Below, one piece after another: positions 1 through 64,000 of a stretch of 64,000 nt of DNA. Under the pieces are notes generated by a model. The model did no database searches, was not told where the DNA came from, and worked only from the letters and a program-made list of their open reading frames with translations. Position 1 is the stretch's first letter. Each line of letters starts with the position of its first letter. Source of the stretch: Macrosoma leucophasiata (Eukaryota; Arthropoda; Insecta; Lepidoptera; Hedylidae); the NCBI GenBank assembly GCA_036365455.1, contig JAWQUS010000030.1, forward strand, positions 4,650,001-4,714,000. The letters are read 5' to 3'. The translations under genes and the position numbers were made by a program.

Positions 1-599
1 GGAAGTCTTAGGTAATAACAAAATCTATCCTTGGCATTGTGTAGATATTTACCCCTTCAAGGAACGTAAAGCCTCCGGCGGCTAGACGCAATTGAAAATC
101 AATCGTCATAGTATTTTTCTCGAGACTTGACGGGTGACATGTCAGTATAGTAGGTACATCCAGGTAGGCTATCCGAATGTAAATTGTCATAAAAAATACA
201 TGATCTGTTTTTTTATCCTGTTTATTTTGCTTTAAAAAGAAAAGGGTTTAAACAAGAAACTGACCCTTTTTGTTGACATTTTTGTCGGAGGACATAAAAG
301 GACACATAAAAAGGCTGTGTACGTTGATAAGGGCTGAGTGAGGAAAAAAATTAACACTCGAAAGAACACTTTAAACTCGTTTTTGAACTTTGTAAGCTTT
401 TAGCGTTCTAGAAGTCTTGAGCCGTTCGGTTTGTTTTTAAAGATAAATTAGGTATGTACTTAGGAAAACAGGATAACCTAAGAGGAAAACTTGGAATCAT
501 TTTGATTTCCATATACCTATACCTAGTTAGTATAGGTACCTGACGTTAAGAAGTAACTCAATAACAGAGATAAAGAAATCTACAAGTTGAGAGAGATGA
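1..599. other. No recognisable gene or repeat
   Basis: AT-rich sequence. The only open frame (8-190, minus, 60 codons) has no motif I recognise, and I see no repeat shared with the rest of the window. Confidence 0.4.
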
Positions 600-1001
600 A
601 CAGAGAACAGATGCAAGGGTAGTGGTAGATGATGCAGTGTTAGAACAGGTGGATGAAATTATATATCTTGGATGTGCTTTTAGCAAGGATGGTAGGTACA
701 CCACTGATATAGAAAGAAGAGTGCCTGCAGGGAATTGCGTGAATGGAGCGTTGGGTAAGCTGCTAGAATCGAAACATCTCAGCCAGCGGGCTCGACTAGC
801 CGTACATAATGCTGTTCTTACTTCAACGCTTTTATATGGAATCGAGAGCTGGGTATGCAGGAAAGAGCATGAAAGTAAGTTAAACGCTTTCGAGATGAGA
901 TCTTTGCGCAAGATCTGCGGTGTATCACTCACCGATCGCGTTCGTAACGAAGATGTAAGAAAGAGGCATTGTGTGAATGATAGTATCGGTGTAAAAGTGA
1001 G
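600..1001 (+). pseudogene. LINE family a: reverse transcriptase C-terminal remnant
   Basis: The open frame encodes the segment after the catalytic reverse-transcriptase core of a non-LTR retrotransposon: IIYLGCAFSKDG, then RARLAVHNAVLTSTLLYGIE and SLRKICGVSLTDRVRNEDV. It is 5' truncated and has no catalytic YXDD. The family match ends near 1001, in a stretch reading SIGVKVR. The remaining 3' part of the same family resumes at 1511, so about 510 bp of unrelated AT-rich DNA appears to have been inserted. A minus-strand copy of the same region lies at 49237-50220. Family-level call (RTE/CR1-like) is from memory. Confidence 0.7.
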
Positions 1002-1510
1002 AGTAACAATTTATTTAGTGTTCACAACTAAACTACTGGGCCTTTTTGATAAATTTAACGCCGAAAAAGCTTGAATTCTGGAAAAGGACATTATACTAAT
1101 TTATGGGCAAAAAATATGTAGGTACCTACATAGTAAAGGAGTAGCTGGAAGCTGCAAGTATGAAGTAAATCTACAATACTCTTACAACTTTTAATATAAA
1201 AAATACATTGCTTTTATTTTTATCTCGTGACAAAAAAACGAATCAAACTTTTGTTTCTGATAAATTCATTTCTTAACGACCCTAAATGAATATCACAATG
1301 ATAAAATCTGACTTAACAAGCTTATAGAATTACTTTTAACAAAGGGTTGAATTATTATTGAGCTTCCTGTTATTGTCGACGGATATAATTCAAGATTATT
1401 CGAGCGCTGTACGTTTATAATTATAATGTTAAGTTGAAATGTTCGAAATTATATTAATTTAACATGGTTTCTATCTGCGACTAAAAATATAAATATAATG
1501 AATACGAATC

Positions 1511-1680
1511 AAAATGAAAAAAGGCATGCTCCGATGGTTCGATATAGAAAGAATGTCGTGCATGTATCAAGAGAATGATGAAGGTAGTTGAGGCGCGAGA
1601 GGTACATCAGGACCGGGATATCTGGCGCTTTACACTCTCTGCCTACCCCGTTAGGGACCTGGTGCGAAGATACACACTTA
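1511..1680 (+). repeat. LINE family a: 3' end fragment
   Basis: This continues the element begun at 600: it resumes at GMLRWF and runs to the family's 3' end, which encodes a decayed RDIWR...AYP motif. Related 3' ends lie at 17310-17385 (+), 20700-20835 (-) and 50830-51085 (+). Frames are broken, so it is not coding. Confidence 0.65.
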
Positions 1681-1696
1681 TATAGATACTAAATGT

Positions 1697-2130
1697 TTGT
1701 ATGGCCCTGTAAGAAATATCACAAAGACATCAAATAAGATCTCAAGGGTAGCATTTTGCATTTTACCTCTGGTTTTTGTGTAGATGTCTATAGGTGTACT
1801 CATCACATAACATACATGTGAACTGCATGCTTGTTTACCACCTCCGTAACATAAAAAATCACATACATAAAAGTTAAGCTCTTAATATTAATTTTCTTAC
1901 TACATATTCTACCAGCGGTAATATTATACGTCAAAATTGATGGTAGAGTCCCAGATAGGTACTTCACCCGTCTGGGACTTTTCTATATCCAAATTGTAGT
2001 GTTCAGCACTATCGTGTTCCCATAAGATGATAATAGTAGGGCTGCATATAAGGGTAGGCAATGTATTTGTATTTTTATCTCTGGTTTTTAAACGACATAC
2101 TTACCATCTGCATTAAATAAAAAATATATT
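1697..2130 (+). repeat. Two decayed copies of retroposon family C
   Basis: 1697-1857 carries the 3' half of family C (the 'tgaactgcatgcttgttt' signature and an A-rich end). 1945-2130 is a second, more diverged copy that keeps 'tagtgttcagcactatcgtg'. Better copies lie at 7763-8047 and 18680-18970. Confidence 0.55.
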
Positions 2131-2530
2131 TTACTACTACAACTTCTGTGAGTATACATGAGATATTGTTGAGTTGAAATCACATCAGAAACTACCTTAA
2201 TTCGAACAAAAAAAACTTTTCGAACCCTTTCTTCACGAAGTCTGAAAAGTATTAGAGTAAAGTTTCCTACTTTTATGAACTAAGCCGTCTAGAAACAAAA
2301 GAAAAATATGTAGCTAACTCGTCATACCAAACATATTTAAATAATAACATGTAGGAATTACATACAATAAAATTGGCGCATCACCTCTTGCAGGCAGCCT
2401 CTCCACATCAATTCCAACAACATTTAATTTTAATTTTCATTTAAAAACATGTAATAAATCAATTGCTGTTCGTTCGTCTCGCTAAAACTCGAGAACGGCT
2501 GGACCAATTTTGCTAATTTTAAGGTTTAGG

Positions 2531-3336
2531 AACGCTGGGCGTCGGGGCGCTGGGCGTCGGGGCGCTGGGCGTCGGGACGCTGGGCGTCGGGACGCTGGGC
2601 GTCGGGACGCTGGGCGTCGGGACGCTGGGCGTCGGGACGCTGGGCGTCGGGACGCTGGGCGTCGGGACGCTGGGCGTCGGGACGCTGGGCGTCGGGACGC
2701 TGGGCGTCGGGACGCTGGGCGTCGGGACGCTGGGCGTCGGGACGCTGGGCGTCGGGACGCTGGGCGTCGGGACGCTGGGCGTCGGGACGCTCGACGTCGG
2801 GTCGCTGGGCGTCGGGACGCTGGGCGTCGGGACGCTGGGCGTCGGGACGCTGGGCGTCGGGACGCTGTGCGTCGGGACGCTGGGCGTCGGGACGCTGGGC
2901 GTCGGGACGCTGGGCGTCGGGACGCTGAGCGTCGGGATGCTGGGCGTCGGGACGCTGGGCGTCGGGACACTGGGCGTCGGGACGTTGGGCTTCAAGATGC
3001 TTGACTTCGGGACGCTGGCCGTCGGGATGCTGGGCGTCGGGACGCTGGGCGTTGGGACGCTGGGCGTCGGGACGTTGGGCTCGGGACGCTTGGCGTCGGG
3101 ATGCTGGGCGTCGGGATGCTGGGCGTCGGGACGTTACGCGCCAAGACGCTCGACGTCGGGTCGCTGGGCGTCGGGACGCTGGGCGTCGGGACGCTGGGCG
3201 TAGGGACGCTGGGCGTCGGGACGCTGGGCGTCGGGACGCTGGGCGTCGGGACGCTGGGCGTCGGGACGCTGGGCGTCGGGATGCTGCTCGTCGAAACGCT
3301 CGACGTCGGGACGCTGAGCGTCGGAACACCCAGCGT
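2531..3336 (+). repeat. 15-bp GC-rich minisatellite, about 54 copies
   Basis: Tandem repeats of the 15-mer gctgggcgtcgggac, nearly identical from 2560 to 2940 and more diverged afterwards, with a phase slip near 3080. The period is a multiple of three, so long frames stay open on both strands (Arg/Ala/Gly-rich or Pro/Thr/Ser-rich); these are artefacts, not genes. Just upstream (about 2478-2519) is a 'ctcgagaacggctggacc' stretch seen in insect dispersed elements, so the array may have grown inside one. Confidence 0.95.
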
Positions 3337-3514
3337 GGCATTCGCAAGTTTTGCATAATAATATTTAGTATATAAAGTTTCAGTCCATTAATGCTTTTAA
3401 TAGAGAATGAAAGATAAAAGATAGGTTAAGAAAAGAGATGCATAATATAGGCACTACCTAAGAGTCGGAAAAGGATAAAAATTGAATATTTACGTTGTGC
3501 ATGTTTACCCACTA

Positions 3515-3720
3515 ATGCCACCTACACCACCACCACCATCACCATCATCATAATAACATCCGAAAGACGTCCATCCCTCTCCGCTGGACAAAGCCTTACC
3601 CAAAGATGCTCCTAAAAGTGTTGTGCGTCATAAGGAAAGAATATGCCATAATTGCCACGCTTGGCATGCTGAATGGTGATCATAGCGGCGATTGTTTTAT
3701 GCCGGGACGCTGCTATGCGG
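3515..3720 (-). repeat. LINE 3' end fragment with ATC-rich tail
   Basis: The segment begins with (ccaccaccatcatc)-like trinucleotides followed by 'agacgtcc', the reverse of the 'ggacgtct..gatgatgatga' 3' end seen at 29490-29515. No coding frame survives. Confidence 0.5.
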
Positions 3721-3749
3721 TATGCTTAACGTTACTAACAGAGAAAAAA

Positions 3750-4405
3750 CCGACCAAGTGGGAGTCGAACTCGTGCACGATGGGTTCCGTACAAAAAATT
3801 ACGTTTGTTGGAAGGTAATAAGTATACAACATAAGACCTAAAAATTCTGTGAAAATGGTAAGCGTTTTCTTGCTACCGTTATTTCTAACGAGTAAAAATA
3901 TACAAAAAAAAATACGTTTTCTGTATGCCCCCTTGGACCCCTCAATATTTTCATTTTTGACCGAGTTCTAAAAACGAGAAGGTTCTCAATTCGGCTGGTA
4001 TATATTTTTTTTATGTTTGTACATACGTGAGTTTAAAAACTTCAATTAAGACTTCAAACCGATTAGTTAATAGCACATATAAATAATAGGTAGTCTAGAA
4101 TTACTTAAAGTAATACTTAATTAAATCTTTATTATTTTTTACTTTTCAGTTTTGAAGGCGGTTTTTCTTAACGTAGTTAAGTTTATCATATTTTTAGTAA
4201 TTAATTTTGTCCTTATAGCGGTAACAGAAATTTTTAATTTGTGAAAATGTTAGCTTTTTAGCTATCACTATTTATGAGATAGGTACAGCCTGGTGACAGA
4301 CAGATGGATGGACGGACAGACAGACAGACAGACAGCGGAGAATTAGTAATACGAAGGGTCCGTTTTTACCTTTTAGGTACGAAACCTCCTAAAAGATAAA
4401 AGATA
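3750..4405 (+). repeat. Dispersed family D element
   Basis: Starts with 'gaccaagtgggagtcgaac' and 'gggttccgta', ends with a (gaca)n run then 'taggtacgaaacctcctaaa'. The same layout is found at 16600-17212 and 36485-37078. No protein is encoded. I recognise it as a common lepidopteran dispersed repeat but cannot assign a class. Confidence 0.65.
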
Positions 4406-4853
4406 GATACAGAATAGTTAAAAATAATCGATATGATTCTTTAAATTGTCATAACTTTTTTATTTCTGGACCGATTGACACGAAACAAACACTTAATGTT
4501 TTTTACAACTTACCACAATATATTAGTGAAACTGCAAATCGGATAAGCCATTTCTGAAATTAGCGTGCACAAACACACAGACAAACAGACATTTTTCCAG
4601 GATAAAAAGTACCCAGTGTTGTGCGCCAAAGATTGTAGTATAATTATATCAAGTTTCATCGTATTCGGAAAGGTAGATTTTGTGTGATGCTTGAACAAAC
4701 AGACAGACAGATAAATTTTTTTCTAATCACATATTTGTGTTCGGTATCGATCTAGTAACATCCTCTGGTATTTATTTTTTTAATGTACAGAATTCACACT
4801 TCTACAGTTTTATTATAAGTATAGATTAATCCGTCAGTTGTTTGATTTATCGA

Positions 4854-4975
4854 CGGATGCGTCTGCGGACGTCGTCTGCGTATGCGTCCGCCGACGTGTA
4901 GAGGAGGTGATTTGAGCGTCGGCGGACGCATACGCGGATGGAGTCTGCGGATGCGTCTGTCGACGTGTAGAGCCG
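4854..4975. repeat. GC-rich inverted repeat segment
   Basis: Perfect 18-bp arms at 4878-4895 and 4918-4935 ('gcgtatgcgtccgccgac' and its complement) lie within a wider block of repeated gcgtctgcggac and cgacgtgtagag motifs. It resembles the end of a foldback or MITE-type element, but no outer termini were found. Confidence 0.5.
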
Positions 4976-5054
4976 GCATAAAAGTAATTTTCTTATTTTT
5001 TTGAGATGTGCCACTTCAATTCTAAGGGTACGATGATAGTGCAACGCATTCTGT

Positions 5055-5717
5055 TATAATAATAATAATATATACTCTTTATTGTACAGATTATAACAAG
5101 AAAAATACAAAAATCAATAGTTCATAAAATAAGAGCACAATAGGCGGTCTTATCGCTTAAAGCGATCTCTTCCAGACAACCTAGTATGAAAGAGATACGA
5201 ACAATACAGAAGAAGGGGTGTACATACTGAGCAAAGTTAAAAATAAATTACGTATAACAATTTCTTACAACTACGGCATTATAATAGTAAATAATAATAT
5301 TCAAAAATTTTATTAATAAATAGATTTAAAATATATACTTACACATATACAATAATTTAAAACATATGTACTTACATATACTAAATACAATACATACATA
5401 CATAATAATATACAAAGATAAACATATATATACATACATAAATAAATACCTATATCAAATTGAGGAATAAAGAAAAGATATCGGATGACTATTTATGGAT
5501 CCAAGGTTAGGTAATGGTCCTTTAGACGCTTTTTAAAAGACGTCAAGGTTTGAGTTTGGCGGATATGTAGAGGTAAGGAGTTCCAAGGATTAACAGCTTC
5601 GACAGTTAAAGATTTGGCATAGAAAGAAGAAGAGTGAGAAGGCATTGCAAGGCGAAGGTTGTTGGAAGAGCGTAGAAAGAGGGAATTGGATTGACAAAGA
5701 TATTGGAAACGGTCTCT
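5055..5717 (-). pseudogene. LINE C-terminus and 3' UTR remnant
   Basis: On the minus strand, 5717 down to a TAA at 5493-5495 reads LRSSNNLRLAMPSHS, then NPWNSLPLHIR and SFKKRLKDHYL. This is the typical last 60 residues of a non-LTR retrotransposon reverse transcriptase (the WNSLP...FK.RL block). The following AT-rich sequence to about 5055 holds an AATAAA and an (ATT)n end and is probably its 3' UTR. It is 5' truncated. Confidence 0.65.
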
Positions 5718-6194
5718 AATTAAATAATTGTTATAATTAATGTAACTGTTATTGTTATATTGTTAATTTTGGAATAAACCATAACTTCAACAAATATTTT
5801 GATACAGCCGAACCTAAGCTGATATGGTGCCATCAGAAAATGTACTTTTAGGAAAATTGACGATCACTCAATTGTTGTGCAGCTGAATGGAATCGAGTTC
5901 GGCCCAATTCACTTTATTTGCTTCTAAAAGCATTTGACTGTCTTTTACTTTGTTCATATAGGTATATTTTGCTCATAAATGATCGTCAGATGTCAATCCC
6001 CTAAAAGGTTCCTGTTTTTTTATGGTACCTATGTAGCATTTCTCACGCTGTTTTGTAAGAGGACTGAATACCCACCTATGCCAAAGTATTATTAACAAAA
6101 AGTTCCTAAAATATTAATCATTTAACTTTTCAACTCTGTCCTACATTTTAGGTGTACATCCAGAACTAACAGATTAAAACTTCGTTTTTATGTA

Positions 6195-6372
6195 AACACT
6201 AGTGGCTCGCCCCGACTTCGCACGAGTGCAATGAATGTAATATAGCCTATGTTTATCAGGGATAATGTAGGATTCCAATGGTAAAAGAATTTTCCAAATC
6301 GGTATAGTAGTTTCGGGCCCTATTCAAGTCAAACAAACCAAAAATCAAATCTTTCCTCTTTATAATATTAGT
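6195..6372 (-). mobile_element. Helitron-like non-autonomous fragment
   Basis: Read on the minus strand it opens with 'ctacactaatattataaaga' and finishes with 'cgaagtcggggcgagccac' followed by tagt. This matches the 5' AT motif and CTAG-type 3' end of the elements at 12933-13176 and 48295-48461. No rep or helicase gene is present. Confidence 0.5.
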
Positions 6373-6524
6373 GTAGTTTTGTATTTTGTAGTATTCACTC
6401 ACTGTCTATGTAAACTGTTTGTTTGCCTCATTCATGAGATTAGAAGTGGGGTGTAAGGGGGTGACGAAAAACATCTAGACATCCCAACTGCCAACCTCAC
6501 CTGCATGTGGTACACCCTGCTGAT

Positions 6525-6665
6525 TGACGGACTGGCGTTGGAGTGACGACATAAGAAAAGTGTCTGGAGTCGGTTGGATGCGAGATGCTCAGGATCGGGG
6601 TAGTTGGCGTGCTCAAGGAGAGGCTTACGTCTAGCAGTGGACGGCTATAGGCTGATTAGTAGTTA
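6525..6665 (+). repeat. LINE 3' coding tail
   Basis: A frame reads SGVGWMRDAQDRGSWRAQG then QWTAIG and a stop. It is the extreme C-terminus of an RTE-like retrotransposon, followed by a (TTAG)n-like end. It is 5' truncated to about 120 bp. Confidence 0.6.
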
Positions 6666-6959
6666 GTTAGTAGTATGAGATTAGAAAGTATAAAGAAAGA
6701 CTCCAAAAGCATACAAACCAACTTACCAGGAACCTGGTTAATAATAATGCTGATACCACAAGGCTAAAACGATGGCAAATATTGCAATTTGACCAGAGAC
6801 ACTGATTCAGGAGTAGAGTATTCTGAGGCTGAGAGGAGAATATTGCTGAAAGGGTATTTCAGGTAAGTAATAAAAATTATGCCAAAAAATCTGATTATGG
6901 CTGAATAGCTGATTGCAGATGAAGAAGGTGTAAAAAATTTAGATTCATTAACATTCATG

Positions 6960-7210
6960 AGATTTAAAAAAAAAAGGAAAATCTTTCAAGTGTGCTATAA
7001 AATTTGAAGAGTACCCTCGATTTTTCTCATCCCCATGATCACATATTGACATGGTTACAATGGACCACCTGTGAGGTACCCTTTTAAACAAAAAAATAAT
7101 ATCCAAATCGGTACAGGCGTTTTCAAATTATCGGTGAACATACATAAAAAAAAGTTCCGGGCGAATTGAGAACCTCCTCATTTTTCGAAGTCGGTAAAAA
7201 AAAAATTTGA
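6960..7210 (+). repeat. Dispersed lepidopteran-type repeat fragment
   Basis: Contains 'gcgaattgagaacctcctca' followed by 'ttcgaagtcggt' and poly-A, a signature I associate with abundant lepidopteran repeats. A related stretch in the other orientation is at about 3965-4005. No coding content. Confidence 0.4.
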
Positions 7211-7762
7211 ACTTATTAAAAAAAAAATCCAACAGCCATAGTAAAATGTATGTAACATAATTTTAAATATTCTGTTACAAACTTATATTTCGCTAAAGAT
7301 AAAACTTAAGCGACATCAGACAACACCATTTCTGCCAGCTGTTCTTAATATAGTACCCAAGTTCCCGCTTTCAATTACCTTTACTTCGCATACTTTTGAT
7401 ATGAATATCAAGGTTAAACCTAGAAGGCCTCAAAGGTTTCACGAATTCAGTCTACATTTTGGATCATCCAATTTAAATGATCTTCCTTGCCCCTCAAGGC
7501 CTGTGTAAAACCCGAGAACCAAAGGGTGTGTTTGGAGGTTAATGCAGGTCTCATTGTTTTGGTTGTCCAAATCACAGTTCAACCTAAGAAGTTCCTTGAT
7601 TGAATGGTCTTTGTAAACAATGATTTGGCGTTCTCTGTCTGTTTGTGAGAAGTTTGATGCGAGTGCTTTTGTTTCGTTTATTCCTATTTCGTTTTATGAT
7701 TCTGCCGATATCTTGAAGATAAATTAATATTTTAGACCAACTCACAAGATTTATATTTAGCC

Positions 7763-8047
7763 TTGGTAGAACTCCAGTGATGGAGCTCGCGGGAGTAGGC
7801 ACCACCGCATTACTTAATATACTTGCCGCTAAATGGTAGTGTTTAGCACTATCGCGTTCCGGTCAGGTGGTAATGTACGGTCCTGTAATTTCCGGCACAG
7901 AGGCATAACACCTTAGCCCCCAGGAGTGGTAACGCATCTGCATTTTGACCTTGGTCTTTGTGTGGGTGTCTATAGGCTGCAGTCATCACTAAACGTCAAT
8001 GTGAACTGCATGTTTGTTAGCCACTTCCATTACATAAAAAAATAAAT
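7763..8047 (+). repeat. Retroposon family C, near full-length copy
   Basis: Begins in a GGTAGAACTCCAGTGATGGA-type 5' end with a GAGCTC foldback, passes through 'tagtgtttagcactatcgcg' and 'tgaactgcatgtttgtt', and ends in an A-rich tail. At least a dozen relatives occur in this window on both strands, several 5' truncated, which suggests target-primed retroposition. No tRNA head is visible. Confidence 0.7.
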
Positions 8048-8049
8048 AA

Positions 8050-9830
8050 ATATTAATCTTCGATTGATAGTTTTATTGCTAATCAACATGGTGTTTATAA
8101 TTCCTTGTCGATAATTGTTGAATGGTTGTTTTTTTTTTATGTAGTCGACACAAAGGATAACCGTCATAGGCAAATCATATAATTAAAAGAGAGATGATCA
8201 AAATCTGGCTCGAAGGACTATTATGTAAAATGAGACAAACTGACGAGTGATCCTCTAAGGGTGCCGGTTTTTGTTTTGAGTTTTTCTCAAAGGAGGTATA
8301 AACCAACTTTGTGCCTGTACTACCTACCTATATAGGTATGTTTTACCTTATAGGAATAAATATGAATAATTTCACATTATTATTATAAACGATATGTGTA
8401 AAAAAGTATCTCAATGGTAGAAGAGAAAGTTTCGCTGACATTTCGACTGCATATTTTCGCGCTCATTTCTGTAGCTGAAACGTATTATTCAAATGATAAA
8501 TGAACCACAATTTACATTTGATATTTGTGACATTGTATAGAGGAAGAATGTATCTAGATTCATATAAAAATTTGTGACTGGATCTTTTCTCAGGATTTAT
8601 TTTTAGGGCTGAAGTGAGCACTCCTATGTTTCTCTTTCTCTCAGCGAAGATTGGACAGTAATGAGCATCTTAACAAAATATTTTGATGTTCTAGTATTCT
8701 TAGAGTCCCTAAGTCGCTAAATTATAATTTGGTAATTTTATTTAAACTAATTGAGTTATAAGGCTCGGTACGGGAATTTTATGAGCAGTAAAATCACTAA
8801 ATAAACAAAGCGTTACGCGCGATACGAGCTGAGACCGATCGGACGTACCTATTTCATTCGGTCCCACACTAGCGATTTCCTTACGAAAACCGAGTAAACA
8901 AACTCCCGTCGTGCGTCGGAGCTAACACACACTTTTTATTGTATCATTAAAATTCAGTCAATATTAAGCTAGAAAAAGAAAAGTTAGAAATTTACGATAA
9001 AATTATTAAGGCATTCTTAGTGAAATGCCTTTTTAAGACAGTAAATGTAATGTTCCTTGTTCGTTTAAATGAAAATAATATTAAACGCTTGGATAATTGA
9101 AAAGGTCTCCAAGAAACATAATTATTAACTTAATTAACCTAAGAAATAGAAGCGAAAATGTATCTGAAATTTTGTTTAATGAAAACTCCTAAAACTTAGC
9201 AATTGCAAATTGGCGATAGTCAATTCTGAAGTTAAGTCAAATGTGTTGAGTTTCAAAGATGATTTTTCGTCGCAGTCCTCATCATTGAAGATCGTGCTCG
9301 CTCTGGTACCTAAATCTGATCTTGTGTAAATGCTGACGAGCTGCTTCCTGCCCGCTCTATCTTCAGCTGGTCTGAGTACAGTGTAGTAACCGGGAGTCCT
9401 ATAATTCCCTTTATGGCGTCAAAACATTAGGTACGTGATCGGATTCTGGGTCTTCTTCCGTCTACGTACCCACCATAAGCAGGTTATCGAAATTGTATGG
9501 TTGTCTTCGAGCTATGTGGCATAACCGTTCCCCTCTTCTTCGGCCTCTGCGTGTTGGACCCGTGTCCATGCGCAAGCGTACCAAAGGTCTGGGTTTCAAA
9601 TTTGACCGCATGCTGACGAGAGACATAATAATAATAATGTCCTACAGACCGAATTGCGATCAATCAATCCAATCAATCAGCCAATCTTAACGGAGACTAC
9701 CCAACTCGCAGGAGATATTAGGTATAGTGCACAAGTATTTGCTCAAACACAAGTACCCTCCCTATTCCTTAATAGCCCGATGGGTCGTTATTCTAACACG
9801 ATCAGAGAGAGATCAGGCTAAGTAACTACC
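8050..9830. other. Gene-poor stretch
   Basis: AT-rich, no coherent coding frame. Around 9301-9600 the composition becomes more GC-balanced and resembles the minus strand of a LINE 3' region ('cttcgagctatgtggc'), but I could not align it convincingly to the copies at 19085 or 29240. Confidence 0.35.
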
Positions 9831-9837
9831 ACTTGAC

Positions 9838-10031
9838 GACCCGGTTAGTCCAGCGGTGTGAGATGACCGTTTGATTCGAAGGGTCGCGGGTTCGATCCCC
9901 GCACCGGGACAAATATTTGTATGGCCTACAGATATTTGTTTCGGGTCTGGGTGTTTTTGTATGTGTTGTTTGTGTACAACGGCACCCACGACACAGGTTT
10001 ATACCTACTGTGGGGCTGTGAGTGTAAGCGT
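9838..10031 (+). repeat. SINE family A, complete copy with TSD
   Basis: The tRNA-like head starts GACCCGGTTAGTCCAGCGG (A-box-like) and has an excellent B box (gggttcgatccccgc). The tail includes 'ttcgggtctgggtgttt' and 'tgtgggtgccgttgtaca' type sequence read on the opposite strand. Flanking acttgac duplications at 9831-9837 and 10032-10038 mark a 7-bp target-site duplication. Other copies: 12387, 19250 (-), 21492 (-), 25664 (-), 51875 (-), 53538 and 62995 (-). Confidence 0.85.
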
Positions 10032-10054
10032 ACTTGACAGGAAATAGGTTAGGT

Positions 10055-10430
10055 ATTAGGCGGCAATTGCCTCGCGAATCTGCTCGCTTTGTGTAAACGC
10101 GCCCGACACTAGATAGCTCGGGCGTTAGGTCGCGCGAGCTAACCGAGGCACGTCCAAACAGAGCGAGCTGCCTGTGTGAACGCGCCTAATGCGGTGGTGA
10201 CTACACCCTTGAACTTCGCCACTAGAGATCTACTAGCGAGCAGCCTCGTGCGGCAATTGCCTCGCGAAGCTGCTCGCTTTGTGTGGACGCGCCGGACACT
10301 AGATGGCTCGGGCGCTTGGTCGCGCGCGCTCACCGAGGCACGTCTAAACAGAGCGAGCTGCCAGTGTGGACGCGCCTAATGCGGTAGTGACTATGCCCTT
10401 GAACTTCGCCACTAGAGATCTACCCTCAGT
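10055..10430. repeat. Tandem pair of 190-bp MITE-like units
   Basis: The segment starting 'cggcaattgcctcgcgaa' at 10061 is repeated from 10251, giving a 190-bp period, with the second copy ending near 10425. Within each unit, sequences of the type 'ctcgctttgtgtaaacgcgc' and 'acgtccaaacagagcgagct' are roughly inverted, as in a foldback element. The frames at 10139-10379 on both strands are by-products. Confidence 0.75.
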
Positions 10431-10454
10431 ACGAAATAAATAATAGATAATCAT

Positions 10455-10681
10455 ATTTTATTTTAAAGAAAAATGGAAAGAAAAATTTGACTTCAGGCGA
10501 GACTCGAACTCGCGGACTACTGGGAATCTAGTCCAGCCGCTCTTCCAATTGAGCTACTGAAGTCCTGCCCGATTTGTCAAATCTTTCCTTCACATTTTTC
10601 AAGTCAAATTTTTCTTTCCATTTTTCTTTAAAATAAAATATATTTCACAAGCATGTGTTAATGCGAAATAATATAAAAACA
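10455..10681 (-). mobile_element. tRNA-like retroposon (family T), isolated copy with TSD
   Basis: A tRNA-like body lies at 10489-10564 on the minus strand: acceptor ACTTCAG pairing with CTGAAGT, A box TAGCTCAATTGG, B box GAGTTCGAGTC, and a TTTTT run just after the 3' end. It sits between inverted 'aaagaaaaatggaaagaaaa' arms. The whole element is flanked by 13-bp direct repeats (aatagataatcat, 10442-10454 and 10682-10694). The anticodon loop is irregular, so it is unlikely to decode. The same unit is amplified at 45052-46870 and present at 61915-62235. Confidence 0.75.
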
Positions 10682-11427
10682 AATAGATAATCATGTTATG
10701 ATATAAACAGGTAAGTAATGAGTCTTGGTGTTCAATGCCTTACGGGCAGAGCATTTCCTAAATGATTATTCAAATTAAAGGAGATGTTGCGAGCTCGGCC
10801 CTGGTTCGTACACGTCCTCAAAAAATGGGTAAATTAAAGAAGAATCCAAAAAAAAATACAATTAATTTATTCAAGAATATATTTTAGAGTTACAACCATA
10901 TTTAATTCAAACGATTTTATCATTTTCAACTATGTTAAACATGGCGATACAGATTTTGATAGTATTTAGAAAATATTACTTTTTTCTCCAAGTTCTATAA
11001 TCAAAATACAATTTAAAAAATGAAAATGTCAAAATGACTTCGCCCGCCATATTCGCCATGTTAGTTTTGAGTTGCAATTCTAACTGCAAATTATGTTTTG
11101 TAACTGCAAACAAAGCTAAATAAGTGAAAATATGCAGTAAAAAACGTTTTTATATTGATTTTGCCTGTTTAATGATATTGTGTACAATACATGGCCGGAG
11201 GTCCACACATTTTTGCAACATCTCCTTTGCTCCGAAGAACGTAGTTACTTTTCCATAAACACTTATTACCTCCGTAATTGATTTGAAGCTAACGAGATGA
11301 AGTTAAAACAAATTTACATTACTGATCTATCTTCCAATAAAGGTAACACTTGAAAATAATTAGTCTTGTATTCAAATTTTATAATTTGATGTAAAATATT
11401 ATTAGATTAAAGATTATTAGAGAAAAC

Positions 11428-11715
11428 TGCCTCGGTAGCCTAGTGGTAGCAGGCCACTACTACTACGCTGAGGTCCTGGGTTCGATTCCCGGGTAGGGGG
11501 TTATCAGAGATAATGGTGTAAAGTCCTTTATCTCTGGTTCTATTGGGATTATTCCATTTTCTGGAAATTTCCCAGTACCTCGAAGTTTCGTAATGTGCCC
11601 GGAGATATCAACAGGCTCGCCACCTGTTACATGGGCCGAAACGTAACCGGCGAATCGTGGATGTTTGCATGTATACTAGAATGCATCCATTTACCTCTGC
11701 CTACCCCTATGGTTT
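11428..11715 (+). repeat. SINE family B, 3' shortened copy
   Basis: The tRNA-Gly-like head TGCCTCGGTAGCCTAGTGG matches the Pol III A box and is followed by a B box (gggttcgattcccgg). The body contains 'gtaatgtgcccggagatatc' and 'aaacgtaaccggcgaatcg'. The usual end ('ggggattacaggcgtgaagt') is missing. Other copies: 13932 (-), 21390, 32503 (-), 33865 and 56904. Confidence 0.85.
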
Positions 11716-12386
11716 GACATTCCAATAACGCCATTTTTCTGTTGACTGACTGCACTAGTGGAAGAAAATTCCTCCGCTAGTGGGTCGTGGGGTCGTCACG
11801 TCCCATCACGTGAAGTAGGTTAGCGTCATTGTGTTTTTTTACAAGAAACAATTTTTAGAAGAATGAAGTTGAAAAAAAAAAAAATGTGTCTCTTTCATGT
11901 TTTCTTAGTTTTGTTTCTTCTAATTTAATAGAGATACAAATAAAATCCAAAAGCATGTTTGTTTGAAAATATCCAATAGTCTGTAATGTTCGATCTTTTA
12001 TAGTTTTACAACCAAAACCTAAATCGAATTCATGTAACTTTTTATAAGCAATAGAATAACTCAGTACATAGTAAGTATATCTCGTAAAATATATCTAAAT
12101 TTACTTCCCTACAGAGAATCACGGTTCCCCATTTTACCACTATAAAGATATTCCGGAGGCTTATAAAAAAGGCGTAACGCGTGATGAATTCATACCTTTT
12201 CATAAATTATGGTACAAGCATTAGGTGCTTTACGGGAAAGATATCTAGGTGTAAAAATGATAAACTGGAAGCTGACATAATAACGAATGTTTTTATGTAA
12301 TACTTGTTATATACCGTATATACCGTCATTAAAATTTTTATAACATTACTGTTTTATTTATTTTTACACACATATTTAGCTTTGAC

Positions 12387-12582
12387 AACCCGGTTAATCC
12401 AGCGGTGTGAGATGACCGTCTGATTCGAAGGGTCGCGGATTCGATCCCCGCACTGGGACAAATGTTTGTATGGCCTATAGATATTTGTTTCGGGTCTGTG
12501 TGTTTGTGTATGTGTTGTATGTGTACAACGATACCCACGACACAGGTTTATACCTATTGTGGGGCTGTGAGTGTAAAGCGTA
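12387..12582 (+). repeat. SINE family A copy
   Basis: The tRNA-like head (gacaacccggttaatccagc) and B box (ggattcgatccccgc) are followed by the family body, ending at 'gagtgtaaagcgta'. It is slightly mutated in the acceptor stem. Frames at 12470-12814 run through it and are not genes. Confidence 0.85.
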
Positions 12583-12932
12583 TTTATTTATTTTAATATT
12601 ATTTATTTTACCTGTGAAGGCGCCCCAGACTATGCGTCGCCGCTTTGTTTCACATTCTCTACGTTTTGGATTGCTTTGCAATTATGTTCTTATATTTATT
12701 TTAATTTTGTATGACTTTAGGGTACATCTGTGTCGAATAAATGTTTCTTTTTACGTTTGCCTGTACTCTACAGTTAATCAGATTTGGGTAATGAGTTTAT
12801 GGTTAATACTGTGACTACTTAAAGCAATTTCAGCAAATTTCTTTAACAAGCTTACCAAACACGTTTAAGTACATCTTCTCCTTTAAATTCTGAGGTGCTG
12901 AACATAATCACACTATCACACTAATCACACTA

Positions 12933-13176
12933 TCACACTAATATTATAAATGTGAAAGTTTCTCAGTTTGGATGTTTGTCCCTCAATCACGCCGAAACTA
13001 CTGAACGGATTTTGATTAAATTTGTTATACAAATAGGGTATTAGCTGACTTAGATTAATGGATACTTTTTATCCCGAAAAAATGTTCCTCTGGGATGCCA
13101 TGGGATGATTTGATAAGTTTCCGCTGGTTACGCGAAGAGCGACCTACACACGGGCGGAGCCGCAGGCAACAGCTAG
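12933..13176 (+). mobile_element. Helitron-like non-autonomous element
   Basis: Starts 'tcacactaatattataaatg', ends 'cgcaggcaacagctag' followed by host T, with a small GC hairpin before the CTAG end, which fits Helitron termini (TC...CTAG between A and T). The start region is a short duplication of 'atcacact'. No coding sequence. Confidence 0.65.
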
Positions 13177-13328
13177 TAATAAATAATGTGGTGATGCAAT
13201 AATAAGTAGGGAGTTCCACCATCGCAACTATTGGGTGAAAACGTAAAATTTTCAAAAAACTAGCTACAATTTTTTAGTTTAAGCACTGATTCATATTAGA
13301 TTTAATATTCCCGCTACCTAATCACTCA

Positions 13329-13474
13329 CCCCCTTATTCATAAACGTACTTTAGATACGTTTTAGCTATAGAATGATTTGTCTTTGTTAGTTGCATTGAC
13401 AAATTTACAGGATAGAAAAAGACAAAGGACAGATTAGCAACACTTTAGCTAAAATACGTTTATGAATAAGGGGG
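13329..13474. mobile_element. MITE family E copy
   Basis: Terminal inverted repeats of about 20 bp (cccccttattcataaacgta) enclose about 100 bp that is itself partly self-complementary. The flanks are tca on both sides, a possible 3-bp target duplication. Related copies lie at 28260-28398, 28833-29203 (interrupted) and 52736-52873. Confidence 0.8.
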
Positions 13475-13931
13475 TCAATTTTGAATGCTCGTAAGTGACT
13501 TTATACAATACAAATGAAATATAAAGTCTAAATATAAGCATACTAAACAGTAGAGACAGATTTTTTAAATCACAGCCGTGCAAATATAATAAGTACACTG
13601 TGGTTACAGGCACACCTGTTTCAAATAAACGGGTTTTTTCAGCAAAATTGCGTGTACTCGTTAGACAATCAGATTTGAGTAATTTATTCAGGGTTAACAT
13701 TTTATCAATTTTTAAGGGTTCCAGATTTCTCCAACAATCATACCAAATATAAGGTAATGCGAAAATCCATTTGATGTTGAAATCAAAATAATTTGAATAT
13801 TTCCTTTTTTTTCTGTTTCAGAAATAAAAGTAGGTAAGTTGTACATTACGATTTGATAATAATTTTGATGGTGCCTACAATCTTCAAGTTCTTTTACTTA
13901 AGTTTGATATAAAGACGTTAGAAAAATTAAA

Positions 13932-14196
13932 CGTAACTTCACGCCTGTAATCCCCGAAGGGGTAGGCAGGGTAAAAATGCATGCATTTAATCGTACATAC
14001 AAACAGCCACGATTCGCCGGTTACGTTTTAACCCAAATAACAGGTGGCGAGCCTATTGACCGGGCACATTACCAAACTTAGGAAGGAAAGAAAAAGGACA
14101 TTACACCATTATCTCTGATAACCTCCTACCCGGGAATCAAACCCAGGATCTCAGCGTAGTAGTAGTGGGCTGCTAACACTAGGCTACCGAAGCCGT
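13932..14196 (-). repeat. SINE family B copy
   Basis: Minus-strand copy running from 'acttcacgcctgtaatcccc' (family 3' end) to 'aggctaccgaagcc' (tRNA-like head). Internal deletions are visible relative to the copy at 32503-32810. Confidence 0.85.
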
Positions 14197-14699
14197 TTTT
14201 ACAATTATATTTTTTAATATATTTTAATTAAAAAAAAAATAAACAACAACTAAACATTCTATGATTGTGCCTAAGAGAGTAATTCTCGTACAGCACTCAA
14301 TAGTTAGTGAAGAATTGAAAACAATATTCAAATTTGAACTTCAGTATTTTTATTTATTTTATTTTATTTATTAATCAATGAATTATCTACTATACATCAC
14401 CATAAAATTACAACTTATCTATTTTCACGATCCGTTAAGACAGGATTAATTCGTCAATACCCTACGCTGTTTTCTTAATAAGGTCACATCAAGGGCTTAC
14501 AGGTTCTCTTAGTCTAACATAATACCTCAATTTGTCTAGCCTTATTAATAACACCCTACATCACGCTGAATGTAATCTGCGATATGTCTGTTTCAATATC
14601 ATTCCAAAATAATTGGCGTTACTGAATGAGTTTCTATACAAATAAGTCTTGAAAGTATCAAAATATGTAGCTATGACATCATCGTCAACTAATAGTTTC

Positions 14700-14990
14700 G
14701 TCATCATCACCTTAATCACCATTTAAGGTGAAAAACGTCCACTGCTGAACAAAAGCTTCCCCAAAAGATTTCCACCAAAAAGGTCCTGGGCACTCTTCGG
14801 CCCTTGCCCGCGACCTTCACGGGACCATCAGCTCACCTCGTAAGGGACCTGTCCACACTAGTCTTCTGTCCCAACGGCTTTCGGTTCTTCGGACAATGCC
14901 CCACAGCGAATTGATGTTTCACTATTCGATGAGCTATGTCAGCTACTTTGAGTCTCATTCTGGATGAGAAGTGGCCAACAACAATAGTTT
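14700..14990 (-). repeat. LINE 3' coding tail
   Basis: Starts with an ATC trinucleotide run and continues with 'gtccactgctgaacaaaagc', then the complement of a decayed GGR...PKSRWDR-type LINE C-terminus. It ends a few bases before the mariner left end at 14996. No intact frame. Confidence 0.55.
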
Positions 14991-14995
14991 AGATA

Positions 14996-16291
14996 CGAGG
15001 GTGGATCCAAAAGTTCGAAGCCCGACCAAGAAAATGAAAGAAAAGTGGGTCTTATTTTATTTTTATTTTTCTACATAGTCTCCATCTAGCTCAACAAACT
15101 TCTTCCACCTGAACTGCAACTTGTTTATCCCCTCGAAAAAAAAAGATTCCGGAAGGTCGGCGAAATACTCGTTTACTGCGACTATCACCTCATCTTTGGT
15201 CGAAAATTTCGAGCCACCCAAATGTTTTTTTCAATTTGGAAATATATGATAATCTGAGGGGGCTAGATCCGGCGAATAAGGTGGGTGGGGCAGCAATTCG
15301 TAGCCACAATCATGGATTACAGACATTGTTTCAACCGAAGTGTGAACACGTGCATTGTCTTGATGGAACAAAACTTTCTTACGCAACATTCCCGGCCTTT
15401 TTTCTTTTATTTCTTCTCGGAATCTTCGTAAAAGGTTACAATAATAACTGGAATTAATAGTTTGACCTTTCGGTAAATAATCTACAAAAATAATGCCCTT
15501 CGCATCCCAAAAAACAGAAGCCATGACTTTGTTAGTCGACAAAACGACCTTAGCCTTTTTCGGTGTAGGTGAGTCAGATCTTTTCCACTGTTTGGATTGT
15601 TGTTTTGATTCAGGAATATGGTGGTGAACCCAGCTTTCATCCATGGTAACAAATCTAGACAAAAAGTCTTCGGGGTCAGTCTCAAAAAGTTCCAAACAGT
15701 CTCGCGAAATTGTGCATTGAACTCGTTTTTGTTCAGCTGACAGCAACCTCGGGACCCAGCGAGCAGAAACCTTATGGAATCCCAATTCTTTCGTTATTAT
15801 GTGTTGCAACCGGTCATAACTAATGTCTGTTGTCTCAGCTATCTTACCAATGGTCAAACGTCGATCACCCAGTACGAGATCATAAATTTTATCGATGTTT
15901 TCTATCGTGGTAGAGGTTGTAGGCCGTCCACTCCTAGGATCATCTTCAATGCTCTCACGACCGCGCTTAAACTCAGCCACCCACTTCTTGACACTGGAAT
16001 ACGATGAAGCAGACTCCCCCAAAGTGCCCACTATATCTTGATGGATGTCTTTTGGTGACAGGCCTTTTTTATTGAGGTACTTAATGACTGCACAATGTTC
16101 AATTTTCTCCATTATCGAAAATCGCGTCAGAATGCTTCAAACAAATAATAACAGAAAATGTATATTGTGCAGTATCGGAATGAAACTGCGCACAATAAAT
16201 CAATATGAGACATACTAACAAATGACGGTAAATTTAAAAAGATGTCATATCTCCTTGTAGTTTGGGCCACGAACTTTTGGATCCACCCTCG
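14996..16291 (-). mobile_element. Nearly intact mariner transposon
   Basis: The terminal inverted repeats begin 'cgagggtggatccaaaagtt' (14996) and mirror exactly for 22 bp at the right end (to 16291). Each end is flanked by TA (14994-14995 and 16292-16293), the Tc1/mariner target duplication. The total of 1296 bp is the usual mariner size and the transposase fills it on the minus strand. Both ends are intact, so only the coding region has an obvious defect. Confidence 0.93.
15063..16112 (-). pseudogene. mariner transposase with one internal stop
   Basis: The frame opens with MEKIEHCAVIKYLNKKG and reads 293 residues to a TGA at 15231-15233, then continues in the same frame for 55 more codons (GGSKFST, EYFADLPESFFFEGINKLQ, ELDGDYVEK) to a TAA at 15063-15065. 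The total of 349 codons is the length usual for mariner transposases. An N-terminal helix-turn-helix region includes SGRP. The catalytic triad is complete: D158 (TMDESW), D252 (HQDNARVH) and D287 (PDLAPSDYH), with 34 residues between the last two. The TGA removes about 55 residues after the last catalytic aspartate, so activity is doubtful. Confidence 0.9.
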
Positions 16292-16599
16292 TATCTTTTT
16301 CTGCGATTGCAGATCACTATTGCTACACCGAGGTAATTTCATTTGCATGCCATTGATTCAATTTATCGCTTCTGAGTCACATTAAAATGTAACCCGCATT
16401 ATTTCAAGATTGTTAGATGATATAATCAATGACATTTTGTTCCAGTAAGCTTTTTAGGAGTTAAATATACCAAAAGGAAAAGTAAATTGAAATAAAGCTA
16501 CTTTATAAACATTAATGTGAAAGTAAAAGGAAAAATGTGTCAAATTCATTTGCAATTCATGAAATTTCAAGAACGTTTCTATATAAGCCTACGATATAA

Positions 16600-17212
16600 A
16601 TAAAAAACCGGTCAAGTGCGTGTCGGGCCACGCGCATTGTTGGGTTCCGTAGTTACAGAGTAAGATGAGTAATGAAAAAAAAATATTTCCTATGGACTTG
16701 TTCGAAATTTTCGAGTAAAATACATTTGGTCGACTATTACTCACAAACTTGCAAGGCCAGTGTTCGTTGTGTCGTTATATGTAGCTACTATTGCCGTAAC
16801 GTTTGAATTTCTAACAACAACCGTTTAGTCTGTAGGGGGGGGGGACACTTGAGTCTTACGAAAATTTGCACTTTAAAGCTTAATAAGTCACGAATAGTTA
16901 CCTAAATCGAAAAATTATGTAAAATTAACACCCATAATATTTTAAAAAAACCTACCCAACGATATCCCACATCAAATGGATTTCGAAAATTAAAAAAAAA
17001 TATCCGCGCGATACAAGTAGGGGTTACTCTAAATATATGTTTTTTCATGTTTTTATTCTACCACCTTGTCGGCGTGATTAAGGTGTATAATTGTCCCAAA
17101 TTTAAAGTCTCTAGTACCAATAGTTTTTGCGCTAAACCGCGGACGGACAGACAGACAGACAGACGGATATGGCGAAACTATAAGGGTTCCTTGTTTGCTA
17201 CGGAACCCTAAA
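16600..17212 (+). repeat. Dispersed family D element
   Basis: Opens 'aaaaaaccggtcaagtgcgt' and 'gggttccgtagttac', closes with a (gaca)n run and 'gctacggaaccctaaaaa'. The two ends are partly complementary (gggttccgta / tacggaaccc). No coding content. Confidence 0.7.
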
Positions 17213-17309
17213 AAGCGGCCAAGACTGTCGGGCTCTTTTTGAGCCCGATTCGCTCTTGGCCATCAGCGCGCATGAACGATGAATATAAAAGAAACACGGA
17301 AGGGAGTGT

Positions 17310-17385
17310 CAGGACCGGGATATCTGGCGCTTCACACTCTATGCCTAGCCCGTGAGGGACTTGGCGTGAAGATACACAACAATAA
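17310..17385 (+). repeat. LINE family a: 3' end fragment
   Basis: Short match to the family 3' end ('gaccgggatatctggcgctt' through 'cgtgaagatac'), with no surviving frame. Confidence 0.55.
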
Positions 17386-17794
17386 TGCCTGTCATATGAT
17401 ATATGATTGTATACCGTAGCTTTACTACGATATACAATCAAAAAAATATTTTATTTATTTTTATTTCCTTAATGTATTACATAAAGCTGACCTCTATGAC
17501 CGCACTTGTGGTTCACAGTTGGTTAAAATTTACTTCATTTTGTTATACTTCCATGTTTGGGGTCAATGTTTTATATATGTGTACCAAATTTCAATTCAAT
17601 TGGTCCAGTATTTTAGGGACAGACGGTCAGCTAGGACAGACAGACGAGTACGAATGATCTTATATAGATTCTGTTTTTTTTTAGGTACGGAACTCTAAAA
17701 CAATGTTTTTTATGATTAAAACATTGAACCAGACAAAAAAAATTGACAAAACATGCGACAAAATGGAACTGGCAGATTGTGTGTGTTTGCAATT

Positions 17795-18085
17795 ATATTT
17801 TTTATATAATGAAGGTGGCAAACAATTCGTGTTCACATTCGTGTTCACATTGATGTTAGCGATGACTGCAGCCTATAGACACCCACACAAAAACCAGATG
17901 CAGATGCGTTACGACACCTGAGATCTTAGTTGTTTTGTCTCTGTGATAGTTATTACGGGGCCCTACATTACCATCTAAGCAGAACGATAGTGCTGAACAC
18001 TACCATTTGGCGGCAAGTAGATTAGGTAATGCGGTGTTGCCTACACCCTCGAGCTCCTACACTAGAACTCTACCACCATTATTAT
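17795..18085 (-). repeat. Retroposon family C copy
   Basis: Minus-strand copy with 'gcagcctatagacacccaca' and 'tagtgctgaacactaccatt', ending in the family 5' end near 'gagctcctacac'. The 5' foldback is partly lost. Confidence 0.65.
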
Positions 18086-18183
18086 TCGTTGCCTTTAGTT
18101 TTAGAGAAAACAGAAAGGTTACGTTCGTATTAACTGTAATTAAATGAAAACAAGACCAGAAATATTCTCTCCAACTAGGATGT

Positions 18184-18505
18184 GTTGAACATAGAGCAAC
18201 ACGGGCCACCGGCCGCGGCGGAACGGAGGGGAGTAGCCATATGCTGGCTTTCCCCTCTGTCAAAGTATAAGACCAAATGATCCTATGCCTGTCGCCCAGA
18301 AATTTAAATGTGTGCGTGAAATTGTTTATATACTTTGTCAAAGGTCTGAGTTTCATAGTAATAGACGATTTTTGTAGTGTGATTGTGTGTCACACGTATT
18401 TCCCCCCCAAAAAATGACCGACTGTTTTGCATAGGTAATAAACGCTGTGGCTACTCCCCTCCGATCCGCCGCGGCCGGTGGGCCGAGTTGCTCTGTGGTG
18501 TTGAA
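18184..18505. mobile_element. Foldback element with about 56-bp terminal inverted repeats
   Basis: The left arm 18184-18239 (core 'ggccaccggccgcggcggaa') is complemented by the right arm 18448-18505 with few mismatches. The interior (18240-18430) shares about 190 bp with 22430-22625, which lacks these arms. No coding sequence. Confidence 0.7.
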
Positions 18506-18679
18506 GGATAAAATATTTTTCCAGCTCAAGAGAATGAACTGATATTAAAATTCATGAGGTTTTATGCAAATTCACTTCGAAAGCTTTATTTTGGAAATAG
18601 TTTTCTTAACTGTTCCATGCCTAACTTTGTTAATTTTTGTTGTAATTTCTCCTGCTGTTGATAGGTACAGTAATTCACT

Positions 18680-18970
18680 GGTGGTAGAGCTCCACTGACG
18701 GAGCTCGCGGGCGTAGGCCGCGCACCACCGCATTAGCTAATTAATATACTTGCCGCTAAGTGGTAGTGTTCAGCACTATTGTGTTCCGGTCAGGTGGTAA
18801 TGTACGGCCCTGTCATTTTCGCCACTGAGGCATAACACTTTAGGCCTCAGAAGTGGCCACGCATCAGCATTTTGACCTTGATCTTATTGTGGGTGTCTAT
18901 AGGCTGCAGTCATCACTTAACATCAATGTGAACTGCATGCTTGTTTACCACTTCCATTACATAAAAAAAT
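18680..18970 (+). repeat. Retroposon family C, near full-length copy
   Basis: Carries 'ggtggtagagctccactgac' at the 5' end, the central 'tagtgttcagcactattgtg' and an A-rich end after 'ttaccacttccattac'. Good reference for the family. Confidence 0.7.
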
Positions 18971-19084
18971 ACTTATCATGAATCTAAACTGTAAACTTGT
19001 TTGCCACTACAAAAGAAAAACTTACGTATAAATAAATCTTTAGTACCTACTTTGTAACTACGTCCATATGTTCAGATTGTTCAG

Positions 19085-19215
19085 TATTCCGGTAGGCGGT
19101 CGCCATTCAAGAACTCTTCTGCTCCAACGGCCGTCGGTTCTTCGAGCTATGTGCCCTGCCCACTACCACTTGAGTTTCGGTATTCGGTGGGCTATATCGG
19201 AACTAACGTTGTTCT
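19085..19215 (-). repeat. LINE family c: coding tail fragment
   Basis: The complement encodes IPKLKWQWAGHIARRTDGRW-type residues, as in the plus-strand copies at 29240-29515 and 35130-35450. It is cut off on both sides; SINE A follows at about 19250. Confidence 0.6.
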
Positions 19216-19249
19216 AATGCAGATCTCTTCATTTCTGTTCCGGTCTCAC

Positions 19250-19412
19250 AGGTGTTGTGGGTGCCGTTGTACACACACAACACATATACAAACACCCAGA
19301 CCCGAAACAAATATATGCAGGCCATACAAATATTTGTCCCGGTGCGGGGATCGAACCCGCGACGCTTCGAATCAAACGGTCGTCTCACACCGCTGGACTA
19401 AGCGGGTCGTCG
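19250..19412 (-). repeat. SINE family A copy, 3' truncated
   Basis: Minus-strand tRNA-like head with intact B box ('ggggatcgaacccgcgac' on the plus strand), body ending early near 19250. Confidence 0.8.
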
Positions 19413-19685
19413 CCTTACTTACTCACTAACTACTTTAGCCTTATGAGGCCGATATTAGAAGGTTGATTATTGGTATCGTATTCTTGTTCTAAAACTCCGA
19501 AGGACTAACACTAACAACTAATATTTATTCTAGGCTCCTGAACTATTCCCAAGATTATTTTTATACATAAAAACATATTTTTGTCACATAAAGAGCATCT
19601 GTTGCTAAACTTTTTTCGGTTTGCTTTTTATTATAAGAATTCTAAGTCGACTTGAACGAACTAGACATAAAATATAATAGTAACT

Positions 19686-19787
19686 CTTCGACTGAGGTGT
19701 ATGTTTATACACCTCAGTCGAAGATGTCATGTTTATACCCCCGCATTGTGACGCAATCTGTTTAGATTGCGTCACAATGCGGGGGTA
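19686..19787. other. Two adjacent perfect hairpins
   Basis: Hairpin 1 has 17-bp arms at 19686-19702 and 19707-19723 around the loop gttt. Hairpin 2 has 24-bp arms at 19736-19759 and 19764-19787, also around gttt. Both are mismatch-free and lie 12 bp apart. Neither belongs to a repeat family I can identify in this window. Confidence 0.85.
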
Positions 19788-20079
19788 GGAAAATATTCTA
19801 CAAGTGTAGGTAAATTAATTTATATTTAATTTTAGAAACTACCTCGTTGCCGATTTATTTTTCACTCGCGTGAATGTAGTTTTATAAATAACTAGTCTAG
19901 TATTCGTCTTAGCATGATGATTATACATAGATATAGCCTAAAGTCTTCCTCGATATCTTTTATAGTTTAGGCAGCGTACGCAAAATAAGTAACTTTTCTG
20001 GTTGATTTTTTACACCTTGTGTCTGAAAAACATAAATATCTTACGGAACCCTATTTTTTCCAAAATAAAGCATATCTTA

Positions 20080-20215
20080 TGTTACCCGTGGATAATGTAG
20101 CTTTCGAATAGTGAAAGAATTTTTTAAATCGGTTCATTAGTTATTGAGCCTATTCAAAACAAACAAACAAACAAACAAAAAAATATTACCTCTTTATAAT
20201 ATTAGTTTAGACTAA
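20080..20215 (-). mobile_element. Helitron-like fragment
   Basis: The 'acctctttataatattagtt' end (minus-strand 5' end) and the 'gtgaaagaattttttaaatc' body match the pieces at 6195-6372 and 48470-48600. A (caaa)n run lies near the end. Confidence 0.45.
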
Positions 20216-20699
20216 GTAGCCTATGTTCTTTCTCAAGGTCAGCTCTATCTCTGTACCAAATTTCATCTCTGTACCAATAAAATCGGTTCAGTACTTTGGA
20301 CGTGAAAAGGTAACAGATAGACAGACAGACAGACAGATATAAATATATAATAAACTGAGCGACCCTTTCCCTGAGGGTCTCAGGGCGGGCGCTTGGTATA
20401 CCGAGCTGGAGGCTCGAGAAAGGGAAACCTAGCAAACGAATAATAATATTATATATATTTAGGTAGATATATAGACCAACTGGATAAAACAATAGATATA
20501 ACAATCCTACAAAAACAAGCAGCCATACATACCACTACCATACTCAGTAAGGTACTTGGAGATACAGTATCTATAAATAGTTCATCAAACACACAGTAGA
20601 CACTGGAGACACAACAGACATCACATACTAGTGTAGATTAGTATTTCATATCAATCACCCATCACACAAGAAACAACGAACTCTCACTGAAGTTTAGTA

Positions 20700-20835
20700 T
20701 AAGTATGTATGTATGTATGTATCTTCACGCCAGGTCCCTAACGGGGTAGGCAGAGAGTGTAGAGCGCCAGATATCCCGGTTCAGACAAACCTCTCGTGCC
20801 TCGTCTACCTTCATCATTCTCTTCATATGTAAATC
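20700..20835 (-). repeat. LINE family a: 3' end fragment with (ATGT)n
   Basis: A short gtat microsatellite precedes 'cttcacgccaggtccctaac' and the complement of the SAYP...RRACM coding tail. The same 3' end on the plus strand is at 50830-51085, where it also runs into 'acatacatacata'; this is probably the natural 3' end. Confidence 0.65.
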
Positions 20836-21099
20836 TCTTCTTTTAGTATAAGTAAAACCTTGAAACGACCTAATAATCTTGAAATGTAATTGAGATAGAC
20901 ATACTGCGGGTTATATTTTAAAGCGATGTAGGGGCGTTATGAACGAGGCTAGACAAATTGAACCTATCAAGCTGTGAAACATTGACGTAACTTTATTATG
21001 TAAACACGGTGTTGAGTATCGAGGTATTTTGGGTGCCAATCGACTGTAAACATGATTATTTTGTGTAATACTTATTCATAAAACTAGATGTGTTAATTT

Positions 21100-21373
21100 T
21101 TAATATAGAAAATCCTCATGTCACGATGCTACATGAGAACATACTACGAAACGTCTGGCAGATTCTCATGAAATTTTGTGCAACTGTTGGGTAGGTCTGA
21201 CATTAATTTTCATACTCTCGTGAGATGGGTTGTCCACTCTTTGCATTTTTGGACATTTTTTTAATAATGTGGCATTAAAAATATATATAGCTCTAAGTTT
21301 TCTTTATTACCAATCCCTATTTTTTAATAGCGGTATTGGTTATTAACTTTCGAAGTTCGTCGGGACTGCTAGT
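21100..21373 (+). mobile_element. Helitron-like non-autonomous element
   Basis: Ends 'cgaagttcgtcgggactg' CTAG then host T, with a preceding 'aatagcggtattgg' block that is also found in the element at 37580-37898. The 5' end is not certain. Confidence 0.5.
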
Positions 21374-21389
21374 AATAACATATATTATC

Positions 21390-21950
21390 TGCCTCAGTAG
21401 TCTGACTGGTAGCAGGCCACTACCGCTACGCTGAGGTCCTAGGTTCGACTCCCGGGTTGTGGGTTACAAAAATAAAAAAAAATAAAAATAAAATACGCTT
21501 ACACTCACAGCCCCACAATAGGTATAAACCTGTGTCGTGGGTGCCGTTGTACACATACAACACAAACACAAACACCCAGACCCGAAACAAATGTCTGTAG
21601 GCCATACAAATATTTGTTCCGCTGCGGGGATCGAACCCGCGACCCTTCGAATCAAACGGTGGTTTCGCACCGCTGGACTAACCGGGTCGTCAAAAGACGA
21701 GGTCAAGAGACAAGGGTGCACATACATATATTTTTTATCTTGTTTGAGTTTCTGATTCTGATTCTGGTGTAATCTCTGGTTGTATTGTAATATTTCAATT
21801 TTACTGGATTTTTTTCAGTACACCGAAGTTTGGTTATGTGCTCGGAGACGAGAACCTGTTACATGGGCCAAAACGTAACCGGCGAACGAAGGTGTTAGCA
21901 TGTATGCTTAAATGCATGCATTTACCTCTGACGGAGATTACCCTTACCCT
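21390..21950 (+). repeat. SINE family B interrupted by a SINE A
   Basis: The tRNA-like head is at 21390-21467. The family body then resumes from about 21765 ('ggtgtaatctctggttgtat') through 'gttacatgggccaaaacgta' to the 3' region near 21950. The gap is filled by a minus-strand SINE A, so SINE A inserted after SINE B. Confidence 0.8.
21492..21691 (-). repeat. SINE family A, nested copy
   Basis: Full-length minus-strand copy from 'aatacgcttacactcac' to 'taaccgggtcgtc', with an intact B box. It lies inside SINE B (21390-21950). The A/T-rich stretch at 21466-21491 is its 3' tail. Confidence 0.85.
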
Positions 21951-22119
21951 TCAGAGGTTAAAAGTGTGAAGTTAGCCTTATGTTATATTCCAAATAATAT
22001 TATAGTCATAATATGATAATTATTTTGCACCGTGAAAATGACGCAAATTATAGATAGAAAATGGCTTCCGCGTGTTCGTGAAACACGATTAAAATTGATC
22101 AATTTTTTCCTCAGTTATA

Positions 22120-22345
22120 CCGCGGAAACTCTGCCAAAATTCCATACAAACGCTTATTTTGTTCTCTATTACATAGACATCAATCAGTGAGAAGCACGGA
22201 GAAAATATCAACCGTCGCCGATAAGAGGAGGTTCGGTGATGCGGGGAAATCGGGCGGGACGTCGAAGTGTCCATTCTATGCGCAGTATTACATATTCTCT
22301 GCCTCAGCTTTGGAGGGCAATGTGCGTAGCGCTAAGCATTGTCTA
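22120..22345 (+). repeat. Dispersed family G copy
   Basis: Runs from 'taccgcggaaactctgcc' through 'aaaattccatacaaacg' and 'gggcgggacgtcgaagtgtc' to 'attacatattctctg'. The second copy is split by the hAT-like insertion, at 58155-58204 and 60825-60985. Confidence 0.65.
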
Positions 22346-22429
22346 CGTAGAAGCTGGGTGCTACGCGTTAACTTATACTTAATGGCAACGCCACATGAGT
22401 ATTTTACAGTTTTAGTCATACAGTAACAT

Positions 22430-22625
22430 GGCCCAGGCTTTCCCCTCTGTCAAAGTACAAGCACGAGTGTGCCTACGCCTGTCGCCTAGATGTTTAAATG
22501 TGTGCTTGAAATTGTTTACGTATTATGTTAACGTCAAGGTGTGAGTTTCGTAGTAATAGACGATTTTTGTTGTGTGTATATGTGTCATACGAATTTCCCC
22601 CCGCAAAAAACGACAGACTGTTTTT
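22430..22625 (+). repeat. Copy of the interior of the foldback element at 18184
   Basis: Shares 'ggctttcccctctgtcaaag', 'gtcgcctagatgtttaaatg' and 'gtaatagacgatttttgt' with 18240-18430 but lacks the GC-rich inverted arms. Confidence 0.7.
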
Positions 22626-22629
22626 TACT

Positions 22630-23768
22630 GTTGCATGTTTCCGAACGTAGACTGGTAGACAGATCACAGCTGCTGCTGACGTTATGATTGACGTTAATTA
22701 ACATTTTACGACATATTTTTCAATTTAAAACCAAAATCCAGGCTTGCAAGGCCGCGGGCATCAGCTAGTAATTATATAAATCAGAGTAAATATTGTAACA
22801 CGACGCGTCAAGTGCTGCCGAACGTTGTAATTAAAACGTGTTAAGCTAACCCGCCAGGTCAGAGCTTTAATTTCCGCGGTGTCAGATCAAATTGAACGCG
22901 TTGCTGTTTTAGACAAGCTGTTGTAAATAGCGCATTTTTATATTTTAAGGTTGTTTGTCATATAAAGATCTGCAACTTTTGTGTTAGCATCTTTTTTACA
23001 CAACTTCAAAATTTAAGCTTAAAATAAAATAAAGAAATTGGTTTTTGATTTTTATCTCCCATCAAAAAGTTTTTTCTTCAAACTTGATGACAACTTACCT
23101 TTTTATGCCCCAAATGCACTGTATTTTTTTTTATTTTTAATGATTATTATTCCCCTTTTTCATAGAATATAAAATAAAAACATAACATTTCAATCAAAAA
23201 TTCTCTAGTCAAAATACCTTGAATTTACGAATATTTAATTAAACATTACACTGGTTTGAAATCATTAAATCTATTTGAGGCCATTACATAAATAAATCTA
23301 AAGAATTGTCACAAAATTTATTTATATCATACAGTTTAAGCAAATATTATATGAACTCTAATGGAAGCATTCACACCTCTCGAGGTGTAAGGATTCATAA
23401 TTTGAGCTCACATTAAGTAATTAAAATTATGTTTAAACACATTAGAACATTCGCTTCAAATGTAAATTTTGATGTACAACCATTTTCTTGGGAGCGTCTG
23501 GGGCGATCGATATAAGCGTTGTGCTTTAAGTTCTTTTATTTTTGATGATTTCGTCATCATAAATAATAAGAAAATGAAAAAAAATTCTAAGAAATCATTT
23601 TAAAAGAGCCGGCTGGTTTTTTTGTCGTTTTTTTAGGCCTTTTAACTCTGCCAGTGAATGACAAAAAATGTCTCCTTTTCTTTTCTCTAAACTCTTTGTA
23701 ATCAATTTGTAAAAGGGGAAATGAGACGTTTACTGATATGTTAAACTTACCTACATTAGTACATTATA
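22630..23768. other. Gene-poor stretch with a Helitron-like 3' end
   Basis: AT-rich. A CTAG-type end preceded by 'aggccgcgggcatcag' is at about 22745-22770. 23620-23740 resembles 47610-47720 ('ctctgccagtgaatgacaaa'), another dispersed repeat. No gene seen. Confidence 0.4.
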
Positions 23769-25055
23769 AAAGGTTGGGAAAAAACTCTTTTCGCATTATA
23801 GTATGTATGAACTTGTAATAAAATCTCTTACTCTTGTAGTATTTGTATCTGACTGGTTTTGGTATCATTGAAAGTTAAAATTTTAAAAAACATAATTCCA
23901 AATTCAAATTAGGCAAATGTGTGATTTTCATTTGTTTTTCGTACTGTCAAGATGAGTGAATCTAATTCAGAAATTCGATACTTTTTAAAATTTTACTACA
24001 AAAAAGGAAAAATGCAAGGCAAGCCGCGAAAAAAAATTGCGATGTTTATGGACCTAGTGCAGTGTCTGTGAGAGTAGCACAAATTTGGTTTAAGCGTTTT
24101 CAATCCGGAAATTTTGATGTCAAAGATGCACCTCGCTCTGGTCGCCCGTATTACGGATAAAATGGATGCCATTTTTGAAAAAGTGGAGCAAGATCGACAA
24201 ATCAGTAGTTACGACGTACTGAAGAACTGAGAATTGATACCAAAACAGTTTTGGCGCATTTGAAAAAAGCTGGGTACAAAAAAAAGCTCGATATTTGGGT
24301 ACCTCACGAGCTCACTGAAAGAAACCTAATGAACCGTGTACTCATTTGTGATTCTTTATTACGACGTAATGAAACCAAATCATTTTTGAAGAAGCTGATA
24401 ACTGGTGATGAAAAGTGGAACACGTACGACAAGGACGTGCAAAAGAGGTCGTGGTCAAAGGCCGGTCAGGCTTCACAGACTGTGGCGAAACCCGGGTTAA
24501 CTTGCAATAAGGTGATGTTGTGTGTGTGGTGGGATTGGAAGGGCATTATTCATTATGAGCTACTACCACCAGGCAGGACTATCGATTCTGAACTCTACTG
24601 CGAACAACTGATGAGATTAAAGGAAGAAGTTGAGAGAAAGCGGCCGGAATTGATCAACAGAAGGGGTGTGGTGTTTCATCATGATAACGCTAGACCTCAC
24701 ACATCTATAGCCACTCAGCAAAAATTAAAAGAGTTTGACTGGGAGGTGTTAATGCATCCGCCGTATAGTGTGCCTGACCTTGCACCTTCAGATTTCCACC
24801 TGTTTCGGTCTCTTCAGAATTCTTTATGCAATGTTAGGTTAGCATCACGAGAGGACTGCCAAATCCACTTGTCGCGGTATTTTGATGAGAAGTCCCAAAA
24901 TTTTTATAGCAATGGGATCATGTCCCTACCTACAAGATGGCAAAAGGTTATCGAACAAAATGGTACATACATACTTTAGTTAAATTTAAATAAACTATAT
25001 TAAAAATGTTTTGAATTATCTTAAAAAATGCGAAGAAACTTTTTCCCCAACCTAA
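23769..25055 (+). mobile_element. Second mariner transposon, decayed
   Basis: The right end reads ccccaacctaa followed by TA (25056-25057) and the left end is TA (23767-23768) then aaaggttggg, so the inverted repeats are the TTAGGTTGG type with the left TT changed. The length of 1287 bp is standard. It belongs to a different mariner lineage from the copy at 14996, judging by termini and protein. Confidence 0.88.
23952..24979 (+). pseudogene. mariner transposase, frameshifted
   Basis: The N-terminal part starts MSESNSEIRYFLKFYYKKGK in one frame and hits stops by about 24070. Fragments of the helix-turn-helix half lie in other frames, and the catalytic half is open from 24251 to 24979. Catalytic aspartates are present in TGDEKW, HHDNARPH and PDLAPSDFH. 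The motif before the third aspartate reads PPYSVPDLAPSD, with one extra valine compared with the usual PPYSPDL, making the last spacing 35 instead of 34 residues. Not functional. Confidence 0.88.
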
Positions 25056-25059
25056 TATT

Positions 25060-25660
25060 TTTATCTTAGTAATATTCTTGTGATTCTTCTATAATTAATT
25101 TATTTAGTTTGTAAATTGACATGTACCTAATACCTATATCAATTGTTTTATATGAGGTGCATATCGATTAATATAAAGAAATTTCTGATTCTGATACATA
25201 TTATTATGAAAAGTCTACTACTATTTTAACCCTATACCATTACCATTCATCAAAGAAAAATATGGGTGCTACTTTGTAAAATAAACTTGAAATTTTTCAA
25301 ATCTATAAATAATTGTGAAGTTGTTAAATTTAGTTTTGTATGAAACGATGTGTATGACTCATTTGTATGCTCTATTGTATACTCACTGCTTTTCCTGTCC
25401 AATAAATAATTATTCAAGTCAAGTCAAAGCACTGTAAAAAGTACTGTATTATCTAAAGTTTGGACCTATCATCTAATTACCAACGGTGCCTTCGTATTCA
25501 CGTTTGCCAAACATTCTTTAAGTAGATTTAAGCCAGAATACTAATGAAGACTTTTAAGACTCTAGAAAGGTTTTTATTACCTCAATTTGAATTGGAGTTG
25601 GCAAACTAGAGCGCAGTGGATTTTATTTGATTTAAAAGATTGTCGTTAAGGATTTCTTTT
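25060..25660. other. No gene seen
   Basis: AT-rich sequence between the mariner and the broken SINE A; no frame or repeat assigned. Confidence 0.4.
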
Positions 25661-25663
25661 AGA

Positions 25664-26020
25664 CACTCACAGTCCCACGCCAGGTATAAACCTGTGTCGT
25701 GGGTGCCGTTATAACTTAAAACAGTTCAATAATACATGATATATCATCACATAAATATACACCTGAACTCAAAATACATACCTAATCTCACCTATATACC
25801 ACACCTATACTCACCTTACATCTTGATATTGACTTAAGTCGCCCGTAAACCGTAGCGAGAACTTCTGTCAAGTCATCCACAACAATACTTACTCCTCTTG
25901 TATAAGGAAATATATACAAAGAAGGTGAAAGAAAAAGCCCTACAAATATTTGTCCCGGTGCGGTTCGCGACATTTTGAATTAAACGATGGTCTCACACCG
26001 CTGGACTAACCGGGTCGTCA
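25664..26020 (-). repeat. SINE family A, split and decayed
   Basis: The tail part is at 25664-25712 ('gtgtcgtgggtgccgtt') and the tRNA-like head at 25938-26020 ('cgctggactaaccgggtcgtc'). The 225 bp between them are not SINE sequence, so something was inserted or rearranged. The B box is damaged by a deletion. Confidence 0.7.
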
Positions 26021-26679
26021 AATTTATTTATTTACCCTCAATTACAATGGATTATATTTCTAAGTCAAAAATTTCATAAAAGACATTGTTTAATGGTTCT
26101 TATCTCATTTCATTTTCCCCACGTAAAATGTTGTGAATTTATGAGATTAGATTTTTTTTTCTTTCTTTTTAAATATATTAATTAATCTTTTTTTTCTTAT
26201 TCATTTATTTTCTTTTTATTATCTTATTATTATTTTCCTTTTTACTGTCGCTTTTTCGTTTCATAAACTTTCAAATCACAGCGATGCTTAAGATAATGTT
26301 TCTTTTCACTTCAAATTTTAACCCTTAAAACTACGTCGAAACGAACAAGACAAACGCCGAAACTGAAAACATGTGAACTGGTGAAACAGAATCAAATCAT
26401 AGGTTTAATTGCCACTTGTACTTTGTGTTTGTTTATTTACAACCAGAGCAACGGGTAAACACATCTTAATGAAATTTCATTGAAGTGGAATTCAATTTTG
26501 TAAATGAAAACGAATTGTTCTCTAGCAGATGCTATTTGAAGGCGTTGTGGCGACCCTATTGCCCTCTAGTAGAGGGATTTGTTTCAGACAACCGAACAAT
26601 GACGGTCAAACCATTCCAAAAAGAGCGGTAGTAAAAAGAACAACACGAGATAGGCTAGGACAAGAGCTGCGGACTGAAG

Positions 26680-27320
26680 GAAGAATTCCTCGCCACTGTT
26701 ATTAGGTTCGGAACGTATAGAGCTAGTACAGAAATTCACGTACCTTGGCAGTACCGTGTCAGAGAATGGAGGGACCGAAGAGGACATCACTTCAAGGATA
26801 GCCAAAGCCCGGGCAACCATTGCGCAGCTGCGACCTATATGGCAATCTAGAAAGCTGACACGGAGAGTAAAACTGAAAATGTTTCGCTCTGATGTCAAAA
26901 CTGTATTGCTTTGTAGTTGCGAGACTTGGAGGGTGACCCAAGACATCACGCGACGAATCTAGGTCTTTATAAATTATACGCCTGGGCATATTCTGGCCAG
27001 AAAAGATCTCCAATGAAGACCTATGGAATCTTTGTCGCGAAACCCCACCACACTCTCAGGAGACCTCCCGACACATTCCTAGACAAGCTCTAGAATGGAC
27101 TCCACAGGGGAAGAGGAAACATGGCCGTCCTAAATACACTTGGAGACGTTCAATAACGGCCAAAATTAAAATTATCGGGCTGACATGGTCCGAGGTGGAG
27201 CGCGCAGCCCAAGACAGATCGAGATGGCGGAGTATTGTGGACGCCCTCTGTTCCACCTAGGGAATATAAAGGAAATAGGACATTAAAGTAAGTCAAGAGA
27301 TGGGCAGAAGCGTCTCGCGA
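26680..27320 (+). pseudogene. LINE family b: C-terminal remnant
   Basis: A frame reads VQKFTYLGSTVSENGG, then RIAKARATIAQLRPIW and KMFRSDVKTVLLCSCETWR, a standard post-catalytic RTE-like reverse-transcriptase segment. After a stop near 26962, more of the tail appears in shifted frames (TWRRS, AAQDRSRWRS-like, DALCS). It is inactive. The 3' end 'gagatgggcagaagcg' recurs inverted at 28409. Confidence 0.75.
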
Positions 27321-28213
27321 TAAAACTACTACTGCGCTCGCCAATCAGCATGCCAAGCGTGTCGATTATTTTTTACTGTGTATTAATGTCCTTCCCAGAG
27401 TAAAGTAAGAGTCCTGAGACGTCTGTGAAACAAAAAAACCTTTGAAACTTCGACTCTACGTTAAATTTGTAGTGCCGTCTGTGAATCTCACCCTAAGAGT
27501 CGAACTTTCAATCCACATTTTGTTGTACGATTTCGTATATTTATAAAACAAAATATATTTATTCTAACGGCCCACCCTGGCTTTACACGGGTTCAATACA
27601 CCTACGTTACTTACAAATTCCGCAATATCCCGTGTTAGTGAGCACCTACGTCCTAAAAAAAACCCCCACACAAAACTTGAAACCCCTTGTTTATGCGATT
27701 TCTTGAAGAGTGAGTGACCTTTCGCTTTCACTATATATTTACAGATTACGTCATCAAAATAACGTCAGATACCTCGTCCATCTCTACGTGCTTAGAAATA
27801 TCCGGAGTAACTTTTCTTATACCACGAAATCCGAGGTTGGACGTCTCGTGACACGGATTTGTACCCAGTAGGTTCATTTCTAAGTGAGTTGGGCGTTTAA
27901 CCCTTGTCCATCATGATTACTATATTTTGTTATGTTTATTTGACCTACATCCTTGCTAACAATTTAGTCTCATCAGGAGTGTTGAGTTGGTATCTTTAAT
28001 TTTTGACAAATATACTGGATAGTTAGAATAATCTAACTAAATAGTTAAATATTTTTATAAACATGCTAGTACCCGTCGATCGTTGCTACGCTACCATTTA
28101 AAAAAAAAGACAGTGGCGCCATCTATCGAAAATTATTCGTACTAACCTTCAAGAGCTCATGCACAACAACTTTGCTAAAGATGAACCTTTGCTAAACAAT
28201 GCATTTGATCATC

Positions 28214-28399
28214 AAACGCATTGTATTTGGTACAGTAGAAACATAGATTTGTATAATAACCCCCTTATTCATAAACGTATTTTAGCTAAAGTGTTGCTAA
28301 TCTCTTTTTTTCTATCCTGCACATTTGATAATACGACTTACAAAGACAAAGCATTCTATAGCTAAAACGTATCTAATGTACGTTTATGAATAAGGGGGT
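28214..28399. repeat. Left copy of a 186-bp duplicated segment with MITE E
   Basis: Holds 46 bp of flank ('gtatttggtacagtagaaac') followed by MITE family E (28260-28398). The same flank plus MITE recurs at 28787-29204 on the other side of a LINE b fragment. Confidence 0.8.
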
Positions 28400-28786
28400 T
28401 ATTATTATACGCTTCTGCCCATCTCTTGACTTACTTAATTTAATGTCCTATTTCCTTTATATTCCCTAGGCGGAACAGAGGGCGTCCACAATACTCCGCC
28501 ATCTCGATCTGTCTTGGGCTGCGCGCTTCACCTCGGACCATGTCAGCCCGATAGTTTTAATTTCGGCCGCTATTGAACGTCTCCAAGTGTATTTGGGACG
28601 GCCACGTTTCCTCTTCCCCTGTGGAGTCCATTCTAGAGCTTGTCTAGGAATATGTTGGGAGGTTTTCTGAGGGTGTGGCCAATCCATGTCTATTTGCGGC
28701 GTCTGATTTGCGAACCGATCGGGGTTTCGCGACAAAGATTCCATTGGTTTTCATTGGAGATCTTTTCTGGCCAGAAGATGCCCAGG
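28400..28786 (-). pseudogene. LINE family b: C-terminal fragment, 5' truncated
   Basis: The minus-strand frame reads MESLSRNPDRFANQTPQID, then GRPKYTWRRSIAAEIK and DRSRWRSIVDALCS, the conserved tail of RTE-like elements. Its 3' end is an ataataata run at 28400-28409. The element is bounded on both sides by the 186-bp duplicated segment, as expected if that segment is its target-site duplication. Confidence 0.75.
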
Positions 28787-29204
28787 AAACGCATTGTATT
28801 TGGTACAGTAGAAACATAGATTTATATAATAACCCCCTTATTCATAAACGTATTTTAGCTAAAGTGTTGCTAATCTCTTTTTTTCTATCCTGCACATTTG
28901 ATAATACAAGTTACAATGACAAAGCATTCTATAGCTAAAACGTATCTAATGTCTAATGTCTTTTCTTGCCGCTAAATGGTAGTGTTCAGCACTATCGTGT
29001 TCCGGTCAGGTGGCAATGTACGGCCCTGTAATTACCGGCATATCACGTTAGGCCTCAGGAATGGTAACGCATCTGCATTTTGACCTTGGTCTTTGTGTGG
29101 GTATCTATAGGCTGCAGTCAACACTTAACATCAATGTGAACTGCATGCTTGTTTGCCACTTCCATAACATTAAAAAATAAATGTACGTTTATGAATAAGG
29201 GGGT
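28787..29204. repeat. Right copy of the duplicated segment, split by retroposon C
   Basis: Flank and MITE E match 28214-28399 until 'cgtatctaatgt' (28952). A 5' truncated family C retroposon (about 28960-29180, plus strand) follows, and then the last MITE bases resume at 29181-29203. So the order was MITE, duplication, then retroposon C. Confidence 0.8.
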
Positions 29205-29239
29205 ATGTATAGAAGTCCTACTCATGAATATAATATGGT

Positions 29240-29515
29240 TGTAAGTAAATAATCCGCATGAAGACCAAAGTAACCGACATAGCCCATCGAATAGCGAAAC
29301 TCAAGTGGCAGTGGGCAGGGCACATAGCTCGCAGAACTGACGGCCGTTGGGGCAGAAGAGTACTAGAGTGGCGACCGCGTACCGGAAGACGAAGCGTAGG
29401 CAGGCCCCCCACGAGGTGGACCGACGACCTGGTGAAGGTCGCGGGCAATCGTTGGATGAGGGCGGCCCAGGACCAGCAGTGGACGTCTTTTGGCTGAAAT
29501 GATGATGATGAAGTA
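29240..29515 (+). pseudogene. LINE family c: C-terminal tail
   Basis: An open frame encodes KVTDIAHRIAKLKWQWAGHI, then RTGRRSVGRPPTRWTDDL and AAQDQQWTSFG, ending in TGA followed by a (TGA)n run, a normal 3' end for this kind of retrotransposon. It is 5' truncated. Confidence 0.7.
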
Positions 29516-29519
29516 AATA

Positions 29520-30120
29520 ATTTTATTATCATTACCACGTCATTACATTAACTTCGATTTCGAAGACTACAAATTAATGCCATCCGTCCGACTAGGTAAT
29601 TTAATTCTTATTTTCTTTTTCCATTTTTTTTTGTTTGCAATCTCAATCCCTTGCGCTTTGAATACTGTGTTCGTGTAGTAAATTGATTATTTTTCATACA
29701 GACCCTGTGGAAATGGACTTGTATTCGCTCCCTCTATCCCTCCAATTATTTGTGGTTACAGGGTACAATAGAATAATCTATTTAATCTTTATTCGTTTCG
29801 TTCATTAGTGGTTGTGGCCGCGTAAATCTTTTTCAACCCGTTTCATTATTAAGGTCTGAAATGAACGAGTTTGTTTTCTAAATTGACATTACAAAAGTAT
29901 GTAAAGCATGGTTTTGAAATTGAAGACAAGTAATGCGTTGATTGGATTCATAAGTCTGTAATAGTACAATAAGTTCTTAGTATTTTATTTCTTAGAAAAA
30001 ACGTTTACCTTTTTTAAATTGACTTCAGGGTTTGACGAGGTTCTATATTCGCCAGTACATATTTTCAGTACTCTGTCAATTAATTATAGACCAATTTTAA
30101 AAATTCTTGTCGTAGGGTTT
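29520..30120. other. No gene seen
   Basis: AT-rich, no frame or repeat recognised. Confidence 0.4.
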
Positions 30121-30125
30121 TTACT

Positions 30126-30402
30126 TGTGGTAGTGCCCCAGCGACGGAGCTCGCGGGCGTAGACACCACCGCATTACCTAATATACATGCCGCTAAATGG
30201 TAGTGTTCAGCAGTATCGTGTTCCAGTCAGGTGGTAATGTACGACCCTGTAATTTCCGGCACAGAGCCATAACACCTTAGGCCTCAGGAGTACTAACGCA
30301 ACTGCATTTTGACCTTGGTCTTTGGTGGTCTATAGGCTGCAGTCAGCACTTAACACCAATGTGAACTGCATGCTTGTTTGCCACTTCTATTACATAAAAA
30401 AG
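30126..30402 (+). repeat. Retroposon family C copy
   Basis: 5' end with 'cggagctcgcgggcgtagac', central block and A-rich end all present, with small deletions. Confidence 0.7.
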
Positions 30403-30602
30403 GGCTACACTTTTATCTGGTCCTATTGCCACTAACTTGGGATCGAACGATCGTATGAAAATGTTTAAATCGAGGTAAAATTGACAAAAACTGTACGGAC
30501 ATGTAGAGTTCTAATATGCAGTAAGTTATAATAAATTGGTTTTCGACTTTTATGTCATATCTACAAAAAATACATTCTCCAAACGCTTTTTTTTTCCTTT
30601 TT

Positions 30603-30800
30603 TTTAGATGGCAAACTAGCATGCAGTTCACATTGATGAGGGATGACTGCAGCCTATAGACACATATACAAAGACCAGAGGTCTTGTGCAGATGCGTTGC
30701 CACCCCTGAGACCTAGGTTGTTATGTCTCTATGATAGTTATTACGGGGCCATATATTACCGTCTAACCGGAGCACCATAGTGCTGAACACTATCATTTGA
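30603..30800 (-). repeat. Retroposon family C copy, partial
   Basis: Minus-strand copy from the A-rich end to 'tagtgctgaacactatcatt'; the 5' foldback is missing and a GC-rich segment follows. Confidence 0.6.
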
Positions 30801-30804
30801 CGCC

Positions 30805-31140
30805 ATCACCACTGGTCTTCGCGGGACGCGGATGTAGCACCGGGACATCCCCCTTTGCTGCAGCTTCTTCTGCCCTGCTGCAGGACGGCGTTTGGCACCC
30901 TCTTGGGGGCTGCGATGGAGGAGGTGGGCAACATGGACTCATGTCACTCGGCTGCAACAACAAAGGGTGGCGGACGTCTCCACCAAGATGACGACGCCCT
31001 CAGTTATACGGCGCAACCATTGCCCTGGCTCTAGCTGGACTTATGGCCGCGCCCCAGGAGGCGCAGGTCGGGTGATTTCAATCCTACCTATCAGCAGGTT
31101 GGGTCGAGTCAAGCTCGTGGCTTTGGCGGCGGATAGATCG
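30805..31140 (+). repeat. GC-rich segment, possible retroelement 5' region
   Basis: Composition is far above the surroundings and similar in style to 49286-49964 and 52030-52500, but without a shared block I can align. Short frames are open by composition only. Confidence 0.35.
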
Positions 31141-31749
31141 GAAAAATACGTGAAAAAGAAAAACTTTAGGCATATTATCTGCCATTTTCTATAACATAAC
31201 CTTTTACACGCCTCGCTGAGTTTTCTGTAATTCTACCAAATAGAATTTAGTCCGAGAATAGACAAGAAATTTTGAAAGTATTTCATTATTCGGTATTATA
31301 CTGACGCCCCGGATTAATCTCCACAGAGGCAGTCCCTCATACAACCCGCATTACATTTATCAACATTCTTTGACACCTTTTACAACTATTAGTAACAATA
31401 AAGTTCATTTAAACACATCCCGCCTCCTGGGCGTGATCGTAATTGTACATTATTACTTTTTATAGATTTTTTGGAAGAGCCCTAATTTTTCATTTTACTG
31501 AGTTAAAGCCTTTGAAGGAGCTGTGAGGAATGCGTTTAGACCCTTGATTTTTTGAGAGCTGTAGTATATATTTAGGAATCCACTTAACTCTTATATTAAC
31601 TTCACGCTTGTCTACCACTTTCACTATGTAAAAATGAAGATGTTTATAGAATTTACTATTCAGTTGGACCCCCTGAGACTCCCACGCTGTGTACACAACA
31701 CTGACTTGCTCCAGGTATTTAAACTGAAATCTGTGATTTATTTAATTTA

Positions 31750-31950
31750 TTACTAGCTGACCCGGAAAACTTCGTATTGCCTCAGAATGAAATAATGTGT
31801 CAAAGGTTTGATAGATACGGACTATTTGTATGGGAAAATGATATTGTGTTTTTTACTATTCCCCTTCGATTTCGTCATATTTTCTAGGAATAAGCGCGCG
31901 CATCCCTACAATGTAATAAATGCTTCCTGTGCGAAGCCGGGGCAGGTCCC
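31750..31950 (-). mobile_element. Helitron-like fragment
   Basis: Begins with the complement of a CTAG-type end ('actagctgacccggaaaac') and contains 'gtcaaaggtttgatagatac', also found at 38808-39040. The far end is not defined. Confidence 0.45.
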
Positions 31951-32165
31951 TACTTTTTATAAAACCACAAAAGTCACATCCAGTAGCTTTATATTCGCAG
32001 TACTGACTTCATGGAATTTAACGATGTTCTCGCTATAAAACTAACTTGCGTAGTAAAAGCATAATTTAAACTAATGACTGCAGTTATTGGCTTTTTAATT
32101 TAGTTGCGTCGTAGGGGGCAAGCATGGAGCTAGGTGTAAAATATTTTTAATTATAAAAACGATTA

Positions 32166-32432
32166 ACTGGCGGTAGACTTCCAGTGTAGACATTCAAAGG
32201 CATCAGCACCACCGCCTTACCTGATCTAGTAGTGTTCAGCACTATCGACTTCCGGTAAGATGGTAATGTATGGCCTCGTAATATAAATATCACAGAGACA
32301 GCAACTAAGGGATGGAAATTCATCTGTATTTTGACCTCTGGTGTTTGTGTAAGGCGTCTATAAGGTGCAGTCATCACTTAACATCAATGTGAGCTGACTG
32401 CATGCTTGGTTGTCACCTTGATTACATAAAAT
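32166..32432 (+). repeat. Retroposon family C copy, diverged
   Basis: Central 'tagtgttcagcactatcgac' and 'caatgtgagctgactgcatg' blocks are visible; the 5' end is degraded. Confidence 0.6.
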
Positions 32433-32502
32433 AGGTCCTATTTCCTTCCATTTCAATACAATGTTTCTTTCCATTTTTCTTTTAATAAAAATGAATTACT
32501 AC

Positions 32503-32810
32503 GTAACTTCACGCCTGTAATCCCCGAAGGGGTAGGCAGAGGTAAATGCATGCATTCAAGCATACATGCAAACACCCACGATTCGCCGGTTACGTTTTGG
32601 CCCATGTAACAGGTGGCGAGCCTGTTGACATCTCCGGGCACATTACCAAACTTTGAGGTACTGGGAAATTTCCAGAAAATGGAAAAATCCCAATAGAACC
32701 AGAGATAAAAGCTTTTTCACCATTATCTCTGATAACCCCTACCCGGGAATCGAACCCAGGACCTCAGCCTAGTAGTAGTGGCCTGCTACCACTAGGCTAC
32801 CGAGGCAGTT
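32503..32810 (-). repeat. SINE family B, complete copy with 16-bp TSD
   Basis: Full-length minus-strand copy. The direct repeats aaaaatgaattactac at 32487-32502 and 32811-32826 are identical, so the insertion is clean and relatively young. A and B boxes are intact. Frames crossing it (32453-32641) are not genes. Confidence 0.92.
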
Positions 32811-33864
32811 AAAAATGAATTACTACTTTCAACAATATCTGATCAGGGTATAGCTGCTTTGTGTCGTCGATGGATCAGGCCGAAGGGAACCTTTGGAAAG
32901 ATGCTATATTATACCCTGAGGGTTTATGGCGGGAATCAGGAAGAAATTGGATGCTACGAAAAGTTTTATCTTCGGTTTGCCCTGCGGCTAAAATCAATAA
33001 AATCTTGCTTCCCTTCTTTCACAGGAGCATTGCGGGTACAGCATCCAACGTTAACAAGTAAACGCGTGGATAGTCTATCAAAGATATTATAAATCAGGAT
33101 ATCTAGCTACATTTTGCAATTTATCTAGCTAGAATCAGCTGTTGGCAATACAGTTTTCGAAGTCGTATTCAAGACTACACGTAAACAACCCCACTAATGT
33201 GCCGGATATTCCTTTTTTTTTTTTTTTTTTTTTGTTATTATGGCATCGCTATTACGCATATTGCCAGTGTCAAGTAAAACGATATTTCATATTCTTAAAG
33301 CAGCGTAAAGGTAGTATAATATAGTCAATCAATTATTTATTAAGTATTAATAAGTATGTCAGTCAAGTTAGTTACAGTCAGTTATTCGAGTAAAGCGATG
33401 GCTACTTTACCAGAAAATTTACAATGGAGTTTTGGAGGCAACCTGAAAGGTCGTGCTTTCGCACTGTTATTCTATTTCACTATACACGGGCACTGTAATA
33501 AACCTATATCAAACAAAATACCACCAACTTTATTTAATATAACTTTTAAATACACTAAGAAAATGAAATAAAATAAGAGCACCATACGCCTCTTTCAAGG
33601 TTCCCGCCAGATATTCCTTGGTGAAGGATATTTCCACTTAAAACATTATTTAGAACATTTCCTTCGAATATTCTATTCTATCAAATTTTGCGATCCCTAG
33701 ATCTGTCTGTTTACAGACAGTCCTTTATTTACTGGGTACGGACAATTAAATGTAGACTCCTTGTTAGGGTTCCTACGTATTAATTACTCTAGCAAGATAT
33801 ACCTACACTGTATATAGTATTATCACTGTCTAAAGAAAACGAACGTGTTAGTGGTATTATATTA

Positions 33865-34170
33865 ACTGCCTCGGTAGCCTAGTGGTAGCAGGCTACTACT
33901 ACTACTCTCTGAGGTCCTGGGTTCGATTCCTAGGTAGGGGGTTAATTAGAGACAATGGTGTAAAGTCCTTTATCTCTCTGGTTCTATTGGGATTTTTCCA
34001 TTTGCTAGAAATTTCCCGGTACCTTGAAGTTTGGTAATGTGCCCGGAGATGTCAACAGGTTTGCCACCTGTTACATGGGTCAAAAACGTAACCGGCGAAT
34101 CGTGGGTGTTTGCTTGAATGCATGCATTTACCTATGCCTACCCCTTCGGGGAATACAGGCGTGAAGTTAC
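33865..34170 (+). repeat. SINE family B copy
   Basis: tRNA-like head, B box (gggttcgattcctag) and the family end 'gggaatacaggcgtgaagtt' are present; a few small insertions. Confidence 0.85.
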
Positions 34171-34379
34171 GTTTGTTACTGTTTGTAGGTACATAAGCTG
34201 CTTACGCCATGGCATTCACGATTAAAGTAAAGATATCGCAAAGTTTTTACCATCGTTAAATATTCATGGATTATTATGGATGAGGTACCTGTCTGCCCGT
34301 CATTATGGAAGTTGAACAGCAACAGTTTTCACTAGTTTTATATTCGCCAAGGCTGAAAGATAATTAAGCTATCTTTTTA

Positions 34380-34755
34380 CTGGTGGTACAGCTCCAGTGA
34401 CGGAGCTCGCGGGCGTAGGCACCACCGCATTACCTAATATACTTGCCGCTATGGTACTGTTCAGCACTATCGTGTTCCGGTCAGGTAATAATGTACGGCC
34501 CTGTAATTTCCGGCACAGAGGCATAACACCTTAGGCCTCAGGAATGGTAACGCATCTGCATTTTGACCTCGGTCTTTGTGCAGTCGTCACTTAACATCAA
34601 TGCGAACTGCATGCTTGTTTGCCACTTTCATAACAATAAAAAATAAAAAATCTTAGTATATCTGCATTCAGACCATTGTTCTTATGTGGATGTATGACTA
34701 CAGTTTTCATTAACCACCAATGTCAACTGCATGCTAGTTTGCCATTTTCATAAAT
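34380..34755 (+). repeat. Retroposon family C copy followed by a second fragment
   Basis: 34380-34645 is near full length. From 34664 to 34755 a second 3' piece of the same family follows directly ('caactgcatgctagtttgcc'). Confidence 0.65.
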
Positions 34756-35129
34756 ACCCGCCGATGCGAATGTCAAATCGTACTTGACTCAATTTTTCAT
34801 TACTCAAAGACAATCTGAAATTCAATGACCGTACCCAGTAAAAACTAGATGACTTCCTGTTAAATACACTGAACTTACCTAATTACTTTTTTGTTCTTTT
34901 CTTCGTTCAAATATTTGTGTGACGTTTTCAAGTCAGGTTGAATGGGAGTTGACTGAAATAAGACTGTTATACTTAAAAGTTTTAAAGGCTATTTGCTTGC
35001 TGGATCAATTTTCCAGTAATTTTCAACCTTTAATGATTATTTTCACCTCTATCATCGCTAGTAATAATTTTATTTGTAGATTTCTAGTTACTGAATTTAC
35101 GTCTCTCTTCTTCGTCTCTCTCCCTTCTT

Positions 35130-35450
35130 CCAATTTGACCAGTGTGTGTTGCCAGTGATGACATACGGAACCGAAACGTGGTCGCTCTCTATAGGCCTCA
35201 TAAGAAGGCTTAAGGTCACTCAGAGAGCAATGCTCGGAGTTTCTCTGAAACCAAAGTAACCGAAATAGCCCACCGAATAGCGAAATTCAAGTGGCAGTGG
35301 GCAGGGCACATAGCTCGCAGAACTGACAGCCGTTGGGGCAGAAAGTTCTGGAGTGGCGACCGCGTACCGGAAGAGGAAGCGTAGGCAGGCCTCCCACGAG
35401 GTGGACCGACGACCTGGTGAAGGTCGCGAGCAATCGCTGAATGAGTGTTA
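35130..35450 (+). pseudogene. LINE family c: C-terminal remnant
   Basis: Same tail as 29240-29515 (QVAVGRAH-frame shifted, then EWRPRTGR, SVGRPPTRWTDDLVKVASNR), with an additional upstream segment (MTYGTETWSL-like). Frameshifts separate the parts. Confidence 0.65.
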
Positions 35451-35530
35451 CTTATTAGTGTAAAATTGAAAAAATAAGATATATATAGAGAAATAAACTG
35501 TCTGAGGTGTCACATGTGGGACACCCGATT

Positions 35531-35827
35531 GGAACGAAGTTCCTCTTTAACTTCTAATGAAAGACTTTCGCAATCCGTTATTTTTTTTTTTAAATAAATA
35601 AAACTACATACACACGAACACGACAAAACAATGTACGCATACACAGCAGACGCGCGCGTCGCGTGGCTTGTCACTGTCGAGAGAGAGAGAGAGAGAGTGA
35701 GAGATAACGAATAAGTCGAATCCTATACTCGACCTGCCCCCTGTCCTGTAAAAGAGTCGTGAGGATTTTTCGTGACGCTCGCCTAGCCCCCTTAGCCGGC
35801 GTACCGCACGAAAATGAACTTCGTTCC
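35531..35827. mobile_element. Possible MITE with 12-bp inverted ends
   Basis: 'ggaacgaagttc' at 35531-35542 is complemented by 35816-35827. The interior contains a (GA)n run and a 'cagacgcgcgcgtcgcgtgg' GC block. No second copy in this window, so the call is tentative. Confidence 0.4.
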
Positions 35828-36484
35828 AAAACTTTGTTCTAGAATCTGATTACTGATCGATTACTTACTCGATGAAACTGATTGCTCGTATAATAGCTGT
35901 CCAGTGCTAATGTTATTGGCGGTGCTCTAGACTGTAGTCGAGTTCACGACCACGCCTCGGACGCTAGTCCCCATTTCCCAGAAAGCCGGATACTATGACG
36001 TAATTCACTGAACACTGCCACCAATGGCAGGACCGACCGAGCCCAACTCGCTAGCGTATTGGGTCATACGTGGGAGCTGACAGTTGACTTTACGTCGGCG
36101 TGGCGGGGTGCCCCGCTTCTTGTCGGGCGGGAATTGCCCACGTGAGCGCCCTTCCTTCGGGTAAGCAAACTCTAGGCATATTTGGATTTTTACAACCAAT
36201 CTCATATCTTACGTATGTCTCGGTAAATGCCTGGAGATCGGTGATATCGATTTGATTTTTAGCGTTTAAGTCTATGTACGTAATACGTAATTGCTACAGT
36301 TACAAATCTAATGAAAATGGTTAAGCTACGTGTATTCCAGATAGGTAAATGGTTGTTCTTCGTTCATTTTATATGAAAAATATGTACTTGCTTAAATAAA
36401 AAATTTCTTATAAATAATAGAATTAGCTTCTGATTAAACTATATTATTTAAGATACACAGAAATACCAATTACATAAGGTAAAG

Positions 36485-37078
36485 GAACCGGCCAAGTGCG
36501 AGTCGGACTAACAGAGTAAGGCTTCCGTACCATTATCTATAGAAAACGGCAGAAACTCACGTTTATTGCATGGGATTATTCCTAAATGTACCTACATTTT
36601 ATTCCTTTTTCAGTGTTTTCAGCAACAGAAATACACCATCTGTGAAAATTTCAATTCTGTAGCAGTCACGGCTCATGAAATATAGCCTAATGACAGCCGG
36701 ACAGACAAACAGACCGACGAACGGATGGGTGGACGGACGGTCGGACGGACGAACTGACTAACTGACTAACTGACGAACTGACGATCTGACAATCTGATGA
36801 TCTGACGATCTGACGGACGGACGTATGAACGTATCAACGGACGAACAAACGAACTGACTAGGTAAGTGACGAACTGACTAACTGACGAACTGACCAACTG
36901 ACGAACTGACGATCTAACGATATGATGATCTGACAATCTGACGGACTTACGTACGAACGTATCAACGGACGAACTAACGATCTGACGACCTGACGGACAG
37001 ATGGACGAACACCGGAGTCTTAGTAATAGGATCCCGTTTTACACTTTGCGTACCGAACCCTAAAACCTAGTAAAATTT
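36485..37078 (+). repeat. Dispersed family D element with expanded short array
   Basis: Opens 'ccggccaagtgcgagtcgga' and closes 'gtaccgaaccctaaaac'. The usual (gaca)n run is replaced by about 300 bp of gaactgac / gatctgac / ggac type units (36720-37010). Confidence 0.7.
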
Positions 37079-37579
37079 TGATAGAGGCCGAAAAGCAATT
37101 CAGAGTGGACCCTTGCTAAGAATTTTGCCGTTCTCCTATGAAATACCTAACGAGAATACCGGTGTCTGTACTCTGCAATTTACTCTATATACAAAGTAGT
37201 CATGTTTCTAATAATATTGTTATTAATACTGTGGGTGGTCCTTGGAGATTTTCTAGTTCGAAATTCAAAATAGTAAAGTATCACAAAATACAATATTATA
37301 TGAAATAACAGCAGGATTTTATTATACAAACGAGAATATGTTTTTATAATCTTTACCAATAAAGTGTAATCGAATACTTTCTAGAATTTGGCTTCGTAAA
37401 TCGGTATTTCAGTATGTATAAGAGATCTTGATATTATTCAAGAAATGAATTACTTTAAGTAACAACAAGATAACACTACTTTTAAAGGTTTTGTAAGTTA
37501 ACATCAACATTGACATTATGACATATTTGAGTCTGTGTTACATAATAAATGAAATATAAAAATAATTAGAGATTAATTT

Positions 37580-37898
37580 GAATAGCTAGTTAGGTATATT
37601 ATACTCCTCCGAAACGGCTTGACCGATCATTATGAAACTTTGTGTGTATATTTGGTAGGTATGAGAATCAGTTGTAGTCTATTTTTTATACCGCTAAATG
37701 GGAAGGGTGATATTTTCTCTAATTTTTTTTCTTATTTTTAAGACATTTTTTTTAAATTTATGTTTTTTTTAAATATAGCAACAAGAAAATACCTATAACC
37801 CCCATTTTGCAGTTTTCTACCATAAACCCCCCATTTCTTAATAGCGGTATAAGTATCTGCACTTTTAATCTATTAGGCGATACGAAGTTCGATGGGTG
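37580..37898 (+). mobile_element. Helitron-like element, degraded end
   Basis: Shares the 'cttaatagcggtat' and 'cgatacgaagttcg' blocks with 21100-21373; the terminal CTAG is mutated (gggtgagta). Confidence 0.45.
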
Positions 37899-38030
37899 AG
37901 TAATAAAAGATATAAAAACCATAGACATATCGTTGAAAAAATATACCAACGTTTTATATAATTTTGTTTGATATTACAAACCTTTAAAATAATAAACGCT
38001 AGACATACGTTTAAAAAAAATAATATTAAA

Positions 38031-38350
38031 AGAAATAATGTTAGATTTGTATAAAATTGAAACATATGAAAATCGATACACATAACATTCACGTGGCATA
38101 TAATTCGAAAGACATAACGGTAATTTGAAATTATGTTATAAAATAATTACAATGTATGAAATAGATAAAGCCTTAAAAACTTTTTATGTCAAAGAAATAA
38201 TGTTAGAATTATATAAAATTTAAACATATGAAAATCGATACACATAACATTCACGTGGCATATAATTCGAAAGACATAACGGTAATTTGAAATAATCTTA
38301 TAAAATAATTATAACGTATGAAATATATAAAACCTTAAAAACATTTTTTG
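38031..38350. repeat. 162-bp tandem duplication
   Basis: The segment from 38031 recurs from 38193 with a few substitutions ('cgatacacataacattcacg' is shared). AT-rich, no coding meaning. Confidence 0.8.
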
Positions 38351-38807
38351 TTAAAGTAATAAACTGTAAACAAAATAATAGTATTAGAATGGAATCATTT
38401 ATTGCAGGTAATTAGGGACCATATCATACCACAAATTTAAACAAAGTTAAAAATAAAATAATATTTATACTATACATTTTAAACACTAACACCGAACCAT
38501 TGATCTATTTCTAAGGCGTCTTGCCTCCCAAAATTGTATATTGTCAGCAAATAAAAAACCTAACACCGAACGGTGCACCACACCCTTCGACCTAACCTGG
38601 CTAAGTCTGGGCGCCCATGGTCCCCATCACGCCCACCCAACACAAGAAAATGATATACATAGATTATTTAATATGCCGTAATAAGATGTTTTTAGCTTGA
38701 GTTATTCAATCGTAAATTCAAATGTATTTGAATTTATTTATTTTTTAAATACTTGGTATTTACATCTTAAGGTATTTTGAGTTCGAATATGTTATAATAT
38801 ATGTTAC

Positions 38808-39040
38808 TAGTTTATCCAGCAAACTTCATCTTCATCAGAATGAAATAATGTGTCAAAGGTTTGATAGATACGGACTATTTGTATGGGAAAATGAAATTGT
38901 TGTTTTTACTATTTTCCTTCAATTTCTACATATTTTCTTACCTTTTAAACCTTCCCTGGGCCAAATCGGTCCACCCGTTCTCGAGTTTTATTGAGACTAC
39001 CGAACAGAAATTGATTTATATATAAATATAGATTATGCTA
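38808..39040 (-). mobile_element. Helitron-like fragment
   Basis: Begins with tactagtttatccagcaaac (diverged CTAG end, complement) and shares 'gtcaaaggtttgatagatac' with 31750-31950; ends near 'tatataaatatagatt'. Confidence 0.45.
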
Positions 39041-39294
39041 ACCTAACCTAACGCACCGTGTTGGTTTGTGTGGTAAAAAAATGGTGAATCTTTAAATTAT
39101 GAGTAAGGTTCATTAAAGGAGGCATAATTCAACACAGGGTATCTCAAATGATAGTACATACCTATTTTATGATCTTCATATAAAATAATGCTAGTATTAT
39201 TAAAAACTTAATGTAGTATATTTCCCTAGAAAATTATGCACATATTTTAGACACAAGTGTTAGAGACGAAAATCTGAAGAATACTGTAAAGTAT

Positions 39295-39640
39295 TTACTA
39301 AAAACGTACCATTCGAATCGTCAACGACCCAGGAATCACAGATAGACTCGAAGATCTGAGTCTGCGCAGCGACATCGGACGTATGTGCATTTTCTACCGC
39401 CTTTACAATGGTGAGTGCTCTGATGAACTGTTCGATCTGGTGCCATCGTCTACATTCTTACATCGCACCACCCGCCGAAGAGAGAAGTTCCACCCGCACA
39501 GAGTGGATACTTGGAAATGCTCAACAGTCCGATTCGCGCGTTCATTCCTGCCCAGAACGTGCAAATTGTGGAACGAACTTCCCTCAGAGGTGTTCCCCCA
39601 GCGCTACAATATGGGGATCCTCAAAAATATTAAAAAATCA
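39295..39640 (+). pseudogene. LINE family d: C-terminal tail, 3' truncated
   Basis: A frame reads VNDPGITDRLEDLSLRSDIG, then MCIFYRLYNGECSDELF, RTTRRREKFHPHRVDTW and LWNELPSEVFPQRYNMG. It is the same family as 58925-60135. The normal 3' end seen there (about 120 bp after the WNELP block) is absent: similarity stops around 39630, just before the stop codon of the STAND gene on the opposite strand. Confidence 0.75.
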
Positions 39641-39647
39641 TTAAATC

Positions 39648-42600
39648 TCAGAAGTTGTCGTAAACTTTTTCCTTTAATTTGTTTAATCTGTCATTAAAAG
39701 TGCGATCATCATATTCGTAAGTGAACATATTTATTGGTGTTAAGAAGCGTTTATCACACCATGTACAAATCTGTGTAAAATGTTCATGATTTAGGTTTCT
39801 AAAAATGTATTCGAAAAAATCAAAATCATTATATTTTCCCGCATAGTGAGCTACATTTCTGCCGAGCCCGTCTACAACCATGAATACATTCATTCTTTGT
39901 TCACAGTTCAATTTACTTATGTACGGCTTAAAAATACACATCGACTTGCGGTGTATTTTCACCGCATGGAGGACTGTCCTGTTTTCATTTGTTATATAAC
40001 GCAAACTTAACAATTTCACGAGATCTTCATTTTTCAGATCGTCCAAAAATATTTTCATTATTTTTTCACTTTCAAGTGATATTTCGGCATCCATTTGAAA
40101 AGCGTGTATTATAAGTGGTGAATGTAAAGTTGCATCCTGACATATTAAAACATTTATCAATTCGTTACTTTTAAATTTTTTTACTAACGCCAATAACCTC
40201 TCAATATAAATACTTTTATTTAATTTAGCAACAGCTGCACACAATATACAAGATAATCTACAACGAGTTCGCAAAAAAACAATGTAATTCATAATATTTC
40301 CTGCATTGACACAATTTTCTATGCAACTCAGTATAAAATCTACACAATTCTCTAATTTTTCTTCTATAGCAATATATAAGCAATTCACAGGTTCTATTTT
40401 GCGCATAAGACGATTAGGATCCATGAGCCAATTAAAAAATATTTTCTTATATTTAAAGTTTGAACTTAAACTGGCCAGCTCACTATCGATACTTAGTTTA
40501 CAGTCAAAAAATCTTCTGATATTGGGTTTATCTATCGTAAAAAAACATGAATCCCAAAATGACCACGTAGACTGCAAAAATGCTTCTGATTTTAGTTTAT
40601 CAGCCATAAATTCGGCTACAAAATATTCTGCAAAAGTTTGATGCACAAATTTGGTTTCATTATTTACAATTCGTTCTATGATTCCAGATTTTTCGCGTCC
40701 GGTTCTAATTTTTTCCATTAAATCATCAATTTCTTGCAAATGTGTTTCAGACAATAATGTCGATAGTTGTTTACTAGAAAAAATTGAATGCATTGCTAAT
40801 ATTTTGTGATTTTTTAAGAAAGAAACGTGTTCCTTGTCTATTATTGATTTCATGTCTGGAATATTTATACAATGACATGGTTTTTTTTCTCCAAACCTAA
40901 TATGGTAAAATTTAACTTCAATGAATTTTTCGTACAATGAGACTAGATTTAGAATGCTTGCAAATTTTTCCTTAAGTTTTGTATTGAGCTGTTTATTTCC
41001 TGATTCAAAAAATTCCTTGAATGTTTCTTCAAATATTTCAGCTATCATATAAATATGTAAAGGAATAATTGTGAACGAAGTATAGCTATTATTGTCATTC
41101 AATGAATAGCAAATATTATCGAAGAACTCATCTGCAAAAAGGTTGAACAAATCATTGTCTATTTCTTGGAGCTTTAAATTTTGTTTCCATAGACCTTTTA
41201 AAAATAACCTTTGATCTTGTGGCGAAAGTGGACTTAGTACGAAAGAAAAAGTTCTTAATTTACTTTCAAGTTCGTTTTGAATATTGTAGGAACGGGTTGT
41301 TATCCACAGTTTACTAATATTACTGTCTTTTAGTTTATCGACAAGATCATAAACCTCCATTGAAAAATCGGGACAGATTTCATCAAAGCCATCCAACATA
41401 ACTATTACTTTTCCTTGATTATATAATGAAACAAAAAGTTGTATTTCAAATAAATGTTCACCTTTCATGTCCTTAAGTTCACTATCGTCAAGATGTAAAA
41501 TATGCCCTTGTAACGTAAATTTATCTAGGAAAGTAAAGTCAACTTCTAGTGAGTTGTCATTAATTACCAAAATTTTGATTAAAAATTTTATTACTTCTAT
41601 GTTATTAATGTGGGTCTCGTGATTTTTCCATTTACTAAAATAATTTCTGTAATCGATCAAATTTATTCGTATCACCCAAAACGATGGATATTTCCTTTTC
41701 GTTTCTATTGCCAAATGTGTCAATAGTGTAGATTTTCCCATTCCGGGTTCTGCTGCAATAATTACAATTCTGTCATTTATATCATTTACGGTTGTGGGAT
41801 CAAAAGAACACAAAAACTGTTGACTTCTATTTATGTGCTTGAATATTTTATCAATTTCACCCCGGGATTTCTGCCAAAAATATAGGGAATAGTAATTTGT
41901 TTTGAACCAATGAACATTATAATTTTTATATTTATCACAAACATTGATGAACAATTTGTCATCAATGTCTATTATTACTAGATCATGTACATTTGATTGA
42001 ATTTCCTGATTTATATCAGAAACAATTAGTATATCGGTTTGGTTTTCTGCAATATCCAACAAAATACAACGATTTAGGATTCTATGAATATAGTATGGTT
42101 TAATGGTTTCATATCTTTTATTACTAACAGATCTATTTATAGAAATAGATTTCTGCATAATAATGTTTGATAAAACTTCGGTATTCAAAATATTTTTTGG
42201 AGGACGTGTATCTTGCAATAATGTTCCTAAAATTATGTTTTCTCCTTGAAATCTTACTTGCGTTTTTTCCAGAATTTCGATCTGGGATTTTGATTCGAGA
42301 TCTTTAAACTCATCCCTGGTATCATATTTTAAAACAAATTTTATTCCAAGTTGACTAATAAACTGTTTGTATACGTTAATTCTGGTGACAATTAAAGTAC
42401 AGCAATTTGCTTTGCTTAAAATATTTTTTAACATAAAAAGTGTGTACTTATTTTCTTGTAGTTCATCGCAAATAATTACTAATATCTTAACTTTAGATTC
42501 GTCAAGTTCCGACATCACAGCGTCGTAGTGAGACGATTTCAAAACAAAATTATATTCCAGAAAAGTACAGATATGAGCTAGATTCTTCAATTTTATGTAC

Positions 42601-44846
42601 TGATATATTTTTAAACAGCTTACAACTATGGTTTTTGATAAAATAACAACCAATTCTTTTTTATGTGTCAACAATATATCTCCAAAATGAAATGATTTAT
42701 TCAAATCAAACATTACGTCAATGTTCTTAAATTTAGTTACGACTAAGTAGTTTAAAATTGTCAGTAATGGACTATACATGATACTTCTCTTCGCTTTGTT
42801 GAATATATTGCACTCTTTTGTCAAGTAGTAAGCATGATTTGACTGTTTCCACCACTTCAGCACTTTGTTATGAACCTTTAAAAGAATTGCATTGCCTTTT
42901 ATTTTAAACAAGGAGTCGTCTAATTTGTTATCTTTATTATAATATTTATTGATCTCATATTTCAAAATTGTTTCGACTTCATTTTCTTTTGACTGGTTTG
43001 TAAAAAATGATAGATTTTGTAAAAAATCTTTAATGAGCATTTGGTCATATTGTTCAGATATCAAAGACAATTTTGGAAAATCATCAAAGTAAAATACAAA
43101 TCTATATCTATGGAAATTATTTTTTACTGGATTCTGCGCTACGAGTTTTTTATGAATGAATCTTACATTTTCCGGTAGATTTTGTTCATCGGTGTTAAAT
43201 TTTAACATGTTCGTTTCATCGTCTAATATAAATAAAGAGCCTACTAATCCACCAATACCTCCGACGATACCCAAATCATTAACAGAAATTAATTTATTAG
43301 GGCCAACAACATCAGTATCTACGTGAATTACATAATACAAACCATTTTTTTTAGCAGAATCTAATAATGATATAATTTTTATATATAAGCTATCGAGTCT
43401 TTTTAACTTTTTTTCACCTGTTCCTTTTACTTTAAAAACGGAGTTACCAAATGTGCTCGGCACCTTAATTTTTTTCATTTTTAAAATATTTTTTATAGTC
43501 TCACTTTCATTCCCTATCTTGTTTTTATTGAGACGATACACTTGTTCATACAAGACATCTCTGAAAAGAGTTAACAAACCACTTGTATCATCAAAAAATG
43601 TTTCTTTGAATTCAGCATTTTTATGCTCTTCGCCATCTATTGTATAAATGTTTAATACTTTATTAGCCAAAAATACATGGTAGACTTTCACATATTCGTC
43701 AGACATTATATGAGAAAACTTTTTATCACTTCCAAATATAAATTTCGTCAATCTTTCGGCCAATAAGGTAATACGAACTTTTGCAGCCATTTGTAAAAGT
43801 TGATTGATATCAGATTCATCATATTTAAATTGGAATATCTTACCAAATTCTTTTGTTTGTAAAATGTTATATTCAACATCATCAATCTTGTGCAGCATTT
43901 GCTTCTTGGCAAAATTTTCCGTAGCAGATGTAAAAATAATAAATTGGCTATCTATATCAGTAACATCATCTCTAAAAAACTGATCTTCATTGTTAACTTT
44001 GAATTTTTGTTTAATTCTTAAATAGCTATCAAAATATTTATATAAGCTAAAATCACCTTTTTCTCTCAATACATCTTCAACAGTTAATTTATCTTTAGCC
44101 GGGTTGTCTCTGTGTTTTGCCTGAATAAAAAACGCTTTCCGTTTTTTAATGCCACCAGCCTCGAATTTGAGTACAATGTCGTCAAAAGCACCGATATCGT
44201 TTACGTTCGTTCCTAAATAAAATTGCTTAATTGCATTATTATTTAATGCCCTCAACAGAATTAAACATAATAATTTAGTCTCGTAAAATTGTCCACTGAT
44301 GCCGGATGTCCCAGGTTTCTTTTCATAAAAAAGTTTATTATGTTCTGTTTTCAGTGAATTATGTGATATCTGCTTAGAAAGATTTTTCGAACGCTCTAAC
44401 AAAGTTGACTTAACTAATATACGTGATTCTAAACATTGTATTATCTGTTGCCTATTTATATTATTTTCGTGCAAATGAATAGCTAACTCTAAAGGTGTTT
44501 TGTTTTCTTTATTTTGGATATTGGTATTTGCTCCTTTTTTCAAAAGTAAATTAATCATATCTAGTTCTCCTTTGAGAACAGCTATATGAAGAGGGCTGTT
44601 GTCATTATTATTGGCGTCAATTGCATTAACGTTTGCTCCATTTTGAATATATCTTAAAATTTTTGAGGATTTAATATCACAATCTATATTTTTACGAAGC
44701 ATATTAAACAATTGCCCATTCTTTAATAATATTTCTTGTTCAATGTACTGGACATCTTGGGTTGATTCCACTTGTTTAGTGTTTAGTGCGTTTTTATTAA
44801 AACGCAAAATTATTCGAACAATTAAATATATTATAACAGCAAACAT
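39648..44846 (-). CDS. Ankyrin / nuclease-like / NACHT STAND protein (predicted innate-immune ATPase)
   Basis: Single uninterrupted frame of 1732 residues, without introns. Residues 2-15 are hydrophobic (possible anchor). About 60-130 form two ankyrin repeats (SPLHIAVLKGELDMINLLLK; TPLELAI). Residues 185-244 carry a PD-(D/E)XK-like set: E189 in GQFYETKLL, D222/D223 in GAFDDIVL and Q242-A-K244 in FFIQAKH, as in restriction-type and Cap4/DUF4297-like nucleases. The NACHT ATPase has Walker A at 1032-1040 (AEPGMGKST), Walker B at 1147-1156 (VIVMLDGFDE) and a sensor arginine in WITTRS. FVHQTFAEYFVAEF (1400-1413) is the NLR winged-helix signature. The C-terminus (about 1485-1730) has degenerate ankyrin-like segments (RTVLHAVK; GRNVAHYAGK). 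The start ATG has acaaaATG context. From the family I expect ATP-driven oligomerisation that activates the nuclease; the trigger is unknown. It resembles, from memory, uncharacterised arthropod predicted proteins. Confidence 0.92.
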   Translation of the reverse strand: MFAVIIYLIVRIILRFNKNALNTKQVESTQDVQYIEQEILLKNGQLFNMLRKNIDCDIKSSKILRYIQNGANVNAIDANNNDNSPLHIAVLKGELDMINLLLKKGANTNIQNKENKTPLELAIHLHENNINRQQIIQCLESRILVKSTLLERSKNLSKQISHNSLKTEHNKLFYEKKPGTSGISGQFYETKLLCLILLRALNNNAIKQFYLGTNVNDIGAFDDIVLKFEAGGIKKRKAFFIQAKHRDNPAKDKLTVEDVLREKGDFSLYKYFDSYLRIKQKFKVNNEDQFFRDDVTDIDSQFIIFTSATENFAKKQMLHKIDDVEYNILQTKEFGKIFQFKYDESDINQLLQMAAKVRITLLAERLTKFIFGSDKKFSHIMSDEYVKVYHVFLANKVLNIYTIDGEEHKNAEFKETFFDDTSGLLTLFRDVLYEQVYRLNKNKIGNESETIKNILKMKKIKVPSTFGNSVFKVKGTGEKKLKRLDSLYIKIISLLDSAKKNGLYYVIHVDTDVVGPNKLISVNDLGIVGGIGGLVGSLFILDDETNMLKFNTDEQNLPENVRFIHKKLVAQNPVKNNFHRYRFVFYFDDFPKLSLISEQYDQMLIKDFLQNLSFFTNQSKENEVETILKYEINKYYNKDNKLDDSLFKIKGNAILLKVHNKVLKWWKQSNHAYYLTKECNIFNKAKRSIMYSPLLTILNYLVVTKFKNIDVMFDLNKSFHFGDILLTHKKELVVILSKTIVVSCLKIYQYIKLKNLAHICTFLEYNFVLKSSHYDAVMSELDESKVKILVIICDELQENKYTLFMLKNILSKANCCTLIVTRINVYKQFISQLGIKFVLKYDTRDEFKDLESKSQIEILEKTQVRFQGENIILGTLLQDTRPPKNILNTEVLSNIIMQKSISINRSVSNKRYETIKPYYIHRILNRCILLDIAENQTDILIVSDINQEIQSNVHDLVIIDIDDKLFINVCDKYKNYNVHWFKTNYYSLYFWQKSRGEIDKIFKHINRSQQFLCSFDPTTVNDINDRIVIIAAEPGMGKSTLLTHLAIETKRKYPSFWVIRINLIDYRNYFSKWKNHETHINNIEVIKFLIKILVINDNSLEVDFTFLDKFTLQGHILHLDDSELKDMKGEHLFEIQLFVSLYNQGKVIVMLDGFDEICPDFSMEVYDLVDKLKDSNISKLWITTRSYNIQNELESKLRTFSFVLSPLSPQDQRLFLKGLWKQNLKLQEIDNDLFNLFADEFFDNICYSLNDNNSYTSFTIIPLHIYMIAEIFEETFKEFFESGNKQLNTKLKEKFASILNLVSLYEKFIEVKFYHIRFGEKKPCHCINIPDMKSIIDKEHVSFLKNHKILAMHSIFSSKQLSTLLSETHLQEIDDLMEKIRTGREKSGIIERIVNNETKFVHQTFAEYFVAEFMADKLKSEAFLQSTWSFWDSCFFTIDKPNIRRFFDCKLSIDSELASLSSNFKYKKIFFNWLMDPNRLMRKIEPVNCLYIAIEEKLENCVDFILSCIENCVNAGNIMNYIVFLRTRCRLSCILCAAVAKLNKSIYIERLLALVKKFKSNELINVLICQDATLHSPLIIHAFQMDAEISLESEKIMKIFLDDLKNEDLVKLLSLRYITNENRTVLHAVKIHRKSMCIFKPYISKLNCEQRMNVFMVVDGLGRNVAHYAGKYNDFDFFEYIFRNLNHEHFTQICTWCDKRFLTPINMFTYEYDDRTFNDRLNKLKEKVYDNF

Positions 44847-45050
44847 TTTGTTTCGTAGTGAAAATGTTCTTAATGTTCTAATTGAGTTTGGCTACCTAAT
44901 TATAAAGATCACTTTAGTAAGGGTATAACTATACACATTATTAGTACAGATCTGAGTCCACGTATTTCTTCAGCGCCTATTGCCATTTCATGTCAGCATT
45001 ACCTTTAAAAAAGACATCATACCATCAAATTATTCTTAGAAGTCTATAAA
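44847..45050 (-). promoter_or_regulatory. Short upstream region of the STAND gene
   Basis: Only about 200 bp separate the start codon from the tRNA-like array. On the minus strand a TATA-like ctttataatt lies about 60 bp upstream of the ATG. No splice acceptor is obvious directly before the ATG, which favours the chosen start, but an upstream non-coding exon cannot be excluded. Confidence 0.25.
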
Positions 45051-45051
45051 T

Positions 45052-46507
45052 ATATTTTATTTCTAAAGAAAAATGGAAAGAAAAATTTGACTTCAGGCGA
45101 GGCTCGAACTCGCGACCTACTGGGAATCTAGTCCAGCCGCTCTTCCAATTGAGCTACTGAAGCCCTGCCCGATTTGTCAAATCTTTCCTTCACATCTATT
45201 GCATTGCTTTATGGTAGCAGTAGCGCCATCTATTACCAACTATGCTAGTTAGGCAACCGATATAATAGACTTTTCAGTTTATTGAATATCGTAAAGAAGT
45301 CGCTTTTACCCTTAATAATTGTTTGATATTATTTCGCATTAACACATGCTTGTGAAATATATTTTATTTTTAAAGAAAAATGGAAAGAAAAATTTGACTT
45401 CAGGCGAGGCTCGAACTCGCGACCTACTGGGAATCTAGTCCAGCCGCTCTTCCAATTGAGCTACTGAAGCCCTGCCCGATTTGTCAAATCTTTCCTTCAC
45501 ATCTATTGCATTGCTTTATGGTAGCAGTAGCGCCATCTATTACCAACTATGCTAGTTAGGCAACCGATATAATAGACTTTTCAGTTTATTGAATATCGTA
45601 AAGAAGTCGCTTTTACCCTTAATAATTGTTTGATATTATTTCGCATTAACACATGCTTGTGAAATATATTTTATTTTTAAAGAAAAATGGAAAGAAAAAT
45701 TTGACTTCAGGCGAGGCTCGAACTCGCGACCTACTGGGAATCTAGTCCAGCCGCTCTTCCAATTGAGCTACTGAAGCCCTGCCCGATTTGTCAAATCTTT
45801 CCTTCACATCTATTGCATTGCTTTATGGTAGCAGTAGCGCCATCTATTACCAACTATGCTAGTTAGGCAACCAATATAATAGACTTTTCAGTTTATTGAA
45901 TATCGTAAAGAAGTCGCTTTTACCCTTAATAATTGTTTGATATTATTTCGCATTAACACATGCTTGTGAAATATATTTTATTTTTAAAGAAAAATGGAAA
46001 GAAAAATTTGACTTCAGGCGAGGCTCGAACTCGCGACCTACTGGGAATCTAGTCCAGCCGCTCTTCCAATTGAGCTACTGAAGCCCTGCCCGATTTGTCA
46101 AATCTTTCCTTCACATCTATTGCATTGCTTTATGGTAGCAGTAGCGCCATCTATTACCAACTATGCTAGTTAGGCAACCGATATAATAGACTTTTCAGTT
46201 TATTGAATATCGTAAAGAAGTCGCTTTTACCCTTAATAATTGTTTGATATTATTTCGCATTAACACATGCTTGTGAAATATATTTTATTTTTAAAGAAAA
46301 ATGGAAAGAAAAATTTGACTTCAGGCGAGGCTCGAACTCGCGACCTACTGGGAATCTAGTCCAGCCGCTCTTCCAATTGAGCTACTGAAGCCCTGCCCGA
46401 TTTGTCAAATCTTTCCTTCACATCTATTGCATTGCTTTATGGTAGCAGTAGCGCCATCTATTACCAACTATGCTAGTTAGGCAACCGATATAATAGACTA
46501 GACTAGA
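45052..46507 (-). repeat. Tandem array: five 307-bp tRNA-like units (family T)
   Basis: Five direct units have an exact 307-bp period, at nearly identical sequence; the last one is cut near 46500. Each has a tRNA-like body on the minus strand at 45089-45164, 45396-45471, 45703-45778, 46010-46085 and 46317-46392. A box TAGCTCAATTGG, B box GAGTTCGAGCC and a TTTTT run just past the 3' end are present in all. The acceptor GCTTCAG pairs with CTGAAGT (one G-U). The anticodon arm cannot form a 7-base loop without a bulge, so decoding function is doubtful. The rest of the unit includes 'gtagcagtagcgccatctat' and 'atgcttgtgaaatatatttt'. Confidence 0.92.
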
Positions 46508-46870
46508 AATAAAATATATTTCACAAGCATGTGTTAATGCGAAATAATATCAAACAATTATTAAGGGTAAAAGCGACTTCTTTACGATATTCAATAAACT
46601 GAAAAGTCTATTATATCGGTTGCTCTAGCATAGTTGGTAATAGATGGCGCTACTGCTACCATAAAGCAATGCAATAGATGTGAAGGAAAGATTTGACAAA
46701 TCGGGCAGGGCTTCAGTAGCTCAATTGGAAGAGCGGCTGGACTAGATTCCCAGTAGGTCGCGAGTTCGAGCCTCGCCTGAAGTCAAATTTTTCTTTCCAT
46801 TTTTCTTTAAAAATAAAATATATTTCACAAGCATGTGTTAATGCGAAATAATATCAAACAGTCTATAAAT
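46508..46870 (+). repeat. Inverted sixth unit closing the array
   Basis: From 46508 the sequence is the reverse complement of a full 307-bp unit, with the tRNA-like body on the plus strand at 46709-46784, followed by about 50 bp repeating the start of another inverted unit. The junction at 46498-46507 is a short 'gactagactag' repeat, so direct and inverted copies meet head to head with almost no spacer. Confidence 0.9.
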
Positions 46871-48294
46871 ATACCTACAGGTATATTGGTTTATAGATCA
46901 TAATACATACCGGGTACACAAGTAACATTTATGGAACACAAGCGAGTAAAGTGATTCAAATTCTTGTGCATAATGTTCTTTCAATAATGGAGTAAACACT
47001 TATTTCACTTTTAAAATAATCGTTCAATGCGCCATAAACTTAATAAACTAAATATTATTGTTAATGCGTCCACTCCAACTTAAATTTCACATATCATAGA
47101 GTATTGAAGCAACTGATAACGAGTGCAATCTTATCAATTGCGAGAATACATTTTATCAGAATAGCAAAAATCGATAATCGCAACTACACAAAATAAATAG
47201 CATTGAATATTAATAGTTAAGATGAATTTTATAGCATTACTTTGTTATACGTAGCAAAGTCTTAGGTATACGAGTAAAAGCATAATATACCTAAGCACTG
47301 TAACTGTGTAAATAATGACAAAATATAGTTACTGTCTAATGTTAGACTAAAGGATAACCAATAGTTAGACCAGACGTAGTTACATATTATATTAAATTAA
47401 ATGTAATAATAATATTCAGAAATTACAACCAGACATGAATGCATCTAATTTTGTTTATAGTAACATGACATTTTGTTTATAGTAACATGATAATTTTGTG
47501 AAATGAATGTGCATTGTACTTGATATTGTAAAACAAAGTTATAAGTTTCATATTGTGAAAATAGTTTTAAGGAACATATTTTGAAAAGACCCTACTGAGT
47601 TTTGTTTTGGCAGGTTTTTTCTCAGTAATGTGGGCTTTGGAACTCTGCCAGTGAATGACAAAGAATGTCCCATATTTTTTTGTTTAGTCTTATCTTGCCG
47701 TTTGTAAAAGAGAGTATGGAACATTCTGTTGATACCTATTTTTATTATTAAGTATTTTTGGACTATTATTAATTTATTTACTTTGACATATTAATCAACG
47801 TATCAGTTGTTATTCGCTTTAATTTTATATTTGTAATTTGACCTATCACAAGCAAATTCTATTATTTATTAAGTGATTAAATGAATTTTTGAGTTTGAGT
47901 TTGAGTTTGACATGTTTCATAAGTGTTTGTGATTAAAAAAAGTTTATTACCACAACTTTTTTACATTTTTAAAAATATAGGTCAAATTAAACAATTTAGA
48001 CTTCATGTAAAACACGAGCCATTGCTTAATTAAACTTTGGAAGAATAGAGTTCAAACTTTATCAGCAAGTCATCCTACGTTATTGCTGAAAGATGAAAAA
48101 TTAGCGTTTTAATTGAAAATAGCCGTGAAATATTAAACATGATCCAATGTGAGCGGCTGCTTGCTTTTTTAATACAAATTATCGTACATTTTATTCAATA
48201 AATCAATCAAAGTAAAGGACATCTTCATGTCGACACTTCTGTCGAGATTCATAGTAGTAACAAACGATCGGATTCCGGTAAGCTACATTATTAA
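46871..48294. other. Gene-poor stretch
   Basis: AT-rich. 47610-47720 is a copy of the repeat at 23620-23740 ('ctctgccagtgaatgacaaa'). No coding frame. Confidence 0.4.
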
Positions 48295-48461
48295 TCCCTA
48301 CTAATATTAGAAATGCGAAAGTAACTCTGTCTGTCTGTCAGTCTGTCTGTTACCTTTTCACGTCCAAACGATTGAGTACAGAGATAGAGTTGACTTTGAG
48401 AAAGAACATAGGCTACTTTTTAAACAACATCCACGCGGGCGAATCCGCGGGCAACAGCTAG
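48295..48461 (+). mobile_element. Short Helitron-like element with both ends
   Basis: Begins TCCCTACTAATATTAGAAAT after host A, ends 'ccgcgggcaacagctag' before host T, with a cgcgg...ccgcg hairpin just inside the 3' end. A (gtct)n run lies inside. At 167 bp it is a tiny non-autonomous copy. Confidence 0.7.
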
Positions 48462-48469
48462 TATCATAA

Positions 48470-48600
48470 TAAAATATAGCCTATAGCACTCCTGAATGTA
48501 GCTTTTTGATTGTGAAAGAATTTTCATGATCAGTTCAGTGTTTCCGAAGACTAGCCCCTACAAACAAACAAACAATCAAAGTTACAAACTTTACCTCATT
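48470..48600 (-). mobile_element. Helitron-like fragment
   Basis: Shares 'gaatgtagctttttgattgt' and the (caaa)n block with 20080-20215; lacks clear ends. Confidence 0.4.
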
Positions 48601-48605
48601 AAAGT

Positions 48606-48945
48606 ACAGTAGAGCGTCGATTATCCGAACGTCGCTTATCCGAACGACCGCTTATCCGAACGTAGTAACGCGCGGGTCAATGCCGCCTCGCTTCAGTTTT
48701 CGCCCATTTGTCGCGACTCATTCACTTGTTATTGTACTCGTATGTTCAGTTAATGAAGTTGAAAACATAGTTAGTGCTTCTGAAGCGTTTACTTGCTTAG
48801 ATATTGCCTTGCGCTGGTTTGAAACATAGGCCGAGAGCGACCAGTATCAAATATCTGTTCTCAAAAAAGTACGCGATCTAGCCGCTCGTAAGCGGGCAGG
48901 CTTGCTTCGACAGACGAAGATTCAAGATTTTTTTAAGCGTTAATT
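48606..48945 (+). pseudogene. pogo/Tigger-type deletion derivative
   Basis: Starts with cagtagagcgtcgattatcc and two further 'cttatccgaacg' motifs, the subterminal repeat style of pogo/Tigger elements. It then jumps to the transposase C-terminus: VNEVENIVSASEAFTCLDIA, then one in-frame TAG, LKKVRDLAARKRAG and RQTKIQDFFKR with a stop at 48940-48942. The catalytic middle is deleted. The right inverted terminus was not found; a tRNA-like remnant follows at 49040. Confidence 0.75.
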
Positions 48946-49039
48946 GTAATTCGTAAACACATGTTTTACTACAAGATTGTCTGCACTTTTTTTGTTTGTT
49001 TCCTATTTGTACTATTCATTTTTCGCAATACACATGCGA

Positions 49040-49150
49040 GTGAACTTTAGAAATTAAAGAAAAAACAGAAAGAAAAATTTGACTTCGGGCAGGAATCGAA
49101 CCTGCGACCTCAGGATAACCAGTCCAGCTGGACTGGTTATCCCTTTTTTT
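49040..49150 (-). repeat. tRNA-like remnant with 30-bp perfect palindrome
   Basis: The right flank of family T ('gaaagaaaaatttgacttcg') and a B box (ggttcgattcc on the minus strand) are present. Where the 5' half of the tRNA-like body should be there is a perfect, loop-free 30-bp palindrome (49113-49142, centre cagctg). The A box is lost. Confidence 0.7.
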
Positions 49151-49236
49151 ACTTTTATTTCCTATTTGTCATTAAAAATATTCATAAATATAAATAATAT
49201 GGTTTTCATTTACCTGTACGTAAATTTGTATGGCTG

Positions 49237-50220
49237 AATCAATATACAATAGTTCGAGTAGGTCAGTCTTGGGCCTCTGCAACCACCCCCCCGAGGGTTT
49301 CCGCCTTGTCGTGGCGGGGGGGCTCAGTACCCGGTGGTTGTCCCCACACCGGCGAAGCCAAGAGGAACCCAGAGAGGGGGCGGCGTTTGGCGTGGCTCTG
49401 CCCGCCACTCGCTGCTGTGGAGAGGAGACGGCTGGGGAGGAGGTGTACGGGTATTTCGTTGGCCCTGCACCCTATCCCCAGCCGCCAAGCGGTGGTCCCG
49501 CCGCTCGATAGGGACGTGGTGGGGCCGCGGGGGGGCGGTTGAAGGTCAGTTCATCCCTGTCACTCCCGCTCCCCCGGGGCCGGACAGAGTGCCCCTGGAC
49601 TCCTCCACCCGGGCGTCTTGGGACGCCTGGCGTTGTGAGTGGTCGGGGCAGGGACCTTTGGGTGTCGGACTGGGGGATGTCCGTCGCCCAAATGGAGATA
49701 GGTCCCAAGCTGGGTGGCGTGCACGTGTTCCGCACGCCACTAGTGTTGGTTGGAGCCAAAGAGCTCAACCTGCGGAGGGCTCGGAGACGAGCAGCCGCCG
49801 GCGGGGTCGCGGATGTGTGCGTAAGCGTTCCCGTGACCCCGCCACTGATGGCGGAAGAGTCGGAACACCGCGGGGTTTTAGTGAGTACGAGTCTCACACT
49901 ACCCGCCGTCGTTTCCCCTAGACGGCGGGTGCCCATGAGGGTTTCCCCGCGTAAAAAAAAAAAATGGGCCTCTGCAACCATCCACATTCGCATTGTTTAT
50001 CTGCTTAGCCATTCGGTCATTCGACATTCTTTCAGTACCTATGCCCGAACCATCGGAGCATGCTTTTTTTCATTTTTACACCGATACTTTCATTCTTACA
50101 GAGTCTCTTTCTTACATCTTCATTACGAACGCGATCTGTGAGCGATACACCGCAGATCTTGCGCAAAGATCTCATCTCGACCGCGTTTAATTTACTTTCA
50201 TGCTCTTTCATGCAAACTTA
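49237..50220 (-). pseudogene. LINE family a, minus-strand copy split by a retroposon
   Basis: The complement of 49981-50220 matches the 600-1001 remnant (RSLRKICGVS, DRVRNEDVRKR) and continues to the 'ggatggttgcagaggccca' block also found at 50870. The match then resumes at 49237-49285 beyond the insertion. Confidence 0.75.
49286..49964 (+). mobile_element. GC-rich retroposon with poly-A and 16-bp TSD
   Basis: A 679-bp, very GC-rich insertion ending in a 12-A tail (49953-49964). It is flanked by identical 16-bp repeats tgggcctctgcaacca (49270-49285 and 49965-49980), so it arrived by target-primed reverse transcription into LINE a. A stem-loop (acccgccgtc / gacggcgggt) precedes the tail. Frames of up to 195 codons are open on both strands because of composition; none shows a known domain. 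It may be an internally deleted LINE or a 5'-UTR-derived SINE-like element. Confidence 0.8.
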
Positions 50221-50829
50221 AATCAATATTTTTATTATTTTTACATTATATTATTCCTCAAAAACGGTGTTTATTAGCCTGCGACCAACAAGGACATGAC
50301 TTTCTGAAATATTTCCAAGGGTAATTGCCCTTTAGGATGTTATGGGTATTTATGTTTTGTTTTGAACTACGTAGGTAGGTATATTCATTAGACCAAACCC
50401 TTAATTCAAAGCTATGTTCAAACATAAAATTTGTATGAATGTTCGAATTAAGTACAATGCAAACTTTGTTCTGGAGTTCAAAGTTCACTTTGAAAATACC
50501 ATTATCACGTTTTCACTTTGAAGTATCAACAACAGCACGTGTGACGGTGATCAAACACCCTTTTTTCACAGAATACATATTTTATAGTACACATACAGAA
50601 GATTTAACAAAAATGTCATTTTGTGATGTCGTGAAGAAGCAAACAAACTTACAGTTCAAATTGTTTTTTTTTTTTTAAGACGGGTAAAGGTACGCTCGTG
50701 TGGAAAAGGAAGTCCGAACAGGAATTAATCTCGTTTATTTAGAGGCTTTTATCCAACAATGGTATGTCAGCTCCATCATAACCTAATCTAATTAATAATT
50801 ACAACACAGCGTACTAAATAATAAATTAA

Positions 50830-51085
50830 CCTATAAATATGACCTATGACCAGATATACAATGCGAATGTGGATGGTTGCAGAGGCCCAGGAAGACCAAG
50901 ACTGACCTACCATGACCAAATAGGTCGAGTTCTGTCTGATGGTGGGGTCAAAAGTCTTAGGAATCGGCGTGCATGTATGAAGAGAATGATGAAGGTAGAC
51001 GAGGCACGAGAGGTTTGTCAGAACCGGGATATCTGGCGCTCTACACTCTCTGCCTACCCCGCTAGGGACCTGGCGTGAAGATACA
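50830..51085 (+). pseudogene. LINE family a: C-terminal tail
   Basis: The open frame encodes GRPRLTYHDQIGRVLSDGG, then RNRRACMKRMMKVDEAREVC and IWRSTLSAYPARDLA with a stop, followed by a (ACAT)n 3' end. This is the best-preserved copy of the family tail in the window. Confidence 0.7.
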
Positions 51086-51381
51086 TACATACATATGACC
51101 TATGAGTAGCTGAGTAAGTACTGTATACACAGTAGGTACTCAACTACTGGAATGGCGAAGGAGACTGTGATGCCTTCACCATATTGTAGACATTTCAATT
51201 TGATTGTAACGTACCATTCCAAACTCGGCAGCAGTGCTGCCCCCGCAGTGCTGCTGCTGCAGCACTACTGGTCTCCATATATTCCTCCTCGCGTCGTACG
51301 TTTATTATCGCGTCGCGTATTACTGAGGCTCATGATACCCCCGATGAGAGATTAATTTCTGATGGATGATATAGACAGATA

Positions 51382-51440
51382 GATTAGACAATGCGTTGGT
51401 GTCTACGCCCTCGAGCTCTTGCACCGGAACTCAACCATCA
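51382..51440 (-). repeat. Retroposon family C, 5' end scrap
   Basis: Only the 'gtctacgccctcgagctctt' end and the adjoining bases survive. Confidence 0.4.
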
Positions 51441-51689
51441 GTAAATATAGTATCTATAGGTAGTTGTATTCATCAACTGACCTTCGATGCTTGAGCCAAA
51501 TGTTCAACCTGAATTAATTCAATCGGAAACACAATAACACTTCAATGCATAGATATGTTTATCGGACAATCTGTTGATTATTCATGTACTGGAATAGATA
51601 ATGATAACATACAACCTAATTTATTATAAGTACAACCTAAAATTGTATTATACAAGCTAAAATCAGACCCTATGCTCATATAATGCTGT

Positions 51690-51870
51690 CATGAAGTGGT
51701 AAACAAGCATTGATTGAGCACGCTCAGACAGACTACCTATCAACGCTGGTGTACCGCAAGGCTCTGTGCTATCTCCCACGCTTTTTCTTCTGCATATCCA
51801 TTGATATGCAGAAGAAAAAGCGTGGGAGATAGCACCAAATGTTGGAGCAAAACTCCAATTTTCATTGCTA
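51690..51870 (+). pseudogene. LINE family d fragment containing a perfect hairpin
   Basis: Encodes the INAGVPQGSVLSPTLFLLHI region, core of a reverse transcriptase, and continues 'atgttggagcaaaactccaa', matching 59110-59230. In place of about 11 bp there is an exact inverted copy of the preceding 33 bp: arms at 51766-51798 and 51803-51835, loop catt. Confidence 0.85.
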
Positions 51871-51874
51871 TGTG

Positions 51875-51990
51875 TCGTGGTTGCCGTTCTACACAAACCT
51901 ACAACACAAACACAAACACCCAGACCCGAAACAACTGTAGACCATACAAATATTTGCCCCGGTACGGCGATTGAACCCGTGAGCCTGGGT
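51875..51990 (-). repeat. SINE family A fragment
   Basis: Body and part of the tRNA-like head ('cacccagacccgaaacaact', 'gcgattgaacccgtgagcct') with a damaged 5' end; directly follows the LINE d fragment. Confidence 0.7.
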
Positions 51991-52029
51991 CAAATCCGCT
52001 TACATGCTAATAAGGTAGTAAGTAAAAAT

Positions 52030-52500
52030 TAAGTTTCCGCCGAGCGTGTTCGGGAGAGGAATGATCCCGCTCGGAGGGAAAGAAGGCAATAATCAGTAGC
52101 TCCAGCCGTGGGCCCTGCAGTTTTGGGCCTATAGAATAGGACTGAGATATCCTCTGCCTATCGTAAGATGCGACTAAAAGGGGATATGAGCCGTGGGTGG
52201 AGTGGGGGCTCTGGTCGCTCAGCACTCGTGGCTCCGTGAGGACGGTGACCGAGGTAGCTGCAGCTCATCGTGGCAAGTGCCGGTGGAGGGCTCACAAAGC
52301 CCCGTGGACGAACCATGGATGGAAGCGAAGTGCGAAATCCGGAGCAGTGTTTATAGTGTACCCGGATTTCCCCCTTTCTGCACTGAAGTCGGCACCGAGG
52401 TGGTTTTAGAGGGTCCAAGTCCCTCATATCCCGACTCCTCCCCGAAAGAGTCGGTTGAATGCAATGGCATTTCCACCACGTAAAGTAAAATAAAGTTTGT
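52030..52500 (+). repeat. GC-rich retroelement-like segment with A-rich end
   Basis: Contains 'actgagatatcctctgccta' and 'cgtaagatgcgactaaaagg', sequence I associate with lepidopteran retroelement 5' ends, and ends in 'gtaaagtaaaataaagttt'. No coherent frame with a domain. Confidence 0.45.
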
Positions 52501-52735
52501 CTCATATCATAGGACGCTCAGTATAATGGATGTACGACCGAAATATTTTCAGTCCATAACTCAAGACATGAACAAAACCCCAGCTTAAACGGCCACCTTT
52601 TTGGTCCATTGGTTCCGATGCGAAAATGGGCGGAAAGTATTGTTAATAGGTTTTCGATGAGACCCGAGATAAATGACCTGATGAAATGAATGCACAGACA
52701 AAAATAAAGGCGAAAATTTTTGTGACAAACACTTA

Positions 52736-52873
52736 CCCCCTTATTCATAAACGTACATTAGATACGTTTTAGCTATAGAATGCTTTGTCTTTGTCAGTTG
52801 CATTGTCAAAAGTGAAGGATAGAAAAGGACACATTAGCAACACTTTAGCTTAATACGTTTATGAATAAGGGGG
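52736..52873. mobile_element. MITE family E copy
   Basis: 138 bp with inverted cccccttattcataaacgta termini and the same partly self-complementary interior as 13329-13474. Confidence 0.8.
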
Positions 52874-52879
52874 TTCAAA

Positions 52880-53530
52880 TATATTAGGTTGTACATGTCA
52901 TTTAATTTCTGTGCTTCTTTAGTATTTCTTTAATGTTCTTCACTTAGTTTCGTCTAGTCAAATATTTTGTTCTGCCGACCTTTTTCGATCGGCCGAGAAT
53001 GTTCTGCCAATTATCGTCGGAGAAAGGACGGTATCCATATTATACCATAAATTATATTAATAAGAGCAAGAGGGAAAAGTTCAGATCCGTTTTTAATGAT
53101 ATTGCGTAGATAGGTGCGGACTACGAATGGAGGTATTGTGAGTGTATAATTATGAATACCTACTACTTAAATACTTATGTGGAGGAGTAATACCAAAATT
53201 GTGATCAGAGTTAATCTCTGTATTATACATTTCACTTATTATTAACGAATTATAGAATATTCTAGATATATATTATAGATGTATAGATATTAAGTAAGAA
53301 CCATTTTTTCCCATTTTTCTATTCTTGAAACGTTTACAGAATATAATTGTGCACAGAACCATTAGGTTACCATTGACAGCCTTAAGGGTCCCTTGAGGAC
53401 CTTAAGAGGACCTTGAATGCAGGATTGAAGCCATTCGAATATTTTCCGCAAACGTTGCTATTTGAACTAAGAAATCGCTTAGGCGGGTGGGTAGAGAAAG
53501 TTGGGTTTAATGATGCAAAGGCAAACCATT
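52880..53530. other. No gene seen
   Basis: AT-rich, without recognised frames or family members. Confidence 0.4.
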
Positions 53531-53537
53531 GTTAGCC

Positions 53538-53728
53538 GACCTGGTTAGCCCAGCGGTGTGAGACGACCGATTGATTCGAAGTGTCGCGGGTTCGATCCCC
53601 GCACCGGGACAAATATTTGCATGGCCCACAGATATTTATTTCGGGTCTGGGTGTTTGTGTATGTGTTGTCTGTGTACAACGGCACCCACAGGTTTTACCT
53701 AGTGTGGGGCGTTGGGTGTAAGCGTTTT
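53538..53728 (+). repeat. SINE family A copy
   Basis: tRNA-like head (gacctggttagcccagcgg), intact B box and most of the body; a deletion removes part of the 'cacgacacagg' block. An imperfect inverted repeat of ttgcaagaa follows at 53733-53775. Confidence 0.85.
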
Positions 53729-54474
53729 AAAATTGCAAGAACTTTGTTTTACACAAAATTCTTGCAATTTGGAAAATTTCAGTTATGGCTTTTGTATACT
53801 ACGAAAACAAAAACGCTTTATTATTCATTCTTCTTTATATTTATAGAAGCATTCAGGGTAGTTACGTAAACTCATGTTAGAAATACTGAAGTCTGCGAAA
53901 GCTATTCTTAGATAATAACCGAACAGTATTGTTTGTATATAAGATGAAACAATTTGAGCGTCTCATTAGGACATGTTGTTTGAAATTATTAGAGATACAT
54001 GGTTTTATTTGTGCAATAGATTGGATAACGCAAATAGAATAATTACATGAAACTAGATTCGTTGATTTAGTACAGAAAATTAGGTCAAGTTGTTTTGTGA
54101 AGTCAGGCTGAGTTGTTTGTTATCAGCCATAGGACGTCCATAAACATCCCCCTAACTGAATGATCAGAGAGAGAGCAGAGCTGCGGTACGGGCCTACGAG
54201 GTGGCCCTCTTGCCCGGGCACAATCTGCCCTCGCTTCGACGAAGGCGTGAATTTAGTTTTCAGGTATTTGTCGTGTGCGCAAAGAATCGCCGGGGGCTTT
54301 AAATATTATTTTCTTTTCTTTATTTTTTTTTAAATATATTTTATTTCCTATTGATATATATGCCTCCCCCAATGACCTCCATGCCGACCGATCGGATGTG
54401 ACGTGCATCCAGCGGTTGTCAAATATGACAAAATGACATCAGCTGTCATCTACGAGTCTTTTTTTTTTAATGTT

Positions 54475-54768
54475 ATAAAAGTGGCAAACAAGCGTGCAGT
54501 TCACATTGATGTTAAGTGGTAATCACTTAACATCAATGTGAACTGCAGCCTATAGACACCCACACAATGACCAGAGGTCAAAATGTAAATGCGCTGCCAC
54601 TCCTGAGGCATTAGGTGTTATGCCTCTGTGCCGGAAATTACAGAGCCGTACATTACCACCTGACCGGAACACGATAGTGCTGAACACTACCATTTAACGG
54701 CAAGTATATTAGGTAATGCGGTGGTGCCTACGCCCGCGAGCTCCGTCACTGGAGCTCTACCACCAGTG
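54475..54768 (-). repeat. Retroposon family C copy with an inverted duplication
   Basis: Full-length minus-strand copy, but at 54496-54546 the family sequence is followed by its own inverted copy: 23-bp arms 54496-54518 and 54524-54546, loop gtaat. Other copies read straight from 'gttaagtgatgact' into 'gcagcctatag'. Confidence 0.85.
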
Positions 54769-55329
54769 TCGAGAAGAGTCTACGCTGTCTACCTACGTTC
54801 GGATACATGCAACAGCAAAAAATATAAATCAACTTTCAATTTATTTATGTGAAGATCTATTTAATAATGCCATACCTAAGGAACATCTGAACGGGATTAA
54901 AAGCATTCAATGTTTTACAGCCATATATACCTACCTACTCTATCTGTGTACAAAATTTCATCTATTAATCTAGTCGAATTGAACCCAAACATAACTCGAT
55001 GTACTTGTACCTAATGTTATAAGTTTTGAATGTTTTGATACAAAAACAAGTAAGTAACCTCTTGGGGCAGATAATTGGGTATTATGTATAGGTAACGTTT
55101 ACGGATATTTGTAGTTAAAGTTACGGATATATGTACTACCTTCACCTACATAGAAATTAAACTATTTTTACGGGTTTACCTCGCGTATATATACTACCAA
55201 CCACACCAAACGTCAAGGGTGTCACAGATAAACACAATCACAACTTAAAAAAACACAACATACAATAAGATTAATACGTATTTAAGACCCATTACAAGAA
55301 ATCTGGTATTTACCTATAAATTATCAAGA

Positions 55330-55745
55330 TTGTGATTGTAAACTCTAATATATTGGCCAAACGAAGAGAGCTGAATCCACCCGCGTTCAAGAGCACATTG
55401 CTGATGTCAAAAACCGAAGAACAGGGAGGTCTGCGGTCTGTGAACACATAGCGGTTAAGCCTAACGAGCCTAACGCCGAATAATATGCAAGGCTATTGAA
55501 ATTCAACATCATGGAATCCTCTACCTTGTGAAATTAAATCCCAGCCGTACTCTGGAAGATCTCCAAATATCATTACTAATTTGAGCGCAGACCGCTCGAG
55601 GCGGTCGGGCGGTGGTTGGGTGCCGGGTGGCTCTATTGAGCTATAACCCTTATTCTGCCCGGAACACAGAAGCTGAAAAGATGTCATTGCTAAAAAGCGA
55701 CCGAAACGTAGGATTGATTTTGAAAATCATTTACACTCATTAAAA
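55330..55745 (+). pseudogene. Penelope-like element: GIY-YIG endonuclease remnant
   Basis: A frame from 55330 reads YIGQTKRAESTRVQEHIADV and KNRRTGRSAVCEHIAV, the GIY-YIG endonuclease of Penelope-like retroelements, with YIGQT and the conserved arginine visible. Then stops and frameshifts appear, with later scraps matching ...GILYLVKLNPSRTLEDLQIS in another frame. The 3' part has the 'gcgaccgaaacgta' block. The reverse transcriptase is absent. Confidence 0.65.
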
Positions 55746-55799
55746 ATAGATTTACACCTATATTTCCTATTCGTTACTTTTTTAAATAATCATTTTAAT

Positions 55800-56880
55800 T
55801 AAGCTTAATCTCAAGTATTACTTACTTAAGATTAAGCCCTAGTAGTAGTAGTACTTGCGGGTTTTTCCCACATTTCTGGCAGATGTACGAAAGTTCGATG
55901 CATCCCGCATGTCCGCATCTTCAAGTCTAGTTCTGGGCTGCATCTGTTGATAGGCCAAACAAACTTACATGACCAATTCCTTCTCAGGATATAACTAGCA
56001 TTACTTTACGCATTCCTGCTAGGGAGTAGACAAAAGGTATCTACATAAAGAAATTCTAATGATTTTTTCTTGCAAGAATTTTTCTGTGTACGTTTTCTGA
56101 ATTATATACGAGAGTTTTTTATGAATATTTAATGTACAAGCTTTTACAAAGTAAGCTCCTGTATCTAAATCATTTATTAAACGTTACAGAGTGGTAGCAA
56201 ATTTGGTTTGTCCTACGCAAGAGCCTTGATCCGAATTTTCGTTTTAAACAGCTAGACGTTTGAGATATCACCTTGTCGGGACAAGATCTATTCTGGGACA
56301 GTACCTAATGCTTCAAACTATGTGTAACTTTGAGCTTAACACAAGGCTTGAAGGTCGTGTCATGCCTACACTCTGATGGTATATTGAATCAACGTTAATT
56401 AATCATGCTCGCAATATGTTGCTTGTAATAGCTTAATTGAATAAGGCTGGAGCCTAAACATAATTTGAGAGGAAGATGAACTCCAAAAACTTATTGGCGC
56501 GCAGTGTGCACACAAAATATGAATAATCCTTGTGGAGTCTCGTGTTTCGGGTTCAGTTCCTCAAAAAGAAAAATGTTACGTGTAGGATCACATCCCCAAC
56601 CGCTTAGATGCGTCAGGAGTGGCAATAACGTGAAACCTCTGATTTTTATGCACCTACCTACTTAATTGTAGTACTGAAATAAAAATATACCCTAGTAATG
56701 ACGTGTACTATTATGTAGGAACTTTAGGAGAAAAATTAACTTTTAAATACAAATGTCAAACAATCAGAAATACAATGAAATTAAAAAAAAACATACAGAG
56801 TTTATTTGTAATTAGATTTCAGTCAATTGATAAAATAATGCATGTAAGTATGTAATAAGTATTATAGTTTGAAAGAAATA
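55800..56880. other. No gene seen
   Basis: AT-rich unique-looking sequence. Short frames only. Confidence 0.4.
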
Positions 56881-56903
56881 AACAGCTCTATATTTTATTT
56901 TTA

Positions 56904-57207
56904 ACTGCCTCGGTAGCCTAGTGGTAGCAGGCCATTACTACTACGCTGAGGTCCCGGGTTCTGTTCCCGGGTAGAGGTTTATCAGAGATAACGGTGTTAT
57001 TTATCTCTGGTTCTATTGGGATTTTTCCATTGTCTGGAAATTTCCTAGTACCTCGAAGTTTGGTTATGTGCCCGGAGATGTCAACAGGCTCGCCACCTGT
57101 TACTTGGGCCAAAACGTAACCGGCGAATCGTGGCTGTTTGCATGTATGCTTGAATGCATGCATTTACCTCTGCCTACCCCTTCGGGGATTACAGGCGTGA
57201 AGTTACG
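56904..57207 (+). repeat. SINE family B, near full-length copy
   Basis: Head TGCCTCGGTAGCCTAGTGG, B box (mutated: gggttctgttcccgg) and complete 3' end 'gattacaggcgtgaagtt'. Confidence 0.87.
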
Positions 57208-57737
57208 ATATTATTTATTATAACATAATTGTAGGCTACAGTAAGTAATACTTTGCCATCTATGTGAAGTGTATTCTTGTTTGTTTGCTTCATGACCTCA
57301 AAATATTACATACCTATCACGTGACAGGAAAATTCAGAATCAGAATCCGCGGATCACATTACCTATTACATCCATAGCATTCGATCAATCATCTGAATTA
57401 ATGGAATGATCGCACAAGTAGGTAAGTGGTAGGTATCCAACATGCTTTTGATGAGCTTTAAATCGAAACGGTAGATGATTTTGAAAATGGAATTGAATAA
57501 CTTTTCACGGAATAAACGATAACGTTTACGTTATCTTTTTGTTCAAATGCGTTAAACAAAGCCAAAAATTATTATTTATTTTATTATTTGGGATTTCAAG
57601 AATCACTTAAGATAATCCATCGGAAATTAATAATTACGTTAAACTGAACTAAGGTGAATAACAATAGATACTTACAAACGTCATGACGGTTAACAACTAC
57701 TTAACAATTTTAGGATAAGGATTCAATTTCGTTGTTT

Positions 57738-57905
57738 TTTTTTTACAGAAAAACCAGAGATCAATATGCAGATGCGTTGCCACCCCTAAGATCTTAGTTG
57801 TTATGTCTCGATGATAATTATTACGGGCCCCGTAGGTAGGTACATTAGGTATCATCCAACCGAAACACAATAGTGCTGAGTACTACCTACCATTAGGCGG
57901 CAGAT
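57738..57905 (-). repeat. Retroposon family C, partial
   Basis: Contains 'tagtgctgagtactacctac' and 'aagatcttagttgttatgtc', like 30603-30800; both ends are missing. Confidence 0.55.
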
Positions 57906-58339
57906 GGATTTTTCTGTGCGTAATAACACAGTCTAAGAAATTAATAAGGTAGTATTAATAAGGTATGTTGTGTTAAGGTTAATTAGTATCTACTTTATGC
58001 GTTCGATAATAATATGGAGTGCAAGCAATATTACTGTTATATAGCGTTTATAAAAATTAAATATGATATTCATAGGGTTACTAACCCAGGCGGTAATAAT
58101 TTTAATTTGAGTTTATTTTTCATTCTTGACTCAAGAATCTTGAGTATAGGCACACCGCGGACACTTTACCAAAATTCCATACAAACGTTTAATTTGGTTT
58201 CTATTAGGGTTGTTGAGGAAGTGATTATGAGGAAGAGGAGGAGGAAGAGGAATTGTGATGTGCCAATTTAGAGGATGCGGATGAGGAAGAGGATATTTTT
58301 ATGAGGAAGAGGAAGAGAAGCAGATGACATAATAATAAT

Positions 58340-58620
58340 AGCAACTCTTGAAAAGTCCCACTGCTGGGCACTGGGCACAAGTCTTTCCCCTTCTCGAGGG
58401 GATGTCTGGAGCTTACTCCACCACGCTGCTCCGATGCGGGTTGGTGGAGTTACTTGCAAGGGTTAGTGGCCAACCCGTTGTCGGATGTTTTCAAACCGCC
58501 CATAAAGCCTCCGACAAGGTTTAACGACTGCTATCTGTCGATAGCAACCGGGACCGTCGGCGTCCTGCTCTCCCAAGCACGAAAATGCGCATTTTAATTT
58601 GCCACTAGTGGTCACCCGTC
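58340..58620 (+). repeat. Dispersed family F copy
   Basis: Contains 'ggttagtggccaacccgttg' and 'tatcgatagcaaccggg'-like sequence; the second copy is at 63820-63960. Possibly a LINE 3' region, given 'gtcccactgctgggcac'. Confidence 0.55.
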
Positions 58621-58813
58621 ACACACCCGACCGCACCCGTATCGCTTAATCGAGTAGATCGCTTGCGTTCTACACCAGCCGGGAGGCCTTGCGCGCTTCA
58701 GAAAGATGAGAAGAGGATGATACGAAGATATAAATACTAGCGGACCCAACCTAAAATCCGCTGTCCTATCTCTATCTACTTAACTAAGTATATATATATA
58801 TATACAAAAAAAT

Positions 58814-58868
58814 TAATTAAAAGAGCATTTTGTAGTGGTTGGTCCACTACAAAATGCTCTTTTAATTA
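58814..58868. other. Perfect 25-bp hairpin
   Basis: Arms 58814-58838 and 58844-58868 around the loop ttggt, with no mismatches. It is next to an (AT)n run. Confidence 0.8.
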
Positions 58869-58924
58869 TTTTTACTATGAATCTAAAATCTAAACCATTC
58901 TCAAAACACATACGATAAAGAATC

Positions 58925-60135
58925 ATCAAAATTGGTCCAGCAGTTAAGGACGAGTTCAGTGACATATCTACACAACGACATTGCTAAGGCCTTTGACCGG
59001 GTCTGGCACAGGGCACTTCTCGCGAAACTTCCATCCTACGGTCTTCCCGAGAGGCTATGCAACTGGACAGCCAGCTTTCTGTCTGAGTGTTATATACAAG
59101 TCTTAGTTGACTGTCAGCACTCAGACAGACTACCTATCAACGCTGGTGTGCCGCAAGGCTCTGTGCTATCTCCCACGCTTTTTCTTCTGCACATCAATGA
59201 AATGTTGGAACAAAACTCCAATTTTCATTGCTAGACCGATGATAGTACGGGATATGCACACTACACTAGCCGTGCAAATGCCTCTCGGACACTTATCGAG
59301 AAAAGAAGGACTAGACTTGAGTCTGAAATCGAGCACTCTCTGGAGTGGGTCTCGGATTGGGGTCGACTTAATTTAATGCAGTTCAACCCCTCGAGGACAC
59401 AAGTCTGCACGTTCACCGCTAAAAAAACGCCATGCATTGTAGCACCACAGTTCCAGGGCATTCCGATCGTCGTTGGTAAGAGTATCTGTATCCTGGGCGT
59501 TGACATATCGAACGAAGTGCAATTCGGGAGTCACATTGAGTGTAAGACCAAGTTGGCATCCAAAAAGCTAGGGGTGTTTAACAAAGTATTCACTTTCACT
59601 TCGGGGCAGCTACTACTACTCATACTCATTTGTGGGCGGGAGCCCCCTAATACTAGCTTGGTCCACTTGACTCCCTACAAAAACGCACCGTTCGTATTGT
59701 TAACGATTCAGGACTTACTGACAGGCTCGAACATCTGAGCCTACGCAGAGACATTGGGAGTATGTGCGTGTTGTACCGTCTCTACAATGGTGAGTGCTCT
59801 GCTGAACTGTTTGACATGGTGCTACCATCTATTTTCCTACACCGTACTACCCGCCGAAGAGAGAAGTTCCACCCACACCGACTGGACACCTAGCAGTGCT
59901 CAACGGTGCAGTTTTCACGTTCGTTCTTGCCCAGAACGTGTAAATTGTGGAACGAACTTCCCTCTGAGGTGTTCCCTAGGTGCTACATTAAGAGGTTCTT
60001 CAAAAATGGCGTCAAAGGAGTCCTTTAGGGCTGGCAGCGCGTTGGCAACTCCCCTGGAGTTGCAAATGTTCATAGGCGACGGTGACCACTTTCCATCAAG
60101 TGGCCCGTCTGCTTGTCTGTCAACCTACAGACATA
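58925..60135 (+). pseudogene. LINE family d: reverse transcriptase remnant
   Basis: The frame opens in the palm (HNDIAKAFDRVWHRALLAKL), continues INAGVPQGSVLSPTLFLLHI and reaches the catalytic box as a stop followed by TDDSTGYA. Then thumb and tail follow in other frames (EHSLEWVSDWGRLNLMQFNP; CILGVDISNEVQFGSHIE). The end reads RTTRRREKFHPHRLDT and a WNELPSEVF block, then a normal 3' end and A-rich tail near 60125. It is jockey/CR1-like in style. At least two frameshifts and stops make it dead. Confidence 0.8.
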
Positions 60136-61106
60136 AAAAAAACACACGCACACCAAAAAAAAAGATGAGTCAAAACGTGAATGACACAATTTCATTTAGG
60201 AATTGAAATGAAAATAAGAATGCAGTCTTTATTTCTTTGTTAATTAGGTATTTAAGTCGAATATTATTAATCAAAATAAAAGAATTGAATACTATTAATC
60301 GAAATTTATTTTCAAAAGGGAGGTCAATTTTTATAAAAAAAATATTTGGACGCTGTTTCCCCAACAACCGGTTTTATTGTTCATCATATACCAATACAGC
60401 ATTGCTAAAAAGTCGTTTGCTGGTACATTTGATGGAAGAGAAGATAGGTATTGTAAAGATACAGTTCTGTAAAGCCCCGCATATTTCGATTTTTTAAGTT
60501 GAGTACGCGTATAAACAAAATAATGTATGTCAATAAAATTAAAACAAACAATCAAGGAACAGCGCCGGTGGCGGGTGGGAAGGTCTCGCTCGCCTGTTCG
60601 GCCTGGCACCGTGCTGCGGCGTGTGCGTTGCCATCGATACGCGACGCGCATGCGCAACAAAATTCCTCATAAATTCCTCTTACATTTTGAGGAAGCGGTA
60701 GCGGAAGAGGATTTTTTTATTTTAATTTTTGAGGATGCGGAAACGGTTGAGGATCCCAAAATATTGCGGAACTTCCTCATTATGAGGAAGAGTAAGAGGA
60801 ATCCTCAGCAACCCTAGTTTCTATCCATCAGTGACGTGTATTTACACGCGCACCTGTGTGCGTAGCACGTACAAAATACCAACCGTCGCCTATAAGAGAG
60901 GAAGGGGTTGTGTATGTGTGCAAATCGGGCGGGACGTCGAAGTGTCCATTCTATACGTAGTATTATTACATATTCTCTGGTCTAAGTACAATTTGATGCT
61001 ACGAAATTATACATTAAACGTTATTACCAAGTCACTTCCATTTCTAACCACTGAAATACATTTCCATTGAGTTTAAATGTTTATAAAATCTACAGGAATC
61101 CACCTC

Positions 61107-61345
61107 TCAAAAATAATTTCTGCCGAGATTCGCCTCTATTTGCGCAAGGCCACTTTCTGATGTTTAATTTGGGTAGATATTTTCACCAGTGACTACGCTA
61201 CGCCATTTGCCGTAATAAGACACCGACAGGCAATTTCCTTTCAAAGTGAACGCACTCGGGCCCATATCCGTCGGGGAAGTATCGGTACGCACGACATTGC
61301 GAGTATTGCGACCAACCAACATTTTAGTGGTAGGTACGGTATTAC
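61107..61345 (+). repeat. First copy of a 230-bp direct repeat
   Basis: 'gaacgcactcgggcccatat' and 'ggggaagtatcggtacgcac' recur at 61690-61900 with small differences. Nothing coding. Confidence 0.8.
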
Positions 61346-61689
61346 GTAGGTACGATATTCAATAACTTAATATGAAATTTTTGGCTTTTGTTTGGCTGTG
61401 AACGTCTTTCGACTCAAATTATGAATAAGACTTCGTTGTATTTAATGAAATACGTTCAGCACCTACCTACTTTTAACGCTAATATGAGGCAGGTAGGTAT
61501 GTAGACAAAGCTTAATTTAATAGCTATTAAATGTCATAGGTAATAATTATGAGGGCATAGGTGGATATATCATCGTTATTATTTAAAAAGAGGTATTTAG
61601 GTAAATATCAAATCATGTTGATTTCAACAATTAGGTACTTTGCGTTTCAACATCTACTAAAAATCGAGAGCAATTTGCCATTCAAAACT

Positions 61690-61900
61690 TATTTCACCCA
61701 AGATTCGCCCCCATTAACGCAAGATCACTTTCTGATATTTAATTTGGGTGGATATTTTCACCAATGACTTCGCCATTTGCCGTAATAAGACACCGACAGG
61801 CCTTTTCCTTTCAAAGTGAACGCACTCGGGCCCATATCCGTCGGGGAAGTATCGGTACGCACGACATTGCGACCAACATTTTAGTGGTAGGTATGGTATT
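61690..61900 (+). repeat. Second copy of the 230-bp direct repeat
   Basis: Closely matches 61107-61345, and is followed after 'agtggtaggtatggtattt' by a family T tRNA-like element. Confidence 0.8.
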
Positions 61901-61914
61901 TATTTTATTAAAAG

Positions 61915-62235
61915 AAAAATGGAAAGAAAAATTTGACTTCGAGACTCGAACGAGAGAAGCGAGACTCGAACTCGCGGCCTACTGGGAATCTAGTCCAGCC
62001 GCTCTTCCAATTGAGCTACTGAAGTCCTGCCCAATTTGTCAAATCTTTCCTTCACATTTATTGCCTTGCTTTATGGTAGCAGTAGCGACATCTATTGCCA
62101 ACCGTGCTAGTTAGGCAACCGATATAATAGACTTTTCAGTTTATTGAATATCGTAAAGAAGTCGCTTTTACCCTTAATAATTGTTTTTATATTATTTCGC
62201 ATTAACACATGCTTGTGAAATATATTTTATTTATT
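61915..62235 (-). mobile_element. tRNA-like retroposon (family T), single copy
   Basis: Same unit as in the 45-kb array, with the tRNA-like body at 61935-62026 on the minus strand. It carries an 18-bp insertion (gagactcgaacgagagaa) near the 3' end of the body that repeats the T-arm sequence. A and B boxes are preserved. Confidence 0.8.
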
Positions 62236-62239
62236 GAAT

Positions 62240-62990
62240 CTGATGAAATACGTTCAGTGTTGCACCCATAGATTTATAATACTACTTCGCCTACCTACTT
62301 TTAACGACGCCGTGTTAATTGGGAACCACTCGCGGACAGCGCACGGTCCACTTGGGAACAGCGCGTGCATCAACGTAAATCTGTAAAACAAGCTAGTGGT
62401 CCTAGGAAGGAGACTTCGGCTTATTTCGAGTCTGTAGAGCGTTATCTCTTTCGCACCGTGCCTATTTGACGTTTGTCGACCATTTTGATCAAGTTTGACC
62501 AATACCGGACTGTCAGTGCTTACGTAGGCAGTGTGCAACAGAGATGACGCTCTACGAAGTCGAACTGAGCCGATCGTCTCTTTCGCAGGCTCGATGTGCA
62601 ATATTAATTGTTGAGTACTGTACTTAAGTATACTTTATGCTAGTTATTTATTTGTTATCAATGTTATGATTTAAAAAAATCTAGACTTGAACAATTCAAT
62701 TGAATTAGAAACAGTTTGTTCTAGATTTATCCTGAAAAATGCAAAGGTTAAATGCATTTGAAAGGAATCGCGGCCCTTCCTGCCGTCAGTCGAACGCCGC
62801 AACCCTTCCGGTAGGTGTTTACAATTTTCTCGCCACTGCAAATTCTCACAATAGAACCTTTTACCACAAAATACTTGTACAATAGTTGATATAAAAGTAC
62901 TTTTAAAGGTGTCAACTGCTCAGATATCATGTGTTCAAATATATCGCTTTTGAAGAAATAAAAAATCTTTACAAACATTATAAAATAAAA
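62240..62990. other. No gene seen
   Basis: Contains the minus-strand frame 62254-62601 (115 codons) with no recognisable motif; probably chance. A block 'gaaatacgttcag' is shared with 61445. Confidence 0.35.
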
Positions 62991-62994
62991 TAAA

Positions 62995-63193
62995 ATACGC
63001 TTACACTCACAGCCCCACAGTAGGTATAAACCTGTGTCGTGGGTGCCGTTGTACACATACAACACATACACAAACACCCAGACCCGAAACAAATATCTGT
63101 AGGCCATACAAATATTTGTCCCGGTGCGGGGATCGAACCCGCGACCCTTCGAACCAAACGGTCATCTCACACCGCTGGACTAACCGGGTCGTC
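62995..63193 (-). repeat. SINE family A, complete copy
   Basis: Minus-strand copy from 'acgcttacactcacagcccc' to 'ggactaaccgggtcgtc', A- and B-box regions intact. Frames 62748-63195 cross it and are not genes. Confidence 0.88.
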
Positions 63194-63199
63194 ATTATG

Positions 63200-63815
63200 A
63201 AACACTTTTATCAATATTTTCTTTATCAACACTCAAAATGAGAAGATTGCTTTTAGATCAAATGTTCCTATACAATATAGGTATGTCACTATAAATTTGA
63301 CTGCAATAGACTTAATAATCAAGTTTATATTAGTATTCCATGTCGTTCTACGACACGAAATACCCGTAAGAACAATCTATTTACACCTCCTAATTGTAAA
63401 ACGAATGCAGGTGAGCGAGCACCTATAAATAGACTCTTGAAACAATATAACAAATAGGTATTTCACTAAGGTAGAATTTTTTTAAACGTCACCTAACGCC
63501 GTTAAGCGAAATATTCCAAATGTAATGCAGAACGTTAATAATAACATAATGTAAGATTAACTATTGTTTACTTGTTTACATCTGTGGTGTATTCTTTTTT
63601 TTTCTGTCATGTAAAAAAAATGATTTTGTATTTTCACACCGCTGTCCTAAAATGTCCTAATAGTTAATTCGTGGACAACGGGGTTGATTACGATCCTTGT
63701 AAAATTATGTACCGAGTAATTGTCCTTGTTACTTTCTGAGTATAATTGTTTGTAGTCCTAAAAAATTTAAAAAAAAAAAACATTGTGTGCTGGGTAATGT
63801 TAGTATAAGAATATA
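63200..63815. other. No gene seen
   Basis: AT-rich, no frame or family recognised. Confidence 0.4.
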
Positions 63816-63819
63816 TGAG

Positions 63820-63960
63820 TAAGGATTGGTGGAGGTGGCTGGGTTAGTGGCCAATCCCCTGTCGGATATTTTCAAATGTAAGGCCTTCGACAAGGTTTAA
63901 CAACTGCTATCTACCCATAGCAACCGGGACCGACGGCTTACTGCTCATTTTTATAACATC
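63820..63960 (+). repeat. Dispersed family F copy, partial
   Basis: Shares 'gacaaggtttaacaactgct' and 'atagcaaccgggaccg' with 58340-58620. Confidence 0.6.
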
Positions 63961-64000
63961 AAATATGTTTTGTATTGAGTGTTCTAAATATTGAAAGAGG

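Follow-up and report, generated by a model that had tools for sequence, protein, structure and literature searches.

We think it probable that the gene described here, found on the minus strand within a window of 64,000 nucleotides (the whole stretch of DNA that was analyzed), encodes an intact insect STAND receptor that carries its own effector and works like bacterial Avs3. The parts and motifs of the protein (Table 1) were established from sequence comparison and structure prediction, and their combination suggests an immune function. As judged by alignment, Wolbachia phage WO has a giant protein in which the module composed of ankyrin repeats, nuclease and NACHT recurs co-linearly, a point absent from the first-pass annotation of this DNA. 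More tentatively, such proteins may be unrecognised, fast-evolving arthropod Avs3-like receptors, in which a Cap4-type nuclease is switched by NACHT, and whose modules phage WO has repeatedly taken up or exchanged and uses against the host.

Genomic locus

The reading frame is complete and contains no internal stops. Given the base composition of the window, the chance of a stop-free run of 1732 codons is about 10^-52, and the remaining five frames over the same interval contain 64 to 218 stops each. All domains of the Macrosoma protein are encoded by this one exon, which is located at 4.69 Mb on contig C30 of a 616 Mb genome (61 contigs). Searches using the protein itself, protein P0009 and mosquito protein P0022 as queries revealed no other genomic site matching the nuclease and NACHT parts (23 of 117 candidates were scored in one search for paralogues); the remaining matches in two of these searches corresponded to ankyrin parts of the queries. 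A search of the whole genome with the Pfam NACHT family gave no matches and missed the ORF itself.

The GC content of the ORF is 28.9%, compared to 36–38% in the 5-kb flanks, and an intronless, AT-rich gene would also suit a horizontally acquired origin. A mobile element was considered and rejected: a single copy was found in the genome, and the only inverted repeat around it is the AT-rich pair listed in Table 1.

Table 1. Features identified in and around the ORF (positions in the window).
Feature	Residues	Position	Strand	Remarks
Single-exon ORF	1732 aa + stop	39648..44846	(-)	Stop-free reading frame
Hydrophobic helix	1-17	44796..44846	(-)	Within N-terminal extension
N-terminal ankyrin repeats	32-144	44415..44753	(-)	Pfam matches, predicted fold
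PD-(D/E)XK nuclease domain, DUF4297/Cap4 type	170-345	43812..44339	(-)	
First acidic motif residue	E189	44280..44282	(-)	E in 55/64 rows, Q in 4
Second acidic motif	D222-D223	44178..44183	(-)	D in 61/64 and 63/64 rows
QxK form of (D/E)xK motif	Q242-A-K244	44115..44123	(-)	Q in 62/64, K in 59/64 rows
Conserved middle region	346-841	42324..43811	(-)	Also in phage WO giant protein, partly in other Wolbachia proteins
STAND core (NACHT NTPase, helical and winged-helix domains)	842-1481	40404..42323	(-)	
Walker A, PGMGKST	1034-1040	41727..41747	(-)	K1038 in 66/67 covering rows
Walker B, LDGFDE	1151-1156	41379..41396	(-)	D1155 in 63/67 covering rows
Winged-helix motif, FVHQTFAEYF	1400-1409	40620..40649	(-)	H1402 in 55/61 covering rows
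Ankyrin-fold C-terminal repeats	1482-1732	39651..40403	(-)	Candidate sensor
Inverted-repeat pair, 25 nt, 92% AT-rich		36410-36434 and 47845-47869		Around the ORF

Domain organization of the protein

The protein begins with a 36-aa extension (window 44739-44846), absent by eye from the 12 relatives whose N-termini were compared. This hydrophobic extension could be a membrane anchor or an artefact of start choice (an unused upstream start). The N-terminal ankyrin repeats noted in the first-pass annotation are confirmed by residues 62-126, which score over Pfam cut-offs.

The PD-(D/E)XK-like motif set reported earlier proved to be genuine (E189, D222/D223, Q242xK244), and the domain extends somewhat further than the residues 150-260 that were suggested for profile searches. 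Two features of DUF4297/Cap4 nucleases were found, the E...D...(Q/E)xK motif by its conservation and the core fold by prediction. By sequence, the nuclease of the Macrosoma protein matched neither Pfam nor PADLOC; the PADLOC endonuclease model missed 21 of the 22 family members scanned, the Macrosoma protein among them, and recognized only mosquito P0022 (5.1e-6). The nuclease family profile had no match among PDB sequences. An alignment with 9c1m, covering model residues 181-689 at 12% identity, extends past the nuclease domain. Avs3 and Cap4 chains are absent from the best 50 rows of each of two fold searches, where ankyrin dominates, and the BFVD fold search returned chiefly ankyrin proteins.

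No internal duplication was found in the middle region. The hhalign comparisons did not support residues 345-470 or 470-620 as an extra nuclease copy, nor residues 715-845 as a second, degenerate NTPase.

In the STAND core, Walker A (GMGKST, from residue 1035) and Walker B (from 1151) are intact and the NLR winged-helix motif is present, all as first annotated; the motifs are conserved among relatives. The Pfam NACHT score of the Macrosoma protein is 23.6 bits against a cut-off of 26.7, which is exceeded in its mosquito (P0022, 36.8 bits) and cockroach (P0024, 32.2 bits) relatives; the STAND profile had no match among PDB sequences. The region assigned to NACHT on first inspection (residues 1000-1420) is predicted to adopt an NLR-type NACHT fold, with NLR folds at the top of the fold search, so the grounds named at the outset for discarding the assignment fall away. 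Both Walker motifs, the winged-helix motif and the NACHT fold, by which STAND/NACHT NTPases are recognized, are thus found together. The ankyrin-like nature claimed for the C-terminus is supported by the predicted model, which folds as ankyrin repeats, but by no Pfam family, none having its best stretch there.

Relatives in arthropods

The first homology search yielded 65 proteins, many of which matched via ankyrin repeats only. The co-linear arthropod homologues whose existence the first-pass annotation had left to a protein search do exist: full-length homologues with 32–38% identity occur in the noctuid moths Helicoverpa, Spodoptera, Heliothis and Mythimna and among some sequences without an organism name, and co-linear relatives were also found in the mosquito Wyeomyia, in aphids, in the cockroach Blattella and in beetles. 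In the STAND tree the Macrosoma protein groups with a moth clade (bootstrap 91, SH-aLRT 88). From this distribution the family appears to reside in arthropod genomes and to evolve fast. Several copies are present in Mythimna, compared to one found in the Macrosoma genome, and judged by locus numbers alone the family seems to be tandemly expanded there.

Among 120 rows compared, both the nuclease and the STAND core scored above 25 bits in 49, with the nuclease first in every one of these; 17 rows had only the STAND core and nine only the nuclease. Since the queries used to collect the rows contained the nuclease, these shares do not represent natural frequencies. Behind a lipase-like N-terminus, the same STAND core occurs in spider protein P0066, whose Lipase_3 match (0.0007) is under the cut-off, and in metagenome proteins, for example P0031 and P0032, in which the cut-off is exceeded. 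Replacement of the effector while the switch stays constant would be expected of an effector-switch-sensor design.

Several further proteins have related architectures. Spider protein P0066 and metagenome proteins P0027-P0041 contain NACHT and ankyrin parts and have the STAND core in common with the moth protein, several with a lipase-like N-terminus; that of P0030 is similar by eye to the N-terminus of a Wolbachia giant protein. Logan proteins P0013, P0067, P0071 and P0075 contain two nuclease copies and ankyrin repeats, with no STAND core above 25 bits.

Counterparts in phage WO and Wolbachia

When viral contigs were scanned with the nuclease alignment, two (L018 and L019) were identified, both of Wolbachia phage WO. 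Over 1.3 kb, the DNA of L018 is 99.4% identical to AB036666.1, and short pieces of it are 85% identical to MN180251.1. The corresponding scan with the STAND alignment gave no matches, although the WO contigs encode the STAND core, which was therefore missed.

L018 contains a giant ORF that runs from position 4662 to beyond 16517 and reaches the end of the stretch examined without a stop (at least 3952 aa). It encodes an OTU-like domain, ankyrin repeats, the nuclease, the middle region, NACHT and further ankyrins; the OTU-like domain and NACHT (24.3 bits) are both under their Pfam cut-offs. Residues 71-436 and 460-1420 of the Macrosoma protein align co-linearly with the giant protein (40% and 37% identity, respectively), which makes the phage module as close to the Macrosoma protein as the noctuid homologues are. 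The eukaryotic association module of phage WO therefore carries a homologous module. The phage protein differs from the insect one in its size, OTU-like domain, long ankyrin arrays, probable cifA/cifB neighbours and mosaic phylogeny. In L019 the giant gene is interrupted. Two ORFs adjacent to the giant gene in L018, one of 732 aa with a PDDEXK_9 match (1.2e-7) and one of 445 aa that is 30% identical to a hypothetical ORF of WO from wMel_KL, are probably cifB and cifA, respectively, as we assume.

Three further Wolbachia proteins contain the nuclease: P0090 and P0091, which also have part of the middle region (P0090 also has Pfam domains of the NB-ARC and TPR types), and P0118, in which the match covers the ankyrin and nuclease part. 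Searches by tblastn detected no relative of residues 160-930 among plasmids or annotated phage records, and none of residues 842-1450 among plasmids. In prokaryote genomes, the STAND alignment matched 17 loci at only 21–30% identity, which were set aside as generic NACHT proteins.

Phylogeny of the modules

Trees were computed from thinned sets of 28 (STAND) and 27 (nuclease) rows, and the groupings tested were picked after quick trees had been inspected. In the STAND tree, the phage sequence is sister to the aphids (100/99; 61% identity), inside arthropod diversity; forcing it together with the moth clade of the query was rejected (AU p 0.0009), as was grouping it with the query alone (p 2e-6). 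In the nuclease tree, which has several long branches and modest support, the phage adjoins the moths, and its placement with aphids was rejected (p 0.0006). A single clade of the three Wolbachia sequences was also rejected there (p 0.008); they occupy separate positions outside the moths.

Since the STAND core points to aphids and the nuclease to moths, the phage protein looks mosaic, as if its modules had been exchanged, and the trees suggest that such movement probably happened more than once. Arthropod rows outnumber phage rows and run deeper, though sampling is uneven, and their breadth favours an arthropod origin for the STAND core. The first-pass reading of the protein as an animal STAND ATPase needs correcting in that the protein is not purely an animal NLR: a Wolbachia phage protein shares its core, which makes horizontal exchange part of its history.

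Comparison with known systems

The order of parts and the nuclease superfamily match bacterial Avs3 (SeAvs3), which is composed of a Cap4-type nuclease, STAND and sensor repeats. As in Avs proteins, effector, STAND ATPase and repeats (here the putative sensor) are combined in one chain. Avs sensors are TPR-like, whereas the Macrosoma protein, from an insect host, has C-terminal repeats of ankyrin type, additional ankyrins at the N-terminus and a long middle region. An Avs4 chain (8dgf_B) appeared at Foldseek rank 36. PADLOC, which presumably contains Avs models, matched no family named Avs in scans of the Macrosoma protein and the 22-member set. In the HerA-DUF4297 anti-phage complex the ATPase is a separate partner (HerA), in contrast to the single chain of the Macrosoma protein, and identity is 12%. 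The enzymatic domain takes the position of the death-fold adaptor of animal NLRs (NLRC4, NOD2, NLRP3); no CARD/PYD or leucine-rich repeats were detected with 12 Pfam families, and the protein is therefore not a classical NLR.

Insects are generally said to lack classical NLRs, and the first-pass annotation regarded a nuclease-armed NACHT protein in this genome as notable. This has to be narrowed, as a crustacean NLR has been published (PMC12370184) and Bordenstein and Bordenstein (2016) found the NACHT domain of prophage WO embedded among arthropod homologues, naming those of Bombyx, Culex and Daphnia (PMC5062602). The latter probably represent the same STAND lineage as the Macrosoma protein; the NACHT domain is treated there alone, and the main text contains no word starting with "nuclease" (a count that "endonuclease" would escape). 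Among the matches listed from the open-licence PMC literature (titles and abstract starts), none described a nuclease on an insect NACHT protein.

Proposed function and alternatives

When SeAvs3 binds its target, it forms tetramers and its nucleases pair; HerA-DUF4297, which cleaves dsDNA, also requires its nuclease domains to pair (PMC11291478). Since the Macrosoma protein matches SeAvs3 in the kinds and order of its parts, ligand-triggered oligomerisation and DNA cleavage would be its most likely mechanism. The ligand of the repeats would be a foreign or danger-associated protein, on whose binding the NACHT module would exchange nucleotide and oligomerise, and the nuclease domains would pair and cut DNA, which may lead to death or arrest of the infected cell. 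Phage WO may have acquired the core module, perhaps as an effector or as a means of interfering with the host protein. The effector-ATPase-sensor plan seen in the first-pass annotation is upheld by motif conservation, profiles and structure prediction; the immune role is one that we infer from this plan.

The gene could instead be a domesticated descendant of a phage WO effector (from the eukaryotic association module) in insect genomes, being neutral, co-opted, or an antidote or blocker of reproductive manipulation. We regard this as unlikely: the aphid affinity of the phage STAND core, the rejected grouping with the moth clade and the more numerous and deeper (if unevenly sampled) arthropod rows all argue against it, and the CifB-like ORF had no match in the Macrosoma genome, in a search run without a positive control. 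On its side are the shared module beside probable cifA/cifB, the nuclease in other Wolbachia proteins (two with part of the middle region), the separate places of three Wolbachia sequences outside the moths in the nuclease tree, and an intronless gene whose GC content is near that of the WO module (31.2%).

Slightly less probable still is a host STAND protein that works outside immunity, e.g. in DNA surveillance, developmental cell death or transposon control. Such roles do occur among STAND proteins, but strong divergence, uneven copy number, the probable tandem copies of Mythimna, effector swapping and uptake by the phage of an endosymbiont fit conflict better than housekeeping. That the protein is a sensor or scaffold whose nuclease is no longer catalytic seems very improbable. 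The motif is partly lost in eight of 64 rows (e.g. P0012, P0074, P0048 and P0040); the Macrosoma protein and 55 other rows retain it in full while much of the remaining domain has diverged, which suggests selection for catalysis.

If the receptor reading is correct, insects possess an enzyme-armed, bacterial-style STAND defence; on the more tentative reading given at the outset, nuclease-STAND parts would in addition be common to a host immune receptor and a reproductive parasite. In pest moths and other insects, the family would be a concrete set of genes for testing immunity against viruses or symbionts. The co-linear WO copy would tie immune-type modules of the host to the neighbourhood of cytoplasmic incompatibility genes, and through it the direction of host/phage transfer becomes testable.

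Other features of the window

Upstream of the ORF (window 45048-46860), a 307-bp unit is repeated 4.7 times with 99% identity and contains five tRNA-Ser(AGA)-like genes; a sixth such gene lies in a perfect inverted copy of 236 bp in the same region. This block stops approximately 200 bp upstream of the ORF. At window 2532-3324 there is a GC-rich minisatellite with about 53 copies of a 15-bp unit, which probably explains the several overlapping ORFs listed at that position.
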